A stretch of DNA of 64,000 bases from a virus. Within the stretch, counting starts at the first letter, position 1. Each line of letters starts with the position of its first letter. The stretch lies in the IMG/VR virus record IMGVR_UViG_3300005264_000010, positions 1 to 64,000 of that record. One strand, 5' to 3'. Position numbers and translations under genes: made by a program. Shown here one piece after another: positions 1-64,000 of this stretch. The notes beneath the pieces are model-generated. The model did not search any database. It saw nothing but the letters and a program-made list of their open reading frames with translations, and had not been told where the DNA came from.

Positions 1-216
1 GGCAGGTATCCACATAAATGCCCAAATTGCAAATATGATATTAGGAAAGAACAACCAGAAGTTAACGAATCAGAAGATAAAGAAACTTATGAACAATTCT
101 TTAAAAAAGCATTAAAGAAATTTGGTGTTAAAGAACCAGATGAATTACATGGCGAAGATAAGAAAAATTTTTATTCTGATCTGGAGAAATGGGATGCAGA
201 AAATGAGAATGGTTAA
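1..216 (+). CDS. C-terminal end of a virion or prohead-core protein (partial)
   Basis: The open frame enters from the left edge and stops at 214-216, giving 71 residues. It contains a CPNC pair near its start and a helical charged tail with the pattern FGVKEPDEL-GEDKKNFY. That tail resembles C-terminal segments I associate with structural or core proteins of T4-like phages, but this is recollection of a pattern and not a match I can verify. It lies upstream of the tail tube and prohead genes. The N-terminus and exact identity cannot be seen. Confidence 0.6.
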   Translation, partial: GRYPHKCPNCKYDIRKEQPEVNESEDKETYEQFFKKALKKFGVKEPDELHGEDKKNFYSDLEKWDAENENG

Positions 217-218
217 TC

Positions 219-226
219 TATAAATA
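219..226 (+). promoter_or_regulatory. Late promoter (TATAAATA)
   Basis: TATAAATA directly after the preceding stop codon and just before the folded leader of the homing endonuclease gene. The same octamer stands before nearly every virion gene here, as in T4 late promoters. Confidence 0.55.
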
Positions 227-228
227 TA

Positions 229-288
229 TTAAAGGGAATATGGTTCGCTACCTTTCAACTACCTTATTTAGTTGATAATTCCCTTTAA
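229..288 (+). promoter_or_regulatory. Three-stem folded leader of homing endonuclease gene
   Basis: An 11-bp closing stem (229-239 with 278-288) encloses a small hairpin GGTTCGCTACC (242-252) and a 7-bp hairpin (255-261 with 269-275) whose loop is CCTTATT. The same three-way junction layout precedes the two other zinc-finger endonuclease genes, at 37834-37899 and 51472-51533. It lacks a U-tract, so it does not look like a terminator. A role in delaying translation or in element mobility is inference. Confidence 0.6.
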
Positions 289-309
289 TAATCTAATAAG
301 GAGATTAGT

Positions 310-1365
310 ATGGAAAGAAAATTTAAGTGTGAATATTGTAATAAAGAATATAATAGCTCGACATATATAAGAACACATATATTACAAAAACACAAAGAAG
401 AGATAATATTTGACATAGCTAATAAATTACAATGTCAAGTTTGTGGATTAAAATTTAATAATAGTGATAATGAAAGAGATAATAAAATAGCTTTATCTAC
501 ACATATTAATAATAAGCATTGCTCAACTGAAGATTATAATTTAAAATATTATAATATTGAAAAGGAAGTTAGGGAAATTGAATGTGAGTTGTGTGGATTT
601 CTATCAAAGAGTAGTAGAGGATTAGGAAACCACCTATCATGTACTCATAATATAAAATGTAATAATCTAAATGTATTTATTTCTATATTAAATGGATATA
701 GAGATCATTGCTCTCCTAGTTGTGCAATGATAGATCCAAAAGTTAAAGATGAATATTTAAGAGTTCACGGTGTAAGTAATCCATTTCAAAGACGAGATGT
801 TATTGATAAAATATCAGATAATAAAAATAAAGATATTGACATAAACGGTCTAAATGGACACCAAAGAATTGGGAAGAAAAATAAAGAATGGGCTAATAAA
901 CAAACAGATGAATATTGGGAAGAAAAGATTGAAAGGAGTAGGAATACTTGTGTAGAAAGATATGGAGTTACTAATGCAATGCAAGATCCAGAAATTTCAG
1001 AAAGATGTAAAAAGAACTCTTATAAATGGAAAGAATATAAATTTCCATCAGGTAAAATTATAAAAGTTCAAGGATATGAAGATAAGGAATTAGATATATT
1101 ATTAGAAAGCTATGATGAGAATGAGATATTAAATAAGAGGTCTGAAGTTCCAGAAATATGGTATTATATGAAAGATGGAATGAAGAGAAGATACTTTCCA
1201 GATATGTATATAGAGAAAGATAATTTAATAATAGAAGTAAAATCAACATGGACAATAACGTTAGATAAAGAAAAAATAGAAGCAAAGAGAATGGCTTGCA
1301 TAGAAGCAGGTTATAATTTTAAGTTTATGATATTAGATAAGAAAGGTAAGATAGTAGATTTATAA
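310..1365 (+). CDS. Free-standing homing endonuclease, three zinc fingers plus PD-(D/E)XK nuclease
   Basis: Three C2H2-type fingers are visible: C7/C10/H23/H28, C42/C45/H65/H70 and C92/C95/H108/H113. A middle segment holds the repeat-like phrase VERYGVTNAMQDPE, found in phage mobile nucleases. The C-terminal half (about 235-351) carries RYFPDMYIEKDNLIIEVK, a PD-(D/E)XK core with D298, E309 and K311. Its C-terminal 110 residues closely match the endonuclease at 50267-51436. It sits between two virion genes, as free-standing homing endonucleases do. Start chosen by the AAGGAG site seven bases upstream. The cut site is unknown. Confidence 0.8.
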   Translation: MERKFKCEYCNKEYNSSTYIRTHILQKHKEEIIFDIANKLQCQVCGLKFNNSDNERDNKIALSTHINNKHCSTEDYNLKYYNIEKEVREIECELCGFLSKSSRGLGNHLSCTHNIKCNNLNVFISILNGYRDHCSPSCAMIDPKVKDEYLRVHGVSNPFQRRDVIDKISDNKNKDIDINGLNGHQRIGKKNKEWANKQTDEYWEEKIERSRNTCVERYGVTNAMQDPEISERCKKNSYKWKEYKFPSGKIIKVQGYEDKELDILLESYDENEILNKRSEVPEIWYYMKDGMKRRYFPDMYIEKDNLIIEVKSTWTITLDKEKIEAKRMACIEAGYNFKFMILDKKGKIVDL

Positions 1366-1368
1366 ATA
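1361..1368 (+). promoter_or_regulatory. Late promoter for tail tube gene
   Basis: TATAAATA overlaps the stop codon of the endonuclease gene and is followed by further AAATA repeats before the gp19 start at 1397. Confidence 0.6.
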
Positions 1369-1396
1369 CAAATAAAATATAAATAGAGGTAATAAA

Positions 1397-1933
1397 ATGA
1401 TTGATATGAGTTTAAATACAATATCTCAAAAAATTGGGAACCCACTTAGGACAAATAGATTTTACGCAGACTTCCCCGCTTTCGATGGAAGTGGAATAGA
1501 GGAAGATGTAACATTTTTCTTGAACTCGATTTCGACACCCACAAAGACTATTGGGGAAATTAAGATCTTCTGGCAAGGTTTATCATTAAATGTGCCTGGA
1601 GATTGTACTTATTCGCCAATAACACTAACATTTATGACTGATGAGGCACTTTCAGCTTATAATTACTTTCAATTATGGCAATCTTTAGTAATTGATGACT
1701 TGACAAATTCAAGAGGTAAATTATCAGATGTTAAAAAAGGTATTGATTTACACCAATTAGCAGATAATGGAGCAGTTAAAGCAACTTGGTTTATGAATGG
1801 TATGTTTCCAACCGAAGTTGGTGAAGTTTCATTTGATAGAGAAGGTGCTGACACAGTAGGAACATTTACAGTAAATATGGCTTTTGATAATTTTACATTT
1901 AGTCAATCTAATGCTAGTAATATAATAGCTTAA
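1397..1933 (+). CDS. 19: Tail tube protein (T4 gp19-like)
   Basis: 178 residues, close to T4 gp19 (163). The N-terminal NPLRTNRFYADFP and the middle LNVPGDCTYSPITLTFMTDE are typical of the contractile-tail tube fold, in which a hairpin stacks hexamers into the inner tube. No signal peptide or membrane segment. It follows a late promoter and an AGAGG site. Its neighbour gp21 is 12 bases downstream, so the two are probably co-transcribed late. In T4, genes 19 and 21 are separated by 20, 67 and 68, which are not seen between them here. Confidence 0.85.
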   Translation: MIDMSLNTISQKIGNPLRTNRFYADFPAFDGSGIEEDVTFFLNSISTPTKTIGEIKIFWQGLSLNVPGDCTYSPITLTFMTDEALSAYNYFQLWQSLVIDDLTNSRGKLSDVKKGIDLHQLADNGAVKATWFMNGMFPTEVGEVSFDREGADTVGTFTVNMAFDNFTFSQSNASNIIA

Positions 1934-1944
1934 AGGAGATTATA

Positions 1945-2586
1945 ATGAGTTTACTTATAGAAGTAGCAAGTCCAGAATTTATCACATCTAGTAATTTGAT
2001 AAATGAATCGACTAAAGAAAAAGAATGGTTTATTGAAGGGATATATACTACTGCTGAAGAACAAAATAGAAATGGTAGAAAATATCCAAAACATATATTA
2101 GAAAGAGAAATTGCAAACTATAATAAAATGTTTGTTGAAACAAAAACTGCTTATGGGGAATTGTTACACCCACAAAGTTCAGAAATAAATACTGATAGAG
2201 TTTCACACTTGATTAAAGAATTGCATTGGGATGGAAATCATGTAATGGGAAAAGCAATTATATTAGATACTCCATCTGGACAAATAATTCAAGGAATGTT
2301 GAAAGGTGGTGGTGTTGTTGGTGTTAGTTCAAGAGCCCAAGGTTCAGTTAAAGGTGGTTATGTTCAAGAAGATTTATCTCTTAAATGCTGGGACATAGTT
2401 CTTAATCCTTCTAATTTAGGATCTATGATGAATATTATTAGAGAAGAAGAAGACCTACTATTAAAAGCTGGTGGAAATGAGCAATTGATAGATGTACTTA
2501 GGAAAGATATAAATACTAATAAGATAATGAGAAAACAATTCAACGAAGAAGTAATAAATAGATTTAAACAATTATTTACTAAATAA
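1945..2586 (+). CDS. 21: Prohead core protease (T4 gp21-like)
   Basis: 213 residues, like T4 gp21 (212). The conserved NGRKYP segment (43-48), a histidine in GELLHP (H75) and serines in VVGVSSRA (S128/S129) mark the herpes-type serine protease fold used for prohead maturation. This family cleaves after (Leu/Ile)-x-Glu. Its own N-terminus contains LINE|S near residue 21, a plausible self-processing site. It would process gp22, gp23 and the capsid-targeted proteins encoded around it. Good AAAGGAG site before the ATG. Confidence 0.9.
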   Translation: MSLLIEVASPEFITSSNLINESTKEKEWFIEGIYTTAEEQNRNGRKYPKHILEREIANYNKMFVETKTAYGELLHPQSSEINTDRVSHLIKELHWDGNHVMGKAIILDTPSGQIIQGMLKGGGVVGVSSRAQGSVKGGYVQEDLSLKCWDIVLNPSNLGSMMNIIREEEDLLLKAGGNEQLIDVLRKDINTNKIMRKQFNEEVINRFKQLFTK

Positions 2587-2600
2587 AAGGATAAATAAAA

Positions 2601-2873
2601 ATAAAAACGATTAGAGAATTTGTAAATGAAGCACAGTATATAGATATTAATTACGCTTTAAAGGATATAAAAGATTACAATAGAAGTAGAAAAAGCGATA
2701 GTGATTGGAATGAATTAGCTCAAAGTGTAGTTAAAAACTTAGGATATAAACCTACAAAGAATAATATTGAGAATACTCAAGATCATCTAAGGTTTAGTAG
2801 CGATGATAATGGTGATGATAGAATAATTGTTGATAAAGATGTAGTTAGAGAATTGTATAGTATATTAAAATAA
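2601..2873 (+). CDS. Capsid-targeted internal protein, ATA in place of ATG start
   Basis: A 91-codon frame begins ATA-AAA-ACG and would read (M/I)KTIREFVNEAQ. This copies the MKTIREFINES start of the next gene exactly in register. An AAAGG element lies ten bases upstream. The leader matches the T4 capsid-targeting sequence, with predicted gp21 cleavage after V-N-E. The mature part of about 80 residues is acidic and unrecognised. There is no ATG, GTG or TTG at the expected place. Either ATA is used weakly, the gene has been silenced by a single ATG-to-ATA change, or there is a sequence error. It ends TAATG at 2873. Confidence 0.55.
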   Translation: MKTIREFVNEAQYIDINYALKDIKDYNRSRKSDSDWNELAQSVVKNLGYKPTKNNIENTQDHLRFSSDDNGDDRIIVDKDVVRELYSILK

Positions 2874-2893
2874 TGAAAATAAGGAAATTAGAA

Positions 2894-3157
2894 ATGAAAA
2901 CAATTAGAGAATTTATAAATGAAAGCGATTCTGTTGTATTAGTAGGAATTAATTCAATGAATCCATCTCATAGTAAGCAAGTTAAACAAATACAATCAGT
3001 ATTAAAATCATTTCCTGATACTGTATATGATAATGTGATTAAGAAGAGTAGTGGATCTTTTGTAAGTATAACTGTTAAAGATGAAATTAAAGCTAATCTT
3101 ATACAATATCTAAGAAATGTTAAAAATAAAGTAGATGGATGGGATATTTTATCATAA
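2894..3157 (+). CDS. Capsid-targeted internal protein
   Basis: 87 residues starting MKTIREFINES, the clearest copy of the capsid-targeting leader, with predicted cleavage after I-N-E. The ATG at 2894 is preferred over one at 2873 because AAGGA lies upstream and the leader then sits at the N-terminus as in T4 internal proteins. The mature part contains VLVGINSMNPSHSKQ and resembles no family I recognise. It lies between protease and scaffold genes, where core proteins are made. Confidence 0.7.
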   Translation: MKTIREFINESDSVVLVGINSMNPSHSKQVKQIQSVLKSFPDTVYDNVIKKSSGSFVSITVKDEIKANLIQYLRNVKNKVDGWDILS

Positions 3158-3216
3158 ATATAAAAGGGTAGTAAATTAATCAATAAACAATAAAAAATAA
3201 ATAGGAGATCATTAAA

Positions 3217-3993
3217 ATGATTAAAACAGAATTGAAGGAATTACTTCAAAAACATGACTCTGAAATATTTACAGATGAACTTGTAGAAAGTGTAACAGAT
3301 GTGTTGCAAACTACAATTGACACTGAAGTAAATGAAAGAGTTAGAGTAATTCAAGATGAAAAAGAACAAGAAGTATCTGATTTAAAAGAATCAATAGAAG
3401 AAAAATCAATACAATTTGAGGATGTGAATGAAGAAAAGATGGAAAAAATAGTAAGCGCCCTTTCAAAAATGATGGATGAAACTATTGAAGAATTATTTGA
3501 ATCAAACAAAGTGGATTATGAAAATGTAGCTATTGTGAATGAAGCTATTGAAATTCATAAAACAAATAAACAATTAGCTGAAAAGTATCATATCTCAGTT
3601 GATGGTCTTGAAGAAGATATGTCATCTAAGAAAAAATTATCAGAAGCTAAAGAAATGTATAATGAGTTATATCAAGCACACGAAGAATTGAATGATAAAA
3701 TTGATACTTACTCACAAATACAGATTGTTAATAAAGTTACTGAAGGAATGACATCTATTCAAAAAGATGACTTACTATCTTTAACTAGTTCTTTAAATGA
3801 AAGTGATATTACATCTTTCGAAGAGAAAGTTGAAAATATTAAGAAAGTAATTTTAAAGGAAAGTAACGAAAGACCAGTTAGAAGATTAAATGAAACAGAA
3901 GTAGATGATATCAATACATTAAATGAAGATGTAGATGAAGAAACTGATGTAAGTAAGAAAGTAAAAACATATAATATGTTTGGACCTAAATAA
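3217..3993 (+). CDS. 22: Prohead core scaffold (T4 gp22-like)
   Basis: 258 residues, acidic, almost entirely helical and coiled-coil with no globular core, as expected of the T4 assembly core protein gp22 (269). It lies directly before the major capsid gene, as in T4. Several Leu-Asn-Glu sites (SSLNESD, RRLNETE, NTLNEDV) fit the gp21 cleavage rule, so it should be degraded to small peptides during maturation. A late-like box CATAAATA is at 3153-3160 and a GGAG site precedes the ATG. Confidence 0.8.
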   Translation: MIKTELKELLQKHDSEIFTDELVESVTDVLQTTIDTEVNERVRVIQDEKEQEVSDLKESIEEKSIQFEDVNEEKMEKIVSALSKMMDETIEELFESNKVDYENVAIVNEAIEIHKTNKQLAEKYHISVDGLEEDMSSKKKLSEAKEMYNELYQAHEELNDKIDTYSQIQIVNKVTEGMTSIQKDDLLSLTSSLNESDITSFEEKVENIKKVILKESNERPVRRLNETEVDDINTLNEDVDEETDVSKKVKTYNMFGPK

Positions 3994-3995
3994 TT

Positions 3996-4003
3996 TATAA
4001 ATA
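3996..4003 (+). promoter_or_regulatory. Late promoter for major capsid gene
   Basis: TATAAATA between gp22 and gp23, 38 bases before the capsid start, giving the capsid gene its own late transcript. Confidence 0.6.
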
Positions 4004-4040
4004 ATAAATAACAACAAAAATAATATGGAGAATCATAAAA

Positions 4041-4349
4041 ATGATTACAAATGCAAACACAAACACAGATAAAGTTTTAGAGTATAAAACTGAATCTATG
4101 AGATTGTTAGAGGCTCATACAGAAATAATTGAATCTCAACATTACTCAAAATTAGATGAAAAAATGAAAGCACCTACTGCTTTTTTAATTGAAAATACTG
4201 AAACTTGGTTAAATGAAGATGCTAACTTACATGGTGATTTACAGTATTACAAAGAAATGTTAGTACCTATAGTTATATTAAAGTTGCTGCCGGTGGTGGT
4301 AATGATCTTGCAAAGATTGTTTTTAAAGAGCAAACTACAGGTGGAATGA
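4041..4349 (+). CDS. 23: Major capsid protein gp23-like, N-terminal part (frame disrupted)
   Basis: The first about 76 residues read as a normal T4-type capsid N-terminus: an acidic helical propeptide, LNEDANLHGDLQYYKEMLVP, then the frame runs into unrelated hydrophobic sequence and stops. WLNE|D is a plausible gp21 maturation site. After MLVPIV one expects the conserved arginine-rich VRR segment, but the sequence jumps to material belonging further inside the capsid protein in another frame. The break coincides with TATAGTTA at 4268-4275. This is explained best by loss of a segment, in the genome or in assembly. Confidence 0.75.
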   Translation: MITNANTNTDKVLEYKTESMRLLEAHTEIIESQHYSKLDEKMKAPTAFLIENTETWLNEDANLHGDLQYYKEMLVPIVILKLLPVVVMILQRLFLKSKLQVE

Positions 4350-5245
4350 AACTATTAGTTAAGATTGAAGATGGTGAAGCTTTACCTGCAACTGGAACTG
4401 TATGGGTTACTGGACCAAATGCTGATTTAGAAATGACTAATATTTGGAATAACGAATTAGGTAGAAGTGTTATTTTATCTACTTATGGTGGTCCGATGTC
4501 GACATCTGAAGGTGAATTACTAAATGACTGGCAAACAGTTAAATTATCACTTGAAGCTGTTAATATTACTGCTATTTCTCACAAGTTAGCTTTTGAACTT
4601 TCACAAGAAACAATTACTGATCTTGCAAGAAGAACTGGCGATGATGCAAAGAAGAGATTAGTTGGTGCAATTAACTGGCAATTAGCAATGACTGTTAATA
4701 GAAAGTTATTTAATTTGATTTCAAGCTCAGCTGAAACTGGAAGTGAGTGGTTATATTCTGGAGCTGATGGTAGAATGGAATCTGAGAAGCTATTAGGTCT
4801 TAGAAGAAAGATTAAATGGGAACAAAATAGAATTGGTGTTAAGACACAAAAAGGTAGAGCAAATTATGGTATCGTTACACCTGCTGTTGGTACTGTATTA
4901 GAAATGCAGCCTGGATTCGCTAAAAATATTGCTGATGAAGGTGGAGATCAAGCTGGTATTATTAAGATTGGATCTTTAGATGGAATTACTTATTACCAAA
5001 CTACTATGGATGGTGAAGCTGGTGATTTTGTTATACTTGGTTATAAAGGTGCTGAAGAGCATGAGAGTGGAGTTTTTTATTGTCCTATGGTACCATTGTT
5101 AGTTAGTAAAGCTAATGACTTTGATAATCCAGAAAGACAGAAAGTTGCTTTCTCTCAAAGAGCTGGTTATACTCCAAATCCTTATGGAGCGGAAAGATAC
5201 ATCACTTACTTCGATGTGACTCTCACTGGATCAAGTATTAAGTAG
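4268..5245 (+). CDS. 23: Major capsid protein gp23-like, C-terminal part
   Basis: About 320 residues in a different frame continue the capsid protein: YSYIKVAAGGGNDLAK, then the HK97-fold body, then RQKVAFSQRAGYTPNPYGAERY near the C-terminus, characteristic of T4-type gp23. Together with the upstream part it would be about 400 residues plus whatever is missing; T4 gp23 is 521 before processing. There is no ribosome site for the fragment itself. The ATG at 4346 is internal. It needs the upstream frame to be whole. Confidence 0.8.
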   Translation, partial: YSYIKVAAGGGNDLAKIVFKEQTTGGMKLLVKIEDGEALPATGTVWVTGPNADLEMTNIWNNELGRSVILSTYGGPMSTSEGELLNDWQTVKLSLEAVNITAISHKLAFELSQETITDLARRTGDDAKKRLVGAINWQLAMTVNRKLFNLISSSAETGSEWLYSGADGRMESEKLLGLRRKIKWEQNRIGVKTQKGRANYGIVTPAVGTVLEMQPGFAKNIADEGGDQAGIIKIGSLDGITYYQTTMDGEAGDFVILGYKGAEEHESGVFYCPMVPLLVSKANDFDNPERQKVAFSQRAGYTPNPYGAERYITYFDVTLTGSSIK

Positions 5246-5280
5246 TAAATAACTTATAATATTAAGTTATAGTATATTAA

Positions 5281-5316
5281 AAAGACTTCAATTAGAAATG
5301 ATTGAAGTCTTTTTTA
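5281..5316 (+). terminator. Rho-independent terminator after capsid gene
   Basis: A 12-bp stem AAAGACTTCAAT / ATTGAAGTCTTT with an 8-base loop followed by a run of Ts. Confidence 0.85.
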
Positions 5317-5403
5317 TTATGGTTTATAATAGAGTGTTAAATAACTTAATAATATATATTATGTTTTAATAAAAAAGAAATTAGAGAGTAATAAAATAAT
5401 TTA

Positions 5404-5432
5404 TTGACATAACAGAATTTTATAGTTATATT
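5404..5432 (+). promoter_or_regulatory. Sigma70-type early promoter
   Basis: TTGACA (5404-5409), 17-bp spacer, TATATT (5427-5432), just upstream of the endonuclease start at 5461. Confidence 0.75.
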
Positions 5433-5460
5433 ACTTTTAAATTTTAAAAGGAGTAATAAA

Positions 5461-6330
5461 ATGAAAGTAAAACATAATGTAGATTATTTGACTGAAGAAA
5501 AATTAGGATTATTTCTAACTAAACTATATCCAAATAATAATTTTATTCATAATAAGAAAGTTCCTAATAGTAATATATTAAATAGACCAGACTTTAGATG
5601 TGATGAGTTAATGATAATAGTAGAATTTGATGGATATCAGCATTTTACTATAGCTAAAAATATAACTATTGATAGAATGAAGGATGAAGTATATTCTAAA
5701 ATGGGTTATAAAATAATAAGAATACCTTATTTTATACAACTATCAACTACTAACATTAAATATTTCTTTAACTTAGATTATGAATATAATCAAACTTATT
5801 TAAATGGATTTATAGATAGTAAAGCTATACTTCCTGCTGATTTTTGTGAATTAGGAGAAATTCTATTTGAAGATATTTTAGTATATTTACCAACAGATAC
5901 TTTATATGAGATAATGTATTCTTTAACAAATAAATATGAATTTATAATGAATAAGCTTAAAGTAAATAATCATCTCTATATATTTGATTGTATATATAAT
6001 AAGAGATTAGCTAGCTTTCTTTATATAATAAATGAAGATTTCTTATCCTATGTAAGTAAATATTTAATTGATAAAGAAGAATTATTAGTACATATAAATT
6101 TAGAGTTTGGGTATTCATTATTTGTTACTATAAGTATAGAAGATAGTGAAAATGTAGAAGATGTTATTGATGAACTCTATGATATAGAAATAGACGATAT
6201 AAATACTTACGAAATATTTAATCCTATAGAAGATAAAGAAATAGATAAATTCACATTATTTGGTTTATACTCATTTGGTGATATAATTAATATAACCGAT
6301 GATGATATAAAATATTTATTCGATAAGTAA
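5461..6330 (+). CDS. Vsr-like (EDxHD-type) endonuclease, probable homing endonuclease
   Basis: 289 residues. The N-terminal 95 residues carry RPDFRCDELMIIVEFDGYQH and DRMKDEVYSKMGYKIIRIPY, the Vsr-like fold of phage homing endonucleases. E55, D57, H61 and D71/D75 are candidate catalytic residues. The remainder (about 100-289) is acidic, probably helical, and unrecognised; it may be a DNA-targeting or inhibitory domain. Unlike the three zinc-finger endonucleases, it has a sigma70-type promoter and no folded leader. It stands between the capsid gene terminator and the ADP-ribosyltransferase gene. Confidence 0.65.
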   Translation: MKVKHNVDYLTEEKLGLFLTKLYPNNNFIHNKKVPNSNILNRPDFRCDELMIIVEFDGYQHFTIAKNITIDRMKDEVYSKMGYKIIRIPYFIQLSTTNIKYFFNLDYEYNQTYLNGFIDSKAILPADFCELGEILFEDILVYLPTDTLYEIMYSLTNKYEFIMNKLKVNNHLYIFDCIYNKRLASFLYIINEDFLSYVSKYLIDKEELLVHINLEFGYSLFVTISIEDSENVEDVIDELYDIEIDDINTYEIFNPIEDKEIDKFTLFGLYSFGDIINITDDDIKYLFDK

Positions 6331-6332
6331 TA

Positions 6333-6340
6333 TATAAATA
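6333..6340 (+). promoter_or_regulatory. Late promoter for ADP-ribosyltransferase gene
   Basis: TATAAATA followed by a short run of AAATAC repeats and an AAGGA site before the ATG at 6385. A late promoter fits a product made for packaging into the head. Confidence 0.6.
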
Positions 6341-6384
6341 TAAATACAAATACAAATACAAATAAAAACTAAACAAGGATTTAT

Positions 6385-9300
6385 ATGTCTACATTAAAAG
6401 ATTTTCTAAGAGTTAATATCAATGAACATTCATTATTTGATGATAATGATAGTAAAGAAGTAACAGAGTTCCTAAATGATAAAAAACTAATACTAGATAC
6501 TTTCTATATTAATTTTATTGGTTTTTTATCTTTACTTCAAATGGATCATCACGAGAAAGTAACTCAATATTTCAAAAAAGATAAAAAATTACAAATTAGG
6601 AGTATAACATCTGAAAATAATGATATTAGTTATATACTAAAAATTATTAGTGATAAAGGATATTTTACTACTAGATCAATTACTCAAATAACTAAATTAT
6701 TATTTATGATTAAGAGTGGTAAGATAAAAGATGTTGATGAGAATAAGATAAGAGATATACTACAATTTTTAAAAATTGATCAACATAAACCTAATGCTAA
6801 AATTAAAACTATTGTATCTAAATTTATATCTAGTGAGGAAACAATACTACTAACTTCTCTTAATTTATATAAATATGCTAGGAAGAATAAGATTTCTATT
6901 GAGTTCACAGATATATTTAGAAAAACTGCTAAATTTAAAAATGTAGATCTTGATGCTATAGATCTTGATGATAAGAAAAGTAAGGATGTTGATACTACTA
7001 TAAATATTCCTGATAAAGCTGATGATAGTATTGTTGATGTAGGAGTTACTAAACCAAAAAAGAAACTTAGTAAAAAAGCCCAAATACAAGCAGAAATAGA
7101 TGATGAAGATTTACCTACACTTAATGGTAGTATGACTTATGATACTAAAGAAAGATATCAAATACTTAAAAGTATATTAGGTAAGAGCGATAATTATAGA
7201 AAATCTATAATGAAGTTATATGCACTAAAGAAAGAAGATTTTACTACTGAATATTTTGAAGAGTTCTATAGAGATAGAATTAAATTAACAAAAAGTGATT
7301 TAGATATACTTAATAAAATATATGCTAAGAAGAATTCATATTGGTATATTAAGTATTATATTATTTTCACCAGTAATTCATTTGCTCAAGATAAAGAAGC
7401 CCATGATAAACTATCAACTAAACAATTAGATGTATATAATATGAGTATTAGTTATGAGACAGGTAAATATTATAGAAAAGGATACCAATTTTCTTCAGAT
7501 ATTAGTGTTAATAATGATATTAGAGAAAGAATATATGAGAAACTAAAAAATGAAAATTCTTCAGATTATTATAAGTTTATGACAGATTGGGGTTTATTAC
7601 AGAAATATATAGTTGATAAAATTAATAGTAATTCATCTTGGGATGATGCTATCTTATTTATTAGTATGGGTATGCTGTTGAGTAATTATATTCAATCATA
7701 TGGGTATGCCACTTTAAGTAATGAAGAAGAAAATCTAATAAACTATATATCTGATCATGCACCTCAGTTATTAATAAAAACTTCATATAAAAATAAAATA
7801 AAAGATATCTCAATTTTCACAATAGATGAATTTGTAGATTTCTTATTTGGTAAGGACTATGATCAAAATCAATTGCCTGTGGATATGATTGAAGTAAATA
7901 AAACTAACTATACATGGGATATTATATTTGAAATATATAACGGTAGAGATATAGTTGTTAATAAAATAGTAAAAAAGTATGTGCAAACTTACTATAATAG
8001 TCTTAAAATTAATTCTTTTTTGGAAAAATTTGATTGGAAATTTGATAATGAGTTTTTAAAGGATGGTAATAAAGGAGTAAATCTAGAAAATATAGATATA
8101 ATCTTATCATCTGAAAAATATACTAATGTACTTGACTGTGAGTTATGGATAGATAGATTAAGTGAATCTAATTCTAGAAATAAAATAAATATTTTAAAAG
8201 AATATATTATACAAAAGAAACTTCATCTAATAGTAGATAAATTTAGTAGGGATATGTACTTGAGTAGTTTTATTTATGAATTAGGAGAGATAGAAGTAAA
8301 TAAATACTATAGTAATATTGAGCTATTAGAATTATTTCAAAAATTTGAAGATTTTGGATTATATGAATTAGAAAAATTACTTACACTCCTATTATATACT
8401 GATGATGACGTTATTGATGATAAAGAATGTAATATAATATATAACTGGGATATGGTAAAAGACTCCTACAATAGTAATAATATATTTAATTATGCTGGCT
8501 ATATTACAAACAAAAGTCTAATTTATTATATTAATAAAAAATTAGAAGATAAGATAGATGATGTTGAAAATAATGATTATATTAAGAATCTTTTCTTTCT
8601 TCGATATTTAGTAGATGAAGGTAAATCTGAAAAGGCTTTAGAAATTTTTCACAAATATATAATTACTATTGAAGCTATGTATTATTTGCATGAATTTAAA
8701 TTAGAATTTATTTTTAGTGTTGATATAATAAAAAATGATAAAAAAGTGAGTGATTGGATAGAAAAAGGTATTCGTGATTGGATATCAAGTGGGAGTATAT
8801 ACTCAATAAATCATGATGTATTAATTAAAGAAAAATTTGATATTATTAAAGAAGAATTCCTAAAAATTATTAATCCTGATTCTAGTGAACTAACTATAAG
8901 TATGGATAAATCCGATCTAGATATATTTATTAGTGTAGTAGAAAATAATAAAGAGAAATTCTCTGATGATGAGCTTAATTTATTATTTTCTAATCCTAGA
9001 ATATTTAAAGAAATTCGCAATAATGCAACTTTTGAAAATTTACTGAAAGAAGGTATATCAATAAGGGAAGATATTAAAATCCAGAAAAAAGATTTTGATG
9101 CTATGTTAAAATTTAATAATATTGATATTAATACTAGATTATTAAGAAAAAAGAAGAATGAAAAACCGCTAGATTATCTTGCTAGAAGTTCAAAGGTTAC
9201 TGATATTAAATTACCAGATGTACAAATTGATGAGGTTGAAGAAACTGAAGCTGAAAGGATGACACAATCATATAAACTATATGATAAATATCATTCTCAT

Positions 9301-10080
9301 GGTAGACATGGTAATACAACATTTAAAATATTAAAAACATATAATGTCAATTTACCCACTGAAGAGTTTGACCAATTTAGATTAGATAATCCAGATAGTG
9401 TAATGAAACCGGGATTTCATGGAACTGGAGATATTGGAGCCGCTTTCATATTAAGAACTGGATTTGCTGTATTACCATCAAGTGATAGATCAGTAACTGG
9501 TAGAATGTTAGGTGACGGTATTTATTTCTCAGATGTAATTGATAAAGTACAACAATATGTTGGTGATAACGGAATGACTAGGAATTGGGGTTCTAAAGGA
9601 TATGTATTTGAAATGGATGTTAATTTAGGTGTTGAGGGAGAAGATTATGAACAACAGAGTCAGGGTTTAGTATCCGCAGAGTGGGTTGTGAAAAATGCAA
9701 ATAAACAACTAAAAATATTAAAAGCATATAGAGTTGAATTAGTTTCACCAAGCTATATAGAACAATTTAAACCTAATATAAATGAATCATTAGAAACAGC
9801 TAAACAATTATTGGAGAAGAAAATGAAAACCTCATACTACAAATATACATTTATTGATGGTAAAATACCAATTAGTAAAAATAAAAGTATAGATTTTGAA
9901 GATGTAAAATTATTAGATAAAAGAGTTAGGATTGACTATAGTCAAAATGGTCCTGTATTAGTTATACCTATAGAGTTTGATATGGATAAGTTTTTTAATA
10001 TTAAATATACTTCAGAGTTTATGAAAATGAAGAGTGAATTTCAGCAATATTTAAGACTAATAGATGGAAAAATAAAATAA
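6385..10080 (+). CDS. Giant capsid-targeted protein with C-terminal PARP-type ADP-ribosyltransferase domain
   Basis: 1231 residues. The start MSTLKDFLRVNINEHS fits the gp21-cleaved capsid-targeting leader (cut after I-N-E at residue 14). Residues about 15-960 are long, helical and acidic with no domain I recognise; a basic low-complexity linker lies near 225-235. The C-terminal domain (about 980-1125) holds FHGTGDIGAAFILRTGF (H1012), GDGIYFSD (Y1047) and AEWVVKNANKQLKILKAYRV (E1099). This is the complete His-Tyr-Glu triad of PARP-type transferases, which move ADP-ribose from NAD+ onto targets. T4 Alt is also packaged but has an Arg-Ser-Glu-type fold and is about half the size. A second cleavage-like NINES lies after the domain. 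Late promoter upstream, terminator downstream. Target and chain-forming ability are unknown. Confidence 0.8.
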   Translation: MSTLKDFLRVNINEHSLFDDNDSKEVTEFLNDKKLILDTFYINFIGFLSLLQMDHHEKVTQYFKKDKKLQIRSITSENNDISYILKIISDKGYFTTRSITQITKLLFMIKSGKIKDVDENKIRDILQFLKIDQHKPNAKIKTIVSKFISSEETILLTSLNLYKYARKNKISIEFTDIFRKTAKFKNVDLDAIDLDDKKSKDVDTTINIPDKADDSIVDVGVTKPKKKLSKKAQIQAEIDDEDLPTLNGSMTYDTKERYQILKSILGKSDNYRKSIMKLYALKKEDFTTEYFEEFYRDRIKLTKSDLDILNKIYAKKNSYWYIKYYIIFTSNSFAQDKEAHDKLSTKQLDVYNMSISYETGKYYRKGYQFSSDISVNNDIRERIYEKLKNENSSDYYKFMTDWGLLQKYIVDKINSNSSWDDAILFISMGMLLSNYIQSYGYATLSNEEENLINYISDHAPQLLIKTSYKNKIKDISIFTIDEFVDFLFGKDYDQNQLPVDMIEVNKTNYTWDIIFEIYNGRDIVVNKIVKKYVQTYYNSLKINSFLEKFDWKFDNEFLKDGNKGVNLENIDIILSSEKYTNVLDCELWIDRLSESNSRNKINILKEYIIQKKLHLIVDKFSRDMYLSSFIYELGEIEVNKYYSNIELLELFQKFEDFGLYELEKLLTLLLYTDDDVIDDKECNIIYNWDMVKDSYNSNNIFNYAGYITNKSLIYYINKKLEDKIDDVENNDYIKNLFFLRYLVDEGKSEKALEIFHKYIITIEAMYYLHEFKLEFIFSVDIIKNDKKVSDWIEKGIRDWISSGSIYSINHDVLIKEKFDIIKEEFLKIINPDSSELTISMDKSDLDIFISVVENNKEKFSDDELNLLFSNPRIFKEIRNNATFENLLKEGISIREDIKIQKKDFDAMLKFNNIDINTRLLRKKKNEKPLDYLARSSKVTDIKLPDVQIDEVEETEAERMTQSYKLYDKYHSHGRHGNTTFKILKTYNVNLPTEEFDQFRLDNPDSVMKPGFHGTGDIGAAFILRTGFAVLPSSDRSVTGRMLGDGIYFSDVIDKVQQYVGDNGMTRNWGSKGYVFEMDVNLGVEGEDYEQQSQGLVSAEWVVKNANKQLKILKAYRVELVSPSYIEQFKPNINESLETAKQLLEKKMKTSYYKYTFIDGKIPISKNKSIDFEDVKLLDKRVRIDYSQNGPVLVIPIEFDMDKFFNIKYTSEFMKMKSEFQQYLRLIDGKIK

Positions 10081-10096
10081 TATATTTTCCTATATT

Positions 10097-10130
10097 AAAA
10101 CCTCAATTAGAAATAATTGAGGTTTTTTTT
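10097..10130 (+). terminator. Rho-independent terminator after ADP-ribosyltransferase gene
   Basis: A 13-bp stem capped by a GAAA tetraloop and followed by eight Ts. Confidence 0.9.
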
Positions 10131-10150
10131 TATTATATTTAAAATAAAGC

Positions 10151-10179
10151 TTGACATTATTAAGTTTTATACTTATATT
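10151..10179 (+). promoter_or_regulatory. Sigma70-type early promoter
   Basis: TTGACA (10151-10156), 17-bp spacer, TATATT (10174-10179). The same promoter-leader sequence (GCTTGACATTATTAA... TTGTAGTTGTAGGTTAATTT) recurs at 17711. Confidence 0.8.
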
Positions 10180-10212
10180 GTAGTTGTAGGTTAATTTAAA
10201 AGGAGAACAAAA

Positions 10213-10686
10213 ATGAAAAATATTAGAGAATTTATAACTGAAAGTGGAATGACTGAAAAGAAAATGATAGATACTATCATTAAAGAGATTAAACCAGTTT
10301 ATGATAAATGGAGAGATGAATATTTTGATTATCTAATAGCTAGAAAAGAATTAAAAAGAAATGATTATAAAGAGTATGAAAGAACTTGGGTAAGAAGTGA
10401 GCATAATATTTTATTATCAAATGATAAAGGTATGAAAGAAAAATTAGTAATAATTTTTGATAAAAAATTAGTTGATGTTAGTAAAGCAATTCATAAGAAG
10501 ATTGTGAATGCTAAGATAGGTAAAGTTTTTAAAATAGAAAGAGTTAAAGATAGTCATAATGATTTAGATTTTTATATAAATGATGCTTTTAAATTATCAA
10601 TTAGAACAATAGTTGCTAATGGATATGTTCAAGTAACTCATTATAGAGTTATAACTACAATCACAAAAATAAATATGGAGAAGTAA
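10213..10686 (+). CDS. Capsid-targeted protein under an early promoter
   Basis: 157 residues beginning MKNIREFITESG, with predicted gp21 cleavage after I-T-E. The mature part is basic, mixed helix and strand, and not recognised. Although the leader implies packaging, the gene follows a sigma70-type promoter and a strong GGAG site and opens an operon running to about 14.8 kb. It may therefore act both on entry and after early expression. Function unknown. Confidence 0.7.
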   Translation: MKNIREFITESGMTEKKMIDTIIKEIKPVYDKWRDEYFDYLIARKELKRNDYKEYERTWVRSEHNILLSNDKGMKEKLVIIFDKKLVDVSKAIHKKIVNAKIGKVFKIERVKDSHNDLDFYINDAFKLSIRTIVANGYVQVTHYRVITTITKINMEK

Positions 10687-10687
10687 A

Positions 10688-11023
10688 ATGAGTAAAGAAA
10701 TAATTATAACAAGTAGAGACCTAATTATTGAAGGAATGTCTCTGATTAATAGACGGGGTCAACTAAATGAAAATCAATCAGATTCAAAAATGACATCATT
10801 GTTTATTTATGATTATGGTGATATATTTTGTTATGAAGATGAGTTTAAAATTGTTGGTGAGAATAGCTCAGAAACAGCGAATACTACACTTACAAGTGAA
10901 TGTAGTATAATTACTAAGAAAGGTAATCAATGTTCAAAGAAAGGTACTTATACTAATGAAGAAGGTAAATTATTTTGTGGTATTCACGCTAGAGGTAAAA
11001 ATTATTTAAAATTGGAGAAATAA
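10688..11023 (+). CDS. Small protein with cysteine-rich DUF5763-like tail
   Basis: 111 residues. The C-terminal third reads CSIITKKGNQCSKKG...FCGIHAR, the Cys-Cys-Cys-His pattern of short zinc-binding modules (DUF5763-like, CxAITKKGxxC...CxxH) common in phage and mobile-element proteins. The N-terminal part is acidic and not recognised. Start two bases after the previous stop with GGAG upstream. Confidence 0.65.
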   Translation: MSKEIIITSRDLIIEGMSLINRRGQLNENQSDSKMTSLFIYDYGDIFCYEDEFKIVGENSSETANTTLTSECSIITKKGNQCSKKGTYTNEEGKLFCGIHARGKNYLKLEK

Positions 11024-11024
11024 A

Positions 11025-12002
11025 ATGAGTAAAGAAGTAGAAATTTTAATAGATGGACTTGATGATGGTAGATTATTACTAAGTAGATATATAGGAGATG
11101 ATCCTTATTTTATTAATAATTCTAGTAATTGGTCTAAAAGTATGTTGAGTGTAGAAGATACTTTGGAGTTAGATGAAGTCTTAGATTATAATATCACTAA
11201 TAAACTATGGGAATATAAACTAGAGGAGAAAGAAGTAATGAAAAAAACTTGGACTGATGTATTTAAAATGTTAAGCGAGTTTGAAGAAGGTAAGCATATT
11301 ATTGTTTTTAAAGAAGATGATGATTTATCTATATTTGAAAGTATTGATGAAATGAATGAATGGGGCGTTATTGATTTATATGATTGTGAAATTGCCCCAA
11401 TTCATACTAAGTCATTTTTAGAACACTACGGAGATGAGTGGATAACTAACATGTCTCCTGATAAGAATATGATAAGAGGAGTTAAATATAAAGTAGATTG
11501 GGTCAATTTAGTTATCACTAAAGATGAAATAACTTTTAAAGATGAAAATAATCAATTATGTTTTGTTTATAGTGATAATTGGTTTGTATATGAGAGTTCA
11601 GATTATATATCTATATGCGGAAGAAGTGTTGAAGAGTTTCTTATTGATTGGGAAAGTATGAAGTATGACATTAAATATAAAGACAGTGAATCTGTCCTTA
11701 TTGGTAGTGATAAAGGAAACATTGCTAACATGACTAAAATAATTAATTATAACAATAAAGAAATAGTTGATCTTGAATTAGTAGAAATTAAGTTGAGATA
11801 TAATAGTGAAAATGTTGAAATTGGAAATACTTTTCTACATGAAAATAGTGATTATAAAATTTATAAAGTAGAAATGAAAAAAGATAGTATTATTCATTTA
11901 TCGCCTTCTCATAATATTGCCGATGGTTTCGATATTGGATATGAAGAGCTTTCAGCTAACTATCAAAAAATAGTAGTAGTTAGAATAAGTGATATATTAT
12001 GA
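11025..12002 (+). CDS. Hypothetical protein, 325 residues
   Basis: Acidic, aromatic-rich protein without recognisable motifs, signal peptide or membrane segment. It shares the MSKE start and GGAGAAATAAAATG leader of the preceding gene. It ends TATGA, overlapping the ATG of the next gene, so translation is coupled. Confidence 0.65.
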   Translation: MSKEVEILIDGLDDGRLLLSRYIGDDPYFINNSSNWSKSMLSVEDTLELDEVLDYNITNKLWEYKLEEKEVMKKTWTDVFKMLSEFEEGKHIIVFKEDDDLSIFESIDEMNEWGVIDLYDCEIAPIHTKSFLEHYGDEWITNMSPDKNMIRGVKYKVDWVNLVITKDEITFKDENNQLCFVYSDNWFVYESSDYISICGRSVEEFLIDWESMKYDIKYKDSESVLIGSDKGNIANMTKIINYNNKEIVDLELVEIKLRYNSENVEIGNTFLHENSDYKIYKVEMKKDSIIHLSPSHNIADGFDIGYEELSANYQKIVVVRISDIL

Positions 12003-12226
12003 AATTATCAGATACTAAAAATATTACCGAAACATTATTATTTGAATGGGATAAATTTGATGTTGGTGAAACATTTGGTGGAGTTAAATTTTCAAGAAAA
12101 ATCAAGATGATGCTTAATATGATAGATAAATCTGATGATACTATTTTAAGAGTAATGAGAAAGCTAAAGAAAGATAGAAAATTAAATTATTCAGTATATA
12201 ATAAGAAAATTACATATTCGAATTAA
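11999..12226 (+). CDS. Small basic protein, possible winged-helix
   Basis: 75 residues. The C-terminal half, ILRVMRKLKKDRKLNYSVYN, looks like a recognition helix plus wing, so DNA binding is possible. It overlaps the start of the primase frame, which lacks a normal start codon. It could therefore be the first part of a longer product made by frameshift, or a separate coupled gene. Confidence 0.55.
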   Translation: MKLSDTKNITETLLFEWDKFDVGETFGGVKFSRKIKMMLNMIDKSDDTILRVMRKLKKDRKLNYSVYNKKITYSN

Positions 12227-13194
12227 ATCTAAATAACCTTACACAACATTCAAGTGGTAATTTCAATGCTACTTGTAATGTTTGTGGTGATGGGGATGGA
12301 CATAAGCATAGATTGTGGTTTCTTAATGCTGATGATGGTGGAATAATAGTTAAATGCTTTAATGGAGGGTGCTTATTAGAGTCTTCTCCAACTTCGTTCT
12401 ATAATTTTTTAAAATTAGTTGAGCCAGCTTTAGCATCTAAATTTAATGAAGAACAAAGAAGAGATAGATTTCAAGATACTATTAGTTATGGTAAGCAAAG
12501 AACTAAAGCAAAGAAAGTAAAGTCATTTAAAATTGATAAAGATAACACTAAATTTTTCAAGAAATTATCTAGTAAGAAATATGATAAAATAAGTGAGCAT
12601 CCTAAAGCAATTGAATATTGTGAAAATAGAAAAATTCCTAAAGAGGTATATTCAAAATTTTATTATTGTGTTTATGATAAATCTAAATTCTATAATAAAA
12701 TGATAATGCCATTGTATAGAAATTCTGACAATCATATATATGGATTTGTTGCTAGGGATATTGTTAATAAGAAATTCTTGGTAAGTTTAGCATCGGATAA
12801 GAATATTAGACTATATAATATATTCAATATTGATAACACAATGAATGTTTATATATTAGAAAGTATGATAGATTTAATGTCAATGGGAAATGATTTTAAT
12901 GGGATTGCTATGCTTACATCTTCTATTCCTCAACATATATTAGATACTATAAAGAAACCAATATTTTCATTTGATAATGATCTAACTGGTATAAATAAGT
13001 CAATAGAATATACTGATAAAGGATATAAAGTAGTAATATTCCCAGATGACTTCAAATATAAAGATATAAATGAAGCTATTGTTGATGGATATGATAAAGA
13101 TAGAATTAAGAAAATAATGATTGCTAATACTTATGAGGGTATACAAGCAACTCTAAAATTAAAAATGATTAAGAAGAAGAGGAGATTAAGATGA
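12214..13194 (+). CDS. 61: DNA primase (T4 gp61-like), start unclear
   Basis: The frame carries a zinc-binding primase start, CNVCGDGDGHKH...VKCFNGGC, then HPKAIEYCENRKIPKE, a Toprim-like ILESMIDLMSM and FSFDNDLTGI, and ends DINEAIVDG...EGIQATLKLKM. All match the order in T4 gp61, which makes RNA primers with gp41. Between the last in-frame stop (12202-12204) and the zinc motif there is no ATG, GTG or TTG. The only candidate is ATA at 12214, used here provisionally. The first ATG (12313) would remove the first two zinc ligands. Frameshift from the upstream gene or a sequence error are alternatives. Confidence 0.75.
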   Translation: MFELNLNNLTQHSSGNFNATCNVCGDGDGHKHRLWFLNADDGGIIVKCFNGGCLLESSPTSFYNFLKLVEPALASKFNEEQRRDRFQDTISYGKQRTKAKKVKSFKIDKDNTKFFKKLSSKKYDKISEHPKAIEYCENRKIPKEVYSKFYYCVYDKSKFYNKMIMPLYRNSDNHIYGFVARDIVNKKFLVSLASDKNIRLYNIFNIDNTMNVYILESMIDLMSMGNDFNGIAMLTSSIPQHILDTIKKPIFSFDNDLTGINKSIEYTDKGYKVVIFPDDFKYKDINEAIVDGYDKDRIKKIMIANTYEGIQATLKLKMIKKKRRLR

Positions 13195-13472
13195 GTAACC
13201 CGAAATGTTTAGTTTTTAACAAAGCAATTGTAGAGAGTAATGGTATATATAGAGTTAATGGCAAAACAACTAGAATTATAGATCAACTAATACAAGATTT
13301 ATTTAATTATGGTTCTATTCATGTAAAAAATGAATACAATAATACTTCTTCTAATGAATATACATTTGATAAATTAAAAAGAAGACTAGAATCAGAACAT
13401 ATGTTTACTTGTGAAGATTTAATATTTAGTAAAAAGGAGTTATTAATTAAATTTAAGGAGATTGATAATTAA
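13191..13472 (+). CDS. Hypothetical protein, 93 residues
   Basis: Starts in an ATGA overlap with the primase stop and ends overlapping the ClpP-like start. No motif recognised. Tight coupling suggests a real gene in the replication/early operon. Confidence 0.6.
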   Translation: MSNPKCLVFNKAIVESNGIYRVNGKTTRIIDQLIQDLFNYGSIHVKNEYNNTSSNEYTFDKLKRRLESEHMFTCEDLIFSKKELLIKFKEIDN

Positions 13473-13969
13473 TGAAAACATTTATATTTTATGATGAAAT
13501 AATTCATGCTACTGTTAATGAACTAATAGAGAAAATTGAATTAGTAGAAGATTCAAATGAACATATACAAATATTGTTCTCATCAATGGGTGGTGGTTAC
13601 AATACAATGAATATGCTAATTCATTATATTAAAAACTCAGAAAAGTATATTCAATTAGTAGGAAGTGGTGAAATATCTTCTGCTGGATTTATATTATTTT
13701 TCTCTTGCGGTAATAATAATAAAATTCTTGATGGTAGCTATTCAGTAATTCATTTAGGAACAAGATCAGTAGAAACTAGAGATTTAATGAATAATAAAAC
13801 ATTTGATAATTTTGCAAGTAAAATGTTATTAGCTGATAATAAGAGTATAATAGAATGGTATTCATCTCTTGGTGTTACTTATCAAGAATTGAATAGATTA
13901 AAGAAAGGCGAAGATATATATTTTGATACTAATAGATTAAATGAAATTTTGAAAGGAGTACAAAAGTGA
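13472..13969 (+). CDS. ClpP-like serine protease
   Basis: 165 residues. SSMGGGYNTMNML, GSGEISSAGFILFFSCG and GSYSVIHLG follow the ClpP fold, with S70 and H94 as nucleophile and base. Cellular ClpP is about 195 residues, so this is a trimmed phage form. Such enzymes can act as stand-alone proteases or assemble with the host Clp ATPase; no partner ATPase is seen in the window. Start overlaps the previous stop by one base. Confidence 0.75.
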   Translation: MKTFIFYDEIIHATVNELIEKIELVEDSNEHIQILFSSMGGGYNTMNMLIHYIKNSEKYIQLVGSGEISSAGFILFFSCGNNNKILDGSYSVIHLGTRSVETRDLMNNKTFDNFASKMLLADNKSIIEWYSSLGVTYQELNRLKKGEDIYFDTNRLNEILKGVQK

Positions 13970-14649
13970 TTAAAATAGAACATTTAGAATCTGTTGGTTG
14001 GGAACATTCAATTAGAGGTATGAGAAATCCACTAGAAAGTTGGAATAAATCAGATAGTAAATTAATTGTGTCTGAGTATAATAGTAGAATTACTTTAAAT
14101 AATACTCAAACTAGTGTGTATATGTTAGGTAAAAATGATTTAAAGTTAGCAAAGAAATTAGTTAAGGCTGGAGCTAGTCATAGGAAGTTTTTAAGACACA
14201 TTAATATATATTGTGATATTACAGCTAATGAGAAATGGTTTGCTGAATTTGATACCTATTTACATACTGTACAGAACTCAACAAGTCAAATGCACAGTTT
14301 ATTAAAGAAACCATTTACTGAAAAAGATTTTAGTTATGAAATTAAAACATTAGATACTCAAAGATTATTTTTAGATATTATAAAACAATTAAACAAATTA
14401 AGACTTGTTTATTTAGAATCTAAAACACAAGAGAATAAGAAAATAATATGGAGGGATATTTTAGAAATTATGCCTCAGTCATATTTATACACGAGAACAG
14501 TAATGTTTAATTATGAAGTATTCTTATCAATGTATCCACAAAGAATAAATCATAAAATGACAGAGTGGCGAGAATTAATGAGTTTACTAAGAAATGATTT
14601 ACCATATATGGATGAATTTTTAACAACTATTGAGGAGAAAAAGAAATGA
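13966..14649 (+). CDS. ThyX-like protein (possible flavin-dependent thymidylate synthase relative)
   Basis: 227 residues with GTG start (GGAG eight bases upstream). Visible landmarks are LAKKLVKAGASHRKFLRHINIY, KWFAEFDTYLHTVQNSTSQMH and a C-terminal NYEVFLSMYPQRINHKMTEW. This order resembles ThyX-superfamily proteins found in phages. The classical RHR...S motif is not intact, so activity is uncertain. If active, it would convert dUMP to dTMP, which would suit a very AT-rich genome. Family assignment is by remembered pattern. Confidence 0.5.
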   Translation: MIKIEHLESVGWEHSIRGMRNPLESWNKSDSKLIVSEYNSRITLNNTQTSVYMLGKNDLKLAKKLVKAGASHRKFLRHINIYCDITANEKWFAEFDTYLHTVQNSTSQMHSLLKKPFTEKDFSYEIKTLDTQRLFLDIIKQLNKLRLVYLESKTQENKKIIWRDILEIMPQSYLYTRTVMFNYEVFLSMYPQRINHKMTEWRELMSLLRNDLPYMDEFLTTIEEKKK

Positions 14650-14813
14650 CATTAGAAGAAAAATTAAGAAAATTGATTATTGAAGAAAGACAGCAACATC
14701 AAGGTAGTAATACAGATTTAGCATTTGGTAGAGAAACTATACTAAAAGAATTAGAAAGGTTGTTAGAACAAGAAAAATCTGAAAGTAAAGAAATTGATTT
14801 GTTATTAAGTTAA
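14646..14813 (+). CDS. Small coiled-coil protein, 55 residues
   Basis: ATGA overlap with the previous gene and a strongly helical, charged sequence (EEKLRKLIIEERQQHQ, LKELERLLEQEK). Last gene of the operon, directly before a terminator. Function unknown. Confidence 0.6.
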   Translation: MTLEEKLRKLIIEERQQHQGSNTDLAFGRETILKELERLLEQEKSESKEIDLLLS

Positions 14814-14837
14814 GTAATTCTTATATCTAAAACTAAC

Positions 14838-14874
14838 AAAAAGTGCATTTAATTTATTTTAAATGCACTTTTTT
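14838..14874 (+). terminator. Rho-independent terminator
   Basis: Stem AAAAAGTGCATTTAA / TTAAATGCACTTTTT followed by Ts; the next early promoter begins immediately after it. Confidence 0.9.
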
Positions 14875-14875
14875 C

Positions 14876-14904
14876 TTGACATTTTATTTTATTATATGTA
14901 TATT
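14876..14904 (+). promoter_or_regulatory. Sigma70-type early promoter
   Basis: TTGACA (14876-14881), 17-bp spacer, TATATT (14899-14904). Confidence 0.8.
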
Positions 14905-14946
14905 GTAATTATAACTTAATTTAAAAATAAATAAAGGAGAAACAAA

Positions 14947-15381
14947 ATGTGTGAATTAACTAGAAGCATCAATTATGTAAAGAACCTAAACAACTTGTCA
15001 GAAGATTCAATAACTACTTTTGGACTTGCTCAAAAGTATAGAGAAATTTCTCTATTAAAGAAAGAGTTAGAAGCTACTGAGGAATCATTAAAATCTCAAT
15101 TGATCGAAAGAGGTGAAACTATTATGCTTCCTGAAACTAAAGAGAAAGTAATGTGGAGTGAAGGTAAAGATAAATCAGCAATCAATGTAATGAGTGTTTT
15201 CAAAGAAATGAAGAAAGAAAAAAGAATTAATGAATTTATGTCAATAGTTTCATTAACAAAGAAAAACTTAGAATCTATTGAAGGTGGAAAAGTATTTTCA
15301 GCCAAATATAGTGAAGTTGTTGGAAAAACTAACCCATCAGTATCATTTAAGAAGATGTCAAAGAAAGATTTAGAATCATAG
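14947..15381 (+). CDS. Hypothetical early protein with N-terminal coiled coil
   Basis: 144 residues. EISLLKKELEATEESLKSQL (about 37-56) forms a helix-rich coiled coil, followed by a small mixed domain. This layout recalls phage proteins of the Gam/DUF type, but I cannot assign a family. First gene after an early promoter, so probably made soon after infection. Confidence 0.65.
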   Translation: MCELTRSINYVKNLNNLSEDSITTFGLAQKYREISLLKKELEATEESLKSQLIERGETIMLPETKEKVMWSEGKDKSAINVMSVFKEMKKEKRINEFMSIVSLTKKNLESIEGGKVFSAKYSEVVGKTNPSVSFKKMSKKDLES

Positions 15382-15492
15382 TCAAATAGACGATATACTC
15401 GACTTTCATCTTTAGATACTAATTATATTAAGATAAAGATGAAAGTTGATTTAAACATATCAAATGATAGCTTAAATCAAAGGTTAATATAA
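15382..15492 (+). repeat. Structured leader, copy A of a dispersed repeat
   Basis: A 15-bp stem (15400-15414 with 15434-15448, one G-T pair) is followed by a tail. The 38 bases at 15463-15500 are identical to 29861-29898 and end in the next gene's start ATGAGTAA. The loop GATACTAATTATATTAAG resembles GATACATAATTATATAGAA in copies B and C. It separates two genes without an obvious promoter, so it may be a leader, a processing site or a recombination site. Confidence 0.5.
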
Positions 15493-15996
15493 ATGAGTAA
15501 AATATTAATAGAAGATATAACTTTTTATAATAATGTTAGAGTAATAGATACTAGACATTATCAAGATCAGTTTCTAAAAAGAAATATTGATTTAACAACT
15601 AATGATATTAAATTAATATTTGAGAGAGGTATTGATACCCTTAAAGGATATGCTGAGAATGGTATGTTCTATCTTATTTATTCTAAAGAATTTAATCAAG
15701 GTGTGGTTATTAAATATAAGAAAGGTAAAAAACATGATATAATAGTCATAGTTACATTCTTACCTAGAGGTAGAAAGCAACCTAAAGATGATACTGAAAG
15801 AATAATAGTTGAGAATAATATAATATGTATGGATAATGAATGTTTAGTATATCTAAATGAAATATTTAATGACGTTAAAGAAACTAATACAAGCACAATA
15901 ATAGAATCATATATAAATAATTTTAATTTTAATTTTTATTTCTTAGATGGTAAAATATATGATATTACTAATTTAGAAGTAATCGAGGTGGTGTAA
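15493..15996 (+). CDS. Hypothetical protein, 167 residues
   Basis: Contains VVIKYKKGKKHDIIVIVTFLPRGR in a mixed alpha/beta protein; no family recognised. It follows the repeated leader, which also precedes the tape-measure-like gene at 29891. Start supported by AAAGG nine bases upstream. Confidence 0.6.
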   Translation: MSKILIEDITFYNNVRVIDTRHYQDQFLKRNIDLTTNDIKLIFERGIDTLKGYAENGMFYLIYSKEFNQGVVIKYKKGKKHDIIVIVTFLPRGRKQPKDDTERIIVENNIICMDNECLVYLNEIFNDVKETNTSTIIESYINNFNFNFYFLDGKIYDITNLEVIEVV

Positions 15997-15999
15997 TTT

Positions 16000-16785
16000 A
16001 TGAGTAATGAAATAGTAAAAGGAATGACAATAGTAGATTTTCTGAGCATATATAAGAATGAGTTTGAGAGAAAATTTAATGAAAGAAAAAAGAAGATGAA
16101 AGAGGATTATAAGAAAGAAAATGGATATTATTATGATATTGGACAGTTAAGAGAAAATCTTTTTATATTTCTTAAAATACTTGACGAATTAAGTTTTAAA
16201 GATAGTGATCAGTTATTATCAATGATAATTCATAATGTAAATATTAGTAATAGAAGGGATACTGCATATAAAGATATTAAAGATATTAAAGATAATGTAT
16301 TTTTTAGAAAGAGAAAGAAAATAATATTAAAAAATACTCCAAGAATTACTGATAAGAAAATTATTATTGATAAATCTAGTATGAATAAGATTGAAGTATT
16401 ACAAAAAGAGCATAATAATCTATTAAAACTACTGAAAGATAAATGGTATATTGGGAGAGAACATAATGTTTTTGATTATACTATAGAAAAAAGAAATATT
16501 TGGTTTGATGAAATATTTAGTAATCTATCTTCTGACACAAAAGAAATGATTAGTATGTTAACGGAGAAATATCATATAGTAAAGAATATAATTGATTTAT
16601 TTAAACATGTAAATATACATCCAATAGATATGGATGTATATGGTGATGATTATTATCAATTTACTAACTTTAAATTATTTTGGAAACAACTACAAGGTGA
16701 GTGTGTGGATATGTCTAAATCCAATGTATTATCACTATTTAAAACTAAATATAATATTGATGAAATTATAAATGAGGGATTCTAA
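16000..16785 (+). CDS. Hypothetical helical protein, 261 residues
   Basis: Lysine-rich, mainly helical, no motifs or membrane segments. GAGGTG site before the ATG, three bases after the previous stop; next gene starts two bases after its stop, so one transcript. Confidence 0.6.
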   Translation: MSNEIVKGMTIVDFLSIYKNEFERKFNERKKKMKEDYKKENGYYYDIGQLRENLFIFLKILDELSFKDSDQLLSMIIHNVNISNRRDTAYKDIKDIKDNVFFRKRKKIILKNTPRITDKKIIIDKSSMNKIEVLQKEHNNLLKLLKDKWYIGREHNVFDYTIEKRNIWFDEIFSNLSSDTKEMISMLTEKYHIVKNIIDLFKHVNIHPIDMDVYGDDYYQFTNFKLFWKQLQGECVDMSKSNVLSLFKTKYNIDEIINEGF

Positions 16786-16787
16786 TA

Positions 16788-17102
16788 ATGAGTAATCTAA
16801 GAGATAAATTTGTAAGAGATGTTGATTATAAGAGATATTTGAAAATTAAAGATATAGTCACTAGAATAAATGAACTTATAGATAGTGGATTTCTTATAAT
16901 TGATGATAGTCTTGTAGATAATGACAAATATGAAATAAATGAAGATGGTACTATTAATCAGTTAATAGGTAAATCATCTAAAGCAATAATAGTTGGTGGA
17001 GTTACTGAAATGAATGGTGATTTAATTTATGTTAATAAAGAAGATATAGACTATTTTGATAAGATACAAATAGTAAATCCATTAAATATCGAGAAACTTT
17101 AA
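16788..17102 (+). CDS. Hypothetical protein, 104 residues
   Basis: Small acidic protein starting MSNLRDKFVRDVDYKRYL. No motif recognised. Part of the 14.9-17.7 kb operon. Confidence 0.55.
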   Translation: MSNLRDKFVRDVDYKRYLKIKDIVTRINELIDSGFLIIDDSLVDNDKYEINEDGTINQLIGKSSKAIIVGGVTEMNGDLIYVNKEDIDYFDKIQIVNPLNIEKL

Positions 17103-17117
17103 GTAAGGAAATAAATT

Positions 17118-17438
17118 ATGTTTGAATTTATGAGAATGAGTAATATTATTAGACATATATTTTATTATACACCTAAAATAAAGAAGATATATTTGTCATC
17201 AACAAAGTATAATTATCAGCAAAATATCAAATTTGGTGGATGTCAAATAATATTAACTCATTTGATAAGAGGTTCTTTAATAGAGATTAAGTTTAATAAT
17301 AGTGATATTTGTAGTTATGTTGATCAGAATATTCAATTGAATAATTTTCTAGGTATTAATGATATTGAAAATAATTTAACTAAAAATGATATGAAATATA
17401 TAATTAAAGAATTAAAAAGAATTAAAAAGGAGAAATGA
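17118..17438 (+). CDS. Hypothetical protein, 106 residues
   Basis: Basic protein with aromatic N-terminus; no motif recognised. The next gene begins two bases after its stop with an AAGGAG site inside its 3' end. Confidence 0.5.
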   Translation: MFEFMRMSNIIRHIFYYTPKIKKIYLSSTKYNYQQNIKFGGCQIILTHLIRGSLIEIKFNNSDICSYVDQNIQLNNFLGINDIENNLTKNDMKYIIKELKRIKKEK

Positions 17439-17439
17439 A

Positions 17440-17703
17440 ATGAAGAAATTTTTAACAGTAGCAATATTCAACTTTATAGTAATAAATATGATAATTTTCA
17501 TAATAGGTTCATTCGTAAATATGGAGTTTTTTAACTTCTATTCTTTTACTGAGGGAATGGGGGTTATTAGAGGTTCGATAATGATAATTTATTTGATTTC
17601 TTTAGTATTTATGATGTCTATGGAATATGGTGATGATCTATTAGTCATAAGTGAGGAGTATGATTTCATAATATTTATATTTAATTATTTTAAGAAGAAA
17701 TAA
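17440..17703 (+). CDS. Small membrane protein, 87 residues
   Basis: Two hydrophobic segments (about 5-25 and 48-65) indicate an inner-membrane protein. Last gene of its operon. Function unknown; host-membrane modification is a guess. Confidence 0.6.
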   Translation: MKKFLTVAIFNFIVINMIIFIIGSFVNMEFFNFYSFTEGMGVIRGSIMIIYLISLVFMMSMEYGDDLLVISEEYDFIIFIFNYFKKK

Positions 17704-17710
17704 AAAAAGC

Positions 17711-17739
17711 TTGACATTATTAAAAATTATTATTATATT
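17711..17739 (+). promoter_or_regulatory. Sigma70-type early promoter
   Basis: TTGACA (17711-17716), 17-bp spacer, TATATT (17734-17739), followed by the same TTGTAGTTGTAGG leader as at 10180. Confidence 0.8.
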
Positions 17740-17775
17740 GTAGTTGTAGGTTAATTTAAAAGGAGAAATGAAAAA

Positions 17776-18063
17776 ATGAGTATTAGTAATAAAGAAATGA
17801 GAATAGATGTTAATTTCGCTAAAGATTTGTCTGAGGGTAAAATTAGTATTGGAACTATTGGATCTACAATAACATTAACTCCAATGAAAAATAAAGCTAG
17901 TGTAGGAAGTGAACTTAAAGTCAAAGATGTTGACACAACAAAGAAAATTAACTTAAATTTCAATCATATTGAGAGTGTTGAAATGCTAATTGAACATCTG
18001 AGTTATGTGAAAGAAAATCTGAGAACTAGAGATTACCATAACCAACTAGCTTATTGCTGTTAA
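17776..18063 (+). CDS. Hypothetical early protein, 95 residues
   Basis: First gene after a strong early promoter and before the DNA ligase gene. Beta-rich, ending HNQLAYCC. No family recognised. Confidence 0.6.
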   Translation: MSISNKEMRIDVNFAKDLSEGKISIGTIGSTITLTPMKNKASVGSELKVKDVDTTKKINLNFNHIESVEMLIEHLSYVKENLRTRDYHNQLAYCC

Positions 18064-18083
18064 TTAAAAAGGAGAAGTAAACT

Positions 18084-19985
18084 ATGAGTAAAGAAATATC
18101 AAACTTAGAATATCTAATAATGACACACAAAGAGATTTACTATAATGGGTTAGAAGGCAGAGATGATATTAAAGCTATTTCTGATAGTGAATTTGACAAG
18201 CTAGAAGATGAGCTTAGAGAACTTGACCCAAATAATATAGTATTACAAAAAGTTGGAACTAATGGTGGTAAAGTTAAACATTCAAATCCAATGCTAAGTA
18301 TCAAGAAAACTAAAGATGAAAATGATGTTTATGATTTACTGAAAAAAGGTAATTTGATAGCTAGTTATAAAATGGATGGATCAGCTTGTAGTTTAAAATA
18401 TGAATATGGTCAATGGATTAGTGCTTCAACTAGAGGTGATGGTGAATTTGGGAATGATGTATCTAAACAAATGAAATATGTAAATTTTCCTAAGAGTATT
18501 AGTAATATTACTGAAGTTAGAGGTGAAGTAGTAATAAGTAAAAGTAATTTTGAGCAGTTAAAGATGGATATGTTATCAAGATCATTAGATGAGCCAGAAT
18601 CAATTAGAAATTGTGTTGCTGGAATATTAAATCCTAATAGAAAGGATAATTTTGATCTTGCTAAACACTTGACTTTTATACCATATTTAAGTGATAATGA
18701 TTTATTCTATAACGATATATTTACATATCTAAGTACTTTTGGATTTGAATTACCTGTCTATGAAGAAATAATAAGTAATTCTGATGTTGATACTTTTATT
18801 ACTAAGTATGTTGAAAGTATTAAAGATTATGAGTATTTAACGGATGGGATTGTATTCAGAATAAACGATAATAGAGTAGCTAATAAGCAAGGTAAAACTT
18901 CTCATCATTATAAACATTCAATAGCATATAAACTTGAAGCAGAGACTGCTATAACTACTATTAAGAATATTATACCAGAAGTTAATAGAACTGGGAAAAT
19001 ATCTTATGTAGCTGAAATTAAAAAAGTTAAATTATCTGGTGCTACAATAGGTCGAGTAACATTACATAATGCTAGAAATATAATAGATAATAACTTAGGT
19101 GTTGATGCTAAAATTGAAATACAGCGTAGTAATGAAATAATTCCCAAGTATTTAAAAACTATTGAAGGAGTTAATCCATATACTAATCTATCAATGTTTT
19201 GTCCAAGTTGCGGTGAGTCATTGAGTTGGGGTATGAGTAAAGCTGATTTATTATGTACAAATAATAGTTGTGAAGGAATATTTTTCTATAAAGTGCTTCA
19301 CTTTATAAAAACCCTTGAGATTGACTCATTTAGCGATAAGACATTAAGAAAATTATTTAATCTAGGATATATTGAAGACTATTCAGATATTTTTAAATTG
19401 ACTTATAAAGCTTTTTTACAATTACCTAAGTTCCAAAAGAAGTCAGCAGAAAATCTATATAATAATATTCAATCTAAAAAGAATATTCCTTTAGCGACTT
19501 TCTTAGCATCGTTAGGGATTAGTGGTTTAGGTAAAACTGCAAGTAAATTGATTGTAAATAAATATAAGACTTGGTATGATATATTTATGACAGCATCTGT
19601 TTATGACTTAGAACAAATTGATGGTATAGGTGAGGTATTAGCTAATAATTTTTATAATGATATTCACAATATAGCTACACTAAAAGAACATTTAGAACAT
19701 GACTGTGGAGTTACTATAATAGATGCTAATACTACGGATGATGAATTAAGTGGTGGTAAATTAGAGAATATGAATATAGTAATAACTGGTAGTTTAGGAA
19801 TATCAAGAAAGCAATGGAAAAAAGACATTGAAGTAAATGGTGGGAGTTTAAAGAGTAGTGTTAGCAAAACAACTGATATATTAGTTTGTAATGATCAAGA
19901 TTCTAGTAGTAGTAAAATGAGAAAGGCTAAAGAATTGAATATTAAGATTGTAAGTGAAGATGAGCTAATAGAATTGTTTAAATAG
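18084..19985 (+). CDS. ligA: NAD+-dependent DNA ligase
   Basis: 633 residues, near full bacterial LigA length (about 670). In order: an NAD+-binding Ia-like start; the adenylation domain with nucleotidyl lysine K96 in YKMDGSA; an OB fold; a four-cysteine zinc finger (CPSCG...CTNNSCEG); helix-hairpin-helix repeats with GISGLGKTAS and IDGIGEVLA; and a C-terminal BRCT domain (about 555-633). It seals nicks using NAD+ where T4 uses an ATP ligase. It therefore draws on the same NAD+ pool as the ADP-ribosyltransferase and the salvage genes here. Confidence 0.95.
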   Translation: MSKEISNLEYLIMTHKEIYYNGLEGRDDIKAISDSEFDKLEDELRELDPNNIVLQKVGTNGGKVKHSNPMLSIKKTKDENDVYDLLKKGNLIASYKMDGSACSLKYEYGQWISASTRGDGEFGNDVSKQMKYVNFPKSISNITEVRGEVVISKSNFEQLKMDMLSRSLDEPESIRNCVAGILNPNRKDNFDLAKHLTFIPYLSDNDLFYNDIFTYLSTFGFELPVYEEIISNSDVDTFITKYVESIKDYEYLTDGIVFRINDNRVANKQGKTSHHYKHSIAYKLEAETAITTIKNIIPEVNRTGKISYVAEIKKVKLSGATIGRVTLHNARNIIDNNLGVDAKIEIQRSNEIIPKYLKTIEGVNPYTNLSMFCPSCGESLSWGMSKADLLCTNNSCEGIFFYKVLHFIKTLEIDSFSDKTLRKLFNLGYIEDYSDIFKLTYKAFLQLPKFQKKSAENLYNNIQSKKNIPLATFLASLGISGLGKTASKLIVNKYKTWYDIFMTASVYDLEQIDGIGEVLANNFYNDIHNIATLKEHLEHDCGVTIIDANTTDDELSGGKLENMNIVITGSLGISRKQWKKDIEVNGGSLKSSVSKTTDILVCNDQDSSSSKMRKAKELNIKIVSEDELIELFK

Positions 19986-19995
19986 AGGATTATAA

Positions 19996-20313
19996 ATGTA
20001 TGATATAATTGGATGGATAATGGTTTTTATCTCAATAATAGCTTCAATATTATCATCAAAATATCAAAATAGATACTCAATGATTCTTTATATAATTACT
20101 GCAATGTGGTGGTCATATTATAATATATTAGTTATACAGGAGTATCATCAAGGATGTTTAAGATTGTTTTATTTTGGGATGGGAATAATTGGATGGTTCT
20201 CTTGGAGTGAAAAAGATAAAATAAGAAGAGCTAAAGATGAAGAAATAACTGAACTTAAATTAAAATTAAAGGAATATGAGAATGAGAACAATAATCTGCG
20301 GAAAAAGTGCTAG
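19996..20313 (+). CDS. Small three-helix membrane protein, possible PnuC-like half transporter
   Basis: 105 residues with hydrophobic segments at about 5-20, 28-46 and 58-70, then a charged coiled-coil tail. The WSYYNILV and GIIGWFSW motifs recall PnuC-type vitamin transporters, but it is far too short for a full one. Nicotinamide riboside uptake would fit the NAD+ theme; that link is inference. Its 3' end overlaps the kinase gene. Confidence 0.5.
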   Translation: MYDIIGWIMVFISIIASILSSKYQNRYSMILYIITAMWWSYYNILVIQEYHQGCLRLFYFGMGIIGWFSWSEKDKIRRAKDEEITELKLKLKEYENENNNLRKKC

Positions 20314-20794
20314 TGGAAAAGATTTATTAAGAGAACTATTAGTTAGTAAAGGATTAAAACCTTCAATATCTTATACTACTAGACCATTAAGAGATGGAGA
20401 AATACAAGGAATTGATTATTTCTTCATTACTGAAGATGAAGCAGAACAGTATATAGATTCTAATATTTTTCATGGTAGTGTTAAATTTAATGGGTGGTTT
20501 TATGGGACTAGTTTTGATTCATTTGAAAATGATGATATATTTATTATGACGCCTAAAGCAATATCTAAATTAACCATGAAAGAAAGGAGAGATTCATACA
20601 TTATGTTTTTAGATTTAGACGATAATACATTAAGAGAAAGGATAAATATTAGAGGTGATATGAAAGGTGACAATATAGATAGAAGATTTTTAGCAGACAA
20701 AAAAGATTTTGAAAACTTCACTGATTATGATATTAGAATATCTAATAATGACTTTAATCAAAAATATTATGAAAAAAAACTTGACACACTATAA
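20282..20794 (+). CDS. Guanylate-kinase-like nucleotide kinase
   Basis: P-loop CGKSASGKD at the N-terminus, then SYTTRPLRDGEIQGIDYFFI, the GMP-binding signature of guanylate kinases, and a C-terminal lid-like RINIRGDMK region. About 170 residues, slightly short for Gmk (about 200). It probably phosphorylates (d)GMP or another nucleoside monophosphate for DNA synthesis. Start at 20282 chosen because AAGGA lies eight bases upstream; an ATG at 20276 is too close. Confidence 0.75.
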   Translation: MRTIICGKSASGKDLLRELLVSKGLKPSISYTTRPLRDGEIQGIDYFFITEDEAEQYIDSNIFHGSVKFNGWFYGTSFDSFENDDIFIMTPKAISKLTMKERRDSYIMFLDLDDNTLRERINIRGDMKGDNIDRRFLADKKDFENFTDYDIRISNNDFNQKYYEKKLDTL

Positions 20795-20809
20795 ATTATT
20801 TCGTATATT
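20781..20809 (+). promoter_or_regulatory. Sigma70-type early promoter overlapping the kinase gene end
   Basis: TTGACA (20781-20786) lies inside the last codons of the kinase gene; 17-bp spacer; TATATT (20804-20809). Confidence 0.7.
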
Positions 20810-20841
20810 ACTATTAGATGATAATTTAATAGGAGTTAAAG

Positions 20842-20976
20842 ATGAGTTGGATATTGAAGGTTGAAAAGTATTTTGATTTGTATGAGATATTTGCATTTAT
20901 GAGCGAAGAAGAAGCAATAGCATTCCAAGATGATTGGAATTTAAAAGGTGAAATTTATTATAAGGAAGAAGAATAA
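20842..20976 (+). CDS. Small acidic protein, 44 residues
   Basis: Starts MSWILKVEKYF after AGGAG and ends TAATG, coupled to the next gene. No family recognised. Confidence 0.5.
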   Translation: MSWILKVEKYFDLYEIFAFMSEEEAIAFQDDWNLKGEIYYKEEE

Positions 20977-21431
20977 TGAAAACTATTAGAGAATTTCTAT
21001 CAGATCAACTATCTAAAACAGATTTATTTGAAATGGCTTTTGATAAGAAAACTATTGAGAGGAAAATTGATGGACTAGCTAGACCAATATTATTACATCT
21101 AATAAAGATATTAAAATGGGACGATAAGCAAAACTATAATAAACATATTAAAGATATAAACTCATGGTTAAGAGAAATAGATAGATTAGAATTAAAACCA
21201 AAAAAGAAAAAACTAAAATCAGATATTTATTATTTTTGGCTATATGATGGACCTATTGGTAATAGCATAAGAATTATTAATAGTTATATTGATGGTGATT
21301 TAGAAGATTATCATAAATTAAATATAAAGAGAAGTAATAAAGAAGTTATGATTAGTATAGAAAAAATTATTAAGCAAATATCTATTGATATATCAAATAA
21401 TAGATTAGAGAAAATACAAAACTATCTATAA
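20976..21431 (+). CDS. Capsid-targeted protein (long leader variant)
   Basis: 151 residues starting MKTIREFLSDQLSKTDLFEMA. The first seven residues match the capsid-targeting leader; the nearest gp21-type site is L-F-E at about residue 19, so the leader may be longer than in its relatives. The rest is basic and helical (LKPKKKKLK near the middle), consistent with packing against DNA. It follows an early promoter. Function unknown. Confidence 0.6.
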   Translation: MKTIREFLSDQLSKTDLFEMAFDKKTIERKIDGLARPILLHLIKILKWDDKQNYNKHIKDINSWLREIDRLELKPKKKKLKSDIYYFWLYDGPIGNSIRIINSYIDGDLEDYHKLNIKRSNKEVMISIEKIIKQISIDISNNRLEKIQNYL

Positions 21432-21443
21432 GGAAGATGAGAA

Positions 21444-22214
21444 ATGAAGATGAGAAATGAAACAACTGAAAAAGTACTTACTAGGAAAGTTGAAAGGTTA
21501 AGTTTCAAACAGAAACTGAAAAAGAATTTTCAATATTATATTGATGTTGATAAAGCGTCAAAGAAAAATAACGATTTATCAGCATTAAAATATGAGTTAT
21601 GTAAACTAAAAGAAGACTTAAAATTAGCAAAGAGTCAATTAAATAAAATTGAAACAATAGATAATATTAGTAATGATGATTTGATTATCACTACTTATAA
21701 TCTTACTAGATCAAAAGTGAAAAGTTTATTAACTGAATATGATAATGAGAGTGGTAAGTATAAATCTTTAATTGAAATTAAGAAAAAAGAAATTACTTTT
21801 ATCGATGATCAGATTAGTTATGCTGATAATATTATATTAGATAATTTTTATTGTGATGGTAATCTAAAAGGATGTGTTGTTGCTATTAGACAAACTGATA
21901 TGGTAGTTACTTCAATAATACTTAATTCTAAAGATAATATACTGACACAACATACTGCACTATTACATGGTAAAGATAAATTTGATCTAAGAATTGCATT
22001 AGGGTTAGTAATTGAAGAGTATAGAAATAAATATATAAAGAATAGAAATTTTATTAAAATAATTTCTGAAAATTTTAGAAATATCAGTAATGTAGAAAAA
22101 AGTAGACTACTATCTAATGTTAGTGCCTATAATGGTAGTTGTAATGGTAGCTCTATTGTAAAAGATACGTATGATACATTTATGGAAAGGCTAAAACAAA
22201 AAAAGGAGAAATAA
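21444..22214 (+). CDS. Hypothetical protein with central coiled coil, 256 residues
   Basis: A heptad-rich segment at about 45-75 (KLKEDLKLAKSQLNKI) and a C-terminal half with CVVAIRQTDMVVTSIILN. No family recognised. A second ATG at 21450 is an equally good start. Confidence 0.6.
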   Translation: MKMRNETTEKVLTRKVERLSFKQKLKKNFQYYIDVDKASKKNNDLSALKYELCKLKEDLKLAKSQLNKIETIDNISNDDLIITTYNLTRSKVKSLLTEYDNESGKYKSLIEIKKKEITFIDDQISYADNIILDNFYCDGNLKGCVVAIRQTDMVVTSIILNSKDNILTQHTALLHGKDKFDLRIALGLVIEEYRNKYIKNRNFIKIISENFRNISNVEKSRLLSNVSAYNGSCNGSSIVKDTYDTFMERLKQKKEK

Positions 22215-22216
22215 AA

Positions 22217-22681
22217 ATGTTAGACCAAGAATTTATTGGAAAGTTAGTATCAATTTCCACAAAGCTAAAGAAAGTTAAGAATGAAGAAGATGAGAAAATG
22301 ACAATTCCATTTAAGAAAGTTACTTTAGTTTCTTCATCAATTGAATATGATGAGTTTGCTAAAACATTCCCAGAGATTTATAATGTAATTACAGTTATTG
22401 AGCCAAGCCCAATAAAAAATGCGTCATTTGGAGAGCAGAATTTAGGAAGACTTCAATTAAGTATTAAATTTTTAGAAAATGATGAAGTAGAGTTTACTAC
22501 AGGAAATGAATTTGTAAGTTTTAATGATGTAGAAATTAAACAATTAAGTATTAAGAATGATGATGGAATAATCTATTATAAGTTTGTATTAGAATTTTTA
22601 ACAAGTAATAATGACAAATATCTTGATGAATTTATTGGTGATTCAGTTGAGATTAAATTTAGTAAATTAGAAGTGGAATAA
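22217..22681 (+). CDS. Hypothetical protein, 154 residues
   Basis: Beta-rich acidic protein, GGAG before the ATG, two bases after the previous stop. Not recognised. Confidence 0.6.
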   Translation: MLDQEFIGKLVSISTKLKKVKNEEDEKMTIPFKKVTLVSSSIEYDEFAKTFPEIYNVITVIEPSPIKNASFGEQNLGRLQLSIKFLENDEVEFTTGNEFVSFNDVEIKQLSIKNDDGIIYYKFVLEFLTSNNDKYLDEFIGDSVEIKFSKLEVE

Positions 22682-22711
22682 TCCACAAAAACAAAACAAA
22701 GGAGAAATACT

Positions 22712-22885
22712 ATGTTACAAGAAAACATTAACACGATCAAAACAGTAATTGAGTTGCTAACTGATGAACTTGATAAAACAACTAATAATGCAAGTATGGG
22801 TAGGTGCCGTAAGCGAACGCTCGAATTAACTAAGCTTTTTAAGGATTATAGAAAGTTATCTGTTGCTGAGAGTAAGAAGAAATAA
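22712..22885 (+). CDS. Hc1-like histone H1 homologue, 57 residues
   Basis: The layout, an N-terminal helix IKTVIELLTDELDKTT then GRCRKRTLELTKLFKDYRKL and a lysine tail, matches bacterial Hc1-type histone-like proteins, in which a GxRxRK segment precedes an LxxLxxxxR helix. Such proteins compact DNA. It has its own GGAG site. The unusual GC-richer stretch around 22801-22830 (GGTGCCGTAAGCGAACGCTCG) stands out from its neighbours. Confidence 0.6.
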   Translation: MLQENINTIKTVIELLTDELDKTTNNASMGRCRKRTLELTKLFKDYRKLSVAESKKK

Positions 22886-22911
22886 TAATAGTAATTTTTA
22901 CTAACAAAATG

Positions 22912-22944
22912 AATGAACATCTATAAATAATATAGATGTTCATT
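22912..22944 (+). terminator. Hairpin after Hc1-like gene, probable terminator
   Basis: A perfect 14-bp stem AATGAACATCTATA / TATAGATGTTCATT with a 5-base loop, followed by only a weak T-rich stretch; could also be an RNA-processing site. Confidence 0.5.
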
Positions 22945-23011
22945 TGTTATATAAAAAGTTTGTTTTACATATTATAGAAAACAACAAATTTATAGCTAAA
23001 ACAGAGGAATT

Positions 23012-23197
23012 ATGAAATCAAGAAAACAATGTAAAAAATGCTTATATATCAATGATTGTGAGACAATAAATGAGTGGAGAGATTTAGTTAAGAAGAAAAA
23101 ACTTAAAAGAGTTATATATAATCATAGAGTAACAAGTTGGGAAACAAATAAGAAAGAACATATAAATTGTCCTGACTATAAATTTGAGGAGAAATAA
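23012..23197 (+). CDS. Small cysteine-containing protein, 61 residues
   Basis: KKCLYINDCETI and a late cysteine in HINCPDYK suggest a small metal-binding module. AGAGGA before the ATG and GAGGAG for the next gene at its end. Not recognised. Confidence 0.55.
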   Translation: MKSRKQCKKCLYINDCETINEWRDLVKKKKLKRVIYNHRVTSWETNKKEHINCPDYKFEEK

Positions 23198-23202
23198 AAA
23201 AT

Positions 23203-24201
23203 ATGGTGCTTTTAGATACTAGTGTGATAAAGATGACAACTATAACTTCACCACATATCAAACCAGAACTAATAAGAAATCCAGAATACTTCAAACACTA
23301 TTTCTTGCAGAGCATACTTGGGATAAAGAAGCAATTTAGTTGTAATCAAGATAATCCTTTAGTGCTTTGTATTGATAAAAAAAAGATATTTGATGTTGAT
23401 GGAGAGAAAGTATATGGATACTGGAGAAGTAAAATATATCATCAAAATTTAGATAAGTTTTCACCACACAACAAATTCTCAAAATATAAGGATGGAAGAC
23501 AGAAATCTAAAGATGATGGATTAGATTGGGAATTACTTGAAAAATATTATTGGGAATGTATAAACTTATTTAAAGACTATTCTGATATAAAGATAGTAAT
23601 GATTCCAGGTATTGAAGCAGATGATATATTAGCTATACTATCTCAAAGATTGAAGAATAAGACCACTATAGTAACAATTGATAAAGATTTAAGACAATGT
23701 ATAAGTAATAAAACACAATTTTATAATTGGAGAAATAGGAAATATGAAACTCAATCACCAACTGATCATGAGAATTTACTATTTTATTTGAAAGGGGATA
23801 GTGGAGATGGTATTTGTTCTGTTAAAAATAGATATAGATGGAAGTCTAATTTAGAAAAGAAATCACTACAAGAAATATTTAAAGAATTTCCTGATGAAAA
23901 CTTAGAAGAAAGATTGTCTATAAATAAAAAGTTAATGGATTTATCTACTAAGAATATTCCTAAGTCAATTCAAAAAGCTATAATTAATGAGTATAAAAAG
24001 GAACAGGGAAAATATAATCAATTGAAACTACAAATAACTTTAAAGAAAATGGGAGTTGGTTCAATGACATCTGGTGTTGCTTCAATAATAGATAGATCAG
24101 ATGAATTTAAGTTAGCTAAATATTCTGTTGATTCATATACTACCAAAAAAAATAATAGAGATATGCAAAAAACAACTTCTATTAGAAATAAGTTTTTATA
24201 A
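23203..24201 (+). CDS. rnh: RNase H / 5'-3' exonuclease (T4 Rnh-like, FEN family)
   Basis: 332 residues (T4 Rnh is 305). The acidic metal-binding positions of the FEN/T4 RNase H fold are visible: an N-terminal VLLDTSVIKMT, IPGIEADDILAIL, TIDKDLRQC and LKGDSGDGI. It removes RNA primers and flaps from lagging-strand fragments, working with the gp41/gp61 machinery and DNA ligase also encoded here. Confidence 0.85.
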   Translation: MVLLDTSVIKMTTITSPHIKPELIRNPEYFKHYFLQSILGIKKQFSCNQDNPLVLCIDKKKIFDVDGEKVYGYWRSKIYHQNLDKFSPHNKFSKYKDGRQKSKDDGLDWELLEKYYWECINLFKDYSDIKIVMIPGIEADDILAILSQRLKNKTTIVTIDKDLRQCISNKTQFYNWRNRKYETQSPTDHENLLFYLKGDSGDGICSVKNRYRWKSNLEKKSLQEIFKEFPDENLEERLSINKKLMDLSTKNIPKSIQKAIINEYKKEQGKYNQLKLQITLKKMGVGSMTSGVASIIDRSDEFKLAKYSVDSYTTKKNNRDMQKTTSIRNKFL

Positions 24202-24207
24202 TGAGTT

Positions 24208-24215
24208 TATAAATA
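24208..24215 (+). promoter_or_regulatory. Late promoter
   Basis: TATAAATA followed by TAAATAAATAA, before the small basic gene at 24244. Confidence 0.6.
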
Positions 24216-24243
24216 TAAATAAATAATATAAAGGAAAAGTGTA

Positions 24244-24384
24244 ATGAATAATGAACCAAAGAATATTTTAAATGGATCTGTATTTGACAAGCTATATAAG
24301 AAACCAGATACAAATCCTAAGAAAAAGAAGAAAAGAAAAATAACTACTATAGGTAGTCATAGGAAATGGAAATTTAATTATTAA
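24244..24384 (+). CDS. Small basic late protein, 46 residues
   Basis: Contains NPKKKKKRKITTIGSHRKWK, strongly basic, under a late promoter and AAGGA. Probably a DNA- or capsid-associated protein; identity unknown. Confidence 0.55.
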   Translation: MNNEPKNILNGSVFDKLYKKPDTNPKKKKKRKITTIGSHRKWKFNY

Positions 24385-24400
24385 AAAAAGGAAGGTGATT

Positions 24401-24805
24401 ATGAAAAGATTCAAATTTTTAGGTGTTTGGATGAGAAGTAATACGTTAAGTACTAAAGGAAGTACTTATACATTCAAGCCAGAGCAAATTTATGATGAGA
24501 ATGATATGATAAATTTGTTTGTAGAGTTACATCCTAATAGATGGGAAGAAGTTAGTAATGAAGTTGTTGAAGATGTAGTTTTTATTGATGAAAAAGCAAA
24601 AGAAGATTTTACTGAGGCATTAGAAGATGAAAAATTAGATAGCGATATTGTAGCATTTAATAATTTCATTGAGACTGATGGAGATGTAGAAGGATATTTA
24701 AATGATGGGGTTCATTGGACAAAAATTAAACAAATCGCTGAATATTTAGATATTGAGTGGACAAAAAAGGATGAAACAATTAGAGCAATAGTTGATTCAT
24801 TATAA
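24401..24805 (+). CDS. Hypothetical late protein with HeH/LEM-like C-terminus
   Basis: About 134 residues. The final 35 (VHWTKIKQIAEYLDIEWTKK...) fit a HeH/LEM-type helix-extended-helix module seen at the ends of phage proteins. The N-terminus MKRFKFLGVWMRS is unfamiliar. ATG at 24401 chosen because GGAAGG precedes it; a GTG at 24395 lies inside the same stretch. Confidence 0.6.
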   Translation: MKRFKFLGVWMRSNTLSTKGSTYTFKPEQIYDENDMINLFVELHPNRWEEVSNEVVEDVVFIDEKAKEDFTEALEDEKLDSDIVAFNNFIETDGDVEGYLNDGVHWTKIKQIAEYLDIEWTKKDETIRAIVDSL

Positions 24806-24837
24806 ATTAAAATAGCTTTAATTATAGTTTGTATTAT

Positions 24838-24872
24838 AAAGAGTTAGGTGTGATTCCCTAACTCTTTTTTAT
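24838..24872 (+). terminator. Rho-independent terminator
   Basis: Stem AAAGAGTTAGG / CCTAACTCTTT followed by Ts. Confidence 0.85.
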
Positions 24873-24889
24873 TTATATAAACTTTTTTC

Positions 24890-24918
24890 TTGACATTATT
24901 AAATTTTATACTTATATT
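24890..24918 (+). promoter_or_regulatory. Sigma70-type early promoter for NAD+ operon
   Basis: TTGACA (24890-24895), 17-bp spacer, TATATT (24913-24918). It heads a run of five genes to 28192 ending at a terminator. Confidence 0.8.
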
Positions 24919-24948
24919 ACTATTGTTAATTTAAAGGAGAAATAAATT

Positions 24949-25140
24949 ATGAATGAAAATATTATTAAGTATGAATTGAAAAGTTATAGAATAGCTACTG
25001 TTGTTGGCGGTTTAATAGAACAGCCAGAAATACGATATGAAGATTATGATACTATAGAAGCCACAAATGAGAAAGAAGCACTAGAAATATATAATAAAAA
25101 ATGGAAATGCAATTATTTTTATGGGAAAATTTTAAAATGA
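24949..25140 (+). CDS. Small protein, 63 residues
   Basis: First gene of the NAD+ operon. ATNEKEALEIYNKKWKCN near the C-terminus is a pattern seen in small phage proteins of unknown role. Its stop overlaps the next start (ATGA). Confidence 0.55.
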   Translation: MNENIIKYELKSYRIATVVGGLIEQPEIRYEDYDTIEATNEKEALEIYNKKWKCNYFYGKILK

Positions 25141-25517
25141 AAGAAGAAACTATTATAACAGCAGATTATTTAAGAGCTAATCCAAATCATATATTTGTGT
25201 TTGGTGATAATCTATTAAGATATGGTACTGGTGGTGCGGCAAAATTAAGACATCATAAAAATACTTATGGTTTTATTACTAAGAAAGCGCCAACATATAG
25301 AGATGAGGACTTCTATACACCAGAAGAATATCTACCAGTGTTTAAAAAAGAGTATGATAAACTATGTGATGAAATAGAAGCTAATCCAGATAAGCTATAT
25401 TTAATTTCAAGGATTGGCGGTAGGATTGCTAATAAACATCTAATTTTTGAGTGTATAATAGAGCCATATATCTTTGATTTAGAAGATAGATATGATAATA
25501 TTAAAATGTTATTTTAA
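25137..25517 (+). CDS. Macro-like phage protein (FVFGDNLLR family)
   Basis: About 126 residues. IFVFGDNLLRYGTGGAAKLR, YGFITKKAPTYRDEDFY and LYLISRIGGRIANKH are hallmarks of a widespread phage family that resembles the macro-domain layout (an N-terminal Gly-Asn-Asp-rich loop and Gly-Gly-Ala-Ala). If truly macro-like it could bind or clear ADP-ribose, which would fit its place beside NAD+-building genes; that function is inference. Start taken at 25137 from the ATGA overlap; an earlier ATG at 25101 lies inside the preceding gene. Confidence 0.6.
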   Translation: MKEETIITADYLRANPNHIFVFGDNLLRYGTGGAAKLRHHKNTYGFITKKAPTYRDEDFYTPEEYLPVFKKEYDKLCDEIEANPDKLYLISRIGGRIANKHLIFECIIEPYIFDLEDRYDNIKMLF

Positions 25518-25531
25518 AAGGAGAAATAAAA

Positions 25532-26362
25532 ATGAAGTATATTTACTTAGACCAAGTCAACTCACACATTTTCAGTGGTGGGGAAGTTCATGTTAATATT
25601 AGTAATTATCTACCATTAGAAAAAGATGAGTATAAAATAGTAGCTACTATTAAGAGTTCAAATGATTTAATGAAATTACTATTACTAAATGATGCTGTGA
25701 GGAGAGAATTAGATAGTGATTATAGAATACATTTAGATATGAATTATGTTCCTTATGCTAGACAGGATAGAGTTTGCAGTAAAGGTGATGCTTATTCATT
25801 ATCAGTATTTAGTAAAATGATTAATACTTGTAATTTTAAGACTGTTTCTGTATTAGATCCACATAGTGAAGCTGTTGAATTAAATATTGATAGATTAGAA
25901 GTATATGATAATTTTGCTCATGTTAAACATATGTTAAGAAAATATAAAATTAAAGAATTTAATTTGGTTGCACCAGACAAAGGAGCTACTAATAAAATTA
26001 ATAAATTGGCATATTTTTTAGAAGAACTTAGTGATTTTAGAGTTAACAATATTATTCAATTTGACAAAAAAAGAGATATGCAAACAGGTAAAATAATAAG
26101 TTATGATATTCGGGAACAAGATAAATTAAAACCTGATGGAATGATAAATGTAATAGTTGACGATATATGTGATGGTGGAAGAACATTTATGGAAGCAGGA
26201 GTGAAATTAAATTATTTTGGTAGTAAACAAAATATATTATTTGTGACTCATGGAATATTTTCAAAAGGAACTAAAGACTTAATAATATACTTTAATAAAA
26301 TAGCAACAACAAGTTCATTGGGTAGTGATAGAAATATTAAAAATGTAGATATATTATATTAA
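25532..26362 (+). CDS. Prs-like pyrophosphokinase (PRPP synthetase or ADPR-PP synthetase)
   Basis: 276 residues against about 315 for bacterial Prs. NYVPYARQDR (71-80), DPHSEAVEL (109-117) and the phosphoribosyl loop VDDICDGGRTF (209-219) define the Prs fold. Known relatives either make PRPP for Nampt or, in the phage NARP1 pathway, pyrophosphorylate ADP-ribose (Adps). Its partner at 26648 is in the same operon. No NMN adenylyltransferase is seen in the window, which slightly favours the NARP1 reading. Which substrate it uses cannot be read from motifs alone. Confidence 0.8.
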   Translation: MKYIYLDQVNSHIFSGGEVHVNISNYLPLEKDEYKIVATIKSSNDLMKLLLLNDAVRRELDSDYRIHLDMNYVPYARQDRVCSKGDAYSLSVFSKMINTCNFKTVSVLDPHSEAVELNIDRLEVYDNFAHVKHMLRKYKIKEFNLVAPDKGATNKINKLAYFLEELSDFRVNNIIQFDKKRDMQTGKIISYDIREQDKLKPDGMINVIVDDICDGGRTFMEAGVKLNYFGSKQNILFVTHGIFSKGTKDLIIYFNKIATTSSLGSDRNIKNVDILY

Positions 26363-26375
26363 ATATGGAGGAAGT

Positions 26376-26651
26376 ATGAAAAAATATTTATTGACTTTTT
26401 TAATAAGTTTAATTATATTGTCGTGTAATCAACCAAAAGAAGTAAGAAAAGTAAGAGAATATATACTATCTATTGAAAAAGGTTATGAATTAATAAGCGT
26501 TTCTGAGAGTAAATATTTTACAAGTGTGTTGATAAGAAATATTGAAACTAAAGAATATAAGTATAATTCATATTACCTTGTTTGGGGCAAAGATGTTAGA
26601 GAAATAGAATTAAGACAAATAATAAAATTTAAAATGGAGGAAATAAAATGA
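26376..26651 (+). CDS. Small lipoprotein, 91 residues
   Basis: MKKYLLTFLISLIILSCNQ is a signal peptide with lipobox LSC, giving a mature N-terminal cysteine. The mature part is basic and short. It sits between the two NAD+ genes and overlaps the second by ATGA. Possible envelope or superinfection-exclusion role; unproven. Confidence 0.65.
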   Translation: MKKYLLTFLISLIILSCNQPKEVRKVREYILSIEKGYELISVSESKYFTSVLIRNIETKEYKYNSYYLVWGKDVREIELRQIIKFKMEEIK

Positions 26652-28192
26652 GACCAGAAAATAACATTATGGAGTTTATTGATTTTTACAAAGCAGATCA
26701 TAAAAACCAATATCCAAAAGGAACTAATAAGGTTTATTCAAATCTTACACCAAGAAGTAATAGGTATGGAATATCTGATAAAATGGTATTCTTTGGTTTG
26801 CAATATTTTATAATGAAGCACCTCGTTCATAATTGGAATGTTGGTTTTTTTGATAGAAATTTAGAAGATGTCCTTTCGGACTATAAAAGAAGGATGGATA
26901 CTTCACTAGGTAAAGATGCTATAGATGTAAGTCATATTAGAGAATTACATGAACTTGGATATTTACCATTAGAGATTAAAGCATTAAAAGAAGGAACAAG
27001 AGTGCCAATGAGAGTTCCTGCTTTAACAATAAGCAATACTGTCGATAAGTTTTTTTGGTTAACAAATTATCTTGAAAGTTTAATGTCTGCTGAGTTATGG
27101 GGGCCAAGTACCTCTGCTTCAACTGCATTTGAATATAGAAAAGAATTTGAAAGACATGCTAAATTAACTGGATATTCTGATTGGGATTTTACACAATTTC
27201 AAGGTCATGATTTTAGTTTTAGAGGAATGATGGGAGTAGAAGCCGCAATGATGAGTGGTGCTGGTCATTTATTATCATTTACTGGAACTGATACAGTTTC
27301 TAGTTTGAAGTGGTTAGAATATTATTATAAAGCAGATGCTGAGAAAGAGTTAATTGGCACAAGTGTTCCAGCAACTGAACATTCAATTATGTGTATGGGA
27401 ACAATTGATGGAGAAATTGATACATTTAAGAAATTGATCACTGAAACTTATCCAAGTGGTATCGTTTCAATTGTTTCAGATACTTGGGATTATTGGAAAG
27501 TTATAACAGAATTTTTACCTAAACTTAAAGATGAGATCATGAATAGGAAAGGTGGTTTTCCAATAGATAGAGTTGTTATTAGACCAGATAGTGGTAATCC
27601 TGTTGATATTATATGTGGTGATGTTGGACCTTGGAATGTTACTGATTATGAATTTAAACAAAAAAATAATAATTGGGATTGTCATCAGAGAGGAACTTAT
27701 GAAATGTTATGGGAAACTTTTGGTGGAACTATAAATGAGCAAGGATATAAAGTATTAGACTCTCATATAGGATTAATTTATGGAGATAGTATTACTTTTG
27801 AAAGACAAAAAGAAATACTTAAAAGATTAGAAGCTAAAGGTTTTAGTGCAAGTAATTTAGTGTTAGGTATAGGAAGTTATACATACCAATATGTTACAAG
27901 AGATTCTTATGGAACTGCTGTTAAAGCTACTTATGGTGAAGTTGATGGGGTTGGTAGAAATATCTTTAAAGATCCAAAAACTGATGATGGGATGAAGAAA
28001 TCAGCTAAAGGATTATTAGCTGTAATAAAACCTGAAGGTGGTACTGAATTACAACTTGAAGATGAATTATCAATAGAAGAATATCATAATGAGTTTCCTG
28101 ATAACTTATTAGAGTTAGTATGGAAAGATGGTAAATTTTATAGAGAACAAACACTACAAGAAATTAGAGATATTGTTAAAGAAGAATTTTAA
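26648..28192 (+). CDS. Nampt-like transferase (nicotinamide phosphoribosyl- or ADPR-transferase)
   Basis: 514 residues, close to human NAMPT (491). ATEHSIMCMG carries the catalytic histidine (H245) and RPDSGNP the aspartate (D314). Nampt joins nicotinamide to PRPP giving NMN. Its phage relatives called Namat in the NARP1 pathway join nicotinamide to ADPR-pyrophosphate, giving NAD+ directly. Operon partnership with the Prs-like gene fits both. It would rebuild NAD+ after host Sir2/TIR-type defences or use by the phage ADP-ribosyltransferase. Terminator directly downstream. Confidence 0.85.
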   Translation: MRPENNIMEFIDFYKADHKNQYPKGTNKVYSNLTPRSNRYGISDKMVFFGLQYFIMKHLVHNWNVGFFDRNLEDVLSDYKRRMDTSLGKDAIDVSHIRELHELGYLPLEIKALKEGTRVPMRVPALTISNTVDKFFWLTNYLESLMSAELWGPSTSASTAFEYRKEFERHAKLTGYSDWDFTQFQGHDFSFRGMMGVEAAMMSGAGHLLSFTGTDTVSSLKWLEYYYKADAEKELIGTSVPATEHSIMCMGTIDGEIDTFKKLITETYPSGIVSIVSDTWDYWKVITEFLPKLKDEIMNRKGGFPIDRVVIRPDSGNPVDIICGDVGPWNVTDYEFKQKNNNWDCHQRGTYEMLWETFGGTINEQGYKVLDSHIGLIYGDSITFERQKEILKRLEAKGFSASNLVLGIGSYTYQYVTRDSYGTAVKATYGEVDGVGRNIFKDPKTDDGMKKSAKGLLAVIKPEGGTELQLEDELSIEEYHNEFPDNLLELVWKDGKFYREQTLQEIRDIVKEEF

Positions 28193-28211
28193 ACCAGCAG
28201 TATTTCAAACT

Positions 28212-28246
28212 AAAGGTGATTAAGAGAAATTTTAATCACCTTTTTA
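28212..28246 (+). terminator. Rho-independent terminator
   Basis: Stem AAAGGTGATTAA / TTAATCACCTTT with 8-base loop, followed by Ts. Confidence 0.9.
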
Positions 28247-28252
28247 TATTTT

Positions 28253-28260
28253 TATAAATA
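28253..28260 (+). promoter_or_regulatory. Late promoter for neck gene
   Basis: TATAAATA with the extended form TATAAATATAAATAAAATA, identical to several other late promoters here. Confidence 0.7.
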
Positions 28261-28290
28261 TAAATAAAATATATTTATGGAGATATAAAA

Positions 28291-29040
28291 ATGAAGTTTA
28301 AATCAATTAATAATAGAGTAGAATTAACATCTTATATAAGACGTCAACTTGGTGGAGAGAGTCACGATTTAGAACTAAGTGATGATAATATTTCGGATGC
28401 AATTGATGATAGTATCGAAGTGTTTCTTGAAAAAGCTTATGATGGAAGTGATGAAGGATTTATAGAATTAGATTTAGTTGAAGGACAAACACTATATAAC
28501 ATTGGAACAATAAATAATAATATAATGGCAGTTTTAGATATATTATCATCTGGATATGGATTAAATAGTTCTAATCAAGTAGCTACCCAACAATATTTTG
28601 GTGAAGCATTTTCTGGATTATATTCAGGTAATGGTGGCGGTATGTTAGATTATGCTTTAACTCAAAATTTTATCAATTCAATGGAAGATATAATCAAAAA
28701 TGAAATATTATATAATTTTAATACAACAACTATGATGTTACAATTATATTCTAAACCTAAAACTAGTAAAAAAGTATTATTAAATGTTATTACTAGTGCT
28801 GGTGAAGATGTAACTAATTTTGATACTTTATATGGACATAGATTTATTAAGGAATATGCAGTTGCTAAGACATTTATTACTTGGGGTATTAATATTTCGA
28901 AATATTCTGGATCACTATTTGATGGAAACTTAGAGTTGAATGGTGAATTATTATTGAATGAAGGTAAAGAAAGATTAGAGAAAGCTGAAAATATGCTTCG
29001 TGAAGAATATCAAGATTCATTCGGATTAATTTATAAATAA
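28291..29040 (+). CDS. 13: Neck / head completion protein (T4 gp13-like)
   Basis: 249 residues (T4 gp13 is 309). The N-terminal region LGGESHDLELSDDNISDAID...GFIELDLVEGQTLY follows the gp13 pattern, in which short helices are followed by a Y/D-rich strand. Further on, IIKNEILYNFN and the C-terminal AKTFITWGINISKYSG also fit. It would form part of the head-tail connector ring. Late promoter upstream. Confidence 0.7.
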   Translation: MKFKSINNRVELTSYIRRQLGGESHDLELSDDNISDAIDDSIEVFLEKAYDGSDEGFIELDLVEGQTLYNIGTINNNIMAVLDILSSGYGLNSSNQVATQQYFGEAFSGLYSGNGGGMLDYALTQNFINSMEDIIKNEILYNFNTTTMMLQLYSKPKTSKKVLLNVITSAGEDVTNFDTLYGHRFIKEYAVAKTFITWGINISKYSGSLFDGNLELNGELLLNEGKERLEKAENMLREEYQDSFGLIYK

Positions 29041-29046
29041 TTTCTC

Positions 29047-29075
29047 TTGACATTATTATGATTTGTTATTATATT
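29047..29075 (+). promoter_or_regulatory. Sigma70-type early promoter
   Basis: TTGACA (29047-29052), 17-bp spacer, TATATT (29070-29075), starting seven bases after the neck gene stop. Confidence 0.8.
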
Positions 29076-29095
29076 ACTATTAAAGGAGAAATAAA

Positions 29096-29677
29096 ATGAA
29101 AACTATAAGAGATTTTATAGATAAACCAATAAATGAATCGCCTGCTAATGCTCACCCAGATGTTGATATTATAGTTAATGATAATTTAACTAAAGTTATA
29201 ATAAAAGCATTTAAAAATGATAATGTTTATGAAACTAATAATCCTAATATATATAAATGTGCTGGACATAGTGTGGGATATATGATATATATGATAATTA
29301 AAGACGATAGTGTTATTGGTGCTACATCAATATTTAGTAGTAATCTTAAACATAGCTATAGAGGTAAAACTAAATATATATGTTATCCTAAAATATCTAA
29401 AAAATATAATGATAAAGAAAAAGGTATATTATTCCAATTATATAGACATATTCAATTTAATGAAAATTTATATATTATGGGAGATGGTAAGCAAACTGAT
29501 GATAGTAAACAAGTTTGGTTGCATTGGCTTACTAATGATGTTGATTATATTAAAGATTGGTTTATATATGATACTAAGACTAAAGAAGCTAAAGCATTCA
29601 CTCTTAAAAAATTACATAAATACTGGAGTAATAATCTGAATTTTAGTAGATATAGACCATTAGTAATATTTGAATAG
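29096..29677 (+). CDS. Capsid-targeted protein with GNAT-like features
   Basis: 193 residues starting MKTIRDFIDKPINESP, with predicted gp21 cut after I-N-E at residue 14. The mature part has YMIYMIIKDDSVIGATSIF followed by NLYIMGDGKQTDDSKQVW, an arrangement seen in divergent phage acetyltransferase-like proteins. I cannot confirm an acetyl-CoA loop. Early promoter and own terminator make it a single-gene unit. A packaged modifying enzyme is an attractive but unproven reading. Confidence 0.6.
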   Translation: MKTIRDFIDKPINESPANAHPDVDIIVNDNLTKVIIKAFKNDNVYETNNPNIYKCAGHSVGYMIYMIIKDDSVIGATSIFSSNLKHSYRGKTKYICYPKISKKYNDKEKGILFQLYRHIQFNENLYIMGDGKQTDDSKQVWLHWLTNDVDYIKDWFIYDTKTKEAKAFTLKKLHKYWSNNLNFSRYRPLVIFE

Positions 29678-29707
29678 AAAATCATAACATATAAAATTAT
29701 CGTTTAG

Positions 29708-29738
29708 GTCCTTATAGAAAATATAAGGACTTTTTTTA
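29708..29738 (+). terminator. Rho-independent terminator
   Basis: Stem GTCCTTATA / TATAAGGAC with GAAAA loop and seven Ts. Confidence 0.9.
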
Positions 29739-29745
29739 TTGTATT

Positions 29746-29753
29746 TATAAATA
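29746..29753 (+). promoter_or_regulatory. Late promoter
   Basis: TATAAATA about 145 bases upstream of the tape-measure-like gene, leaving a long leader that contains repeat copy B. Confidence 0.6.
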
Positions 29754-29777
29754 TAAATATATGATAATATAAGAATA

Positions 29778-29889
29778 TTCATAAGTAGTGTTTAAATGAA
29801 TTTCAATGTTAAGATACATAATTATATAGAATATAATTTAAAGTTGAAGTAAACATAGTAAATGATAGCTTAAATCAAAGGTTAATATA
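29778..29889 (+). repeat. Structured leader, copy B of a dispersed repeat
   Basis: About 75 bases (29778-29853) closely match 46616-46690 (shared TTCATAAGTAGTGTTTAA and GATACATAATTATATAGAA). The last part (29861-29898) is identical to 15463-15500. Inner arms TTTCAATGTTAA and TTAAAGTTGAAG and outer arms GTGTTTA and TAAACAT can pair. It forms the 5' leader of the next gene. Confidence 0.55.
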
Positions 29890-29890
29890 A

Positions 29891-31729
29891 ATGAGTAATG
29901 AAAATAACATAATGAGTAATGAAATACAAAAATTACTAAATGAAAATTCTAATAAATCTAGTATAGAAAATATTTTTAATTTACATGCTGACAGTGGTTC
30001 CGTAGATGTATCAAAAGGTTTAGTTAAAATGGAAACTACATTAGGTTCTGTTGATAAATATCTTGATAGTCTTACGAAATCACAGCTTGAACAAGTAATG
30101 AATAATAAAAAAACTAATTCATTATATATTAAATTGAGTGAAAATATGAGCAATCTCAATGATATTAAAGAAAGTGATTTTAAGAACTATTCTGATTATG
30201 AAGACGCTCTAATGAAAAGTATTAATAAATTAAATAGTGGAGTAGATGAATTATCTAATGATATGACTGCTCAACTCAGTTTTGATAAAGAGAAATTAAG
30301 TACTGCTTTACCAGTTATTGCTAAATTTACTGGGGTTGTTGGTGCTGTTGCTTTAGCTGGTTGGAAATTATATGAGTTAGGTGATGTAATTTATGATAGT
30401 TTTGATAAAAATAGTGAATGGTTGGATTCTTTAGCTAAAAGGGAAAGGGAATTTTCTAGTAATAGAGCTATTGATGAAGAATTATGGTTATCTGTCAATA
30501 AACAAAAAGCACAAAGTATAGTAACTGGGTATAAAGTAGAAAAGGACATATTAGAAAATAAGAAAATTCTATTAGATGAGAAGGCTGAATTAATAGCTAA
30601 AGAAAATGGAATTACTAAAGAAGAAGTTCTTGCGAATAAAGAAAAATATATATCATTAACTAAAATAATTACAGAAATAGATAACGTAAATGTAAGTTTA
30701 GATGGTTGGAGGAAAAAACTTAGAGATGTAGATGATGACTTACATGGTGGTGTTTTAGAAATGGCTTATATAGAAGAGAAAATATCCAAAATTGAAAGTA
30801 AGATGAAAAATAGTAAGGTTGGGTCAGATGAATATGTTGAGTTAGAATCAGAAAGAAAGAAATTACATACTAGGAAAAATGTAATAGATGTTACTAGCAA
30901 AATTGCTCAAGGAGAAGATACCAACATAGATGTGATTCAATTAGATAAGGACATTCAAGATTATATTAAACAAGAAAAATTAGTTTCTAAATTTAAGGAA
31001 GGAGAAGGTGAATCTTCTAGGAAGAAACTTAATGGAATGAGAGAACACTTTAAAAGTTTAGATTTTGATGAAGGATCAATTGAAGAAATGATAATTTCTG
31101 TTAAGAAAGCAATGTTTCCTGAAGATGTTGATATTGACTCTAAATTCAAAAAAATGCTAAGTGAAAGTAGTAATAGTATGTTCGGGCAATTTTCAACTAT
31201 ATTAGATGCAGTTGGTTCTGATGATTTGGCTGGTAATATGGTAGAAATGTCAGATAAAAGAATAGATAAATTAACAACAAAACTATTTAGCTACAAAAAA
31301 TTAGAAACAGATGCTGATAGAGATCATCAAAGTAAAATTGATAAGTATAGAAAAGATAATAATCTCCACCCAACTAGTTATGAATATACTCATTTAGAAA
31401 ATATGAACAATAAAGCAATGGGAGGTAAATTATCACGTGAACCTACGATTGTGGGTGAAAATGGTGCTGAAATAATTCAAGGTGGAAAAGTACTATCTCC
31501 ATTAAACACTCAACATAATGATAAATTAACAGATATAATTAAAAATGCAATGAGTGATATAAATGTAAATTCTAATAATGGAAGTCTTGAAGAACTAATG
31601 AAACAACAAAATACTTTATTAGGTCAAATATTACAAAAGAATCAAGGTGGAAGCATAAATAATAATACAAATGTTAATAATACTAATGTTCAAATTAAAC
31701 CTAAATCTGGAAATAGATTTGCTCAATAA
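29891..31729 (+). CDS. Tape-measure-like tail protein
   Basis: 612 residues, near T4 gp29 (590). Long helical and coiled-coil segments, one hydrophobic stretch (KFTGVVGAVALAGWKLYEL, about 145-163), and near the C-terminus AMGGKLSREPTIVGENGAEI followed by QGGKVL. That glycine-rich pattern is typical of phage tape-measure proteins. It would set tail length and pass down the tube. A second in-frame ATG at 29912 follows the first closely. The call rests on the C-terminal pattern and composition. Confidence 0.6.
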   Translation: MSNENNIMSNEIQKLLNENSNKSSIENIFNLHADSGSVDVSKGLVKMETTLGSVDKYLDSLTKSQLEQVMNNKKTNSLYIKLSENMSNLNDIKESDFKNYSDYEDALMKSINKLNSGVDELSNDMTAQLSFDKEKLSTALPVIAKFTGVVGAVALAGWKLYELGDVIYDSFDKNSEWLDSLAKREREFSSNRAIDEELWLSVNKQKAQSIVTGYKVEKDILENKKILLDEKAELIAKENGITKEEVLANKEKYISLTKIITEIDNVNVSLDGWRKKLRDVDDDLHGGVLEMAYIEEKISKIESKMKNSKVGSDEYVELESERKKLHTRKNVIDVTSKIAQGEDTNIDVIQLDKDIQDYIKQEKLVSKFKEGEGESSRKKLNGMREHFKSLDFDEGSIEEMIISVKKAMFPEDVDIDSKFKKMLSESSNSMFGQFSTILDAVGSDDLAGNMVEMSDKRIDKLTTKLFSYKKLETDADRDHQSKIDKYRKDNNLHPTSYEYTHLENMNNKAMGGKLSREPTIVGENGAEIIQGGKVLSPLNTQHNDKLTDIIKNAMSDINVNSNNGSLEELMKQQNTLLGQILQKNQGGSINNNTNVNNTNVQIKPKSGNRFAQ

Positions 31730-31735
31730 TATTTT

Positions 31736-31743
31736 TATAAATA
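31736..31743 (+). promoter_or_regulatory. Late promoter for fibre-like gene
   Basis: TATAAATATAAATAAAATA, 23 bases before the ATG at 31766. Confidence 0.7.
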
Positions 31744-31765
31744 TAAATAAAATAGGATAATAAAA

Positions 31766-33304
31766 ATGGCTTCAGCATTAAAAAATATACAATCAAATTC
31801 TAATAGCTACAATCTAGTTAATAGTTATAACAATCTAGTTGAGGGTTTAGGAAAACATAAATATAAAAACTTCATTAAGAATAACAAAACTGATTTTATT
31901 GTTAAGAATGATTTGAATTATGATTTAGGAAGTCTTGATCTAGTAGATGAGATCGATAAAACTAAATTTAGCTTATCTTATTGGTATCATTCAGTCTCTG
32001 AAAATAATTCGGATGATGTTGGTATGCTATTAAGTGAAGCTACATTAGCTGAAATTACTAAAGATGAATTAAATAAATTACATGATATTCCTGTTATATT
32101 AGATACTACCAATAAAATATCACAAGAAATTAGTGTTGAATTGAGAAAGCAAACTGATTATGTGATTGCTGTTGAATATCAAATTAAAAATATTGAGTTA
32201 GATGCAGATCCAATAATAAATAGGATTGAAACTGTAGCCACTAAGAATTTAACTATTAGTTTAGAAGTAGATGATGGGAGTTCATATATACCTTTAAATT
32301 CAAGCCATTTTACTACTAATGATATTGATTATAAAATTGCTAATAGTTCAAATTACACCTATCAAAAGCTATTTATAATTAAGAATTTGAACGAGTATAA
32401 TGGAGATACTAATTTTAAATTAACATTGGGTGGATCTATAGATGATGATAATTTAAATATAATAATTAAGTCTACATCTTTTTATGAAGGAAATATTTTA
32501 ATTCCAAGCCTTGCTAATAATGATAGTATTGAAGATTTTATTAACTTTGAAGATAAAGTTTGGAGACTATCTAATGATGGATATAATTTTACACCAATTA
32601 ACAATACTAATTTAATAACAGTTGGTTTGACTGGTAAATACTCAACATTAAATGAAGCATTATCTAGTGAAATTAGTGGTTCTTTATTTTTCTTGGTATC
32701 AGATGTCAATCTTAACAACTCTTCTGTTTTAGGTGCTGGGTGTTCAATATATGGTAATGGATTTAGTATAAATACAGATACTTCAATATTAACAGTATTT
32801 CCATCAGAAAAACCAAACTCAATTAAAGATGTTCAAATAAATGGAGGTACTAATAATCTTAGACTCTATAATACAGATAACGTAACTTTAGAAAATATAG
32901 TATTTAATGAAATTGTCGGAGATGGTAGCTCTCAGTTATATATACTTAATTCGAATAAGATTGTTGGTAGGGGTTTAAAATTTATTAATAATAATTTAAA
33001 AGCTAGTAAATGTGTAGAGTTGTCCAGTTCAAGTAATTGTGATTTATCAATTAATAGTATAACTAATTATGGATATGAGAATGGGCTTGATATGTCTGGA
33101 AGTGGTGTTTATCTAATAAATTCAGATAATAATAGAATATATATAAATTCAGTTGAAACAGAAATTAGTTCAAGTATAACTACTTCTGAATTAAATGCTG
33201 TTGAAGAAGTTAGTTCTAATAATAATAATATAACTATACTTAATCATAATGTAGTTGATAATAATTTAATTATTGATGATGATGAACCTGGGGTAGTAGA
33301 ATAA
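31766..33304 (+). CDS. Tail fibre/adhesin with beta-helix region
   Basis: 512 residues. The N-terminal third resembles a virion-attachment region. Residues about 290-480 show short repeats of the type SIYGNGFSINTD...VTLENIVF...GVYLINSDNNRIYI, as in right-handed beta-helices of tail spikes. No catalytic residues can be assigned, so binding rather than depolymerising is equally possible. It forms a late unit with the next gene. Confidence 0.65.
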   Translation: MASALKNIQSNSNSYNLVNSYNNLVEGLGKHKYKNFIKNNKTDFIVKNDLNYDLGSLDLVDEIDKTKFSLSYWYHSVSENNSDDVGMLLSEATLAEITKDELNKLHDIPVILDTTNKISQEISVELRKQTDYVIAVEYQIKNIELDADPIINRIETVATKNLTISLEVDDGSSYIPLNSSHFTTNDIDYKIANSSNYTYQKLFIIKNLNEYNGDTNFKLTLGGSIDDDNLNIIIKSTSFYEGNILIPSLANNDSIEDFINFEDKVWRLSNDGYNFTPINNTNLITVGLTGKYSTLNEALSSEISGSLFFLVSDVNLNNSSVLGAGCSIYGNGFSINTDTSILTVFPSEKPNSIKDVQINGGTNNLRLYNTDNVTLENIVFNEIVGDGSSQLYILNSNKIVGRGLKFINNNLKASKCVELSSSSNCDLSINSITNYGYENGLDMSGSGVYLINSDNNRIYINSVETEISSSITTSELNAVEEVSSNNNNITILNHNVVDNNLIIDDDEPGVVE

Positions 33305-33319
33305 AAATTGGAGAAATAA

Positions 33320-34702
33320 ATGAGTATTAAAGATATAAAATGTGATGGTAATTCAAGTAATAATATTATAGATATACCTAATGGAAGTTTTGGGATAGAA
33401 ACAAATAACTCAAATGAAATTAGAAATAATCAAAGTATATCTAATGATGGTAAAATTGTTTTATATAATGATGTTATAACATCTAATGCAAATGCTACAT
33501 CAAATAATTTAGTAACTAGTTCTGGCTCTTTGAATGACAGATTTAATGAGATTGAAAGTGATATTATTAATTTAGGATCTGTGACTAATGATAATACTAT
33601 TTTTAGCGTAGTTGATGACGATGCTAATAATAGGAAGTTAATATCAACTGTAAAATCTGGAGAGAAATGTGCTGGGACAAATACAGTTACTACGAGTACA
33701 ATTGTCATTCAATGTACTGATACAAGTTTATTTGAGGGTAGCAATACATCAATTAGAATAGTTAATAAAGAGAATACAGCAAAATTTCATATAGCAGAAG
33801 TTACTTCAGTTTCATCTAATACGAGTATTACAATTTCACCTGCATTAGATTTAAATGACTTTCCAAATCCAACTGATGTTGATCTTTATACAATGAATTA
33901 TAATACTTGTATGCAAGTAGGAGATGTGATTGGTACATCTTATGATGATATGATGCAAAGTTTATTAATGTGGAATACACCCACAAAAAGTTATTTACAA
34001 GTAGTACCTCAAGGTGATAAAGATACAAGTAAAGTATTACAAATAGCTTCAAGGAGTGGTAATAATTTACAAACATTAGAGCTTAAATCAGCTGAAACTA
34101 AATTGTATGGAAATGTGGAAGTAGATGGCTCTTTGGATGTTGGTGGGAATGTTTGGCTTGGAGATACTGGAGTTCTAAGAACTAACACTATAGAGCCAGG
34201 ACTTGGAAGTGGTGTTAAAGTAAATTCGTTACTAACGAATAAAAGTTGTTTTATTGATGGGTATGTTTCAGCCACTACAGGAATTACTTTAACTACAACT
34301 TTTATTTCTATTGCTGCTTTTGTTGCTAATGGAACTATAATGGAATCAAACCCACTTAATATTGAATTTAATAATAGTGGAGCAGCCACTAATATTTACT
34401 TTAAAAGTTCATATCTTTTTGGATATTATAGAGTTTCCATCAATATTTCATTGTATGGTGCAGTAACAGCAGATAGTATGGAAATAGGATTATTCTCTTA
34501 CGATACAGATCCAGTGAGTTATTATAATTATGCTGAAGTAGGATCTAGTGGTTCTGGTGGAGGCTCTTTCACTAAAATTATTAAAGTTGATGCCGATCAC
34601 CGTAATTGGAAAGTACAACTTTCTGGGATACATTCAAGTAATTTAAACCATATTAAGATAAAATATGCGAGTATTTCAGCAGAATATATAAGTGATCTAT
34701 AA
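33320..34702 (+). CDS. Tail fibre protein, probable receptor-binding tip
   Basis: 460 residues. Serine/asparagine-rich N-terminal part with NNLVTSSGSLNDRFNEIES, a motif frequent in phage fibres, then GNVEVDGSLDVGGNVWLGDTG, a fibre shaft pattern. The final 140 residues resemble a compact beta-sandwich tip (FSYDTDPVSYYNY...GGSFTKII). No intramolecular chaperone is visible. Its stop overlaps the convergent gene at 34697. Confidence 0.65.
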   Translation: MSIKDIKCDGNSSNNIIDIPNGSFGIETNNSNEIRNNQSISNDGKIVLYNDVITSNANATSNNLVTSSGSLNDRFNEIESDIINLGSVTNDNTIFSVVDDDANNRKLISTVKSGEKCAGTNTVTTSTIVIQCTDTSLFEGSNTSIRIVNKENTAKFHIAEVTSVSSNTSITISPALDLNDFPNPTDVDLYTMNYNTCMQVGDVIGTSYDDMMQSLLMWNTPTKSYLQVVPQGDKDTSKVLQIASRSGNNLQTLELKSAETKLYGNVEVDGSLDVGGNVWLGDTGVLRTNTIEPGLGSGVKVNSLLTNKSCFIDGYVSATTGITLTTTFISIAAFVANGTIMESNPLNIEFNNSGAATNIYFKSSYLFGYYRVSINISLYGAVTADSMEIGLFSYDTDPVSYYNYAEVGSSGSGGGSFTKIIKVDADHRNWKVQLSGIHSSNLNHIKIKYASISAEYISDL

Positions 34703-34942
34703 TATCTTACTTCGTTCCTCTTCAATATCTCTCTCAAGTAATGCTCGTTCTTTTAGTTCGAGCATTTCATTTCTAAAATTAGCAAAACATCCACATTTAG
34801 CTAAATTCTCCATTTCACATATTTTATTATCATTACATTCATGATATTCTTTAGTTTGTATAAAAGTCATTTTGTCTAATAAGTATTGATTAAAAATTGA
34901 TATTGCTTCTTCTTCACTTACTTTAATATCTACTTCTTCCAT
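34697..34942 (-). CDS. Small cysteine-containing protein, 81 residues
   Basis: Acidic helical protein with ECNDNKICEMENLAKCGCFA, possibly metal-binding. Lone minus-strand gene between fibre and gp15 genes, AAGGA site upstream, no clear promoter. Confidence 0.55.
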   Translation of the reverse strand: MEEVDIKVSEEEAISIFNQYLLDKMTFIQTKEYHECNDNKICEMENLAKCGCFANFRNEMLELKERALLERDIEEERSKIL

Positions 34943-34971
34943 TAAAAAATTCCTTATGTTTTTATTGTATT

Positions 34972-34979
34972 TATAAATA
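34972..34979 (+). promoter_or_regulatory. Late promoter for gp15
   Basis: TATAAATATAAATAAAATA, 21 bases before the gp15 start. Confidence 0.7.
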
Positions 34980-35000
34980 TAAATAAAATAGGATTTACTT

Positions 35001-35678
35001 ATGATACAATACTCTCATTTATCACAGCAAGAGAAATATAAACTTTCATTTGCTTCTGCATTTAAAAATACTATATTACCTAGATATGATGTTGATGGTA
35101 ATATTTCTAAGTATATATTAGTACCACTCACTTTTGCTCAAAACTCAAAACTCTTTGATATTGCCAATGGAACTCATATAAGAAACGCTATGAATCCTGT
35201 GAATGAAATTGATGTGTCTTTTCCCATTCCATCTATGTCTTTAACTTTTGGTGATTTAACTCCAAATCCAGAAGGTAATCTTAATCAAAACTATTTAGTT
35301 GATAAAGAAAATAGTATATTCACTCCTAGTAGTTTTATGACTTCAATAACACTAAATATAATTACTAAATCTACATCTGATACAGATATGATAATTGAAC
35401 AGATAATCCCATTATTCAAAGATGCTTATGCCGTTACTTGTAATTTGGGCGGAGATATTAAACATGAGATGGTAGTTGAAATGGAAAGTGTTGACTTAGC
35501 TTACCCAGAAGAATGGCAACTTGATGATGTTGGTTTAATTGAAAGTTCTATTTCATTCTCAACTGATATTAGTATATTTAGATTCCCTAGAGAATTACCT
35601 ACTGATATGGGATTAGAGATGGGTGTCATTGCTAAAAATGGTTTAGATACAATGACACTTATTGATGACTTAATATAG
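35001..35678 (+). CDS. 15: Tail completion / sheath stabiliser protein (T4 gp15-like)
   Basis: 225 residues (T4 gp15 is 272). KYILVPLTFAQNSKLFD, then IDVSFPIPSMSLTFGDLTP, then SITLNIITKSTSDTDMIIEQIIPLF follow the order of T4 gp15, where the last block reads as YEDDMFQIVEQILPYF. gp15 forms the ring that caps the tail and docks it to the neck. Late promoter upstream; the stop overlaps the end of the convergent RNA ligase gene by nine bases. Confidence 0.8.
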   Translation: MIQYSHLSQQEKYKLSFASAFKNTILPRYDVDGNISKYILVPLTFAQNSKLFDIANGTHIRNAMNPVNEIDVSFPIPSMSLTFGDLTPNPEGNLNQNYLVDKENSIFTPSSFMTSITLNIITKSTSDTDMIIEQIIPLFKDAYAVTCNLGGDIKHEMVVEMESVDLAYPEEWQLDDVGLIESSISFSTDISIFRFPRELPTDMGLEMGVIAKNGLDTMTLIDDLI

Positions 35679-36845
35679 TATGTCAAGTATTCTTTTACAG
35701 TAATTTTTCAATCCAAATCTTTCGATTTGATTAGTTTCATATTCACTAATACCAATAACTGAAGAGTTGAATATTTGAAATATATAATTTCTATATTCTT
35801 TAGGAACTACTTCATTGACTTTAATTGCAAATTCTTTCTTATCAGTTATAAATAAATTACTCATTTCTAATTGATAATTCATAGCTCTAATTTTATAATC
35901 TATATATCTTTTCTTAATTTCTTCAACTTCATCTTTATAATGTGGAAAATATCCTAATACTTCATCAACTTCATTATTAATAATTAACATCAATATACTA
36001 ACATTATTATTCACTCTACCTAACATTCTATGCAATTCAATATATCTTGGACTTTTAACTTTTACTCTAGTATAACTTCTAGTTTCATCATTAAATTTAG
36101 AATAATCAACAGCAACATAGCCTTCAAATGTTGCTTCATTCTCAGTATGTAATTTTTCAATATCCTTTATACTATAAACATCATAAATATCTTTAGCATA
36201 AGGAATACCGATTTCATGAGATATTGCTTGTAACATTTTATAACTTACTTCATCAAAATTATCACATCTATCCCTAGCAGTGATTAACGTAAGAGTAGTC
36301 TCAGAATATGGAGTTACTATTCTATTATTTGGTGATGTCAATTCAAATATATATATTAGTTGATCATCAAAATAATTTATAACTAATTTATCATGAAGTG
36401 TATGTGTATCTAACTTCTTATTAGGTAAAGCATCTAATACTAAATCAGTAAATGTCTTATCACTATTTTCACTTGGTTTAGCTACATTATCAATTGAACC
36501 AGATGTTGCAATTCTCCATTGACATTTATACTGAAAAATAGTGATTAAACTACCATCCATTTTCTCAAATATATTAGCATTATAGAAATCAAAATCATTG
36601 TCTTCTTCAATTTCCCCAAAATTAAAGAATCTATTAAATCCCATAGAAACTATATCAAAAGTACCCATCTCTAATATAAGTGATCTACATTCTCTAACAA
36701 TTGGATGTGATTTATGTTTATGTGAATCTATTTGTGAATATTTTAATAATACTAAATCATCTTTAATTTTATAATTAATACCAAATTCATTTTTTAAATC
36801 ATCTAATGTATTATTTTGAAGATATTCCTGGGTTTTTAATAGCAT
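35670..36845 (-). CDS. rnlA: RNA ligase 1 (T4 RnlA-like)
   Basis: 391 residues (T4 Rnl1 is 374). Nucleotidyl lysine K95 in IFEKMDGSL, upstream SHPIVRECRSLIL, downstream motif IV-like TFEGYVAVDY and motif V KVKSPRYIELH. T4 Rnl1 reseals tRNA cut by the host anticodon nuclease. Its start and ribosome site (GAGGAG) lie inside the end of the homing endonuclease gene (35-base overlap). A second, diverged copy of its first 20 codons lies upstream of that element at 37896-37979. Confidence 0.9.
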   Translation of the reverse strand: MLLKTQEYLQNNTLDDLKNEFGINYKIKDDLVLLKYSQIDSHKHKSHPIVRECRSLILEMGTFDIVSMGFNRFFNFGEIEEDNDFDFYNANIFEKMDGSLITIFQYKCQWRIATSGSIDNVAKPSENSDKTFTDLVLDALPNKKLDTHTLHDKLVINYFDDQLIYIFELTSPNNRIVTPYSETTLTLITARDRCDNFDEVSYKMLQAISHEIGIPYAKDIYDVYSIKDIEKLHTENEATFEGYVAVDYSKFNDETRSYTRVKVKSPRYIELHRMLGRVNNNVSILMLIINNEVDEVLGYFPHYKDEVEEIKKRYIDYKIRAMNYQLEMSNLFITDKKEFAIKVNEVVPKEYRNYIFQIFNSSVIGISEYETNQIERFGLKNYCKRILDILY

Positions 36846-37779
36846 TTAGTTTCTCCTCTAATATTCCCTCTATATTATCAAATTCTATATAAGGTATTCT
36901 AATTAGTTTGATATTATTGTTTTTACAATATTCATTTTTTGTTTTATCATTAATCTGAGTTTGTTTAAAATTATTTTCTGCTTTCCCTTCAGATATATTA
37001 TTAAACTGCACTGGATAGAAATGCTGTTGTCCATCATATTCTATAATAATATTATATTTAGATAAATAGAAATCAAATAGTAGTGATCTTTTTGACTCAA
37101 CATTTCTACAACCATCAAATACTTTTTCTCGAACAAAATTTATATTGTTCTCTTCTAACCAAATTCTAACTGTATATTCACCTTTTGACTCTTTAGATGA
37201 ACAAACTTTACATCTAGTTTGTCCAGCTTTAAATCTGCTAAAACTGGCACTGAAAATTCTTTTACATTTACACTCAATGTCTAAAAATTTTTTAATTCCA
37301 GTGTATTCTAAAGATATTAATTTACACCCCATATTACATATTGTTTCTTTAACATATTTATATGAATATGTTTGAGCTGTGTTCTTTTCTCCTACACTAC
37401 ACTTATTACACTTATATTTTTTCCTACCTTTGAATTTAGCCCAAGTAGTTTCAAATATATTATTACATTCAATAGTTTCACAAGTGAAAATTAAATTTGT
37501 TGAATTATTAATATATTCTGTTGATAGACATTTACAATTTGAATGTGTCTCTGTATATTCTATTATTTTCTCAATAGTTAATCTGCCTAAACCAGAACAT
37601 TCATTACATTGATGTTTGCTTCCTTTAAATTCCATAAAACTTTTATTAAAAAATTCACCACAATGGCACTTAAATATTAGTTTTTCTTTGATACCATTAT
37701 ATTCTGTTGATATTAAGGTGCATTTAGTGTGAGCTTCTACAAAATCATTTACATCTTGGATTGTTATTAGCTTTGGCAT
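36811..37779 (-). CDS. Homing endonuclease, zinc-ribbon repeats plus Vsr-like nuclease
   Basis: 322 residues. Three repeats of a CxCG/CxxC module (for example FKCHCGEFFNKSFMEFKGSK then QCNECSG) are followed by a Vsr-like domain: FDFYLSKYNIIIEYDGQQHF and KNEYCKNNNIKLIRIPY. The nuclease type resembles the gene at 5461 but with zinc repeats for DNA reading. It is inserted within the start of rnlA, and its last codons supply the ribosome site for rnlA. Late box and three-stem leader upstream. Confidence 0.8.
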   Translation of the reverse strand: MPKLITIQDVNDFVEAHTKCTLISTEYNGIKEKLIFKCHCGEFFNKSFMEFKGSKHQCNECSGLGRLTIEKIIEYTETHSNCKCLSTEYINNSTNLIFTCETIECNNIFETTWAKFKGRKKYKCNKCSVGEKNTAQTYSYKYVKETICNMGCKLISLEYTGIKKFLDIECKCKRIFSASFSRFKAGQTRCKVCSSKESKGEYTVRIWLEENNINFVREKVFDGCRNVESKRSLLFDFYLSKYNIIIEYDGQQHFYPVQFNNISEGKAENNFKQTQINDKTKNEYCKNNNIKLIRIPYIEFDNIEGILEEKLNAIKNPGISSK

Positions 37780-37817
37780 ATTAAATTTCCTGTTTAGTTT
37801 ATAGTTTTAGTTATATG

Positions 37818-37825
37818 TATTTATA
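37818..37825 (-). promoter_or_regulatory. Late promoter of homing endonuclease
   Basis: TATAAATA on the minus strand, between the folded leader and the endonuclease start at 37779. Confidence 0.55.
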
Positions 37826-37833
37826 AAACTATT

Positions 37834-37899
37834 ATAGGGTGTAAGTATATTTAAACAGGAAATATACTTTACAAGGGTAACTAGTCCTTTACACCCTAT
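37834..37899 (-). promoter_or_regulatory. Three-stem folded leader of homing endonuclease element
   Basis: Closing stem of 11 bp (37834-37844 with 37889-37899), a 9-bp hairpin AGTATATTT/AAATATACT with loop CCTGTTT, and a small GG...CC hairpin (GGACTAGTTACC), read on the minus strand. Same plan as at 229-288 and 51472-51533. It starts exactly where the residual RNA ligase reading frame ends. Confidence 0.6.
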
Positions 37900-37979
37900 A
37901 TAATTGATATTATACCATAATCTTCTTCAAGTTCAATTAAAGTATGATTCTGTAAGTATTCTTGCACTTTTAATAACAT
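37896..37979 (-). pseudogene. Residual 5' end of RNA ligase 1 gene
   Basis: 27 codons, MLLKVQEYLQNHTLIELEED then YGIISII and a stop, clearly homologous to the rnlA start MLLKTQEYLQNNTLDDLKNE. It begins in a TAATG overlap with the preceding gene, the likely original start of rnlA. Insertion of the endonuclease element cut it off, and a second start now lies downstream. Confidence 0.8.
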
Positions 37980-38288
37980 TTAATTTCCCCCACAATAAAA
38001 TCTCTCAGTGTAAAAATTATTATCTTTTGTTATAGGCTGAATGTCAACTATATCCATAATATTTATTGAATCTCCTATTTTTCTAAATATTGGCATGAAA
38101 GTAGGATCTAATCGACCTTTATAAACATAGTAATTAAATTTAGTTAGTATTCTCCATCCTAATTTATTATAATTGCTTCTATAATTAGATTTTTTAAGTG
38201 GTGAAGGTTTATCTAGTAATGAAAAGAAATAAGTTGCTTTCTTTAATCTGAATTTACTCTTTCTGCCTCTAGGATATTTAGCTTTCAT
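37980..38288 (-). CDS. Small basic protein, about 102 residues
   Basis: MKAKYPRGRKSKFRLKKATY start; strongly basic, likely nucleic-acid binding; not recognised. Start at 38288 chosen from AAGGAG eight bases upstream (a longer frame begins at 38315 inside the previous gene). Its stop overlaps the old rnlA start. Confidence 0.6.
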   Translation of the reverse strand: MKAKYPRGRKSKFRLKKATYFFSLLDKPSPLKKSNYRSNYNKLGWRILTKFNYYVYKGRLDPTFMPIFRKIGDSINIMDIVDIQPITKDNNFYTERFYCGGN

Positions 38289-38583
38289 TATAAGCTCCTT
38301 TAGATAAATCAGCACTCATCCATTCATTTTCGTCGTCATCCTCATAAAATGGAAATTCTATTTCTTCTTTAGTATAATACTTTTCTTGAAAATTTCTATC
38401 TATTTCTTCTTCACTAGCTAATAATTTACCTTCTTCAGGAATAACTCTTTGTTCTTTTCTAGTTTGTTCTTTTCTAGCTTCTTTTAACTTATTCAGAATT
38501 TCTAAATTGATATAGTATATATGATTAGGACAATGCTCTAACATACTCTCTACCATTTCAATATCTTTCATTGTTACATACAT
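38278..38583 (-). CDS. Hypothetical acidic protein, 101 residues
   Basis: Acidic, charged protein with no recognised motif, preceded by AAGGAG and an early promoter at 38614-38642; first gene of the rnlA operon. Confidence 0.6.
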   Translation of the reverse strand: MYVTMKDIEMVESMLEHCPNHIYYINLEILNKLKEARKEQTRKEQRVIPEEGKLLASEEEIDRNFQEKYYTKEEIEFPFYEDDDENEWMSADLSKGAYNES

Positions 38584-38613
38584 TTTTTATTTCTCCTTTT
38601 TAATCATACTTAT

Positions 38614-38642
38614 AATATAATCAAACTATTGAATAATGTCAA
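38614..38642 (-). promoter_or_regulatory. Sigma70-type early promoter
   Basis: Minus strand TTGACA (38642-38637), 17-bp spacer, TATATT (38619-38614). Confidence 0.8.
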
Positions 38643-38645
38643 GAA

Positions 38646-39674
38646 CTAAAAATTATTATCAATTATATTTAAGAAATTATCTTTAACTATTTTTCTACAT
38701 TCATTTCCCATAATCTTACTAATTGCATTAAAATTGTCATCAAGGATATTATCTTTTTTCCAATCATCAATGACATCCTTAACAAACAGACCAGCAATTT
38801 TTGAAAAATCTTTATCACTCACCTCACCAATTTTAGACAATACATTCCTTAGTCTATTTGAATTTACTAACTCTAATATTTCACCAAGTAATAAATCTTG
38901 TTCTGGATTTAGTAGTATAACTTGTTTAACTTTCTTTGGTTTAGTTCTAGTCTCTTTCTCTTTAAACTTATCATTCTTATTTTTGATAATAACTCTAGTA
39001 TCACCCATGTAATCAACTCTATCCCAAGACTTTATCACATTACCCTCACAAATATTATTCTCTAGTTTAGGCAGTCCAAAACCAGCATATATTTTACTTT
39101 CATATTCATTTGGGAAATATAAGCATTCATCAAAAGTTCCTTTAAATAATGGTTTACTCCAAGTAATATTTGGTGTATATGTTTTAGATATAAACCCAGC
39201 AATAGCATTCATCATATCTGAATATGATATATAATGACCATCTATTTTAACATCAAAAATATAAAAGATATTAGCCGGATGGTAACTTACTCCTTTTTGT
39301 ACTTTCTTACTATGAACATTTCTTAGTTCTCTAACTAATTCATCTTTACTTTCATACAAACCACCGGCAATTTCACCAAAGACTGTTATCTCAGTAACAT
39401 TTTTTCTATCTTGTAAGTATTCAAATAAATCTTTAGTGAATTTTTCTATTTGTGTCTTGATTGTATTTAATCCCATAAAACTATCTTCAATACCTAAAAA
39501 TTGTGTTCTTTTAGCAAACTTCATTTCTTTACCATCATACCAAACAGATAGATTTGAACCATGGACTTTTTCAGTTACAACAAATTCTCCTCTATTCTTA
39601 CCTTGTTCAATTATTTTATTAATAAACTTAGTGCGATAACTGTTTTCGATGCTACTAAATTTTTTGAATTCCAT
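38646..39674 (-). CDS. RNA ligase 2 (T4 Rnl2-like)
   Basis: 342 residues (T4 Rnl2 is 334). Nucleotidyl lysine K36 in EKVHGSNLS, then FAKRTQFLG and TVFGEIAGG, motifs I to IIIa in the Rnl2 spacing. C-terminal helical domain as in Rnl2. It seals nicks in double-stranded RNA. With Rnl1 and the HD-Pnk at 60355 the phage has a complete break-repair set. Confidence 0.9.
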   Translation of the reverse strand: MEFKKFSSIENSYRTKFINKIIEQGKNRGEFVVTEKVHGSNLSVWYDGKEMKFAKRTQFLGIEDSFMGLNTIKTQIEKFTKDLFEYLQDRKNVTEITVFGEIAGGLYESKDELVRELRNVHSKKVQKGVSYHPANIFYIFDVKIDGHYISYSDMMNAIAGFISKTYTPNITWSKPLFKGTFDECLYFPNEYESKIYAGFGLPKLENNICEGNVIKSWDRVDYMGDTRVIIKNKNDKFKEKETRTKPKKVKQVILLNPEQDLLLGEILELVNSNRLRNVLSKIGEVSDKDFSKIAGLFVKDVIDDWKKDNILDDNFNAISKIMGNECRKIVKDNFLNIIDNNF

Positions 39675-39685
39675 TTTATTCTCCT

Positions 39686-39961
39686 TTAATTATTTTTATA
39701 ACCACCAATTCCAATTAAATAATCTAATGCTTCATCTTGTCCATCACTAATCCACTTTTCGTGATTTAAAGCTTGTCCATATTTATTAAATTCTACAACT
39801 TCTCCATTTTTTCTAGCAGTCACATTTTCAAGACCATATAATTTAATTTGACACTTTATATCATAGTAAGCAATTGTATTTTCTACACTACCAACCAATT
39901 CATCACCCTCATAAATATCAAAATTGATATTTTCTAAATTATTATCTATTTTTAGTTTCAT
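39686..39961 (-). CDS. Hypothetical protein, 91 residues
   Basis: Beta-rich acidic protein (FDIYEGDELVGSVENT) followed by a helical tail; no family recognised. Early operon reading from 41054-41082. Confidence 0.6.
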   Translation of the reverse strand: MKLKIDNNLENINFDIYEGDELVGSVENTIAYYDIKCQIKLYGLENVTARKNGEVVEFNKYGQALNHEKWISDGQDEALDYLIGIGGYKNN

Positions 39962-39965
39962 TTTA

Positions 39966-40205
39966 TTACCTCTTATATAATATTAGTTTTATATCTCTTA
40001 TAACACGATTCATTGTTGATATTTCATCATATAGTGAATCTGTTTTTATATAATAATCATTAGTTTCTCCTGATGGAGCTGGTTCATATTCGTTTTCTTC
40101 AGCATACTCTATCTCCTCCCACAATTCAGATACCTCTTCTTCATATTCTTTTATTAGGTTATATAAGTTTTTTCTCTTTTGCTTCTTCTTACTTATATTC
40201 TTCAT
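39966..40205 (-). CDS. Hypothetical helical protein, 79 residues
   Basis: Basic N-terminus (KNISKKKQKRKNLYNLIKEY) then acidic helices. Not recognised. One-base overlap with the next gene upstream. Confidence 0.55.
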   Translation of the reverse strand: MKNISKKKQKRKNLYNLIKEYEEEVSELWEEIEYAEENEYEPAPSGETNDYYIKTDSLYDEISTMNRVIRDIKLILYKR

Positions 40206-40639
40206 TATGAAAACTCCCTCCCAATTAAATTAGTAAATCTAATTGGACAGTTATAATATAACATATCCATAAATTCTACACCAGTATATAAATCATTATT
40301 AATTTCATCTCTAATACACTTTACATTTCTATTTATATTACAAAATTCATATAATTCATCTCTTGTTATTGCATAAGTGAAAGTTGATATAGAAGTGACA
40401 CCTTCAATAGATTCATTTCTTGGTGGTTCAAATCCTAATTCTATCATTACTGCTCTATTATCTTCTTTTGGTTTTTGACCACAGTCAGGACATCCATCAT
40501 TCCATTCAGATTTACTATCATGTATTTTAAATATTCCACTCATACATAATGATATTTCACAATCCCAACAATAATTTCCACCTGCTGATCTTTTACCCAG
40601 ATGTTGATTATCTTCTATTTTATAAAAATTCATTCCCAT
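40205..40639 (-). CDS. Zinc-binding hypothetical protein, 144 residues
   Basis: CWDCEISLCMSG and CPDCGQ form a likely zinc site; followed by a domain found in small phage proteins. Function unknown. Confidence 0.6.
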   Translation of the reverse strand: MGMNFYKIEDNQHLGKRSAGGNYCWDCEISLCMSGIFKIHDSKSEWNDGCPDCGQKPKEDNRAVMIELGFEPPRNESIEGVTSISTFTYAITRDELYEFCNINRNVKCIRDEINNDLYTGVEFMDMLYYNCPIRFTNLIGREFS

Positions 40640-40657
40640 TTTTACTTCCCCTTCTAT

Positions 40658-41020
40658 TTAATAAACATACATATAATTATGATCTTCTTCATAAATAGTT
40701 AAATATTCCAATATACTTTTCATTACATCATATCCATTTACGGTTTTGATAGTAAAAGAACCATATCCATAATTTGATGGGATCTTATATTCAACATCAT
40801 TTATATCAATTTCTAGTCTATCTAAAATATACAAAATCTTTTGATGAACTTCACTTTCTCCTTGATTAGAATTAGTGCTATCATCTACAGAAGTAGGTAA
40901 ATGGTAGTTGCTATTATTAAAAAAATTCTTAATAGTAATAACATCTTTTATATTCTTAACTCTTTTTCTAAAGCTAGAATTTAATTTATCATAAGTAACA
41001 TATTTACAAAAATTATTCAT
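40658..41020 (-). CDS. Hypothetical early protein, 120 residues
   Basis: First gene after a strong early promoter; AAGGAG before the ATG. Contains IPSNYGYGSFTIKTVNGYD. Not recognised. Confidence 0.6.
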   Translation of the reverse strand: MNNFCKYVTYDKLNSSFRKRVKNIKDVITIKNFFNNSNYHLPTSVDDSTNSNQGESEVHQKILYILDRLEIDINDVEYKIPSNYGYGSFTIKTVNGYDVMKSILEYLTIYEEDHNYMYVY

Positions 41021-41053
41021 TTCATTTCTCCTTTTAAATAGTTTAACAATTCA

Positions 41054-41082
41054 AATATAATAATAATTTTTAATAATGTCAA
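41054..41082 (-). promoter_or_regulatory. Sigma70-type early promoter
   Basis: Minus strand TTGACA (41082-41077), 17-bp spacer, TATATT (41059-41054). The divergent late promoter for the baseplate genes begins 20 bases away. Confidence 0.8.
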
Positions 41083-41101
41083 GCTTTATTTTTAATACTT
41101 T

Positions 41102-41109
41102 TATAAATA
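41102..41109 (+). promoter_or_regulatory. Late promoter for baseplate genes
   Basis: TATAAATATAAATAAAATA before the gene at 41132. Confidence 0.7.
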
Positions 41110-41131
41110 TAAATAAAATATAGGTAAATTA

Positions 41132-41677
41132 GTGAGTAAAAAATCAATCAAATATTTGAAGTCTATAGAAAATGAAAGGGAATTTAATGATATATTTATT
41201 ATTTCATTTCTTGGTTTATTAGGATTATCTGTAATAAATGCAAATAATAATCTTCTATTACTTAAAATGAAGAAGTATAGAGTTATATTAAATCAACTAA
41301 ATGATGACTCTATGGATATTTATTATATTATACAATCATTATATGATCAAAAGAAAATTAAAATATCATTTGCTTTAGATTTAATAGATGTCCTTCAGAA
41401 GTTTAGACAACCAAATTTTACATTTTCTTTAGTAGAGCAGGAAATTAAAGAATTATTAGAAGATTTACCTCCAATTATTTATACTAAATTATCTGGAGAT
41501 GTTAAGTTATTTTTTAAGGCATATTTACATAGTGAATTGATTGATTGGAATATAACTAAATTAGTGAATAAGTTTTATAGTTTTGCTAATAGAAAGAAAT
41601 ATACTGAAATTGATTTCGTACAACTAGCAAAAAATATGAAACGAATGGAGGTAGAAAGTGAAGATATTCGATCTTAA
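41132..41677 (+). CDS. Late structural protein, 181 residues (unassigned baseplate gene)
   Basis: GTG start, TAGG eight bases upstream. Mostly helical with a hydrophobic stretch near 22-40 and a C-terminal helix ending NMKRMEVESEDIRS. Its 3' end overlaps the gp25-like gene by 20 bases, so it is likely a baseplate or chaperone component. T4 counterpart not identified. Confidence 0.6.
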   Translation: MSKKSIKYLKSIENEREFNDIFIISFLGLLGLSVINANNNLLLLKMKKYRVILNQLNDDSMDIYYIIQSLYDQKKIKISFALDLIDVLQKFRQPNFTFSLVEQEIKELLEDLPPIIYTKLSGDVKLFFKAYLHSELIDWNITKLVNKFYSFANRKKYTEIDFVQLAKNMKRMEVESEDIRS

Positions 41678-42023
41678 TAAAAAGTTTTATATTAAGAATA
41701 AAGATATTGTTATATTAGAAAGGCAAAATGCTATAAAAGAAGCTATAAACAATGTTTTAGGGCTTAACGAACTAGATATACCAATGTCAAAAGATATTGG
41801 AGCTAACATCAACTATGCACAGTTAAAATCAATATCTCATTCAACAGCAAGTGATATGGTAAAGAAAATAGATATTGCAATTAATGGTATTGAATATGTT
41901 TCTGATGTAGATATAAAATTTTACTATGAAACAAGTACACAGAATATGACAATTAAAGTTAAAACTAAAGATTTAACTGAAAATATTGATATAGATATAA
42001 ATTTAGCTGAAGTGAGTATATAA
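41658..42023 (+). CDS. 25: Baseplate wedge protein (T4 gp25-like)
   Basis: 121 residues (T4 gp25 is 132). LERQNAIKEAINNVLGLNEL corresponds to the helix of gp25 that carries the wedge contacts, followed by strands GIEYVSDVDIKFYYET. It forms part of the inner baseplate, where it helps start sheath assembly. The next gene starts at the base after its stop. Confidence 0.7.
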   Translation: MKIFDLNKKFYIKNKDIVILERQNAIKEAINNVLGLNELDIPMSKDIGANINYAQLKSISHSTASDMVKKIDIAINGIEYVSDVDIKFYYETSTQNMTIKVKTKDLTENIDIDINLAEVSI

Positions 42024-42893
42024 ATGAAATTTGAATATGGCGATATAAAAACGACTGATGATTTTATACAAAGAGAAAAAGAATTATCAAAAACTGAAGG
42101 TGGTAGAACTCTATTAAAAAATATTAATAGAGCTTATTTATCAAGACTAATTGATACAACACAAATTGCTTATAACCCAAAATCAGTTATTGGTAATTTT
42201 GCTAGTCACTTTACAGATATAGTAAGACCAAATAAATTTATTATTAGATTTACTTATGAAGATATGGAATGGTCAGATGATTTTGCATTAGAAATTTTAA
42301 CTAAAACAGTTACTGCTCCATCTATTACTACTAATAAAATGACATTTAAAAGGGCAGGGAAGACAGTTAAAATTCCTCTTAATCAAGATGTTGCTGATAA
42401 TATTGAATTAGCTTTTTATCAAGATGTTGATAATAAAGTTTTAAATGATATTGTATATTTAATTAACAATCAAAATGAAGCTGGTTATCATGACAAATCA
42501 AAAATTATTAATTTATCCATTTATTATATGATTAGTATTAATAAAAGTGAAGGATTTACTAGTTCATTAACCGATCTTGCTCTTGATTTCTTTGATATAA
42601 ATTTAGGTTATAGAAATAGTGGTAATAATGAACCTCAAATACTGAATGGTTCTTTGAATACTACAGATAAAATAGTTGAATTAAAATATAAGAATATATT
42701 CATTGATAATATTTCAGGTATTGGTGATATGGATAATGAGAGAGTTGATACTTATAGTGAAGCTAAAATGTCATTAGGGTTTAATGGAGTTAGTATGTCT
42801 ATGTGGGATTGGAATAAAACCATGCCATCTAATAATGATAATGGCATGAAATTAAATGATAATGCTGAAGATGAACAAATAGTAGAATTTTAA
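42024..42893 (+). CDS. 54: Baseplate tube initiator (T4 gp54-like, tube fold)
   Basis: 289 residues (T4 gp54 is 320). RPNKFIIRF, EILTKTVTAPSITTNKMTF and KIPLNQDVADNIELAFYQD follow the tail-tube fold shared by gp19, gp48 and gp54. Its neighbours (gp25, gp26-like, spike) make an initiator of the tube on the baseplate the best fit. Could be gp48-like instead. Confidence 0.6.
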   Translation: MKFEYGDIKTTDDFIQREKELSKTEGGRTLLKNINRAYLSRLIDTTQIAYNPKSVIGNFASHFTDIVRPNKFIIRFTYEDMEWSDDFALEILTKTVTAPSITTNKMTFKRAGKTVKIPLNQDVADNIELAFYQDVDNKVLNDIVYLINNQNEAGYHDKSKIINLSIYYMISINKSEGFTSSLTDLALDFFDINLGYRNSGNNEPQILNGSLNTTDKIVELKYKNIFIDNISGIGDMDNERVDTYSEAKMSLGFNGVSMSMWDWNKTMPSNNDNGMKLNDNAEDEQIVEF

Positions 42894-42913
42894 TTATCTC
42901 CCACATCTATTTT

Positions 42914-43414
42914 CTAGCTAAGTCCAGCTACTCCACTTTCTAATTTACCATTATGAGCAACCATAGAAACAGCAAAACCACTACCCTCAATCATATTTAA
43001 CCATTGCTCATAAGTCGCTTTCGTCTGCCCAAAACTAGAAGCATCATTATCAAATAACCATGTTGCTAATTCTTTGGGAGTTCTAAAAGCAGGACTAATT
43101 GGAGTTCCTTCTGATGTAGTTTCATACATCATGAAATGTGTTTTTTCTTCTTCTTTCCAAGTAGGCATATAATCCCTTGAATCTGGAGCAGTATCATAAT
43201 AATCTTCAAAATGCATATTTTTATACTTTGTGTCGATAGATTTTAATTTTTTTGTTTCCCAATCTTCTTCATAACCATTATCAAAATTCTTCTTCAATTC
43301 TAACCACTTGTTAAATTCTTTTTCATAATTCATTTCATACATTGCATGATAATTACCGTTTTCTTGTTTTGGATGTTCCCAATTTTCAGGAACCATTCTA
43401 ACTTCTCTACCCAT
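42914..43414 (-). CDS. Widespread phage protein starting MGREVRMVPENWEHP
   Basis: 166 residues. The N-terminus MGREVRMVPENWEHP and the later YETTSEGTPISPAFRTPKEL and SSFGQTKATYEQW belong to a family common in phages of many hosts and of unknown function. Minus strand, early operon from the promoter at 44449-44477. Confidence 0.7.
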   Translation of the reverse strand: MGREVRMVPENWEHPKQENGNYHAMYEMNYEKEFNKWLELKKNFDNGYEEDWETKKLKSIDTKYKNMHFEDYYDTAPDSRDYMPTWKEEEKTHFMMYETTSEGTPISPAFRTPKELATWLFDNDASSFGQTKATYEQWLNMIEGSGFAVSMVAHNGKLESGVAGLS

Positions 43415-43433
43415 CCTAATTCTCCTTTTTATT

Positions 43434-43697
43434 TTAAATACCCCAATATTCTAATTCATCATCTTCATTATCAAGAAATGATTGTAAATGATAAACAGTG
43501 CCACCTCCAACATCTTCAGAAATACAAAATCCATCTCCTGGTAAGTATGAAATAGTATATTTCCCTCTTTCTGATTTTGTCATACTGTCAAAGAGTTGCT
43601 CAAAATCACTCTCAATACTTACTAATTCATCATATTTCTTATTTACACCATCTAATTTTTTTGATAATATTTCTTTTTGTTTTCTAGTAAGGTTCAT
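43434..43697 (-). CDS. Hypothetical protein, 87 residues
   Basis: Helical N-terminal half and a C-terminal FCISEDVGGGTVYHL; no family recognised. Follows directly on the small gene at 43698. Confidence 0.55.
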   Translation of the reverse strand: MNLTRKQKEILSKKLDGVNKKYDELVSIESDFEQLFDSMTKSERGKYTISYLPGDGFCISEDVGGGTVYHLQSFLDNEDDELEYWGI

Positions 43698-43844
43698 TTA
43701 TTTCTCCCTATTTATTATTTTCAACCACTCTCTAAATAATTCAAGTTCCTTATAGCCTAAACTATTATTTAATACTTCTAGCATTTCTCTAGTAATAAGA
43801 CTATTATTACTTATTTTTACTATTTCATGTAATTGTAATTTCAT
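43698..43844 (-). CDS. Small helical protein, 48 residues
   Basis: MKLQLHEIVKISNNSLITRE start; packed one after another with its neighbours (TAGATG at its start, TAAATG at its end), which supports a real gene. Confidence 0.5.
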   Translation of the reverse strand: MKLQLHEIVKISNNSLITREMLEVLNNSLGYKELELFREWLKIINREK

Positions 43845-44273
43845 CTACATTAACTCCCTTAATTTATTTGCTAGTGATTTAATATTATTTTCAGTAGTAT
43901 TATCTATATTTTGATCATAGTTAGTTAGGTATTTATTGGAAATTTTAATAAATCTATTAAAAAATAATTTAATATACTTATCTAAATCTATATCTTTCGT
44001 TAGTTTATCTAATGGGAATTTAATAACTTCATCTAAGTATCCAGTTAATTGTTGAGTTTTAGTATGTATCAATTCATACTCATCATCAACTAAATATAGA
44101 GTATCCTCAGTTATATCTCTTAAATAATGATATGATAAATAAGTAGTGCATAATATTTTATGCTGATGAGCTTTCATAGAGCCATTACATAAATCTGTGG
44201 TGTTAGAAATTAAATATTTTCTAATATCCATTTCCATTAACTTAAATAATAAATATTTTTCTCTTTTAGTCAT
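43845..44273 (-). CDS. Hypothetical protein, 142 residues
   Basis: Helical protein, KREKYLLFKLMEMDIRKYLI near the start; not recognised. The start overlaps the previous gene end by eight bases. Confidence 0.6.
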   Translation of the reverse strand: MTKREKYLLFKLMEMDIRKYLISNTTDLCNGSMKAHQHKILCTTYLSYHYLRDITEDTLYLVDDEYELIHTKTQQLTGYLDEVIKFPLDKLTKDIDLDKYIKLFFNRFIKISNKYLTNYDQNIDNTTENNIKSLANKLRELM

Positions 44274-44409
44274 TTTTTATCTCTGCTGGGAACACCTCTC
44301 CAATTAGTTGGACCTGATAATCTATAATATACTCAATATTTACTAACATAGATTTCATTTCCTCTTCAGTATATTCTTTAACATAACAGCTATCTGTATT
44401 TTCACTCAT
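44266..44409 (-). CDS. Small acidic protein, 47 residues
   Basis: MSENTDSCYVKEYTEEEMKS start, chosen because AGGAG lies seven bases upstream (an ATG six bases earlier is too close). First gene after its early promoter. Confidence 0.5.
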   Translation of the reverse strand: MSENTDSCYVKEYTEEEMKSMLVNIEYIIDYQVQLIGEVFPAEIKND

Positions 44410-44448
44410 CTTCATTCTCCTTTTAGTTTTAAATTAACCTACAACTAC

Positions 44449-44477
44449 AATATAACAATAAAAATCTAAAAGGTCAA
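44449..44477 (-). promoter_or_regulatory. Sigma70-type early promoter
   Basis: Minus strand TTGACC (44477-44472), 17-bp spacer, TATATT (44454-44449), then the same TTGTAGTTGTAGG leader as at 10180 and 17740. Confidence 0.75.
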
Positions 44478-44495
44478 GCTTTATTTTAATACTTT

Positions 44496-44503
44496 TATAA
44501 ATA
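44496..44503 (+). promoter_or_regulatory. Late promoter for tail assembly gene
   Basis: TATAAATATAA before the gene at 44529. Confidence 0.65.
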
Positions 44504-44528
44504 TAATTAAACAATAGGAGAAATAATT

Positions 44529-45248
44529 ATGAATGACTTTGCTTGGAGTAAATTAAAACTACCTGTATATGGTAAAGAAGTAAATATTAAAAATTGGAAC
44601 TATCTTGAAGATGTTGAATTAAATAAGAAAATATCTCAAACAGAAAATTCAGAAGATAAAATTAAAATAATTCTTGAATTTCTAAAAGATCATGTTAAAG
44701 AGAAAAAAGTATTTGATGAACTAACAGATGTGGATATATATAAAATTTTGTTTGTACTTCGCAACAACTCAAAAGGGAATGAGATTAAGTATATGTGGAA
44801 ATGTTTCAATGAAGATTTTAATGGTAAGCAATGTCCAGCTCATAATCAATATCAACACACAGCTTTAGATATTATAAAAGAAGTACAATATAAAGTAAGT
44901 AAAGTTGAAGATAAAAAATTAGATGATAGATATACTATTAAATTCAAAAATATTAGCTTCCTTAATAAATTGAAAATTATAAATAATATAAGCACAACAG
45001 AAGAACTTAAATATCAATTAGTATTAGGTAGTATTGAATCTATTATTAGAGATGATGAATTAATTAATTTTAGTAGTAATAAAGAATTAGATAAGTTCTT
45101 GAAAAATATAGAGCCAAAATATGTTTATAAAATAATTGAAAGTTATAAAGATAATGTTAGTAGTGTTGATATATTAAAGAAAAATGTTTGTAGTAAATGT
45201 GGATCTATAAATGATTTAGTTATAGGTGATTTTAGTTTTTTTTTATAG
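44529..45248 (+). CDS. 26: Baseplate hub assembly protein (T4 gp26-like), short form
   Basis: 239 residues. WSKLKLPVYGKEVNIKNWNY start and two cysteine pairs (WKCFNEDFNGKQCPAHN and VCSKCGSIND) resemble T4-type gp26 hub proteins and tail assembly chaperones. The frame ends SFF-L-stop in a run of nine Ts (45236-45244). A slip of one base there would extend the protein as listed next. AGGAG before the ATG. Confidence 0.65.
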   Translation: MNDFAWSKLKLPVYGKEVNIKNWNYLEDVELNKKISQTENSEDKIKIILEFLKDHVKEKKVFDELTDVDIYKILFVLRNNSKGNEIKYMWKCFNEDFNGKQCPAHNQYQHTALDIIKEVQYKVSKVEDKKLDDRYTIKFKNISFLNKLKIINNISTTEELKYQLVLGSIESIIRDDELINFSSNKELDKFLKNIEPKYVYKIIESYKDNVSSVDILKKNVCSKCGSINDLVIGDFSFFL

Positions 45249-45394
45249 CCAGCACCATATCACCAATTGAATATTTTAATGATTTAATATTCTTAAAAAG
45301 TAATGGTAATAGCTGGCAGAAATCAGAAATTGATATAATGAGACCAATAGAGGTTGAAATAATTAAAAATTTGATATTAGGTAACAACAAATGA
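44529..45394 (+). CDS. Long form by -1 frameshift at T9 (gp26/gp51-like fusion)
   Basis: At 45236-45244 (zero frame AGT TTT TTT TTA TAG) a -1 slip gives ATA GCC AGC and an open run of 49 codons: IASTISPIEYFNDLIFLKS...GNSWQKSEIDIMRPIEVEII. That segment looks like a real C-terminal domain, has no start codon of its own, and ends in an ATGA overlap with the next gene. T-TTT-TTT is a standard slippery sequence, and tail assembly chaperones of many phages use a -1 shift. The shift is inference from sequence. Confidence 0.6.
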
Positions 45395-45753
45395 AAAGTA
45401 ACTTAGATAGCTTAATAAGTGATAGTAATAAATCTATACTTAAAGAAAATGATTTTAATATTGATGACTATGGTAATATTATAATTAAATCAATCCCTAA
45501 AAATAATATAATAGTTATTGATGGTGATAATATTGAAATTATAAATAAGAATAGTAAGATAATTATTAAAGAAGATTTGACCATTGAAGCAAAAGATATA
45601 AATATAGTATGTGAGAATTTAACTGCTGATATTTCTGGAAATATTGATTTAGGTGAAAATGGTGGTAGTGTAATAACAACTTTAACTCATCCAATGTGTT
45701 ATGCAACAGGTGCTAAAATATTAGGAAGTCAAACTGTGAGGTGTAAGTCGTGA
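45391..45753 (+). CDS. Baseplate spike-like protein with beta-helix repeats
   Basis: 120 residues. Alternating strands (IIVIDGDNIEIINKNSKIII, TIEAKDINIVCENLTADISG) are typical of the triple-stranded beta-helix of gp5 and gpV spikes. They are followed by GGSVITTLTHPMCYATGAKI, which may form the tip. Probably the central spike or its connector. Confidence 0.6.
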   Translation: MKSNLDSLISDSNKSILKENDFNIDDYGNIIIKSIPKNNIIVIDGDNIEIINKNSKIIIKEDLTIEAKDINIVCENLTADISGNIDLGENGGSVITTLTHPMCYATGAKILGSQTVRCKS

Positions 45754-45968
45754 TAACTAAAGAGCTAATAAAAACAAAGCTAGATTATATTAAAAATTTA
45801 GAGATTTCAGATCCAGATGAATATAGTGATAAGATGGCAGATATGATATTTGAGATATTTCAAGAATTAGTAATAACAATACCAATTGGGAATGTAGTAA
45901 TTGGTGCAACTGGTGGAGTAAATAATCCAGTTCCAATGATATTATCAACAAATGTGGAACAAATATAG
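45750..45968 (+). CDS. Small baseplate protein, 72 residues
   Basis: GTG start overlapping the previous stop, GAGGTG upstream. C-terminal IPIGNVVIGATGGVNNPVPM looks beta-turn rich like tip-adjacent proteins. Not identified. Confidence 0.55.
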   Translation: MITKELIKTKLDYIKNLEISDPDEYSDKMADMIFEIFQELVITIPIGNVVIGATGGVNNPVPMILSTNVEQI

Positions 45969-45974
45969 TAAATT

Positions 45975-45982
45975 TATAAATA
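45975..45982 (+). promoter_or_regulatory. Late promoter for basic core protein
   Basis: TATAAATA before the gene at 46017. Confidence 0.6.
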
Positions 45983-46016
45983 AAAGTATAATAATTAAAA
46001 TAGAAAGGAATAAAAT

Positions 46017-46487
46017 ATGAATTTTAAAGATTTAATAAACAAAGTAAATAACAATATAACAGAAGATATTGATGCTGAAGAAATGGAAGCTGGTTTGGAA
46101 ATGACGGAGTTATTTGACACTTTGGCGGAAGAATTAGACAATAATCAAGTTGGATTAGCTCTTATTGATGTATTAGAGCAAGTATATAATAATTCTGATG
46201 AGAATGTTAAAGATGTTATAACTGAAAGTATTTTTGATGTGTTTGAGGATGATAGCTTAGATGGAGTTGTTCATGAAGATGAGCTTGATGAGAAAAAGAA
46301 AATTAAAATCTCAAAAATAGATAAACTCACAAGAAAAAAAGATTATAGAAGAAATAAGCAGAAAATTAAGAAAGCCTCCAGATTAATGAGAAAGACTTCT
46401 AAATTTAAAAAGTCACAAAAGAAAAAGAAAAGAATGAATAAGCGCGGATTGACTGGATCAGGAAAAAGAATTGTGAGCTATATATAG
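46017..46487 (+). CDS. Prohead core/internal basic protein with cleavable acidic part
   Basis: 156 residues. Start MNFKDLINKVNNNITEDI is capsid-targeting-like, with an I-T-E site at about 16. The first 95 residues are very acidic with further x-x-E sites (VITE|S, LDE). The last 60 are very basic (KKDYRRNKQKIKKASRLMRK). The charge split suits a core precursor whose basic end stays with the DNA after gp21 cutting, comparable to T4 gp67/gp68; the exact match is not established. Confidence 0.55.
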   Translation: MNFKDLINKVNNNITEDIDAEEMEAGLEMTELFDTLAEELDNNQVGLALIDVLEQVYNNSDENVKDVITESIFDVFEDDSLDGVVHEDELDEKKKIKISKIDKLTRKKDYRRNKQKIKKASRLMRKTSKFKKSQKKKKRMNKRGLTGSGKRIVSYI

Positions 46488-46495
46488 AATTTAAG

Positions 46496-46606
46496 TAAAT
46501 ACGAATATGATGTGGAGTGGTTACCCATCATAAGAAAAGGGCAACTCGTCCTATTTCTCCTCCAAAGGAAATGGCTAATAACAAATTTAATGTTATTAGC
46601 CATTTC
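46496..46606 (+). ncRNA. Untranslated region with three predicted hairpins
   Basis: 46506-46525 can form GATGTGG/CCCATC; AGGGC/GTCCT (about 46539-46553) forms a 5-bp hairpin; 46568-46583 pairs perfectly over 16 bp with 46591-46606. No T-run follows, so it is not a classical terminator. It lies where convergent transcripts meet and could be a small RNA, a processing site or a rho-type end. Confidence 0.35.
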
Positions 46607-46615
46607 TGATTTAGC

Positions 46616-46690
46616 TTCATAAGTAGTGTTTAATTCGATTTCTTATCAAAGATACATAATTATATAGAAAACAATTTAAAGTTGAAGTAA
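46616..46690 (+). repeat. Dispersed repeat, copy C
   Basis: Matches 29778-29853 over about 75 bases, with identical blocks TTCATAAGTAGTGTTTAA and GATACATAATTATATAGAA and AATTTAAAGTTGAAGTAA. Here it leads into no plus-strand gene, unlike copies A and B. Confidence 0.6.
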
Positions 46691-46719
46691 GCTAACTGTT
46701 TGACACTTTAAAATGAATA

Positions 46720-46815
46720 TTACTTATTATGCTTCTTCTTATTCAAATGATAAACTATAAATCCTCCAAAAAATACTACACATGATACTATAAATCCTAT
46801 TGTACTTGGTTCCAT
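46720..46815 (-). CDS. Single-pass membrane miniprotein, 31 residues
   Basis: MEPSTIGFIVSCVVFFGGFI then VYHLNKKKHNK: one membrane helix and a basic cytosolic tail. AAGGAG upstream and a TAATG overlap with the preceding gene support translation. Confidence 0.55.
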   Translation of the reverse strand: MEPSTIGFIVSCVVFFGGFIVYHLNKKKHNK

Positions 46816-47165
46816 TACATCTCCTTTAATTTATATTTTTCTATAAAATATTCTAAATAACTAATATCTAAATTTATGAACAAGAAATAATCTATTCTTT
46901 TACTCATTGTAGAAAATCCAGTTTCAATATAATCCCTATTACCATACTCTGGAGTAAATGGCATCACCCTATGAATAAAAACAGTATGACAACTTTTATA
47001 TTCATACATATCTAGTATTTCTTCATATGATATACTAGCAGATTCTCTACTAAATGATTTTGAACAATCTAATTTATCAATTTTAACTTCATAAGATTTA
47101 TCTTTAGCATCATTGAATAATTTAATCATATCAGCATTTTTTATATCGTAGAATTTATGAGACAT
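46815..47165 (-). CDS. Hypothetical protein, 116 residues
   Basis: No motif recognised; starts MSHKFYDIKNADMIK and overlaps the upstream gene by 11 bases. Confidence 0.6.
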   Translation of the reverse strand: MSHKFYDIKNADMIKLFNDAKDKSYEVKIDKLDCSKSFSRESASISYEEILDMYEYKSCHTVFIHRVMPFTPEYGNRDYIETGFSTMSKRIDYFLFINLDISYLEYFIEKYKLKEM

Positions 47166-47577
47166 TGTTATCTTCTATGTTAGTTATGTACTCTTCAATT
47201 TCTTCTTCTTCAAAACCTGTCCAAGTCATTTCCCAAAGACAGTGAGTAATTATATCCAATTCAGAATAATCAATAAGCGAATTTTCTGTTAGCTCCATAC
47301 CTAACCATTCATTCCATTTTGTATATTCAATAGCATAACCAATTTCTTCACCTTCAATTAAACCACTAACTGATGTATATTCTTCTTCATTCCATTTACT
47401 AATTGAGACTAGAAATATATCTAAAAGCATACTTGAATTGACTGGTTCCATAACTTTCAGTTTATTAAATACATGTTCATAACCATCAATATTAATATCT
47501 TGATCTGGATATAATACTAACATTCTAGTTTTTATCTCTTGAAAATTATATTTTAGTATTAGTTCTTTAAATTTCAT
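47155..47577 (-). CDS. Hypothetical protein, 140 residues
   Basis: Acidic; SGLIEGEEIGYAIEYTKWNEWLG and a C-terminal WEMTWTGFEEEEIEEYI resemble small phage proteins of unknown function (DUF6557-like pattern, from memory). Confidence 0.6.
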   Translation of the reverse strand: MKFKELILKYNFQEIKTRMLVLYPDQDINIDGYEHVFNKLKVMEPVNSSMLLDIFLVSISKWNEEEYTSVSGLIEGEEIGYAIEYTKWNEWLGMELTENSLIDYSELDIITHCLWEMTWTGFEEEEIEEYITNIEDNNVS

Positions 47578-47622
47578 TTGTTACTCCAGAAATTTTATTA
47601 AATAAATCTTTAGCTTACTTTG

Positions 47623-48864
47623 TTATATTACAATTTCAAAAATTGTTTTTCCTACGTGACATTTATCTTCACTTTTAGCATTATATGCTTCTAAATGTTC
47701 ATCTATATCATAACCAACAATATCACCAGTTTCTTGTAAATCAATTTTATATGAATCAATCCCATCTTTACTTACAATATGTATATTCTGTGAAGCTCTT
47801 GAAGTTAATTGTAAACTATTTTCAGAATAAGCATTTGCACCAACTAAACTACCCGATCTCGCATAAGTTTCTGAGATGAGTGCCTGGTGGATATGCCCAA
47901 AAATTACAAAATCTATTCTTATTCCTCTACTTGAATACTTTCTAATTGATTTAGTGACTCCATTTTCAGGATTAGCACTATATCCTTTTTGGTGACCATG
48001 TAATAATAGTATATTTTTACCTCCAATATTAATAACATCTTCTAATGGAGTATCTGGTTCTTTAAATGTTACACTATCACTTTCTTTGAATATGAATTTT
48101 AGGAAATTAAAGATTGTCCAATCAAAATTATCTGTAGTAATGACATCAACCCATCCAATATCATCATCCATACGGCTTTCGTTTCCAGTTACAGCAGTTA
48201 CAACTATATTATAATCTTCATTTAACTCTGATATTACTTGTTGTAAAAGTTGAACAGCTAAGAAAGTTGCTTTTGATCTATTAGTTGCTTGTGATAATAA
48301 TTCGTCAAGACGACGCGACGAGTTCATCAAATCTCCACCCAAAGTTACCAGCACAGTTGAAATATTTCTCAATGAAAATTGTTCTTTTGATTTAATAACC
48401 ATTTTCTTTAATCTCTTCGATGCGACACTAAATGAATATTTATTGCTTGGAAGGTCAACCAATTCATTAAAATGGGAATCAAAAATTGAAAATATCGCCA
48501 CTGAATCATCATTTATACTTTCATGTCTAATGGTATTCTTTACTATATTATTCTCTTTAAGTATATTAATTAGTTCTTTGCTATACTCCTCAACTGCATT
48601 CTCGATCCTCGCTTGCTCTCTGAAACTTTTTCTTTCTACCCGATTTTTATCCTGAAACTTCTGCTTCTGTTTAGCTAACCTAACATTCTCAGCAACTATT
48701 TCTTCATCTGGATCTACTTCAACGACAACCTCGTTTTCTTCATCTAAAAATACACTAAACTTTCTTTCACAATCTTTACATTTATATACTTGGTTAGTTC
48801 CTTTTGAATTATAACTGAAACCGTATTTGTTTACTTCTAATGATTCACATCTTGGACAATTCAA
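47623..48864 (-). CDS. Metallophosphoesterase with N-terminal zinc ribbon
   Basis: 413 residues, TTG start (AAGGAG upstream). CPRCESLEVNKYGFS...YKCKDCERKF is a zinc ribbon like transposase InsA-type DNA readers. The calcineurin-like domain shows SIFDSHFNE, TLGGDLMN, AVTGNESRMDD, LLLHGHQKG and VIFGHIHQ, the metal-binding series. It probably cleaves phosphodiester bonds in nucleic acid or a nucleotide signal. A minus-strand late box precedes it. Confidence 0.75.
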   Translation of the reverse strand: MNCPRCESLEVNKYGFSYNSKGTNQVYKCKDCERKFSVFLDEENEVVVEVDPDEEIVAENVRLAKQKQKFQDKNRVERKSFREQARIENAVEEYSKELINILKENNIVKNTIRHESINDDSVAIFSIFDSHFNELVDLPSNKYSFSVASKRLKKMVIKSKEQFSLRNISTVLVTLGGDLMNSSRRLDELLSQATNRSKATFLAVQLLQQVISELNEDYNIVVTAVTGNESRMDDDIGWVDVITTDNFDWTIFNFLKFIFKESDSVTFKEPDTPLEDVINIGGKNILLLHGHQKGYSANPENGVTKSIRKYSSRGIRIDFVIFGHIHQALISETYARSGSLVGANAYSENSLQLTSRASQNIHIVSKDGIDSYKIDLQETGDIVGYDIDEHLEAYNAKSEDKCHVGKTIFEIVI

Positions 48865-48890
48865 TATGTTCTCCTTATATTAATTAAAAA

Positions 48891-48898
48891 TATTTATA
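48891..48898 (-). promoter_or_regulatory. Late promoter for phosphoesterase gene
   Basis: Minus-strand TATAAATA, 27 bases before the TTG start. Confidence 0.5.
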
Positions 48899-48900
48899 AA

Positions 48901-49071
48901 CTATTTAATTTTAATATCCACACTCAAAACATCGAGTAAAAGAAAACTAACTATCTCGTTTTTATCTTCAACTGTCACGCTATCATTACTTATAATCATA
49001 GTGCAATTTTCATAAATAAAGAACTCTACACAACTATTTATTTTAACTTCTACAATTACTGATTTAATCAT
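48901..49071 (-). CDS. Small protein, 56 residues
   Basis: MIKSVIVEVKINSCVEFFIY start, beta-rich, overlapping the preceding gene end by eight bases (ATGATTAA). Not recognised. Confidence 0.5.
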   Translation of the reverse strand: MIKSVIVEVKINSCVEFFIYENCTMIISNDSVTVEDKNEIVSFLLLDVLSVDIKIK

Positions 49072-49426
49072 TATAAATTTCTCCTATAATTTTTAATATT
49101 GAATTATCAACATTGTTCCACTCTCTACCATAATTTTCTGGTGGGTATAATTTCATACTACATTCATTTCCATTGGTGTCTGTAATAATAAATAAAGGAG
49201 ATTTCTCAATACCATATATCTTATCTAATACTAAATTACCAATATTAACTTCTTGTGTATACTCTTCATAAATATCAGTATCAGTAGTAAAAGTACACAT
49301 ACCATCTATTTCACCACTTGGGAATAATTTAACACTACAATAACTACCCCAAATTTCTAATACCTCATATTCATAACTAGTATTATTTTTACTATGCACT
49401 ATATCACCTACTTTAAATGACATCAT
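49064..49426 (-). CDS. KOW/SH3-like small protein, 120 residues
   Basis: FKVGDIVHSKNNTSYEYEVLEIW and a second similar half (IGNLVLDKIYGIEKSPLFII) suggest two SH3-like barrels. GGAGG before the double ATG. Function unknown. Confidence 0.6.
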   Translation of the reverse strand: MMSFKVGDIVHSKNNTSYEYEVLEIWGSYCSVKLFPSGEIDGMCTFTTDTDIYEEYTQEVNIGNLVLDKIYGIEKSPLFIITDTNGNECSMKLYPPENYGREWNNVDNSILKIIGEIYND

Positions 49427-49490
49427 TATCCTCCATTATGTAAATTATAATTATAAACAATAGTGAAACAAATATTAATTCTAAACTCAT
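49413..49490 (-). CDS. Possible membrane miniprotein, 25 residues
   Basis: MSLELIFVSLLFIIIIYIME: a single membrane helix, fitting exactly between two genes and overlapping the next start. The ribosome site is weak, so existence is uncertain. Confidence 0.35.
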   Translation of the reverse strand: MSLELIFVSLLFIIIIYIMEDNDVI

Positions 49491-49492
49491 AT

Positions 49493-49756
49493 CTACATCC
49501 CATTATCTTCTATTTGCTGTTTTCTTAATTTATCCATATCAAGTGAATATTTCTTTTCATTAGTAGAATTATTTTCACTATACTCATGAATTGCTATTAG
49601 TTCTTGCCTACAATATGAACACTTAAATCTTACAACCCTATCATTAATATCTTCTTGAACTTGAGTATGGCAAGTAGGACAAACATAAGATGTTTTAATA
49701 ACTGTTATTAATTTCTCTATTATATAGACTTCTTTGGCTCGCTTAGTTACTTTCAT
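49493..49756 (-). CDS. Small zinc-ribbon protein, 87 residues
   Basis: YVCPTCHTQVQEDINDRVVR then FKCSYCRQE gives a four-cysteine zinc ribbon. ATGA-type overlap with the upstream gene. Role unknown; could regulate transcription. Confidence 0.6.
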   Translation of the reverse strand: MKVTKRAKEVYIIEKLITVIKTSYVCPTCHTQVQEDINDRVVRFKCSYCRQELIAIHEYSENNSTNEKKYSLDMDKLRKQQIEDNGM

Positions 49757-49944
49757 TTTATTAACTCCATTGAAATATCCTTTAAATATTTACTATTCTT
49801 AATAAATTCTTCACAAAATCTTCTATATTTACATTGCCCACATCCCATATGCTTTAAATCGCTCATATATTCACTACAATGATTTATCATATTTATTAAT
49901 TTATCATTTGATGATCTGTCTACTTTATGAACTTCACTAATCAT
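49753..49944 (-). CDS. Small cysteine-rich protein, 63 residues
   Basis: MGCGQCKYRRFCEEFI: three to four cysteines as in small metal-binding phage proteins. Overlaps both neighbours. Confidence 0.55.
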   Translation of the reverse strand: MISEVHKVDRSSNDKLINMINHCSEYMSDLKHMGCGQCKYRRFCEEFIKNSKYLKDISMELIK

Positions 49945-50233
49945 TTACTTCTCCATTATATTCTTTTCCATCAATTTTAAAATCTTTTTTATTTAACGCT
50001 TTTGAACAATAACTTTCACAATCTTCACAAACTAAATTTTGCTCTATTAAATCTTTAATCATTTGGAATCTTAAATACTGATAATATTTATCACAAAATG
50101 AACATTGCTCAACTTGATCAAATCTCAAGTGTTTACAATCTTCTGAGCAATATAACATTATGTATTTAGAAAATTCTGGACTATCAACTATTATTGCTTT
50201 AATATCTTCTGTTTCAAAAGTTTTAGTTTTCAT
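49937..50233 (-). CDS. Cysteine-rich zinc-binding protein, 98 residues
   Basis: CSEDCKHLRFDQVEQCSFCD and LVCEDCESYCSK: eight cysteines in two clusters, probably two zinc sites. Not recognised. Confidence 0.6.
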   Translation of the reverse strand: MKTKTFETEDIKAIIVDSPEFSKYIMLYCSEDCKHLRFDQVEQCSFCDKYYQYLRFQMIKDLIEQNLVCEDCESYCSKALNKKDFKIDGKEYNGEVND

Positions 50234-50266
50234 TTAATTCACCTTTAATATAATATAACTATTTGA

Positions 50267-51436
50267 TTACAAATCTACTACACTACTCTTTCCATCTAGT
50301 ATCATAAACTTAAAATTATATCCTGCTTCTATACAAGCTTTTTGTTTAAGTAAATTAATTTCGTTATATTTGTTATAAGTCCATAAACTCTTTACTTCTA
50401 TTATCAGATTATCTTTTTCTATATAAATATCAGGATAATATCTATGCTTCTTTTCATCTTCTGTATAATACCATATACTAGGTATTTTCTTTCTCGATAC
50501 TTCTATTTCATCTTCATGATAGCTTTCTAATAATATATCTAATGCTTGCGGTTCATATCCTTGAACTTTAACTATTTTATTAGATGGAAATTTATATTCT
50601 TTCCACTTAAATCCAGATTTTTGATTTTTCTCATGAAACTCAGGAACTTGCATTGAATTATCAACTCCATACTTTAAATTCATAGTTTCTATATATGATA
50701 CTTTCCATCTGTCATAACTATTTAATCCATTTTCATCTATATTATTAAGTTTTGTTTCTCTATTCTTTTCTGGATTATTATAATTTTTGTCTTCATATAA
50801 ATCTTCTTTGGTTTTCATTGATTTAATGACAATTCTATCATAACTATTTAATCCATTTTCATCAATATCTTCTAATTTAGTTTTAACTATTTGCGATGGA
50901 TTATTATAATTTTTATCTCCATATAAATCTAGTTTAGTTTCAATGGCTTGCTCTCTATTCACAAAGAACTCATCTCCATATAAATCTAGTTTAGTTGATT
51001 TACATTTTATTAATGCTTTATCATGAGAGTTCATTCCCATTTCATCTACTTCTAGCTTAGTTTTATTTGCTTGTTTTGAATTATTATAATTTTCATCATT
51101 ATATCTATCCTTTTTAGTTTTATTAGATTTCTCTCTGTTATTATAATTTTGATCTCCATATTTTTCTAATAAATTCTTTTTAGTTTTATCTATTTTTTCT
51201 TTATTTGAATTCGAGCATTTTGAATCACAATATGTTCTATATCCTTTACTGAATCCCCTAAAATTAGTTTCTTTACTACAGCTTTTACAAGTACCCTCTC
51301 CAGCTTTCTTAAAATTTTCATCATAATATTCTTGAGATGTCATTTTATGAAATTTTTTAAGGTGTATTGCTAAAATATTGAGTTTATGACAATTTTCATT
51401 GCATATAATACAAGTAGTATCTGTAGGTGTGCTCAT
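50267..51436 (-). CDS. Homing endonuclease, NUMOD-like repeats plus PD-(D/E)XK nuclease
   Basis: 389 residues. An N-terminal C2H2-type finger (CIICNENCHKLNILAIHLKK) and a CKSC...CDSKC zinc module are followed by four or five tandem copies of a repeat of about 30 residues, with units such as TKLDLYGDKNYNN and DENGLNSYDR. The C-terminal domain is nearly the same as in the endonuclease at 310-1365 (KWKEYKFPSNKIVKVQGYE, RYYPDIYIEKDNLIIEVK). The repeats probably read a long DNA target. It lies just after dda and has the three-stem leader. Confidence 0.8.
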   Translation of the reverse strand: MSTPTDTTCIICNENCHKLNILAIHLKKFHKMTSQEYYDENFKKAGEGTCKSCSKETNFRGFSKGYRTYCDSKCSNSNKEKIDKTKKNLLEKYGDQNYNNREKSNKTKKDRYNDENYNNSKQANKTKLEVDEMGMNSHDKALIKCKSTKLDLYGDEFFVNREQAIETKLDLYGDKNYNNPSQIVKTKLEDIDENGLNSYDRIVIKSMKTKEDLYEDKNYNNPEKNRETKLNNIDENGLNSYDRWKVSYIETMNLKYGVDNSMQVPEFHEKNQKSGFKWKEYKFPSNKIVKVQGYEPQALDILLESYHEDEIEVSRKKIPSIWYYTEDEKKHRYYPDIYIEKDNLIIEVKSLWTYNKYNEINLLKQKACIEAGYNFKFMILDGKSSVVDL

Positions 51437-51471
51437 AATAATCTCCTTACGATTTATGAATATAATATTGA

Positions 51472-51533
51472 AGAGAAGGTAATCTAACCTTGTAAGGAAA
51501 GATTAGAAGGTTAATTAGACCTGTCCCTTCTCT
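51472..51533 (-). promoter_or_regulatory. Three-stem folded leader of homing endonuclease element
   Basis: Closing stem AGAGAAGG/CCTTCTCT (51472-51479 with 51526-51533), a 9-bp hairpin TCTAATCTT/AAGGTTAGA with loop TCCTTAC, and a small hairpin GGTCTAATTAACC, all read on the minus strand. Third example of the fold. Confidence 0.6.
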
Positions 51534-51543
51534 ATTTTATTTA

Positions 51544-51551
51544 TATTTATA
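51544..51551 (-). promoter_or_regulatory. Late promoter of homing endonuclease
   Basis: Minus-strand TATAAATATAAATAAAATA directly before the folded leader. Confidence 0.65.
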
Positions 51552-51569
51552 AAACTACTATTTCAAAGA

Positions 51570-52742
51570 TTAAATCACCATTATAAGAGATTTCTCACTT
51601 CTTGTAATTCCTGTATATAATAATTTCTTTTTCATTGAATCACTGCCCCATAAATTATTAGCATAAAACAACACTTTACTTGCTGATGATCCTTGAAAAC
51701 TGTGAATTGTTACAGCATAACCATAATTTATCATCTCAACTTTGTTATTGAATATCTGCTTATAAGTAGTATCTCCCGTCATTATATGATCATAACTACA
51801 TTTAATATCTTTAAATACAGCTTCACCAAATCCATTTACTTTAAAATCAAATTTGAATACTGAATCAAATTTAGTCCTATTTACACTATGATCAAAATAA
51901 GTAATATCTTCTTCTCGTGGTTCAGATGAAACAGTACCTATAAGTCCATTTAATAAATATATATCATTTTTCTTATTATATAATTCCCAATTATTTTTCT
52001 TACAAATTATTTTATCACCAATAACTGGATATGGAGAAGTGATACCTTTTAATTGTCTAATTTTTTGATTTAGAAAATTTCTTGCTTTATTTGTAGATAC
52101 TAATATTTGGTCAGCTTTTAGTAATATATCATCATTGTTTAAATTGTTCAATACCCGAACATCCTTACTATATTTACCTGCTCTAAGTTCTTGATTGTTT
52201 AACACCATTTGTGATAATGTAATTATTGCACTTTCTTTACTTTGTCTAGTAATTTCAGACATTCTAAAATTTGGTGTATCAAACATAGATTTATCAGCTC
52301 CGATTGGTGGAAGCTGATTACTATCACCCACAAATAATATTTTAACTTTAAATGATAATAAATCTTCAATTATCTCTTTTGACGCCATTGAGCTTTCATC
52401 TATTATAATTAGTTTGATACTTGCTAATTCACCTCTATCTTTCAATCTAAAATCAACACTTCCGTCATTCTTTGGGATCGCCATATAAATAAGTTTATGT
52501 ATGGTACTCGTATTAGTAATTCCTTTAGATTTCATTACTAAACTAGCTTTTCCTGTAAATGAAGCAAACATTGTATTATCTTCAATTCCTAAATCTTCAC
52601 TAATTATTTTAAGTATAGTAGTTTTTCCACTACCAGCAACACCATCCAAAATGAAAATTTGTCTATCTGATTTTTTATACCAAGTTACAATATTTTTCAT
52701 TGCACCTTTTTGATCTTCAGTTAGTTCAAATTCTTTAATCAT
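51570..52742 (-). CDS. dda: DNA helicase (T4 Dda-like)
   Basis: 390 residues, UvrD/RecD-like superfamily 1B. Walker A GVAGSGKTT (K40), then FTGKASLVMKSKG, Walker B IIIDESSMAS, FVGDSNQLPPIG, and C-terminal AVTIHSFQGSSASKV and YTGITRSEKSL. T4 Dda (439) starts origin-dependent replication and moves protein blocks. Start at 52742 (MIKEFEL) preferred over 52757, because it falls in an ATGATTAA overlap with the previous gene. Confidence 0.85.
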   Translation of the reverse strand: MIKEFELTEDQKGAMKNIVTWYKKSDRQIFILDGVAGSGKTTILKIISEDLGIEDNTMFASFTGKASLVMKSKGITNTSTIHKLIYMAIPKNDGSVDFRLKDRGELASIKLIIIDESSMASKEIIEDLLSFKVKILFVGDSNQLPPIGADKSMFDTPNFRMSEITRQSKESAIITLSQMVLNNQELRAGKYSKDVRVLNNLNNDDILLKADQILVSTNKARNFLNQKIRQLKGITSPYPVIGDKIICKKNNWELYNKKNDIYLLNGLIGTVSSEPREEDITYFDHSVNRTKFDSVFKFDFKVNGFGEAVFKDIKCSYDHIMTGDTTYKQIFNNKVEMINYGYAVTIHSFQGSSASKVLFYANNLWGSDSMKKKLLYTGITRSEKSLIMVI

Positions 52743-52926
52743 TAATACCACCACCAAATATTATTTCATCTCTACATTCTATTTTATTAACATACTCAAT
52801 TAGTTCATTAATCTTATCAACTATAATTGTCATGTTATCATCATTAGATTCTATTAATAATCTACTATTCATTGATATTTTATCATCATTCCCATAAAAT
52901 AAATCATCATTCAATTTATCTACCAT
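52735..52926 (-). CDS. Small acidic helical protein, 63 residues
   Basis: MVDKLNDDLFYGNDDKISMN start, chosen for GAGGAAAG upstream; a longer frame would start at 52941 inside the previous gene. Not recognised. Confidence 0.55.
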   Translation of the reverse strand: MVDKLNDDLFYGNDDKISMNSRLLIESNDDNMTIIVDKINELIEYVNKIECRDEIIFGGGIND

Positions 52927-53113
52927 TTTGTCTTTCCTCATATTGTTCTATTTCATATTCAGCTGCTTTCCAATACTTATCACAAGCACCATCTTCATTT
53001 GTTGGATTTCCTCCAAACATACTTTGCCACTCAGGTGTTGGTGGTGCTATGAATCTGTAGCAAGTTTCTTTTTTAGTACATTCTTTATTACCACACATTG
53101 TTATATCAGCCAT
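52916..53113 (-). CDS. Small cysteine-containing protein, 65 residues
   Basis: MADITMCGNKECTKKETCYR and a later ...GACDKYW: four cysteines in a pattern I recall from small phage proteins. Function unknown. Confidence 0.6.
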   Translation of the reverse strand: MADITMCGNKECTKKETCYRFIAPPTPEWQSMFGGNPTNEDGACDKYWKAAEYEIEQYEERQNGR

Positions 53114-53115
53114 TT

Positions 53116-53277
53116 TTATTTCCTCACTATTTCTTTACAAAATTCTTTATTAAATTTCTTTATATTATAATCAATATAAGTTATATTTATGTATTTGTCA
53201 AGTTCTTTTATTTCTTTTATATCAGCATCTTTAATACTAAATGCTAATGAACTATATTTAAAGCTTATTATGACCAT
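53116..53277 (-). CDS. Small protein, 53 residues
   Basis: MVIISFKYSSLAFSIKDADI start. It overlaps the upstream gene end by ten bases and fills a gap between two genes; its ribosome site is weak. Confidence 0.4.
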   Translation of the reverse strand: MVIISFKYSSLAFSIKDADIKEIKELDKYINITYIDYNIKKFNKEFCKEIVRK

Positions 53278-53669
53278 TCTGATTCCTTATAAGTTTTAAG
53301 TATTCTAACCACATATTTCTTATTAATGTCTATAACATCAATATCTCCATTAGATTTAGTTTCAAAAACAATTTGCACTTTATGAGTATCTTCAATAATA
53401 TCAGTAATACCATTAATATTTATTTCATAATAATCAAACTCATTAGATTCTCCCCTAACAGCAATTTCTACAATAGTCTCATCATAACTAATTTTCTTAT
53501 AAAAGTTAGTACTTGATGTATAGAATATTTCTTTAAATTCTTCTAAAGTTTGATATGCTGTTACCTTATTTAACTTTGATGTATAGCTACTATAATATAA
53601 ACTATCTAAACTACAATTACCATATAACTCATCTATATTCTCTGGTGTGACTTTAATATTAGTGTTCAT
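53268..53669 (-). CDS. Hypothetical protein, 133 residues
   Basis: Acidic, beta-rich; no motif recognised. GAGGTAAAGG before the ATG. Confidence 0.6.
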   Translation of the reverse strand: MNTNIKVTPENIDELYGNCSLDSLYYSSYTSKLNKVTAYQTLEEFKEIFYTSSTNFYKKISYDETIVEIAVRGESNEFDYYEININGITDIIEDTHKVQIVFETKSNGDIDVIDINKKYVVRILKTYKESEWS

Positions 53670-53725
53670 CCTTTACCTCTACTATTTTAATTAAATTTTG
53701 TTTAATACTCTTATTCTATATCTTT

Positions 53726-53947
53726 TCATAATAATTTACCTCTTCTACCATAATTAAATACTTGATCTACTATCTCTTGACTTGCTACTTCATTAAGAAT
53801 AATCCCCAATACATCAATTATATCATCAATTTTTTCTTCTATTCCCTTTTCATTATCACTCATAGTATCATAATTTAACTGATTGTAAATATTGTCTATT
53901 ATTGTTGTTGTTGTTCCATTTTCTAATAATATTATTTTATCACTCAT
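53726..53947 (-). CDS. Hypothetical protein, 73 residues
   Basis: Small acidic helical protein (EKIDDIIDVLGIILNEVASQ). One-base overlap with the SLT gene upstream. Confidence 0.55.
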   Translation of the reverse strand: MSDKIILLENGTTTTIIDNIYNQLNYDTMSDNEKGIEEKIDDIIDVLGIILNEVASQEIVDQVFNYGRRGKLL

Positions 53948-54507
53948 TACATACTCCCTATAACTTTATTTGAATAAATACTTGCGTACGAACTAACTCC
54001 AAAGTATCGCTGTAATGCTACTTCAATATCGTCATATTTTTCTATATAATATTTAAGAACAAAACATCCAGCATCAATACCTTCAACTTCATTAAATAAA
54101 TCATCTTCAACTTCACAAATACCATTTTCAATTAACTTATCTCCCCACACAGAAAACATTACTTGCATCATTCCTTTAGCACCCATAAAACTTTCAGCTT
54201 CTTTATTAAATGAACTCTCATGCTTAATTACAGATAATATTAACATTGGATCAAGTTGATATTTATTACTAATAACATAAACAATTATTGTCCATCTATC
54301 AACTACACTTTTAACATATCTATAATCTAAAAACTCTTCAATGTAAGTATTTATATTAGATAATGTTTTAAATTGAGTTAAACTAGCTGTTTGATAGCTT
54401 AAATCTAAATTGATTTGATTATTACTATTACTTTCAACGTCAATAGTATTTGAACAACTTGATATTGCAAAATAACTTATAGTAATAATTAAAAATAATA
54501 TTTTCAT
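53947..54507 (-). CDS. SLT-type lytic transglycosylase lipoprotein
   Basis: 186 residues. Signal peptide with lipobox AISSC (C18). The SLT domain has YQLDPMLILSVIKHESSFN with catalytic E97, then GAKGMMQVM. It would cut peptidoglycan from the outer-membrane side. It may act in release or entry, or remodel the wall early, since it lies in an early-type operon. Overlaps the upstream gene by four bases. Confidence 0.8.
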   Translation of the reverse strand: MKILFLIITISYFAISSCSNTIDVESNSNNQINLDLSYQTASLTQFKTLSNINTYIEEFLDYRYVKSVVDRWTIIVYVISNKYQLDPMLILSVIKHESSFNKEAESFMGAKGMMQVMFSVWGDKLIENGICEVEDDLFNEVEGIDAGCFVLKYYIEKYDDIEVALQRYFGVSSYASIYSNKVIGSM

Positions 54508-54788
54508 TTATTTACCTTATTAAATTCTAAAATTAGTGTATCACCAACTGAGTAGTTCTTATAAGTAATATATTCAGTATCTCCATCAACATCAGTTACT
54601 ATATACTTATAATTATTGCCATCTTTAGTTTTGCTAGTAATTGTTCTATAATTTTTCTCTTTAGTTTCTGTAAAAGAAGTCTGTATATCACTTTCAATCA
54701 GAGGAATTATAACAAACCACCAAAATATACTAAAGCCAACTGATAATATTATAAATTCAACATCTATAAATCCTTTTTTATTTCTCAT
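54504..54788 (-). CDS. Membrane-anchored protein, 94 residues
   Basis: One hydrophobic segment (FIILSVGFSIFWWFVIIPLI) then a beta-rich outer part with TKDGNNYKYIVTDVDGDTEY. Coupled by ATGA to the SLT lipoprotein, so possibly acting with it at the envelope. Confidence 0.6.
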   Translation of the reverse strand: MRNKKGFIDVEFIILSVGFSIFWWFVIIPLIESDIQTSFTETKEKNYRTITSKTKDGNNYKYIVTDVDGDTEYITYKNYSVGDTLILEFNKVNK

Positions 54789-55300
54789 TACCTAACCCCA
54801 CAGCATTTCTTATACTTCTTACCAGAGTCACAAGCACATTTATCATTTCTACCTTGCTCTTTAATAAACTCAAATCTTATTTTTTCTCCAGAAAGGTGTG
54901 AAATCTCATGTTGGATTATCTGTGCTTCATACCCATCCATATCAGTTGTTAATCTTTGACCATCTATATCAGTAAAAACTAATCTAATTGCTTGATGCCT
55001 TGTAGCAACTAATTGTTTATCACCCCAAGTCATACATTTTTCAATAGTTTGTCTTTTAGTTCCATTATATCTAATTATTTTTGGATTAATGAATACTTTT
55101 GGTTCTTCATAAGCAAGACTAACAAAGAAATTCTTATTAACTCTCTCACCATCTTTTTCAAGTTGATTACAAGCAATAGCTACTGCTTTTCCTTTCAAAG
55201 TTTTAGCATACTCAATTACTTCTTTAATTAGAGGTAAATCATTTTCATAATTTACATCTTCTGCTTTTGGTGTTTGTTCGTTAGCAATAATTTTAAACAT
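54788..55300 (-). CDS. def: Peptide deformylase fused to a SEC-C zinc motif
   Basis: 170 residues. Motif 1 GKAVAIACNQ, motif 2 EKCMTW (C89) and motif 3 HEISH (H131, E132, H135) supply the metal site of peptide deformylase, which removes formyl groups from new proteins. The last 20 residues (CACDSGKKYKKCCG) are a SEC-C zinc motif as found on SecA, not usual on deformylases. Probably adapts the enzyme to ribosomes or SecA; that part is inference. Confidence 0.8.
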   Translation of the reverse strand: MFKIIANEQTPKAEDVNYENDLPLIKEVIEYAKTLKGKAVAIACNQLEKDGERVNKNFFVSLAYEEPKVFINPKIIRYNGTKRQTIEKCMTWGDKQLVATRHQAIRLVFTDIDGQRLTTDMDGYEAQIIQHEISHLSGEKIRFEFIKEQGRNDKCACDSGKKYKKCCGVR

Positions 55301-55331
55301 TTTTATTTCTCCTTTAAATTAACTTACTTGT

Positions 55332-55360
55332 AATATACATAATATATTTAATTAAGTCAT
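55332..55360 (-). promoter_or_regulatory. Sigma70-type promoter, weak -35
   Basis: Minus strand ATGACT (55360-55355), 17-bp spacer, TATATT (55337-55332), upstream of the deformylase gene. Confidence 0.45.
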
Positions 55361-55368
55361 GTCTTTTA

Positions 55369-55557
55369 TTATCTCTTTTTAATCTCGCCATTTCTAGTAT
55401 ATTTTATTTTCTCTTGCTTAATTGGTTGCTTTGTTTGGTCAATTTTAGTATATATTGCAACATATTCAGCTTTACTTAAACCACATCTATCACAACACCT
55501 ATCATCATATAAATGACAATAACAAGCTGGTTTAAAATCTTCTGGATTATTCACCAT
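55369..55557 (-). CDS. Small cysteine-rich protein, 62 residues
   Basis: ACYCHLYDDRCCDRCGLSKA gives five cysteines near the N-terminus, a probable metal site. Overlaps the upstream gene by 11 bases. Not recognised. Confidence 0.55.
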   Translation of the reverse strand: MVNNPEDFKPACYCHLYDDRCCDRCGLSKAEYVAIYTKIDQTKQPIKQEKIKYTRNGEIKKR

Positions 55558-55828
55558 CTATCCCCACCCAAGATTTAGTTTTATCATCATTTATTATAAG
55601 CTCATATTGAGCCTCTTGACCAGATAATATTCTAACTTGACCATTCTTATCACCAATTCCATATATTATAATGAATGATAGAGTCATCAATAACATAGAT
55701 ACTAATAAACTCATTATTGGTGTTGATACATCTGATGATCGCTCCCAATTTTCTTCTTTTGTGCCTATATAAAAAAGTATCATTGACATAAATACCATAG
55801 CCACTACTACTATTATTCCTATTAACAT
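55547..55828 (-). CDS. Membrane protein, 93 residues
   Basis: Two membrane helices (about 3-22 and 38-60) and a C-terminal soluble tail. Function unknown. Confidence 0.6.
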   Translation of the reverse strand: MLIGIIVVVAMVFMSMILFYIGTKEENWERSSDVSTPIMSLLVSMLLMTLSFIIIYGIGDKNGQVRILSGQEAQYELIINDDKTKSWVGIDGE

Positions 55829-55830
55829 TT

Positions 55831-56163
55831 TTATTTCTCCTGTTTAAATTTTGTATAATTCCATTTTAGTAATTCATCAACTGCGTCTTGATAGTTATCA
55901 AATCCTTTGAGATTTATTTTATGTAATTCAGACTCTTGAATTGGACCAACTAAATGATACATACTATCTGACATAAATACTACTGATAATTCTCTATTAT
56001 AAAACATCTCTTGTTTCTCCCTTTTTAGTTTAGCAATAAAGTTATGTGAACGTCCAATTATTCCTGTTGTTATCATTTCAAAGCAAGGGTAGTAAATATC
56101 TCCTACAAAACTACCATTATATTTATTAGTACAATCTTTAACAATACATTCTTTATTATCCAT
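55831..56163 (-). CDS. Hypothetical protein, 110 residues
   Basis: Starts MDNKECIVKDCTNKYNGSFV; mixed fold, no family recognised. Confidence 0.6.
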   Translation of the reverse strand: MDNKECIVKDCTNKYNGSFVGDIYYPCFEMITTGIIGRSHNFIAKLKREKQEMFYNRELSVVFMSDSMYHLVGPIQESELHKINLKGFDNYQDAVDELLKWNYTKFKQEK

Positions 56164-56266
56164 TTAACCACCCCAACGATACTAGTAGAACAAGTAGTAG
56201 TCCTAATATAAAAATTAAAAAATTATGTATTCTTGGGTCAGTTGAGTTTAATAATTTATCTAACAT
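56156..56266 (-). CDS. Membrane miniprotein, 36 residues
   Basis: MLDKLLNSTDPRIHNFLIFI then a leucine-rich membrane helix. GGAG upstream and an eight-base overlap with the next gene. Confidence 0.55.
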   Translation of the reverse strand: MLDKLLNSTDPRIHNFLIFILGLLLVLLVSLGWLNG

Positions 56267-56279
56267 TTTATTTCTCCTT

Positions 56280-56501
56280 TTATTTCATTTGTTTTTCATA
56301 ATTTAATATTTCTTCAAATGTTAGCCATTGAGGTTTCTTATGAGCGGGGAAGAAATTATGTAATTTTTTCATTTCTTCAATTTGCTCTTCTTTAGTATCT
56401 GCCCATAAACATCTCTCACTTTTATTTCCATAATTAAGATAGTAATCACAATCCATTTTAAGTCTTGACAACATCATGTATTTGAATTTTAAGTCTTCCA
56501 T
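56280..56501 (-). CDS. Small early protein, 73 residues
   Basis: First gene after an early promoter. LRKM-type helical start then EEQIEEMKKLHNFFPAHKKP; the EQIxxMxxLxNxxPxxxKP order is common in small phage proteins of unknown role. Confidence 0.6.
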   Translation of the reverse strand: MEDLKFKYMMLSRLKMDCDYYLNYGNKSERCLWADTKEEQIEEMKKLHNFFPAHKKPQWLTFEEILNYEKQMK

Positions 56502-56540
56502 TTTGTTTCTCCTTTGTCTATTTAATTAACTCACAAAAGT

Positions 56541-56569
56541 AATATACGAAACTATTTAATAAAAGTCAA
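56541..56569 (-). promoter_or_regulatory. Sigma70-type early promoter
   Basis: Minus strand TTGACT (56569-56564), 17-bp spacer, TATATT (56546-56541). Confidence 0.75.
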
Positions 56570-56608
56570 GAGAAATATTCATTTAAACTACTTTAAATGT
56601 ACTTTTAC

Positions 56609-57391
56609 TTAAAAATCCTCAAATTTTATTCTATCACTAAGTATATAATTTGATATGAAGTTTATGTTATCAACATCAATTTCAGTAGCGATCCACTTAA
56701 CATAATTTTCTTTACAAGCTAATAACTCCATACCACTTCCAGCAAATGGAATATAAACAGATGAGCCTTGTTTTAAGAATAATTTAATCATTCTATCTGC
56801 AAGTTTTGGATGCTTAGGAGTTAAATGAGCAATATCTTTTTTGACTTCTTTTAACATCTTAGGTGATTTACCAAATCCTAATTCTGGAATATCCCAAACA
56901 GTAGTAAATCTTTTATATTCAGATTTATTAACCATTTGTCCACCTTTCTTAACAACATTAAATGGTCTTTTTTCTTCTGAATATTGATTTTCAGTATTCC
57001 AATTATGTCTATGTCCCTTCTTAGTAAACCATAATATATGCTCTGAAATTTGAAGTGGACCCCTTCTCATTCCAATACCTCTAGTTTTAGCCCAAGTAAT
57101 TGTATCTTGAAATTGAAATTGATCTTTTTTAGTAGTTTTATTATATTGTTCAAAAGCATTAAACCATTCAATTAAACTATTCGATCTACTTCCCATTCCA
57201 CAATGCAATAGTAAGTTACCATCATCTTCTAAAATATTATATAAATCTGAAATAACAACATTATTTAATTCAAAAGTTTCAGCATCCCAATTAGCATTTA
57301 CTACTTTACCAAATGGAGGATCCATAATAATTAGTCCAAATTTTTCTGTTGTTTTTTTAATATAAGTTCTCATATCTTCATTAAATAACAT
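56609..57391 (-). CDS. N4/N6-type DNA methyltransferase
   Basis: 260 residues. Catalytic DPPF (D24-F27) near the N-terminus and AdoMet loop PFAGSGMELLA near the C-terminus give the DPPY-before-FxGxG order of beta-class amino-methyltransferases. The middle has RGIGMRRGPLQISEHILWF. Probably methylates adenine in phage DNA against restriction. It lies directly after the remains of a second methyltransferase. Confidence 0.75.
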   Translation of the reverse strand: MLFNEDMRTYIKKTTEKFGLIIMDPPFGKVVNANWDAETFELNNVVISDLYNILEDDGNLLLHCGMGSRSNSLIEWFNAFEQYNKTTKKDQFQFQDTITWAKTRGIGMRRGPLQISEHILWFTKKGHRHNWNTENQYSEEKRPFNVVKKGGQMVNKSEYKRFTTVWDIPELGFGKSPKMLKEVKKDIAHLTPKHPKLADRMIKLFLKQGSSVYIPFAGSGMELLACKENYVKWIATEIDVDNINFISNYILSDRIKFEDF

Positions 57392-57395
57392 TTAT

Positions 57396-58119
57396 TCACC
57401 CTTTTGATATTTCATAATAATCTTTATCTAGCTCTATTCCTATAAATTTTCTATTTGCATTAACACAAGCAACACCGGTTGTTCCAGAACCCATTGTGAA
57501 ATCCATTACTGTTTCATTTTCATTTGTAAAAGTCTTTACTAAATTTTCCATTAACTTCACCGGCTTTTGTGTTGGGTGAAATTTCTTAACTCCTTTTTGC
57601 TATCTCTATTATACTTCAAAATTGAAATAGGGTAAACTAATGTTGGATCATAATCTTTTGAATGTTTATATACTCCAGAGATAATATTAGTTTCATCTAT
57701 GTTTAAATCGCCTTTCATAGACTTTGGATTTGTAACATTTTTTCTTTTTTTCATTTGCGGATTGTATGTAGGAGTTTTCTTATAAAAAATTGATATATTT
57801 TCATGTACTCTACCAAATTGTTTTTAACTGTAAATGCATTTGTTGGTTTTTCCTTTTGCCAAATAATATCATACCTATAATCTTTAATATTTGAAGTTCT
57901 AAGTAAACTACTAAATGACTCTCCACCAAATAAAACAATCACCCCATTTGGTTTTATTAATTTATTTAATCGTAGCCATATTTTCACCATTATTTAATAT
58001 TTCCATTTACAAGAAGTCGTGCCGTAAGGTGGATCACATATTATCACATCAACTTTAATTCCTTTCTTAATTAGCTTATCCATCTCTGCTAATGTTTCAC
58101 CATGTATTAAATTAAACAC
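57396..58119 (-). pseudogene. Decayed DNA methyltransferase (stop plus two frameshifts)
   Basis: One methyltransferase can be pieced together across frames. VDVIICDPPYGTTSCKW (58119-57995) meets an in-frame TAA. The same frame goes on as WLRLNKLIKPNGVIVLFGGE. A shift near 57810 leads to HENISIFYKKTPTYNPQMKK, and a second shift at the A5GG stretch near 57597 leads to KKFHPTQKPVKLMENL, DFTMGSGTTGVAC and a stop at 57396. It would start at GTG 58119, overlapping the helicase stop. Three independent lesions argue for real decay and not a single error. Confidence 0.8.
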
Positions 58120-59645
58120 TATATATGTCTCCTCTTTTTCTTATAAGTCTCAACTTCAGCACCATGTTCTTTTCTAAATTCCTTTCTTTCCCCATCAGCT
58201 TTTTCACTAATTTTATCTTTAACTTCTTCAAGCTTTTTTAGTGATTTCTTAATCTTCTTTTTAACTTCTGAATTTAGATCAACTAATGATGAATATTTTT
58301 CATTACTACCAATTAGAATATAAGTACCAACAACAGTTCCAAACCTAGTTTTGATAATATTCATTTTAACTATATTATAATAGTCAACACCCATACCAGA
58401 CAAATCAATTTCATTATTCATTGTTTCATCAAGAGGTTTATTCAGATTATAATCATTAAATAACATATCGTCATCACGATATAATTTCTTTAAACCTATG
58501 ATTGCATCTGCAAAACCCCCTAACATAAAAAATTCACCAATATTTTCCATACTAGGATCTTCACCATCTTTTAGTGCTTTCATTCCTTCTCTATTCAACT
58601 GAGCAGAAGTTAATAAAGAAACATTTTCATCATCAATCATTTCTCTAAAATCAATAGTTAATGATTCCATCCAAATATGTTTCTGTAACTTAGTAATTTT
58701 TCTATCAATTGGTCTCATTAAATTTATACTATCAATTATCAATAAATCTGTTTTATAACTATATTTATTTTCTAAATCTTGTAAGTGTTTAGCAACTCTA
58801 TTGGCATCACAACTTGAAGATGGAAAATATTTGATATTAATATTACCAGTTACTGTCTTTCTAGCTTCTTTCCATAAAGCAATATAATCAACATATTCCA
58901 TTTCTTTTGGTGTTAATCTAGTAGTAGCAATTCTTAAAGCAATAGAATCAATTCTTTGTCTAGTCATATTTGTTCTCATTTCACCAGAAACATAAGTTAC
59001 TTTTTTACCTAACATTGCTGATTGAACAGCCAAGAACATTTTAGTCAGTGATTTACCAACATGAGGACCAGATAATATTACAGTCATTGTAGCTTCTGGT
59101 AATCCACCACCTAATAATTTATCAATTGGTTCAAACCCTAATGGTGTTACATTCATTCCATAATCTTTAAATTGATAAGTATCATCTAAAAATAATCCAA
59201 TATCATCATCAAAATCTAAGTCAACTATTTTTCTCATATCAGACTGTAAGTTTTCTAAACTATCTTTCTTATTAACACCATTCAATACATCTGCCGCTTT
59301 CTCAAATAAAACCATTGATAAGTTGTCTTTAATGAACTTTAAAGTCTGTTCCTTTAGATTATTCATAGTAAACTCAAACTTTGCTTTAACTATGTCTTTG
59401 AGTGTACTCTTAAAAGCTTTATAATCCTTTTCATTAAGACTTGTTTCATTTTCTAAATATAATAACAAATCATCTTTTGTTGGAGCAATCTTCTTTTCTT
59501 CATAAAACATTTTCATGAACTTAATTATGTTATTGTAATTATGATCTTTGAATATAAATGGAACTTCCAAAATTGTTGATATTGCTGTTGATCTATACTC
59601 TTTATTTTTTAGTAATTGATTTATAACTACTTTTTCTATATTCAA
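58119..59645 (-). CDS. 41: Replicative DNA helicase (T4 gp41/DnaB-like)
   Basis: 508 residues (T4 gp41 is 475). An N-terminal helical primase-binding domain, then PLGFEPIDKLLGGGLPEATM, Walker A LSGPHVGKS (K198), VTYVSGEM, LLIIDSINLM (Walker B) and TSAQLNREG. RecA-fold hexameric helicase of the lagging strand, partner of the gp61-like primase at 12.2 kb. TTG start with AGGAG ten bases upstream. Confidence 0.9.
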   Translation of the reverse strand: MNIEKVVINQLLKNKEYRSTAISTILEVPFIFKDHNYNNIIKFMKMFYEEKKIAPTKDDLLLYLENETSLNEKDYKAFKSTLKDIVKAKFEFTMNNLKEQTLKFIKDNLSMVLFEKAADVLNGVNKKDSLENLQSDMRKIVDLDFDDDIGLFLDDTYQFKDYGMNVTPLGFEPIDKLLGGGLPEATMTVILSGPHVGKSLTKMFLAVQSAMLGKKVTYVSGEMRTNMTRQRIDSIALRIATTRLTPKEMEYVDYIALWKEARKTVTGNINIKYFPSSSCDANRVAKHLQDLENKYSYKTDLLIIDSINLMRPIDRKITKLQKHIWMESLTIDFREMIDDENVSLLTSAQLNREGMKALKDGEDPSMENIGEFFMLGGFADAIIGLKKLYRDDDMLFNDYNLNKPLDETMNNEIDLSGMGVDYYNIVKMNIIKTRFGTVVGTYILIGSNEKYSSLVDLNSEVKKKIKKSLKKLEEVKDKISEKADGERKEFRKEHGAEVETYKKKRRHI

Positions 59646-59647
59646 AT

Positions 59648-59954
59648 TTATTTCTCCTCTTTAATCTTATCAAATAATAATTCTAAATATCTCCAACTAT
59701 CTAAAATCATAATATCTTTTTCATTAAATTTAACTATAACATTACCAATTTGTAATATTCTCAATTCCAAATAGTGTATTTGATGTTTATATAGTAGTCA
59801 TTTCAGTTGTATCACCAAAAAGATATTTAGGTGTAACTTCTTTAATATATTCATAACAACTATATCCGTCCATGAAATCAATTATCTCTTGATTATTGCA
59901 TCCGTCAAACAATAGTGTTTCTATTTTGATTTCTTTAGTTTTATAATTTTCCAC
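59648..59954 (-). pseudogene. Small gene broken by one frameshift
   Basis: VENYKTKEIKIETLLFDGCN...FGDTTEMTTI (GTG at 59954 to a stop at 59787) continues in the next frame as YKHQIHYLELRILQIGNVIV...DSWRYLELLFDKIKEEK, ending at 59648. The join at ATATATAAA suggests a short indel. Intact, it would be a small early protein of about 100 residues. Two separate small genes are possible but the second lacks a good start. Confidence 0.45.
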
Positions 59955-60352
59955 CAGTTACTCCATGTTATGCCATATATATTCACTATCTTTTTACTTT
60001 CATCCATAAATATACTAAAACCTACAAACAATATAATATATAAAATGAATATTGTCAACCCAATTAAAATTTTCCATCCTTGATCTCCTCCACCATCATA
60101 ATATGGTCTATTAACTATATCTCCAGCTTCACATATTGGTGATACTTTAAACACCTCTCCATATTCATTTACACCATAGAATACAGGCATATTGCTTATT
60201 CCATTATCACCGTACTCAAATGATTCAATTACTTTCACCAATTCTTCTTGTACAAAATATTCACCTCTTCCATCATCCAATGTTGAATATAAGTAATGAG
60301 TTGAGATTATAGTTAGTATAATTATTAGTAAAGCTGTTATTATTCCTTTCAC
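59921..60352 (-). CDS. Membrane protein with two helices, about 143 residues
   Basis: GTG start at 60352 preferred over an ATG at 60370, because GGAGG lies five bases before it and the protein then starts with a membrane helix (KGIITALLIIILTII). A second helix lies at about 100-120. Function unknown. Confidence 0.6.
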   Translation of the reverse strand: MKGIITALLIIILTIISTHYLYSTLDDGRGEYFVQEELVKVIESFEYGDNGISNMPVFYGVNEYGEVFKVSPICEAGDIVNRPYYDGGGDQGWKILIGLTIFILYIILFVGFSIFMDESKKIVNIYGITWSNWWKIIKLKKSK

Positions 60353-60354
60353 AA

Positions 60355-61416
60355 TCACCTCCAATGCCATAAAATATTATCAAATTCACCATAGGTTGGT
60401 ATCATAAATCCAGACATCATATTATGTATAATATCAATATTTAATTTCTTATTCTCTCTATTTTCATTTCTTTCAATTATTTCTTCATAACTAGTAGTAA
60501 ATATAACTGCTTCTTTCTTATAGTGTTTAGGTACTGAAGCTAACCATCTATTCCTGGCTTTTCTACTAATATTAGTCATATCTATTACAATATCTTTATT
60601 CTCTTTAATTGCTTTACTAAATCTTCTTTGTAGCTCTTTATCAATAGCTTTATGCTTATTAGTTATTGTAGCATAGTCCCAAGCTTCATTATAATTATCC
60701 ATTGGTGCTGTTTCCATTAAAATATCATCTCTTGAAATAATAGTTTCATCATTACTCCACATATAGTTATTAAGATAGCTACTTTTACCTGCGTTAGGCA
60801 CTCCAACTAGTAATTTAATAGTTCTAGTTTTCTTCATTTCAATTTTATCTTCAGCATTAATAATATCATTTTTAAATTTAATTATGTTACCCATAAATTC
60901 ATCACCATCATCAATATCTGTTATCCTACCATTATGATCACATTCAATATGTTGTATCAACTTTTCTAGTAGTGGTATATCTTTTTTACTCCAATAATTT
61001 CTAGTTTTCTTACCATGTTGATAAAAACTACCATGTAATGAGATAATAGATAATATATATGTTTTTTCTTCATTTGTCAAGTTAATTTTATTTAATATTC
61101 TATTTGCTAAGTGAAATGAATATCCTTCATGACCATTAAATCTTACTTTTTTCTTTTCTTCATCAACTTGTCTAGCTAAGGGTTTACCTATATCATGAAG
61201 TAGTGTAGATATTTGCACCAGCTTATCTACATTTCTATTCATTGCTTCTTTATATACCATTAGAGTGTGTGATAGTGTAGAATTTTCTATATGGAATGGA
61301 TTAATCGATTGATCATCATAGTAATGGTCAGTTTCTTTCATTTGATTTACTATATATGGTTCTTCTAAAATAAACCACTTTAAAAACTCTATTGGTGTTG
61401 TATATTCATATAACAT
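60355..61416 (-). CDS. HD-Pnk: HD phosphohydrolase fused to polynucleotide kinase
   Basis: 353 residues. N-terminal HD domain: LSHTLMVYKEA, LLHDIGKP (H74-D75) and SLHGSFYQ. C-terminal P-loop kinase: LLVGVPNAGKSSYLN (205-216), IISRDDIL, and lid NISRKARNRW. This is the domain order of the bacterial HD-Pnk family, which heals RNA ends by 5'-OH phosphorylation and removal of 2',3'-phosphates. T4 Pnkp uses a DxD phosphatase after the kinase instead. With the two RNA ligases it would repair nuclease-cut tRNA. Confidence 0.8.
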   Translation of the reverse strand: MLYEYTTPIEFLKWFILEEPYIVNQMKETDHYYDDQSINPFHIENSTLSHTLMVYKEAMNRNVDKLVQISTLLHDIGKPLARQVDEEKKKVRFNGHEGYSFHLANRILNKINLTNEEKTYILSIISLHGSFYQHGKKTRNYWSKKDIPLLEKLIQHIECDHNGRITDIDDGDEFMGNIIKFKNDIINAEDKIEMKKTRTIKLLVGVPNAGKSSYLNNYMWSNDETIISRDDILMETAPMDNYNEAWDYATITNKHKAIDKELQRRFSKAIKENKDIVIDMTNISRKARNRWLASVPKHYKKEAVIFTTSYEEIIERNENRENKKLNIDIIHNMMSGFMIPTYGEFDNILWHWR

Positions 61417-61427
61417 TATTTTCTCCT

Positions 61428-62087
61428 TTAAAATAATATTGCTTTACCTGATTTCATTCTAATTATATTTTCATCTGAGCAAGCATCATTTGCTATTGTA
61501 GATCCAAAATCATAAATATTAGTTGTAGTACCATCTGCATATATTCTTTTTAGTACATTATCAATAATACCATACACTCCACCACCTATCCAATCCACAA
61601 AACTATCGTCAATTAACTTACCATTCTCTAACCATAATTGATAATTATCAACACATTCAATATTATTTAAAATTTCACACCTACCAGAAAGAGAAATATA
61701 TCCTATTAATTCATTAGCAACCAATATTTCTAGCCCACCATTCATATCTATATCTAATGACAGTACATATTTGGGTTTCTCTTTACCCATACTATATCCA
61801 TCATCTGATAAATTAGGTTTTTCTTTTAGTTCTTCTAATATTTCATTTATAATACTTTTTCTTTCTTCTTGACTTAGCATTTTCATTTCTCCTCTCATTA
61901 ATTTTAAAAAATCATCCACTAAACTATCTTGATAAAATGGATCGTATCTACTCTCTGATATTTGTTTATGAACTATTGGATTTATAAAATATAATTTATT
62001 CATATATTTTTGACCAATCCTTAAATGGTCATTTTCTTTATGATATACTGCTTGTAATAATAATTCATATTCTGCTTCGTTTAGCAT
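61428..62087 (-). CDS. Hypothetical protein, 219 residues, probable in-frame join of two genes
   Basis: The first 65 residues (LNEAEYELLLQAVYHKENDH... DPFYQDSLVDDFLKLM) form a complete small phage protein type. Directly after, the DNA reads AATGAGAGGAGAAATGAAAATG, a perfect ribosome site with start codons, and the rest (MLSQEERKSIINEILEELKE onward) looks like a second protein. Either both are made from one frame by internal initiation, or a stop has been lost. Confidence 0.6.
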   Translation of the reverse strand: MLNEAEYELLLQAVYHKENDHLRIGQKYMNKLYFINPIVHKQISESRYDPFYQDSLVDDFLKLMRGEMKMLSQEERKSIINEILEELKEKPNLSDDGYSMGKEKPKYVLSLDIDMNGGLEILVANELIGYISLSGRCEILNNIECVDNYQLWLENGKLIDDSFVDWIGGGVYGIIDNVLKRIYADGTTTNIYDFGSTIANDACSDENIIRMKSGKAILF

Positions 62088-62089
62088 AA

Positions 62090-62149
62090 TTATTTTCCTA
62101 TATTTACTTTTCTTTTATCGATATTGCTAATTATAACATTTGGTTTCAT
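62090..62149 (-). CDS. Possible leader-size peptide, 19 residues
   Basis: MKPNVIISNIDKRKVNIGK after a very strong AGGAGGTG site. It fills the gap before the next gene. Too short to be sure. Confidence 0.3.
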   Translation of the reverse strand: MKPNVIISNIDKRKVNIGK

Positions 62150-62203
62150 TATATAACACCTCCTAGGTAATATTGCTAAAAGTTGCAGTGATAACACATT
62201 TTC

Positions 62204-62395
62204 TTATCTAAAATGCTCTAACTTGTTTTTAGATAAGATATCGTCCATTTCTCCCAAATCATTTTGAATATTAGAAACCATCAATATTATTCTATCAATT
62301 TCTTCTTCAGTGAATTTGTCGTAATCAATGAAATCAAAGGGAGTTATTTCTGCTAACTCAATAAACTTTTTTAAATATGTCTTAACTCTTTTCAC
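62204..62395 (-). CDS. Small helical protein, about 63 residues
   Basis: KRVKTYLKKFIELAEITPFD then EEEIDRIILMVSNIQNDLGE. GTG at 62395 chosen since GAGG lies six bases upstream; ATG at 62407 or 62431 would overlap the previous gene more. Confidence 0.5.
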   Translation of the reverse strand: MKRVKTYLKKFIELAEITPFDFIDYDKFTEEEIDRIILMVSNIQNDLGEMDDILSKNKLEHFR

Positions 62396-62585
62396 ACTTA
62401 ACCTCATTATTACATTTGCTCGCTTCAACAAGTAGGTTTTTCAACTCCGAAGCTAGCTTATATTCTTTTGTATTTTCAAGATTATTTCTTGATAATTTTT
62501 GTTGTAGATTCCATAATGTCTCGGAAAAATAATCAAAATTTAATTGTGTTCCTGAATTTAATAACCTTTCTTTTATTTTTTTCAT
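62382..62585 (-). CDS. Small helical protein, about 67 residues
   Basis: MKKIKERLLNSGTQLNFDYF start with TAGGAG upstream; amphipathic helices; not recognised. Confidence 0.55.
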   Translation of the reverse strand: MKKIKERLLNSGTQLNFDYFSETLWNLQQKLSRNNLENTKEYKLASELKNLLVEASKCNNEVKCEKS

Positions 62586-62587
62586 AA

Positions 62588-62953
62588 TTATTCTCCTACC
62601 CATAATAATTTTTCAATTACTCTTTGACTAGTTGCTACTTTCTGATCACCAAAATCAAATAGCTGTTCCATATAATCATTAAGTAGAGTAACTAAATCCC
62701 CGTCAAAACTAAATTCATCATATTCTGATTCTTCAATAGTTCCATCAGCAAAATCTCTAACAAAATTGAAGTGGTCAATTATTTCTGTTAATTCTTCAGT
62801 CAAATCTACTCTATCAACTAAATTAGATTTAATTAACATTTTATTTACTTTATAAAGTTGCCTTACTAAACTAATACAGATATTATTTATATGTTCAAAT
62901 GACTCATCATTATTAAACATATCTTTAATTCCAATTTTATACTTCCATTCCAT
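62588..62953 (-). CDS. Hypothetical early protein, 121 residues
   Basis: Helical acidic protein, first gene after an early promoter, AAGGAG before the ATG. Not recognised. Confidence 0.6.
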   Translation of the reverse strand: MEWKYKIGIKDMFNNDESFEHINNICISLVRQLYKVNKMLIKSNLVDRVDLTEELTEIIDHFNFVRDFADGTIEESEYDEFSFDGDLVTLLNDYMEQLFDFGDQKVATSQRVIEKLLWVGE

Positions 62954-62986
62954 TTTATTTCTCCTTTTAAATTAACTTACAAATGT

Positions 62987-63015
62987 AATATAATAATAAT
63001 TTTTAATAATGTCAA
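62987..63015 (-). promoter_or_regulatory. Sigma70-type early promoter
   Basis: Minus strand TTGACA (63015-63010), 17-bp spacer, TATATT (62992-62987); heads the long minus-strand early block. Confidence 0.8.
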
Positions 63016-63031
63016 GCTTTATTATTGAATT

Positions 63032-63039
63032 TATAAATA
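63032..63039 (+). promoter_or_regulatory. Late promoter
   Basis: TATAAATATAAATAAAA before the structural gene at 63077; back to back with the early promoter. Confidence 0.7.
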
Positions 63040-63076
63040 TAAATAAAACTAATATAAAAATTATGAGGTAAATCAG

Positions 63077-63670
63077 ATGGCAGTAATTAGTGTAGCACAA
63101 TATAATAATATTCATGTAGAAACAATTGGAGATCCAGATCCAATTACACTTGGATATACAATAAATGATTCAGTAGTTGGAAGTAATATAGTTGAGAATG
63201 AATATGAAATAACTCCTATAGTGGGAAATAATGATTTTGGTGCACTAACTTTTAGTAGTGCATACTATAAAGAATTATTCTATCTATATTTAGAAGTTGA
63301 TGGAGTAGATAAAGATCCAGCTCTTCAGGGTAGAAAAGCAATTAAGTTATCAATTCTATCTACCGATACAGTAAATGAAAAAGCAGTAAAACTAAATGAA
63401 TTGATTAATATGAGATTTAATAAATATTTTTCTTCAACAATTAGTGGGAATATTGTTACTATTAAATGTAATGAAAGAGGACCTGCTGAAGCTATTAAAG
63501 ATGGAAGTGGAACTACTTATAATTTTACTACATTAGCAAGACCTGCTTTAAAAAGAGTGAGTGGATATATATACGTAAAAAGAGACTCTGGTGAGACAAT
63601 TATTAGGGATAAGAAATATGTTTCTGTGATTGCTAACTTAGAAGATAATGCAATGTTGATGGGCTACTAG
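63077..63670 (+). CDS. Late structural protein, 197 residues
   Basis: Beta-rich, alanine/asparagine-containing (ARPALKRVSGYIYVKRDSGE), no motif recognised. Single-gene late unit with its own terminator; a head decoration or accessory virion protein is likely. Confidence 0.6.
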   Translation: MAVISVAQYNNIHVETIGDPDPITLGYTINDSVVGSNIVENEYEITPIVGNNDFGALTFSSAYYKELFYLYLEVDGVDKDPALQGRKAIKLSILSTDTVNEKAVKLNELINMRFNKYFSSTISGNIVTIKCNERGPAEAIKDGSGTTYNFTTLARPALKRVSGYIYVKRDSGETIIRDKKYVSVIANLEDNAMLMGY

Positions 63671-63682
63671 AAATATTAAATC

Positions 63683-63724
63683 AAAAATGTCTTACTTAAA
63701 TTCTCAAATAAGTAAGACATTTTT
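63683..63724. terminator. Bidirectional terminator
   Basis: 15-bp stem AAAAATGTCTTACTT / AAGTAAGACATTTTT between converging genes, with A- and T-rich flanks on both sides. Confidence 0.85.
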
Positions 63725-63731
63725 AATATTA

Positions 63732-64000
63732 CTAATAATTAGCTAATAGTAACAAAAATCCTATTACTGGTGGAACTACATAAAATACCCACCATCTATA
63801 CCAAATTAGCTTTCCATATATATTGAATGTTACATCATCAGTTTTAATATTCCATGTACCTTTATTCATCATTTCAAATAATACATTAGCTATTGCTGAG
63901 TGAGATAATACATCTATTAAACTTAATTCAGTAGTTAAATCCGACCTTCCTATCATATAAGATAAAAACATTAAACTCATTAAACCATGATAATCTAAAA
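63732..64000 (-). CDS. Membrane protein, cut by window edge
   Basis: At least 82 residues from an ATG at 63980, but the frame stays open to the window edge, so the true start may lie outside. One hydrophobic segment at the C-terminus (WWVFYVVPPVIGFLLLLANY). Function unknown. Confidence 0.5.
   Translation of the reverse strand, partial: LDYHGLMSLMFLSYMIGRSDLTTELSLIDVLSHSAIANVLFEMMNKGTWNIKTDDVTFNIYGKLIWYRWWVFYVVPPVIGFLLLLANY

Follow-up and report, generated by a model that had tools for sequence, protein, structure and literature searches.

The window, by which we mean the whole 64,000-nucleotide stretch analysed here, belongs to a virus record of 73,784 bases (IMGVR_UViG_3300005264_000010) that lacks end repeats and may therefore be a fragment, so that absences from the record are weak evidence. 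Genes were also listed, and scanned for leaders, in the remaining 9.8 kb beyond the window. The virus is a bacteriophage related to phage T4. In the window, a giant gene predicted to encode a PARP-type ADP-ribosyltransferase (ART) sits behind gp21-, gp22- and gp23-like genes. The gene and its parts are as follows:

6385-10080, + strand: giant PARP-type ADP-ribosyltransferase gene, 1231 aa, ATG start (phrog_18612; Pfam PARP)
6385-6426, + strand: leader of residues 1-14 (MSTLKDFLRVNINE), with I-N-E at its end as a prohead-protease-like site; it resembles the capsid-targeting peptides of the T4 internal proteins
6427-6954, + strand: N-terminal helical domain, residues 15-190, conserved across relatives
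6955-9306, + strand: residues 191-974, a long and divergent middle region that is mostly helical
9307-9756, + strand: predicted PARP/ART catalytic core, residues about 975-1124
9418-9420, + strand: codon of the catalytic H1012
9523-9525, + strand: codon of the catalytic Y1047
9679-9681, + strand: codon of the catalytic E1099
9778-9816, + strand: linker with candidate prohead-protease sites I-N-E (1132-1134) and L-L-E (1142-1144); the linkers of most relatives scored carry F-x-x-F-[LI]-x-E
9817-10077, + strand: conserved C-terminal module of about 87 aa with an F-x-DG-x-IP motif, a separate neighbouring gene in phage OC

The open reading frame is as a previous sequence-only reading had described it, and the motifs lie exactly at the residues given there: NINEHS starts at residue 11 (I12-N13-E14), FHGTG at 1011 (H1012), GDGIYF at 1043 (Y1047) and SAEWVV at 1097 (E1099). 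That reading had also classed the protein as a PARP-type enzyme with a His-Tyr-Glu (H-Y-E) triad, and structure prediction, which it had proposed as a check, agrees. An AF2 model of residues 877-1231, built on 33 aligned sequences, has a mean pLDDT of 82.6 and matches the PARP catalytic fold. When the modelled C-terminal domain was compared with the PDB using Foldseek, 196 matches were obtained at E<=0.001, and the best 50 of these are all PARP1/2/3 catalytic domains (best match PARP1, E=1.4e-9, probability 1.00). The TM-scores against PARPs are moderate (0.3-0.5, up to 0.53 by target length), which we attribute to differences in domain arrangement and length. Pfam PARP (PF00644) matches residues 978-1061; the score for the whole ORF is slightly below the cut-off of 26.7 bits (25.3 bits, E=1.2e-5), and that in the whole-record search is above it (27.9 bits). 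The triad is nearly invariant among 49 aligned family sequences, with the histidine present in 47, the tyrosine in all 49 and the glutamate in 48 of 48, one sequence having a gap. The surroundings of E1099 read SPEWxVFxxxxQLxIxKxY in the family, which we take to resemble the PARP signature around the catalytic glutamate.

The order of the three residues and the H-to-Y spacing (35 residues) are those of PARPs, as claimed before, but the claim does not hold for the Y-to-E distance, which is only 52 residues. In human PARP1 this distance is 92 residues. The loop preceding the glutamate is thus much shorter in the phage protein, and polymer formation is not to be assumed despite the presence of the glutamate.

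The protein belongs to a known phage family. The phrog_18612 profile matches it in two stretches (E=1.9e-95, 322 bits), the best of which covers residues 900-1225, and tblastn matched 34 records of isolated phages, including Stenotrophomonas Menderavirus, Aeromonas phages Aeh1, phiAS5 and PX29, Pseudomonas putida phage pf16, Xanthomonas phage X1 and Ochrobactrum phage OC. A scan of viral contigs with the single protein as query returned no matches; a profile scan of IMG/VR with an alignment as query succeeded and gave 55 loci. Relatives are already annotated as PARP or ADP-ribosyltransferase. Moreover, PARPs were reported in jumbo phages by Iyer et al. 2021 (PMC7824862), and head packaging was proposed for many phage ADP-ribosyltransferases by Iyer et al. 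2022, whose survey included the PART family (PMC9503650). The idea of an unprecedented find has therefore to be given up; what is new is the evidence that the sequences offer for packaging, not the kind of protein.

The first part of this evidence is at the extreme N-terminus. The starts of the relatives were anchored on the pattern E-[NHTGA]-x-[LIFVM]-[YF], which 34 distinct contexts fit. In all 34, the position two before the glutamate holds an L, I or V (26, 7 and 1 contexts), and the middle residue of this [LIV]-x-E site takes 12 values. Because the anchor itself fixes the glutamate, the informative part is the combination of a fixed hydrophobic residue with a free middle residue; E14 is invariant in two N-terminal alignments. 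The pattern fits the [L/I]-x-E rule of the T4 gp21 protease. Judged by eye, the leaders of X1 (LQE) and OC (LLE) agree with the site, and the pf16-type relatives, which have a different N-terminus, nevertheless carry their own L-T-E or L-N-E close to it. Exceptions are one relative without a leader (L037) and one with a different start (L050). The leader of the window protein is modelled at low confidence (pLDDT about 38).

The second part lies in the linker that separates the C-terminal module from the ART core. The motif F-x-x-F-[LI]-x-E, or a close form of it, is present in 27 of 32 scored family linkers (33 rows, one of which lacks the anchors). In 2000 shuffles, the mean was 0.8 and the maximum 5 linkers, a control that treats the sequences as unrelated though they are kin. 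Similar peptides open T4 IPIII (MKTYQEFIAE) and IPI (MKTFKEF), as read from the T4 record. The window linker, a degenerate copy, contains I-N-E and L-L-E and lacks the full motif; its residues 1134-1147 have pLDDT values below 50 and are probably flexible.

The C-terminal module is missing from the giant of phage OC, whose immediate upstream neighbour is a gene for this module alone (E=2e-5). When stand-alone copies of the module were searched for with tblastn, only the query records were returned. The giant may be a packaged polyprotein from which the prohead protease releases two products, a PARP effector and a C-terminal effector resembling an internal protein, a proposal to which we give slightly less than an even chance. 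In that case the second targeting-like peptide would be what is left of an internal-protein gene after an in-frame fusion, a fusion to which the OC module, being its own gene next door, points.

Other genes in the window were considered together with these motifs:

1945-2586, + strand: gp21-like prohead protease (phrog_207, head maturation protease, E=3.5e-54)
2894-3157, + strand: 87-aa gene with the internal-protein-like leader MKTIREFINE followed by S (leader pattern)
3217-3993, + strand: gp22-like scaffold (Pfam T4_CASP, phrog_237)
4041-5245, + strand: gp23-like major capsid protein, in two frames in the assembly (Pfam Gp23, E=7.8e-36 for the second part)
10213-10686, + strand: 157-aa gene directly downstream of the PARP gene, with leader MKNIREFITE followed by S (leader pattern)
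20976-21431, + strand: 151-aa gene with leader MKTIREFL (phrog_31822, function unknown)
25532-28192, + strand: NAD+ salvage genes, PRPP-synthetase-like (25532-26362) and NadV/NAMPT (26648-28192) (Pfam)
29096-29677, + strand: 193-aa gene with leader MKTIRDFIDKPINE followed by S (leader pattern)
41132-41677, + strand: stand-alone relative of the N-terminal domain of the PARP protein, upstream of a gp25-like gene

The genes at 2894, 10213, 20976 and 29096 begin with MK(T/N)IR(E/D)F. Of 86 gene starts, 9 fit a looser form of the leader pattern, versus 2 of 401 internal Met codons; some of the nine are probably due to chance. The frame at 2595-2872, which adjoins the gene at 2894, reads IKTIREFVNEAQYID without a normal start codon; it is perhaps a decayed internal-protein gene or one with an unusual start.

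The [L/I]-x-E motifs might be structural or coincidental, the protein being an ordinary cytosolic PARP-like enzyme. Conservation also extends beyond the N-terminal site (N-[ST]-[LF]-Y), so this stretch may be constrained for another reason; [LI]-x-E is a common motif on its own, occurring 19 times in the giant protein, and the relatives are non-independent samples. Coincidence would nevertheless have to account for flanks that are fixed around a free middle position at the extreme N-terminus, for a second site within a targeting-like peptide far above the level in shuffled linkers, and for other genes of the window opening with the same kind of leader, and we give it little credence. The sequence-only reading had proposed a packaged protein on the strength of the N-terminal I-N-E; the conservation of that putative protease site and the second candidate site after the ART core strengthen the proposal, and packaging is still something that we infer.

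The same reading had spoken of nearly 1000 residues of unknown sequence before the catalytic part, which is true of one portion and not of another. Residues about 15-190 form a single conserved helical domain, mostly modelled with pLDDT values of about 80-95. Conservation and model quality are low at residues about 193-876: the columns of the alignment of the N-terminal part average 17% identity, pLDDT values in the middle region are mostly below 50 up to residue 876, and the structure prediction of residues 1-876 is reliable solely at about 14-190. A Foldseek search of the PDB with modelled residues 1-876 gave no match. The gene at 41132-41677 matches a profile of the N-terminal domain made from the relatives only (E=5.6e-8); tblastn of the phage collection revealed no phage relatives of it. 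Its position suggested gp26, an assignment that was rejected as gp26 is encoded at 44529-45248 and the profile gave no match to T4 gp26.

The position of the PARP gene differs within the family. At two related loci a gp19 homologue follows the PARP gene, one of them (L054, the other being L058) also having a gp21 homologue. Its neighbours in Menderavirus and X1 are gp32 and dexA, a place away from the head genes that speaks against packaging. The gp23-like gene of the window has a frameshift near 4264 and seems to lack a part that would correspond to the middle of T4 gp23, reflecting either an assembly error or a broken copy. Between it and the PARP gene, positions 5461-6330 contain a DUF559/RAP-type nuclease-like gene, and positions 310-1365 encode a DUF7487 protein with a C2H2 zinc finger and a TnsA-like stretch; both are probably free-standing homing endonucleases. 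A DUF7831 protein (GDNLLRYGTGGAAKLR) is encoded at 25101-25517, beside the NAD+ salvage genes.

Sequence and modelling together give the domain architecture, a predicted PARP fold with its triad, and the conserved [L/I]-x-E motifs. We regard the protein as a real PARP-type enzyme that is most likely packaged and injected like T4 Alt. In full, the reading that we consider probable is that a T4-like phage packages this ADP-ribosyltransferase in its head and injects it, and that the enzyme would act in an Alt-like mode through a PARP-type (H-Y-E) core. The protein would be made during head assembly and would enter the prohead core via its N-terminal leader, perhaps also via the second targeting-like peptide. 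The phage gp21 protease would then cut after E14 and in the linker past the ART core, yielding the mature enzyme and a C-terminal module of roughly 87 residues, and both would exit the head with the DNA. In the host, the enzyme would ADP-ribosylate a host macromolecule from NAD+ early in infection. The gp21-like protease in the window, the leader-bearing genes, the place behind the head genes and the NAD+ salvage genes are counted in favour of this reading. The literature searched contained no virion proteomics for any relative, and a term search of the phage papers on pf16, X1, OC and Ps15 gave no text on mass spectrometry. The argument for packaging is now stronger than before, and we infer cleavage, injection, activity and target along with it.

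The enzyme might instead stay unpackaged and act inside the infected cell, either as a toxin-antitoxin-like ART balanced by an ADP-ribosylglycohydrolase or as a late host-control enzyme like T4 ModA/ModB. In the Aeromonas phages Aeh1 and phiAS5 (loci L003, 6888-11579, and L007, 4901-9495) and in PX29/Ah1-type records, the giant PARP gene is immediately preceded by a glycohydrolase gene, and Iyer et al. 2022 read the Aeromonas-phage ART-ARG pair, probably the Aeh1p142-p141 type of arrangement, as toxin and antitoxin (PMC9503650). We nonetheless consider an unpackaged enzyme unlikely: no glycohydrolase (PF03747) was found in the record of the window, itself possibly a fragment, or in pf16, Ps15, X1 and OC; the N-terminal site is kept in families without the glycohydrolase; and a toxin of 1200-1500 aa would be unusually big for an arrangement of this kind. 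Going by the putative cut sites, the two genes would be better read as an injected enzyme and the eraser that matches it than as toxin and antitoxin.

A packaged enzyme might also act on phage components, such as its own DNA or head and scaffold proteins, or shield the entering DNA from defence, rather than modify host proteins. T4 IPI is an injected anti-restriction protein (PMC3012670), DNA-modifying ART relatives exist (DarT, as cited in PMC9503650), and the C-terminal module could be injected as a protein in its own right. We hold a phage target to be rather improbable, given that no sequence feature indicates a nucleic-acid target and that the closest precedent in function, T4 Alt, has host proteins as its substrates.

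Packaging and injection, our preferred reading, would give the published idea of injected phage ADP-ribosyltransferases a testable sequence basis and extend it to PARP-type enzymes of widespread T4-like phages, with giant PARPs present in the cultured phages pf16, Ps15, Aeh1 and X1. With a PARP inside a phage head, an enzyme clade most familiar from eukaryotes would also be connected with the phage strategy of injecting effectors.

The closest known proteins are the phrog_18612 giants, namely Menderavirus Ps15 ORF165 (the second largest protein of its phage; PMC9025141), Aeh1p141, phiAS5 ORF0265, pf16 gp92, the X1 protein and OC p405. They are homologous to the window protein over the full length or the C-terminal third, are 33-36% identical to it in the C-terminal region, and have the same triad and, in most cases, the same N-terminal site; their gene position differs, and several adjoin an ADP-ribosylglycohydrolase gene. 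The eukaryotic PARP1/2/3 catalytic domain shares the predicted fold, the H-Y-E order and the context of the catalytic glutamate, at about 15% identity in the structural alignment, and none of the other PARP1 domains is seen in the phage protein. The PART/PARP proteins that Iyer et al. treat from phages and viruses (BBA65562.1 and IIV-6 100L) belong to the same ART clade; IIV-6 100L is a structural match of only 181 aa, and the portions of that work used here describe no prohead-protease sites in either protein.

The T4 internal proteins IPI-IPIII have leaders of the MKTYQEFIAE/MKTFKEF type, as do other genes of the window and the PARP linkers internally, but they are small and without known enzyme activity; the first 10 residues of IPIII suffice for head packaging (PMC9026906). 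T4 Alt (phrog_802) is, as the sequence-only reading had noted, an enzyme of a different type, R-S-E and 682 aa long versus H-Y-E here; it has no profile match to the N-terminal domain of the giant, and its family has no match in the record of the window. Aeh1 and phiAS5 carry a normal Alt as well, so the role of the giant is not simply that of Alt. Like the giant, however, Alt is a large ADP-ribosyltransferase with an N-terminal [L/I]-x-E leader (it starts with MELITE), and it is trimmed at both ends by gp21 (PMC9026906) and injected.
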